6,916 nucleotides of DNA from contig CALMPB010000481.1 of the NCBI GenBank assembly GCA_937871985.1, positions 1 through 6,916 on the forward strand, given 5' to 3'. Of this stretch, positions 1 to 6,916 are shown one piece after another. Below the pieces are notes generated by a model. The model saw nothing but the letters and a program-made list of their open reading frames with translations. It was not told the origin of the DNA and made no database searches. Both the position numbers and the translations under genes were made by a program. This DNA is from an uncultured Burkholderiaceae bacterium. Its GTDB lineage: Bacteria > Pseudomonadota > Gammaproteobacteria > Burkholderiales > Burkholderiaceae. The stretch's first letter is position 1; every line of letters begins with the position of its first letter.

Positions 1-657
1 AAGCCGGATCTGTATTTGGCTGACGCCGTCAACAACGACGTTGCCATTGCAAATAACTCGGACGCATTGATTTACGACCGCATGATGCCAAACGGTGGGC
101 TTCGTTGGGACGCCTTAGTCGATTGGTGGCGTGATCGAGAGCGACTTGAGAAATGGGCTGACGCTAGGAAGAATCTATTCCTTAGATTGCGTGCTGCGGT
201 ATATGCGGCCCAGTCGCCGGGGGAAGTTGCTATCTTTGAAGCCTACTACGCACACTTCGCGAGAGACATCGGCGACAAGCTACCCGCGTTGATTCCTCAG
301 GTGTATCTGCACTACGACCCTAGGACAGCCCTGGAGCGTGGAGCAAATCGAGTTCTTCCGCGACAGCGCATGGATTTTCTGCTCTTGCTCGAACACGGTA
401 CTCGTGTCGTTGTGGAGGTGGACGGCAGACATCACTTCGCCAATGGGAATGCCGCATCGCCCGCCAAGTACGCGGAGATGGCAGCCGAAGATCGGCGCCT
501 ACGGTTGCAGGGCTATGAGGTCTATCGCTTTGGCGCAGCCGAGTTTACAGATGTGGAGCGCATCAGAGGACGTTACGTAGCGGGTCCGCGCTCGAAGCAA
601 CTCATCGTCAACTTCTTCCAGCAGTTGTTCGCAAAGTATCCTAATGTGGGGTGTTGA
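1..657 (+). CDS. C-terminal part of a DUF559/Vsr-like (PD-(D/E)XK-type) nuclease-domain protein, 5' end outside window
   Basis: The reading frame is open from the first base, so the start lies upstream; 218 codons are visible before TGA at 655-657. The last ~100 residues look like the DUF559/very-short-patch-repair endonuclease fold: an Asp in RMDF (codon 125), a strand ending VVVEVDG (Glu codon 139, Asp codon 141), then H-H-F, then a helix with E-D-R-R-L and the closing strand GYEVYRFGAAEF. That order (D, ExD, RxxxLxxxGYxVxRF) is typical of DUF559-like nucleases, which are often found in defence and mobile regions. The first ~60 visible residues (with LIYDRMMP and WDALVDWW) belong to a preceding domain I do not recognise. 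The stop overlaps the 3' end of the opposite-strand gene by 17 bp. GC is clearly below that of the metabolic genes further right. DNA cleavage is inferred from the motif pattern; the target is unknown. Confidence 0.75.
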   Translation, partial: KPDLYLADAVNNDVAIANNSDALIYDRMMPNGGLRWDALVDWWRDRERLEKWADARKNLFLRLRAAVYAAQSPGEVAIFEAYYAHFARDIGDKLPALIPQVYLHYDPRTALERGANRVLPRQRMDFLLLLEHGTRVVVEVDGRHHFANGNAASPAKYAEMAAEDRRLRLQGYEVYRFGAAEFTDVERIRGRYVAGPRSKQLIVNFFQQLFAKYPNVGC

Positions 658-1846
658 GCATGCGGCTACCCCAATCAGAGAGGTAAGCCAAAGCCTGAGC
701 AAGCATTTCACCGTTACTCACGGCGATTACTGCCCACGTGGTAGAGATAACCACGGCCAAGATGACACACTTGATGAAATAGAGGGTGCATTGCTGCCTG
801 GTAACTCGCTCTTCTAGCGTTGTGAAAAGCGGAAGAATGCTGGCGTTGCTACCAGCCGGCATTTTTTCTATCTTGGCTTTTCTGCGGCGAATCTGGGCGC
901 TTATGGCGACAATCGAATGCTTTTGATTGGACGCAAGTATCCACACAAAAATGATGAACACGACAACACCGAAGAGAACAGAGTAGTTGCGTAGAGGCTC
1001 CTCTGCCTTAATTGTCGCTCCAGCCAGCAAGATCGCTGCTGGCAACGCTAATAGCTGATTTTGAATATCCGCCAATGTTTTGTTGAGACTGATCGTGTCA
1101 TCCAGATTCTGGCGCTCTACCTCTTCCCTAACCTTAGCCACGGAAAATTCGTCCATGTACATCGCCAGTGAATGGCGAGCATCGGTGGCAATGGCCTCAA
1201 ACTTGTCCAGTACCTTGGCCATAGTCACGCTTCGATTCGGCCGAAATTGTTCGATCAGAGTGGTGCGAATGATTGAACGCTTCTGATTGGCGTGGGACTC
1301 TTCGTTGGAAAACTCTACTGCAAAATGCGGAAATGAAGGGAGTGGTCGCAGATCGCCGAGCCCGAACTCCGGCAGAATCGTAAGCTGGGACTCGTAGTTA
1401 GATACGAAGAGAAGCCCGCCATTGCGCACGTCGGCGAGTTTATCGAGCACTGACAATAGCCGAACAGCGTCCATATATTGCGCTATCGAGTCCGGCACCG
1501 TCCCCGTGGTCGTTGCAATAGGATGGGTGAACCCGGTATCGCGAACGGTGAAACGAGTCGGGATGCGGCTGCGATTCAAGGCGACACCGAGCAGTTCCCG
1601 GAGATCTTCGTATACGTTGGCATTGGATGGGTGAAATCCAATCGTACGTGTGTCAGCCCTGCAAGCACCGGCTAGCGATTGTGGCAAATTCTCCAAGTGT
1701 CCTTCAACAGAGGGAAAATCCAAGTTGGCAGGCAGCCTGCCTTCCCACAAGGCACTGTCACCTACACGCGCTGGTTCCTCTAAATTATCGAACAACCAGA
1801 GAGCGAAGTCGTGCGAATCAGCCGGTAGTCCCATCGACATGTTCAA
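641..1846 (-). CDS. Unrecognised membrane-anchored protein, second gene of the NdpA-like pair
   Basis: This is a 401-residue protein I cannot assign to a family. Residues 1-205 look globular and soluble. Residues ~206-262 are charged and probably helical. The C-terminal third carries about three hydrophobic segments: ~265-281 (LLALPAAILLAGATI), ~288-307 (YSVLFGVVVFIIFVWILAS) and ~357-377 (FIKCVILAVVISTTWAVIAV). A basic stretch, RRRKAKIEK at ~320-328, lies between the last two. No signal peptide is visible, so the N-terminal part is probably cytoplasmic and tethered to the inner membrane. The furthest start is TTG at 1846 with AGGA at 1852-1855 five bases away; ATG at 1840 (11 bases from the same AGGA) is an equal candidate. 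Either start lies inside the end of the upstream NdpA-like gene, a 29- or 23-bp overlap implying translational coupling. The 3' end overlaps the convergent nuclease-like gene. Confidence 0.8.
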   Translation of the reverse strand: MNMSMGLPADSHDFALWLFDNLEEPARVGDSALWEGRLPANLDFPSVEGHLENLPQSLAGACRADTRTIGFHPSNANVYEDLRELLGVALNRSRIPTRFTVRDTGFTHPIATTTGTVPDSIAQYMDAVRLLSVLDKLADVRNGGLLFVSNYESQLTILPEFGLGDLRPLPSFPHFAVEFSNEESHANQKRSIIRTTLIEQFRPNRSVTMAKVLDKFEAIATDARHSLAMYMDEFSVAKVREEVERQNLDDTISLNKTLADIQNQLLALPAAILLAGATIKAEEPLRNYSVLFGVVVFIIFVWILASNQKHSIVAISAQIRRRKAKIEKMPAGSNASILPLFTTLEERVTRQQCTLYFIKCVILAVVISTTWAVIAVSNGEMLAQALAYLSDWGSRMLNTPH

Positions 1847-2870
1847 GAATGTCCTGTTTTAGTTTCTGAGACGGTTGCTTGATGATGATTGCATCATACT
1901 GGCTGTCGTATTTAACCGCACCAGAACGGACATCTTCGACGTCAAAACTCAAGCGTACTGTTCCCATAGTGCCTGTGATCCGTCGGAGGACTTGAGTAGT
2001 CTTTCTGTCAGGTTTGAATCTACCATCGAACTTGTATTTTCGTTCACCGTCGACAACGGACTGACTAAAGGTGATGAATTCTCCCGGTTCGGCGGGGTTG
2101 ATCGCCGCCGCAGCGGTCACCAAGGTCACCTCTTCCCTGTTCTGCTGCAAACATTCGAATAGGCGCCGGCGGGTATCCAGTCGTTCGTGTTGCTTTTGCT
2201 CCTCGGTTACTAGATCGGTACGCTGCATGACGAAGTCATCAGCCGCCTGGATCAGTTGTTTCGTCTGCTCGGCTGCGTTGGTGTAGTTCTGACAGGCCAA
2301 TGCATTTCGGAAGTACTCCGTGACCTCGGTTGCCTTGCGGGAGCCCTTGATGAAGGTCAGGTATGGCTCTTCGCTTGCCTGCAAACGCGTGATGTTAATA
2401 CGCGCGGCTTCGTTAAGTAGATCAAGGTCGATATTCAACGTTGGCTGCAGGCTCAAGCTCGTTTCGTCGATGCCAGCGCCGGGCTTGAGTTTCAGCATGG
2501 CGATGAGCAGGAAGTCATTCGGCTGCTCGCGGTAACGCAGGAACAGGGCATATCCGCCATTTGCTAAGCGCGAGACCGCCATCTGGCTGGCTATCAGATC
2601 GACGGTCGAGTTGCTCAAGCCTTGAAACGTCAACGAGCCTTGCAAATACTCATTAAAGCGCACGGGGAACACATGCACGTCGGGGTTGTTGCCAAAAGAG
2701 CCAGAACTGTCCGATGTCCGGTAATAAAGAGCGAGCAGATCGCGACATACTCCTTCCAGTGTCTCATCAATTGGTAGATTGGCACCGCGCAACTGTGTAG
2801 TGACAGAGTTCTCGCCGTGTGTATGAGCAGCCTTCTGCAAGCGATGGATCGTGGCATCAATGATCTGCAC
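1818..2870 (-). CDS. NdpA/YejK-type (37-kDa) nucleoid-associated protein
   Basis: This 350-residue protein matches the E. coli YejK/NdpA family along its whole length (YejK is ~335 residues). Shared landmarks, from memory of YejK, are an N-terminal helix beginning like DINQIALHQL (here QIIDATIHRL), GGYALFLRYR at 105-114 (YejK GGFVLFCHYR), the LNIDLDLLNEAARI region at 145-159 (YejK LDINHADIVARIDL), PYLTFIKGS at 169-177 (YejK RYLTFLKGR), an IQAADDF motif at 207-213 and a C-terminal strand DAIIIKQPSQKLKQDI. YejK binds the nucleoid and has been reported to interact with topoisomerase IV and gyrase. This copy is divergent and lies in a low-GC island, so it is probably an accessory paralogue, not the housekeeping one. 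The GTG start at 2870 matches the family N-terminus and has AAGGA at 2880-2884, nine bases upstream. The membrane protein gene overlaps its last 29 bp. Confidence 0.88.
   Translation of the reverse strand: MQIIDATIHRLQKAAHTHGENSVTTQLRGANLPIDETLEGVCRDLLALYYRTSDSSGSFGNNPDVHVFPVRFNEYLQGSLTFQGLSNSTVDLIASQMAVSRLANGGYALFLRYREQPNDFLLIAMLKLKPGAGIDETSLSLQPTLNIDLDLLNEAARINITRLQASEEPYLTFIKGSRKATEVTEYFRNALACQNYTNAAEQTKQLIQAADDFVMQRTDLVTEEQKQHERLDTRRRLFECLQQNREEVTLVTAAAAINPAEPGEFITFSQSVVDGERKYKFDGRFKPDRKTTQVLRRITGTMGTVRLSFDVEDVRSGAVKYDSQYDAIIIKQPSQKLKQDILEHVDGTTG
1852..1855 (-). promoter_or_regulatory. Ribosome binding site for the membrane-protein gene, inside the NdpA-like gene
   Basis: The minus strand reads ACAGGACATTCTTGAACATG. 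AGGA sits 5 bases before a TTG and 11 bases before an ATG in the same frame, so both starts share it. The site lies within the last dozen codons of the upstream gene, so ribosomes finishing that gene could reinitiate here. Confidence 0.5.
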
Positions 2871-2879
2871 GGAAAGCGT

Positions 2880-2884
2880 TCCTT
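2880..2884 (-). promoter_or_regulatory. Ribosome binding site deciding the GTG start of the NdpA-like gene
   Basis: The minus strand reads AAGGAACGCTTTCCGTG: AAGGA followed by nine bases and GTG. Good spacing, plus agreement of the resulting N-terminus with YejK, supports this start over any downstream Met. Confidence 0.65.
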
Positions 2885-2891
2885 AATGGAT

Positions 2892-2918
2892 GCGAGCTGA
2901 GCCATGCCGCCGGCTCGC
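2892..2918 (-). other. Hairpin in the leader of the NdpA-like gene
   Basis: GCGAGC at 2892-2897 and GCTCGC at 2913-2918 form a perfect 6-bp inverted repeat with a 15-base loop; an overlapping alternative pairs GAGCC with GGCTC. It lies between the stop of the gene remnant (2929) and the ribosome binding site at 2880-2884. No T-run follows on the minus strand, so it is not a convincing intrinsic terminator. It may be a leftover processing or attenuation element, or chance. Confidence 0.3.
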
Positions 2919-2928
2919 TGCTATGTCT

Positions 2929-3060
2929 TTAGCATTTCAGAATTTGGGCCACCTTCGCTTTGTCCGTGGCCCAGCTAGTTCCTTCAAAAATCTCTGTGAC
3001 TGAAAAGCTAGGATAATTGTATCCATTAATGTCTTGACGACCAGCTTTTAGTGAAACCAC
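2929..3060 (-). pseudogene. C-terminal remnant of an unidentified gene upstream of the NdpA-like gene
   Basis: On the minus strand a frame is open for 43 codons from 3060 to TAA at 2929-2931 and reads like real protein: SLKAGRQDINGYNYPSFSV, then TEIFEGTSWATDKAKVAQIL, ending in KC. It uses low-GC codons (GAA, AAA, ATT, TTT) like the two genes after it and ends 58 bases before the GTG of the NdpA-like gene, as an upstream operon partner would. In-frame stops lie just beyond 3060 (TAG at 3061-3063), exactly where base composition rises, and no ATG with a ribosome binding site is available inside it. I infer the tail of a gene whose 5' part was removed by deletion or recombination at about 3060. 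I do not recognise the family. It could be a chance open frame, but its composition and position argue against that. Confidence 0.45.
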
Positions 3061-3397
3061 CTACAACGCTCCGGCCGGTTAGCAAATGGGTGCAAAGCGT
3101 TATCGGAAGGCATCGGCGCGAGCCACCCTCGTTGAAGATGCCCGCTTGGATGGCAAGACGTCGGGCTTCATCTCGGGGACGCAGATTCTCAACCTTGGGA
3201 GACGCACTTGCTGGCGTCGCAGGCATGGAATCAAAAGAAAGGACGGCGCACGAGCGCGGGCGTGTTAGGAAGTTATCTTTCGCAAGGCGGATGAGCTTCC
3301 GCGGGTTGGTCTGGTTGACGAAGTCTGCACTTGGCGTCGCGTTGACGATTGTTACGGATAGGCTCTCCGCAACGGTTCAGGACGAGGAAAGCCAGCA
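3061..3397. other. Unassigned junction segment without an intact gene
   Basis: This ~340-base stretch is intermediate in GC between island and core and carries no gene I can defend. The minus strand has one frame open from 3376 down to TAA at 3026-3028, with no usable start before ATG 3226 and no ribosome binding site there; it contains FVNQTNPRKLIRLAKDNF and then RDEARRLAIQAGIFN. The plus strand has an equally open frame from GTG 3051 running through it and on into the LysR remnant in the wrong frame. Both could be fragments of a mobile element or shadows of each other. I see no inverted-repeat ends, integrase motif or tRNA. It is probably debris from the rearrangement that truncated its two neighbours. 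Confidence 0.4.
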
Positions 3398-3619
3398 CCG
3401 GGCGGCGCGGGCATCGGCCAGATCGCCAGCTACTACGCGGCGCCGCACATCCGCGCGGGCAGGCTGCGCCCGGTGTCCATCGGCTACGTCTCGCGCCAGG
3501 TCGACGTCCATCTCTACCTGCCCCAGCGCGACCACATCCCCCTGCGCTGCCGCGCGCTGGCCGACTATCTGCTGGCCGAACTCCAACGCAATCCGGACCT
3601 GGTGCCCGCGGCATTCTGA
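3398..3619 (+). pseudogene. Truncated LysR-type transcriptional regulator (C-terminal end only)
   Basis: A frame ending at TGA 3617-3619 encodes the last ~73 residues of a LysR-type effector-binding domain. The diagnostic GxGIxQxxxYxxxPHxxxGRLxPV pattern is clear: AGIGQIASYYAAPHIRAGRL, then RPVSIGYVSRQVDVHLYLPQ and a last helix RALADYLLAELQRNPDL. A full LysR protein is ~300 residues; the DNA-binding helix-turn-helix and the first effector subdomain are missing. The frame is open only back to TAG at 3359-3361, and similarity to the family is lost upstream of about 3398. Its high GC and C-ending codons match the core genes. I infer that the junction of the acquired region destroyed a resident lysR upstream of ahcY. 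It cannot bind DNA as a regulator. Confidence 0.8.
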
Positions 3620-3676
3620 TGCCGGAATCCCGCGCGGCGCGCCCTCGGCCGTCATGCCGGCGACGCGGGAACCCGC

Positions 3677-3682
3677 TACAAT
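3677..3682 (+). promoter_or_regulatory. Probable -10 element of the ahcY promoter
   Basis: TACAAT at 3677-3682 is a near-consensus sigma-70 -10 box in otherwise GC-rich DNA. A start about 7 bases downstream would fall at ~3689, the first base or so of the riboswitch aptamer. No good -35 is visible at the ideal spacing, so the promoter may be weak or activator-assisted. Confidence 0.55.
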
Positions 3683-3689
3683 GCCAGCC

Positions 3690-3795
3690 ACCTGAGGAGC
3701 GTTGCGACGACCGGCATTTGCGCCAGGCCGCCAGGCTCAGGTAACGGATCGGCCGCGGCCCGCCAGGGCGGCACCGGTCCACGGCAACGGCGCTC
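3690..3795 (+). ncRNA. S-adenosylhomocysteine (SAH) riboswitch aptamer, ahcY leader
   Basis: The sequence has the hallmarks of the SAH riboswitch found upstream of ahcY in beta- and gammaproteobacteria: CCTGAGGAGCGTTGCGAC at the 5' side, CCAGGCTCAGG in the middle and GCAACGGCGCTC at the 3' side. Two crossing helices give the pseudoknot: ACCTGAG (3690-3696) with CTCAGGT (3736-3742), and CGTTGC (3700-3705) with GCAACG (3784-3789), extended by GAG (3697-3699) with CTC (3793-3795). A hairpin CGGC/GCCG (3712-3715/3727-3730) and a second helix GGATCGG/CCGGTCC (3746-3752/3774-3780, one U-G pair) fill the spaces. In this family SAH binding turns ahcY on, so the enzyme is made when its substrate accumulates. 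Confidence 0.9.
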
Positions 3796-3881
3796 GCCCC
3801 ACATCCTGCCCCTTGCAGGCCATGCGGCGAGCCTTCCCGGCTCACGCCGCGGCGTCAAAGGGCAAGCACTTTGGAGTCCTC
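3792..3881 (+). promoter_or_regulatory. Putative expression platform of the SAH riboswitch
   Basis: Hairpin A pairs CCTGC (3805-3809) with GCAGG (3815-3819). Hairpin B pairs GCGGCG-AGCC (3824-3833) with GGCT-CA-CGCCGC (3839-3850), ten pairs with a CA bulge. GGCGAGC (3826-3832) can instead pair perfectly with GCTCGCC (3792-3798), which overlaps the last strand of the aptamer, so hairpin B and that alternative exclude each other. When hairpin B is open, its GGCTC (3839-3843) can cover GAGTC (3874-3878), which contains most of the ahcY Shine-Dalgarno GGAG (3873-3876). This gives a translational ON switch. The pairings are seen in the sequence; the mechanism is inference. No T-run follows hairpin B, so termination is less likely. 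Confidence 0.5.
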
Positions 3882-5300
3882 ATGAACGCTGTACCCAACG
3901 CCCAGACCCCCGACTGCCGCATCGCCGACCCCGCCCTGGCCAACTGGGGCCGCCGCGAGATCAGCATCGCCGAAACCGAGATGCCCGGCCTGATGGCGAT
4001 CCGCGAGGAATTCGCCGCCACCCAGCCGCTCAAGGGCGCCCGCATCGCCGGCAGCCTGCACATGACCATCCAGACCGGCGTGCTGATCGAAACGCTGGTG
4101 GCGCTGGGCGCCGAAGTGCGCTGGGCCTCGTGCAACATCTTCTCGACGCAGGACCACGCCGCCGCCGCCATCGCCGCGTCGGGCACGCCGGTCTTCGCCG
4201 TCAAGGGCGAAACGCTGGAAGAGTACTGGCAGTACACCCACAAGATCTTCGAATGGCCCAATGGCCAGAACGCCAACATGATCCTCGACGATGGCGGCGA
4301 CGCCACGTTGATGCTGCACCTGGGCACCAAGGCCGAGAAGGACATCTCGGTGCTGGCCAACCCCGGCAGCGAGGAAGAGCGCGTGCTGTTCGCCGCCATC
4401 AAGCAAACGCTCGAGCGCGATCCGAAGTGGTACTCGACGCGCCTGGCCCTGATCAAGGGCGTGACCGAGGAAACCACCACCGGCGTGCACCGCCTGTACC
4501 AGATGTCGCAGAAGGGCGAGCTGGCCTTCGCCGCCATCAACGTCAACGACTCGGTCACCAAGTCCAAGTTCGACAACCTGTACGGCTGCCGCGAATCGCT
4601 GGTGGACGGCATCAAGCGCGCCACCGACGTGATGGTCGCCGGCAAGGTTGCCGTCGTGGCTGGCTACGGCGACGTGGGCAAGGGCTGCGCCCAGGCGCTG
4701 GTTGCGCTGCGCGCCCAGGTCTGGGTCACCGAAGTCGACCCGATCTGCGCCCTGCAGGCCGCCATGGAAGGCTTCAAGGTCGTGACCATGGAAGAGGCCG
4801 CTGCCCACGGCGACATCTTCGTCACCGCCACCGGCAACTACCACGTCATCACGCGTGAGCACATGAACGCCATGAAAGACCAGGCGATCGTCTGCAACAT
4901 CGGCCACTTCGACAACGAAATCGACGTCGCCAGCCTGGCCGACTGCAAGTGGGAAGAGATCAAGCCGCAGGTCGACCACGTCATCTTCCCGGACGGCAAG
5001 CGCATCATCCTGCTGGCCCAGGGCCGCCTGGTGAACCTGGGTTGCGCCACCGGCCACCCCTCGTTCGTGATGTCGTCGTCGTTCGCCAACCAGACCATCG
5101 CCCAGATCGAGCTGTTCACGCGCAACGACGCCTACAAGTCGGGCGAAGTCTACGTGCTGCCCAAGCACCTGGACGAGAAGGTCGCGCGCCTGCACCTGAA
5201 GAAGCTGGGCGTCCAACTGACCCAACTGCGCACCGACCAGGCCGCCTACATCAACGTGCCGGTCGAGGGCCCCTACAAGCCCGAGCACTACCGCTATTGA
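3882..5300 (+). CDS. ahcY: Adenosylhomocysteinase (S-adenosyl-L-homocysteine hydrolase)
   Basis: AhcY reversibly splits S-adenosylhomocysteine into adenosine and homocysteine, relieving product inhibition of SAM-dependent methyltransferases; it is a cytoplasmic, NAD-dependent tetramer. The 472-residue length is that of the form with a ~40-residue insertion (here around residues 150-190). Visible landmarks: SLHMT with the conserved His at 60, [11 protein letters not shown] with Lys227 and Asp231 of the active site, the NAD-binding GYGDVGKG at 261-268 followed by [21 protein letters not shown], and the C-terminal KPEHYRY whose Lys and Tyr reach the NAD of a neighbouring subunit. ATG 3882 has GGAG at 3873-3876, five bases upstream; the frame is open further upstream, but that part is the riboswitch. 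It is controlled by the SAH riboswitch and heads the block with the membrane protein and metF. Confidence 0.98.
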
Positions 5301-5309
5301 TCGTTCCTT

Positions 5310-5344
5310 TCCGGGGCCCCGCGCCCCGGACGCCCCCACTTTTT
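5310..5344 (+). terminator. Terminator-like hairpin between ahcY and the membrane-protein gene
   Basis: TCCGGGGC (5310-5317) pairs perfectly with GCCCCGGA (5323-5330) around a 5-base loop, 10 bases after the ahcY stop. A five-T run follows at 5340-5344, but nine bases separate it from the stem, so it is a poor intrinsic terminator. It may stop part of the transcripts, lowering metF relative to ahcY, or protect the ahcY 3' end. Confidence 0.45.
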
Positions 5345-5354
5345 CCCCTCTGGC

Positions 5355-5360
5355 AAGGAG
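5355..5360 (+). promoter_or_regulatory. Strong ribosome binding site of the PF04020-like gene
   Basis: AAGGAG six bases before ATG 5367 is a full-consensus Shine-Dalgarno and fixes the start of this short, strongly hydrophobic protein. Confidence 0.8.
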
Positions 5361-5366
5361 TTCGCG

Positions 5367-5705
5367 ATGACCCTGTTACTCGTCTGGTTGCTCAACGCCG
5401 TGGCACTGCTGGTCGTGGCCTATCTGCTGCCCGGCATCACCGTGGCGAGCTTCGGTTCGGCGCTGATCGCGGCGCTGGTGCTGGGCCTGCTCAATTCGCT
5501 GGTCAAGCCGGTGCTGGTGCTGCTGACGCTGCCGATCACCGTGGTCACGCTGGGTTTGTTCCTGGTCGTGCTGAACGCGCTGCTGTTCTGGTTTGCGGGT
5601 TCGATCCTGAAGGGTTTTCAGGTCAACGGCTTCTGGTGGGCCGTGATCGGGGCGCTGCTCTACAGTCTGATCTCGGGCCTGCTGTCGGCCATCGTGCCGA
5701 ACTGA
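5367..5705 (+). CDS. Small four-helix membrane protein, 'phage holin family' (PF04020-like)
   Basis: The 112-residue protein is almost wholly hydrophobic, with about four membrane segments: ~3-22, ~28-48, ~52-76 and ~88-110. The pattern LNAVALLVVAYLLPGITV, then LGLLNSLVKPVL, then LTLPITVVTLGLF and a final GFWWAVIGALLYSLISGLL is characteristic of the family called 'mycobacterial 4-TMS phage holin superfamily IV' or PF04020. Despite the name these are widespread chromosomal proteins with no proven lytic role, and nothing phage-like lies beside this one. AAGGAG at 5355-5360 gives a strong start. The gene lies 66 bp after ahcY and 25 bp before metF on the same strand, an arrangement I recall as common in betaproteobacteria, so it is probably co-expressed with them. 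A link to SAM/folate metabolism is suggested by position only. Confidence 0.88.
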   Translation: MTLLLVWLLNAVALLVVAYLLPGITVASFGSALIAALVLGLLNSLVKPVLVLLTLPITVVTLGLFLVVLNALLFWFAGSILKGFQVNGFWWAVIGALLYSLISGLLSAIVPN

Positions 5706-5730
5706 CCCTTTTCCTACAGGTTGCCCGCAA

Positions 5731-6597
5731 GTGAGTTCATCCTTATCTCCCGACGCGGCGCCGGCTGACGCCGCGCCGGTCTTCAGCCTGGAGTTCTTCC
5801 CGCCGCGCGACATCGCGGCGCAGGAACGGCTGGTGCGCACGGCCAAGCAGTTGCAGGGCCTGCATCCCCATTTCGCCAGCGTGACGTTCGGCGCGGGCGG
5901 TTCGACCCGCGACGGCACGATGCTGGCGGTGTCGATGTTGCAGAAGCTGGGCTACGAGGCCGCGCCGCATCTGTCGTGCATAGGTTCGACGCCCGAGAGC
6001 CTGCGCGACATTCTCTATACGTACCGGCAGGCCGGGATCCGGCGGCTGGTGGCCCTGCGCGGGGACATGCCGTCGGGCATGGGCGACATGGGCGAGCTGC
6101 GCTATGCGCGGGACCTGGTGGATTTCATCCGCAGGGAAACGGGGGACTGGTTCCATATCGAGGTGGCGGCGTATCCGGAGATGCATCCGCAGGCCCAGGG
6201 GCCGGAGGCGGACCTGGACCGGTTCGTGGAGAAGATGCGGGCGGGCGCGGACAGCGCGATCACGCAGTATTTCTTCAATGCGGATGCGTATTTCGATTTC
6301 GTGGATCGGGCGACGGCCAAGGGGGTGCTGGCGCCCATCGTGCCGGGGATCATGCCGATCACGAACTACACGCAGTTGGCGCGGTTTTCGGATATGTGCG
6401 GGGCGGAGATTCCTCGGTGGATACGGTTGCGGCTGGCGTCGTATGGGGATGATCGGGCTTCCATCCGGGCGTTCGGGCATGAGGTGGTGGTGGAGCTTTG
6501 CCAGACGTTGCTGGATGGGGGGGCGCCGGGGTTGCATTTCTATACGATGAACCAGGCGGATGCTACGCAGGCTGTGTGGAAAGAGTTGGAGCGGTGA
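5731..6597 (+). CDS. metF: 5,10-methylenetetrahydrofolate reductase
   Basis: MetF is a flavoprotein that reduces 5,10-methylene-THF to 5-methyl-THF, the methyl donor for methionine synthesis from homocysteine. The 288-residue length is normal for the bacterial single-domain (TIM barrel) enzyme. Visible landmarks: SLEFFPPR with catalytic Glu21 (E. coli Glu28), SVTFGAGGSTRDGT at 50-63 near FAD, HLSCIG at 80-85, LVALRGD with Asp112 (E. coli Asp120, beside the flavin), IEVAAYPEMHP, a QYFFNADAYFDFV substrate-loop region, and PIVPGIMPITNY. The GTG start at 5731 gives the expected short leader before SLEFFPPR; its ribosome binding site is weak (ACAGG, ten bases upstream). No terminator separates it from the membrane-protein gene. 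Third positions drift from C-ending in the 5' part to G- and T-ending in the last third. Confidence 0.97.
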   Translation: MSSSLSPDAAPADAAPVFSLEFFPPRDIAAQERLVRTAKQLQGLHPHFASVTFGAGGSTRDGTMLAVSMLQKLGYEAAPHLSCIGSTPESLRDILYTYRQAGIRRLVALRGDMPSGMGDMGELRYARDLVDFIRRETGDWFHIEVAAYPEMHPQAQGPEADLDRFVEKMRAGADSAITQYFFNADAYFDFVDRATAKGVLAPIVPGIMPITNYTQLARFSDMCGAEIPRWIRLRLASYGDDRASIRAFGHEVVVELCQTLLDGGAPGLHFYTMNQADATQAVWKELER

Positions 6598-6620
6598 CGT
6601 CTCTTGGACGTTAGAGTTCT

Positions 6621-6916
6621 TTAGACGGTTGTTTCCGGGTTTGGGGCGTGGGGGCCGCGCATGCATCCTTCTTCGGTGATGATGGCGTCGAGCCGCATGT
6701 CGTGCGGCTCGGGTACGTGCACGTCGGGGGCCAGGCGGCCGCAGGCGTAGGCGATGCCCAGGGCCAGGGTCTCGTGGCCGCGCTGGCGCAGGGCGGCCAG
6801 GGTGCGGTCGTAGTAGCCGCCGCCGTAGCCGATGCGGTCACCGTCCAGGGTGTAGCCCAGGGTGGGGACCAGAACGATGTCGGGGATGCGGGGCTCGGCG
6901 GACTGGGGCTCGGGGA
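6621..6916 (-). CDS. ygfA: 5-formyltetrahydrofolate cyclo-ligase, C-terminal 97 residues
   Basis: The gene runs off the right edge; on the minus strand the first complete codon is at 6914-6912 and TAA is at 6621-6623. The ATP-dependent enzyme converts 5-formyl-THF to 5,10-methenyl-THF, recovering a storage or inhibitory folate. The family signature is plain: DIVLVPTLGYTLDGDRIG followed by YGGGYYDRTL (GYGGGYYD at 6807-6830), the glycine-rich nucleotide/folate-binding loop; then LALGIAYACG, VPEPHDMRLDAIITEEG and a short tail. In many proteobacteria the second motif starts with F-D; here it is GYTLDG. The gene converges on metF with only 23 bases between the two stops. C-ending codons match the core genes. 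The substrate links it to the one-carbon pool used by MetF, but it is transcribed separately. Confidence 0.93.
   Translation of the reverse strand, partial: PEPQSAEPRIPDIVLVPTLGYTLDGDRIGYGGGYYDRTLAALRQRGHETLALGIAYACGRLAPDVHVPEPHDMRLDAIITEEGCMRGPHAPNPETTV

Follow-up and report, generated by a model that had tools for sequence, protein, structure and literature searches.

An overlapping gene pair in low-GC DNA

The window analyzed here, the whole 6,916-nt stretch of DNA from an uncultured Burkholderiaceae bacterium, carries on its minus strand an NA37/YejK-family gene upstream and a membrane-protein gene downstream, and both reading frames were confirmed. Gene 1 (1818..2870, minus strand) starts with GTG and encodes a protein of 350 aa, the putative DNA-side component. 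Gene 2 (641..1846, minus strand) encodes 401 aa from a TTG at 1846 or 399 aa from an ATG at 1840, and the overlap of the two genes (1818..1846, minus strand) measures 29 nt with the TTG start, as the original prediction had read it, or 23 nt with ATG 1840. The motif AGGA is located 5 bases ahead of TTG 1846. The ATG start agrees with an MSMHLP N-terminus in three of the protein's closest relatives, and the database copy of the window's membrane protein (P0001) has 399 aa. Promoter and terminator scans of positions 600–3500 gave site counts no higher than those in shuffles.

The low-GC setting ascribed to the pair was borne out, with GC fractions of 0.49–0.56 across 1–3250 and 0.62–0.70 from 3501 onward in 500-base windows. 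The neighboring gene that had been described as carrying a nuclease domain is present at 1–657, and its best support for a nuclease domain is a Pfam DUF559 match (E 0.023) under the DUF559 cut-off. As a third component this gene was rejected for now: it had no tblastn match (E ≤ 0.01) in loci L001–L118, and it occurs by itself in 72 matching plasmid records. Outside the pair, a piece bordering the low-GC block (3410..3619, plus strand) has similarity to the last part of a LysR substrate domain (PF03466, E 8.1e-4, 19.3 bits, below the gathering score of 28) and is preceded by a stop at 3359–3361. For the proposed broken core gene, the fragment and its preceding stop exist, and its LysR identity stays below the cut-off. 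The high-GC host side comprises an SAH riboswitch (3688–3802), ahcY, a PF04020 membrane protein gene, metF and the terminal portion of a 5-FTHF cyclo-ligase gene. Over the ahcY region it shares 93% identity with genome G803, and the host may be Achromobacter/Bordetella-like. In three relatives (L116–L118) the DNA upstream of ahcY aligns with the window only from about position 3664 onward, and empty-site comparison with them did not locate the ends of the low-GC block. A search of 43 genomes of the G803 genus with window DNA 1–3400 returned no match, an empty answer that is uninformative on its own.

The first protein is a member of the NA37/YejK superfamily (Pfam PF04245, E 3.9e-49, 168.2 bits against a gathering score of 24.6). 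The second matches phrog_5023, a PHROGs family without known function (E 4.7e-48), and in Pfam at E ≤ 1 it gave a weak DUF1512 match only. Its structure model (pLDDT 89.0) has a mixed soluble N-terminal part up to about residue 215, a long helix and helical membrane segments, and had no PDB match at Foldseek E ≤ 0.001. Two strongly hydrophobic membrane segments cover residues 288–306 (929..985, minus strand; hydropathy 2.53) and 358–376 (719..775, minus strand; hydropathy 2.30). They are preceded by a membrane-entry segment of weak hydrophobicity that carries the motif IQNQLLALPAA, residues 261–279 (1010..1066, minus strand; hydropathy 1.49). No other part of the protein is as well conserved as the stretch around this motif: for residues 258–282, the mean commonest-residue frequency reaches 0.82 across 34 close rows and 0.60 across 48 pairs, compared with 0.54 and 0.35, respectively, for residues 1–215. 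The expected layout of a soluble N-terminal part and about three C-terminal helices is thereby recovered as two strong segments and one weak, highly conserved one, and a basic stretch past the second segment fits a predicted N-in, three-helix topology.

Conserved pairing and joint descent or transfer of the two genes

We collected loci using the membrane protein alone, so that an NA37 neighbor was not selected for. This yielded 47 loci, drawn from 20 viral contigs, 24 genome contigs and 3 annotated records. Some prophages appear twice among them, once from each of two collections (for example L008/L029 and L016/L039); among five phage or plasmid records matched by tblastn, three entered the analysis (H21, H23 and H25, not H22 and H24). 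An NA37 frame lies directly upstream on the same strand in 46 of the 47, with the adjacent frame broken or shorter than 320 codons in six of these 46 (L010, L013, L020, L022, L026 and L038), and the exception, L044, has a broken membrane-protein gene. Homologues that mostly lack an NdpA-type neighbor, the pattern that would have spoken against the original prediction, were thus not what we found. Forty of the 47 loci have an adjacent NA37 frame of ≥320 codons; in these, the intergenic gap ranges from −56 to +27 bases, and 36 of the 40 show an overlap.

The same pairing was seen in genome samples. In an even sample of 398 Pseudomonadota genomes, the sample's center genome included, the DS1_2 model matched 10, and alignment A1 as query matched 7. 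Eight of the nine carriers among the 397 other genomes have an NA37 neighbor and the ninth is a fragment; within the eight, G072 has a stop inside the membrane-protein gene and G382 only a 169-codon NA37 frame. In Enterobacteriaceae, 8 of 295 genomes matched, seven of them paired and the eighth with a broken membrane-protein gene. These data strongly support the conclusion that the two genes form a unit and that the coupling is real.

Housekeeping YejK had been expected to occur without such a partner, and this is what the reverse count shows. NA37 was found at 37 places in 33 of 200 Pseudomonadota genomes; among the best-scoring 30 of these 37, three are paired and 27 have no partner (for one of the 27, L109, only 259 bases of downstream sequence are available). 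This unpaired share leans towards housekeeping YejK because the seven other places, which include the center's own pair and several weak matches, are left out. The paired window protein differs from housekeeping YejK/NdpA in score as well, reaching 163.3 bits with the housekeeping YejK model NF001557 against a curated cut-off of 341.

We built an NA37 tree from 76 proteins (48 paired and 28 solo) with a midpoint root, and compared the distances of the two proteins across 48 pairs. Both analyses exclude 15 repeat loci and short NA37 frames (<300 aa for the tree, <320 aa for the co-divergence test), and the test also excludes second proteins of ≤370 aa. The window NA37 protein groups with that of a Rhodanobacter pair (L009; 100/100 support), to which it is 72% identical. 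The paired or solo label changes twice on the tree, compared with a shuffled mean of 22.8 changes, and none of 500 shuffles was as low. The direction between solo and paired forms is not settled by this tree, given its midpoint rooting, a number of long branches and four paired rows (L003, L047, L052 and L054) that lie on the solo side. Residues K127 and E154 of NA37 occur more often in the paired proteins than in the solo ones. The distances of the two proteins correlate with a Mantel r of 0.934, a value reached in 0 of 2000 permutations. This correlation shows joint descent or transfer, is not by itself evidence of contact, and could come from joint transfer alone.

Relation to DS-1 and mobile settings

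Both window proteins match NCBIfam anti-phage models: the NA37 protein matches NF053868 (DS1_1_antiphage; E 2.3e-20, 72.9 bits) and the membrane protein NF053869 (DS1_2_antiphage; E 1.3e-18, 67.3 bits), each falling well short of its curated cut-off of 330 and 315 bits, respectively. Three pairs (L067, L068 and L119, the last from the E. coli F467 prophage) pass both cut-offs, and L067 and L119 are homologous to the window's family in both proteins. Comparisons between the family and cut-off-passing members gave a BLASTP E of 3e-12 and hhalign E values of 3e-13, 1.9e-18, 8.4e-14 and 2.5e-17, and the second-protein BLASTP alignment has 22% identity over 275 columns. The window pair therefore shares with DS-1 adjacent same-strand genes, an NA37-family first protein, a soluble-plus-membrane second protein, homology of both proteins (profile E 1.9e-18 to 3e-13) and a prophage or mobile setting. 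It differs in its scores, in occupying a separate branch of the NA37 tree and in lacking the CxxC-type cysteine motifs found at the first-protein N-terminus of L067 and L068, which are absent from window residues 1–40. Their lack is not special to the window, because the printed first-protein N-termini of L069, L070, L073 and L074 are likewise without such cysteines. The motif may be a zinc finger and may define DS-1; the legend of a 2026 paper on DefensePredictor includes ZF without naming the system (PMC13092281).

In that paper, 42 of 94 cloned units protected E. coli MG1655 in plaque assays, the YejK nucleoid-associated domain is one of ten domains newly validated in defense, and protection is reported for a YejK-domain system, with no mechanism given for it in the text available (PMC13092281). 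The whole word 'DS-1' does not occur in the available text. Among the papers listed in our literature search, PMC13092281 alone ties YejK to phage defense. From the NCBIfam names and the paper text, we infer that NCBIfam DS1 is this YejK-domain system. The proposal that the system was undescribed does not hold, since both proteins match the DS1_1 and DS1_2 anti-phage models and the YejK domain already appears in PMC13092281. Judged by sequence relationships, the window pair is a divergent branch related to DS-1 and not the first of its kind. Curated cut-offs leave it unflagged, and they are passed by none of the 10 matching genomes in the 398-genome sample (center included) and by two of eight in the Enterobacteriaceae sample.

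Relatives of the pair occur in viral contigs, plasmids and phage records. The full-scoring F467 prophage pair lies on the opposite strand between a holin gene and the antiterminator Q gene. An E. coli plasmid record has its pair between holin and an antitermination gene, and with PADLOC (2023) the L121 pair from an E. coli plasmid had no match at E ≤ 0.01. Klebsiella phage P7641 has a related pair, scoring 86.8 and 103.2 bits and so under the DS-1 cut-offs, with lysis-type genes on one side and further phage genes on the other. L068 first-gene DNA found 105 of 5426 complete E. coli genomes in a 'distant' search, in which the best places spanned 23% of the query and stayed within the first gene; a 'near' search of E. 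coli with L067 returned no match. Defense-type neighbors were also observed: type III methyltransferase and restriction genes start 18 bases after the L012 pair, RmrA and PDC-S28 matches lie near the L014 pair, and a DpdH-like match lies near the L009 pair, whose four other scanned neighbors had no match. A survey of 118 neighboring proteins from 13 loci, out of 180 proteins from 20 of the 24 genome-contig loci and with two long L015 proteins excluded, lists integrases, repressors, RecE-like exonucleases and other defense-model matches among the 25 commonest families of each scan. This survey and the PADLOC neighbors come without control neighborhoods, so that they are descriptive and no defense enrichment is claimed.

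Such settings would also suit a pair that regulates its own mobile element, through silencing, excision or transfer, and does not act in phage defense. There is a precedent in NdpA2, an NA37 protein on the ICE PAPI-1 that controls transfer genes through MvaT (PMC8565334), and the viral contigs and the phage and plasmid records point the same way. However, the available text describes NdpA2 as working with TprA and MvaT and mentions no membrane partner (PMC8565334), the relatives of the window pair score as anti-phage families, and the two genes turn up together in a range of unrelated settings, one of them next to type III restriction genes. We regard element regulation as quite improbable. 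A DS-1-related defense pair, by contrast, we consider likely.

A candidate mechanism and its alternatives

The pair is in our view probably a mobile anti-phage module of two components, homologous to DS-1 and with a putative RexAB-like working. Observed in its favor are its conserved adjacency, the co-divergence of the two proteins, their homology to the DS-1 models and the E. coli prophage pair, and their occurrence in viral, plasmid and phage records. The defense role of the original prediction becomes likely through DS-1, whereas its sensor–effector mechanism is a step that we infer. Given a DS-1-related defense pair, a RexAB-like mechanism is plausible, if somewhat short of probable. In such a mechanism, the NA37 protein would act on the DNA side and sense phage DNA or a disturbed nucleoid. 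It would then engage residues 1–257 of the membrane protein, the presumed cytoplasmic part. The conserved IQNQLLALPAA membrane-entry helix may belong to a gate or pore that, once open, would de-energize the cell and abort infection as RexAB does. That the NA37 protein senses DNA directly is not a given in this scheme because NdpA2 alone bound no DNA in gel shifts and worked by making MvaT bind more strongly (PMC8565334).

RexAB combines a DNA-binding sensor with a membrane effector in prophages, and the systems of lambda and of Pseudomonas putida prophage P1 share with the window pair this prophage-type logic of a DNA-side protein and a membrane protein (PMC12894663). The likeness does not extend to sequence kinship: hhalign with one lambda sequence each gave probabilities of 0.1 for RexA and 0.3 for RexB. 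The lambda frame used as RexA is presumably RexA by length and position, the record labeling all three frames rexb.

Kiwa had been named in the original prediction as a system of similar layout without visible homology, and the comparison agrees: with six Kiwa sequences each, hhalign probability was 0.8 for the second protein against KwaA and 0.1 for the first against KwaB, and PADLOC found nothing better in the window pair than KwaA for the membrane protein (E 0.083). Any fold resemblance of the NA37 protein to KwaB appears weak. KwaA is about half as long as the window's second protein, which has a large soluble N-terminal part, and the Kiwa gene order is reversed, with KwaA before KwaB in L075–L080. 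A Kiwa-like capture, in which the membrane protein serves to anchor the system and to sense infection and its membrane-held NA37 partner binds incoming phage DNA, blocking phage replication or transcription without cell killing, seems to us rather unlikely.

The overlap of the genes with the soluble partner first, together with the conserved membrane-entry helix, would also fit a toxin–antitoxin-type arrangement, with a toxic membrane protein that the NA37 protein keeps in check until phages attack the nucleoid or host transcription and so release it. Gp30/Gp31 of Butters lends this a parallel with the soluble and membrane partner roles reversed (PMC12894663). Scans of Pfam, PADLOC, NCBIfam and PHROGs assigned neither protein to a known toxin–antitoxin family, and we think this arrangement unlikely.

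Beyond the RexAB-like reading of this one pair, NA37 proteins may tentatively be seen as a recurrent sensor class of mobile-element immunity, although we hold so broad a view doubtful. They would read the state of nucleoid DNA and gate a membrane effector through the IQNQLLALPAA helix across broad lineages that include the DS-1 and window branches, and housekeeping YejK would be a solo relative, possibly a derived one. To our knowledge, YejK has long lacked a clear role, and the paired defense form offers a testable angle on it. DS-1 itself is a single branch within a far broader family whose members are consistently paired. Curated cut-offs overlook most of this family, which supplies natural variants, a membrane motif that is conserved and can be mutated, and a location among prophage cargo.

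DNA flanking the pair in the window

At the edge of the window, a protein-coding gene that is open at that edge occupies positions 1-657 and is weakly DUF559-like (E 0.023). Relatives of its protein were found on 72 plasmid records, the best of them, 61% identical, on a P. aeruginosa plasmid record, and tblastn (E ≤ 0.01) found no counterpart in the comparison loci L001-L118. The stretch that separates the pair from the LysR-like piece (window 2880-3400) holds no convincing gene. Upstream of ahcY, an SAH riboswitch was detected at window 3688-3802, scoring 43.7 bits versus a gathering threshold of 37.

DS-1-type pairs in prophages and a phage

DS-1-type pairs were also observed as prophage cargo in E. 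coli, at 5791-8183 of the F467 prophage locus (L119) and 3826-6218 of a plasmid record (L121). Each lies on the opposite strand, with a holin on one side and an antiterminator gene on the other. A related pair is located within Klebsiella phage P7641 (L120, 3563-5924).

Surroundings of related pairs

In L012, which carries relatives of the window pair, a gap of 18 bases separates the pair from the type III methyltransferase and restriction genes that come next, all in the same direction (5477-13326). In Methylomonas fluvii (L020), the NA37 gene is in two pieces, 2861-3487 and 9373-9726, and the spacing of ~6 kb between them suggests an insertion into the pair at this locus.
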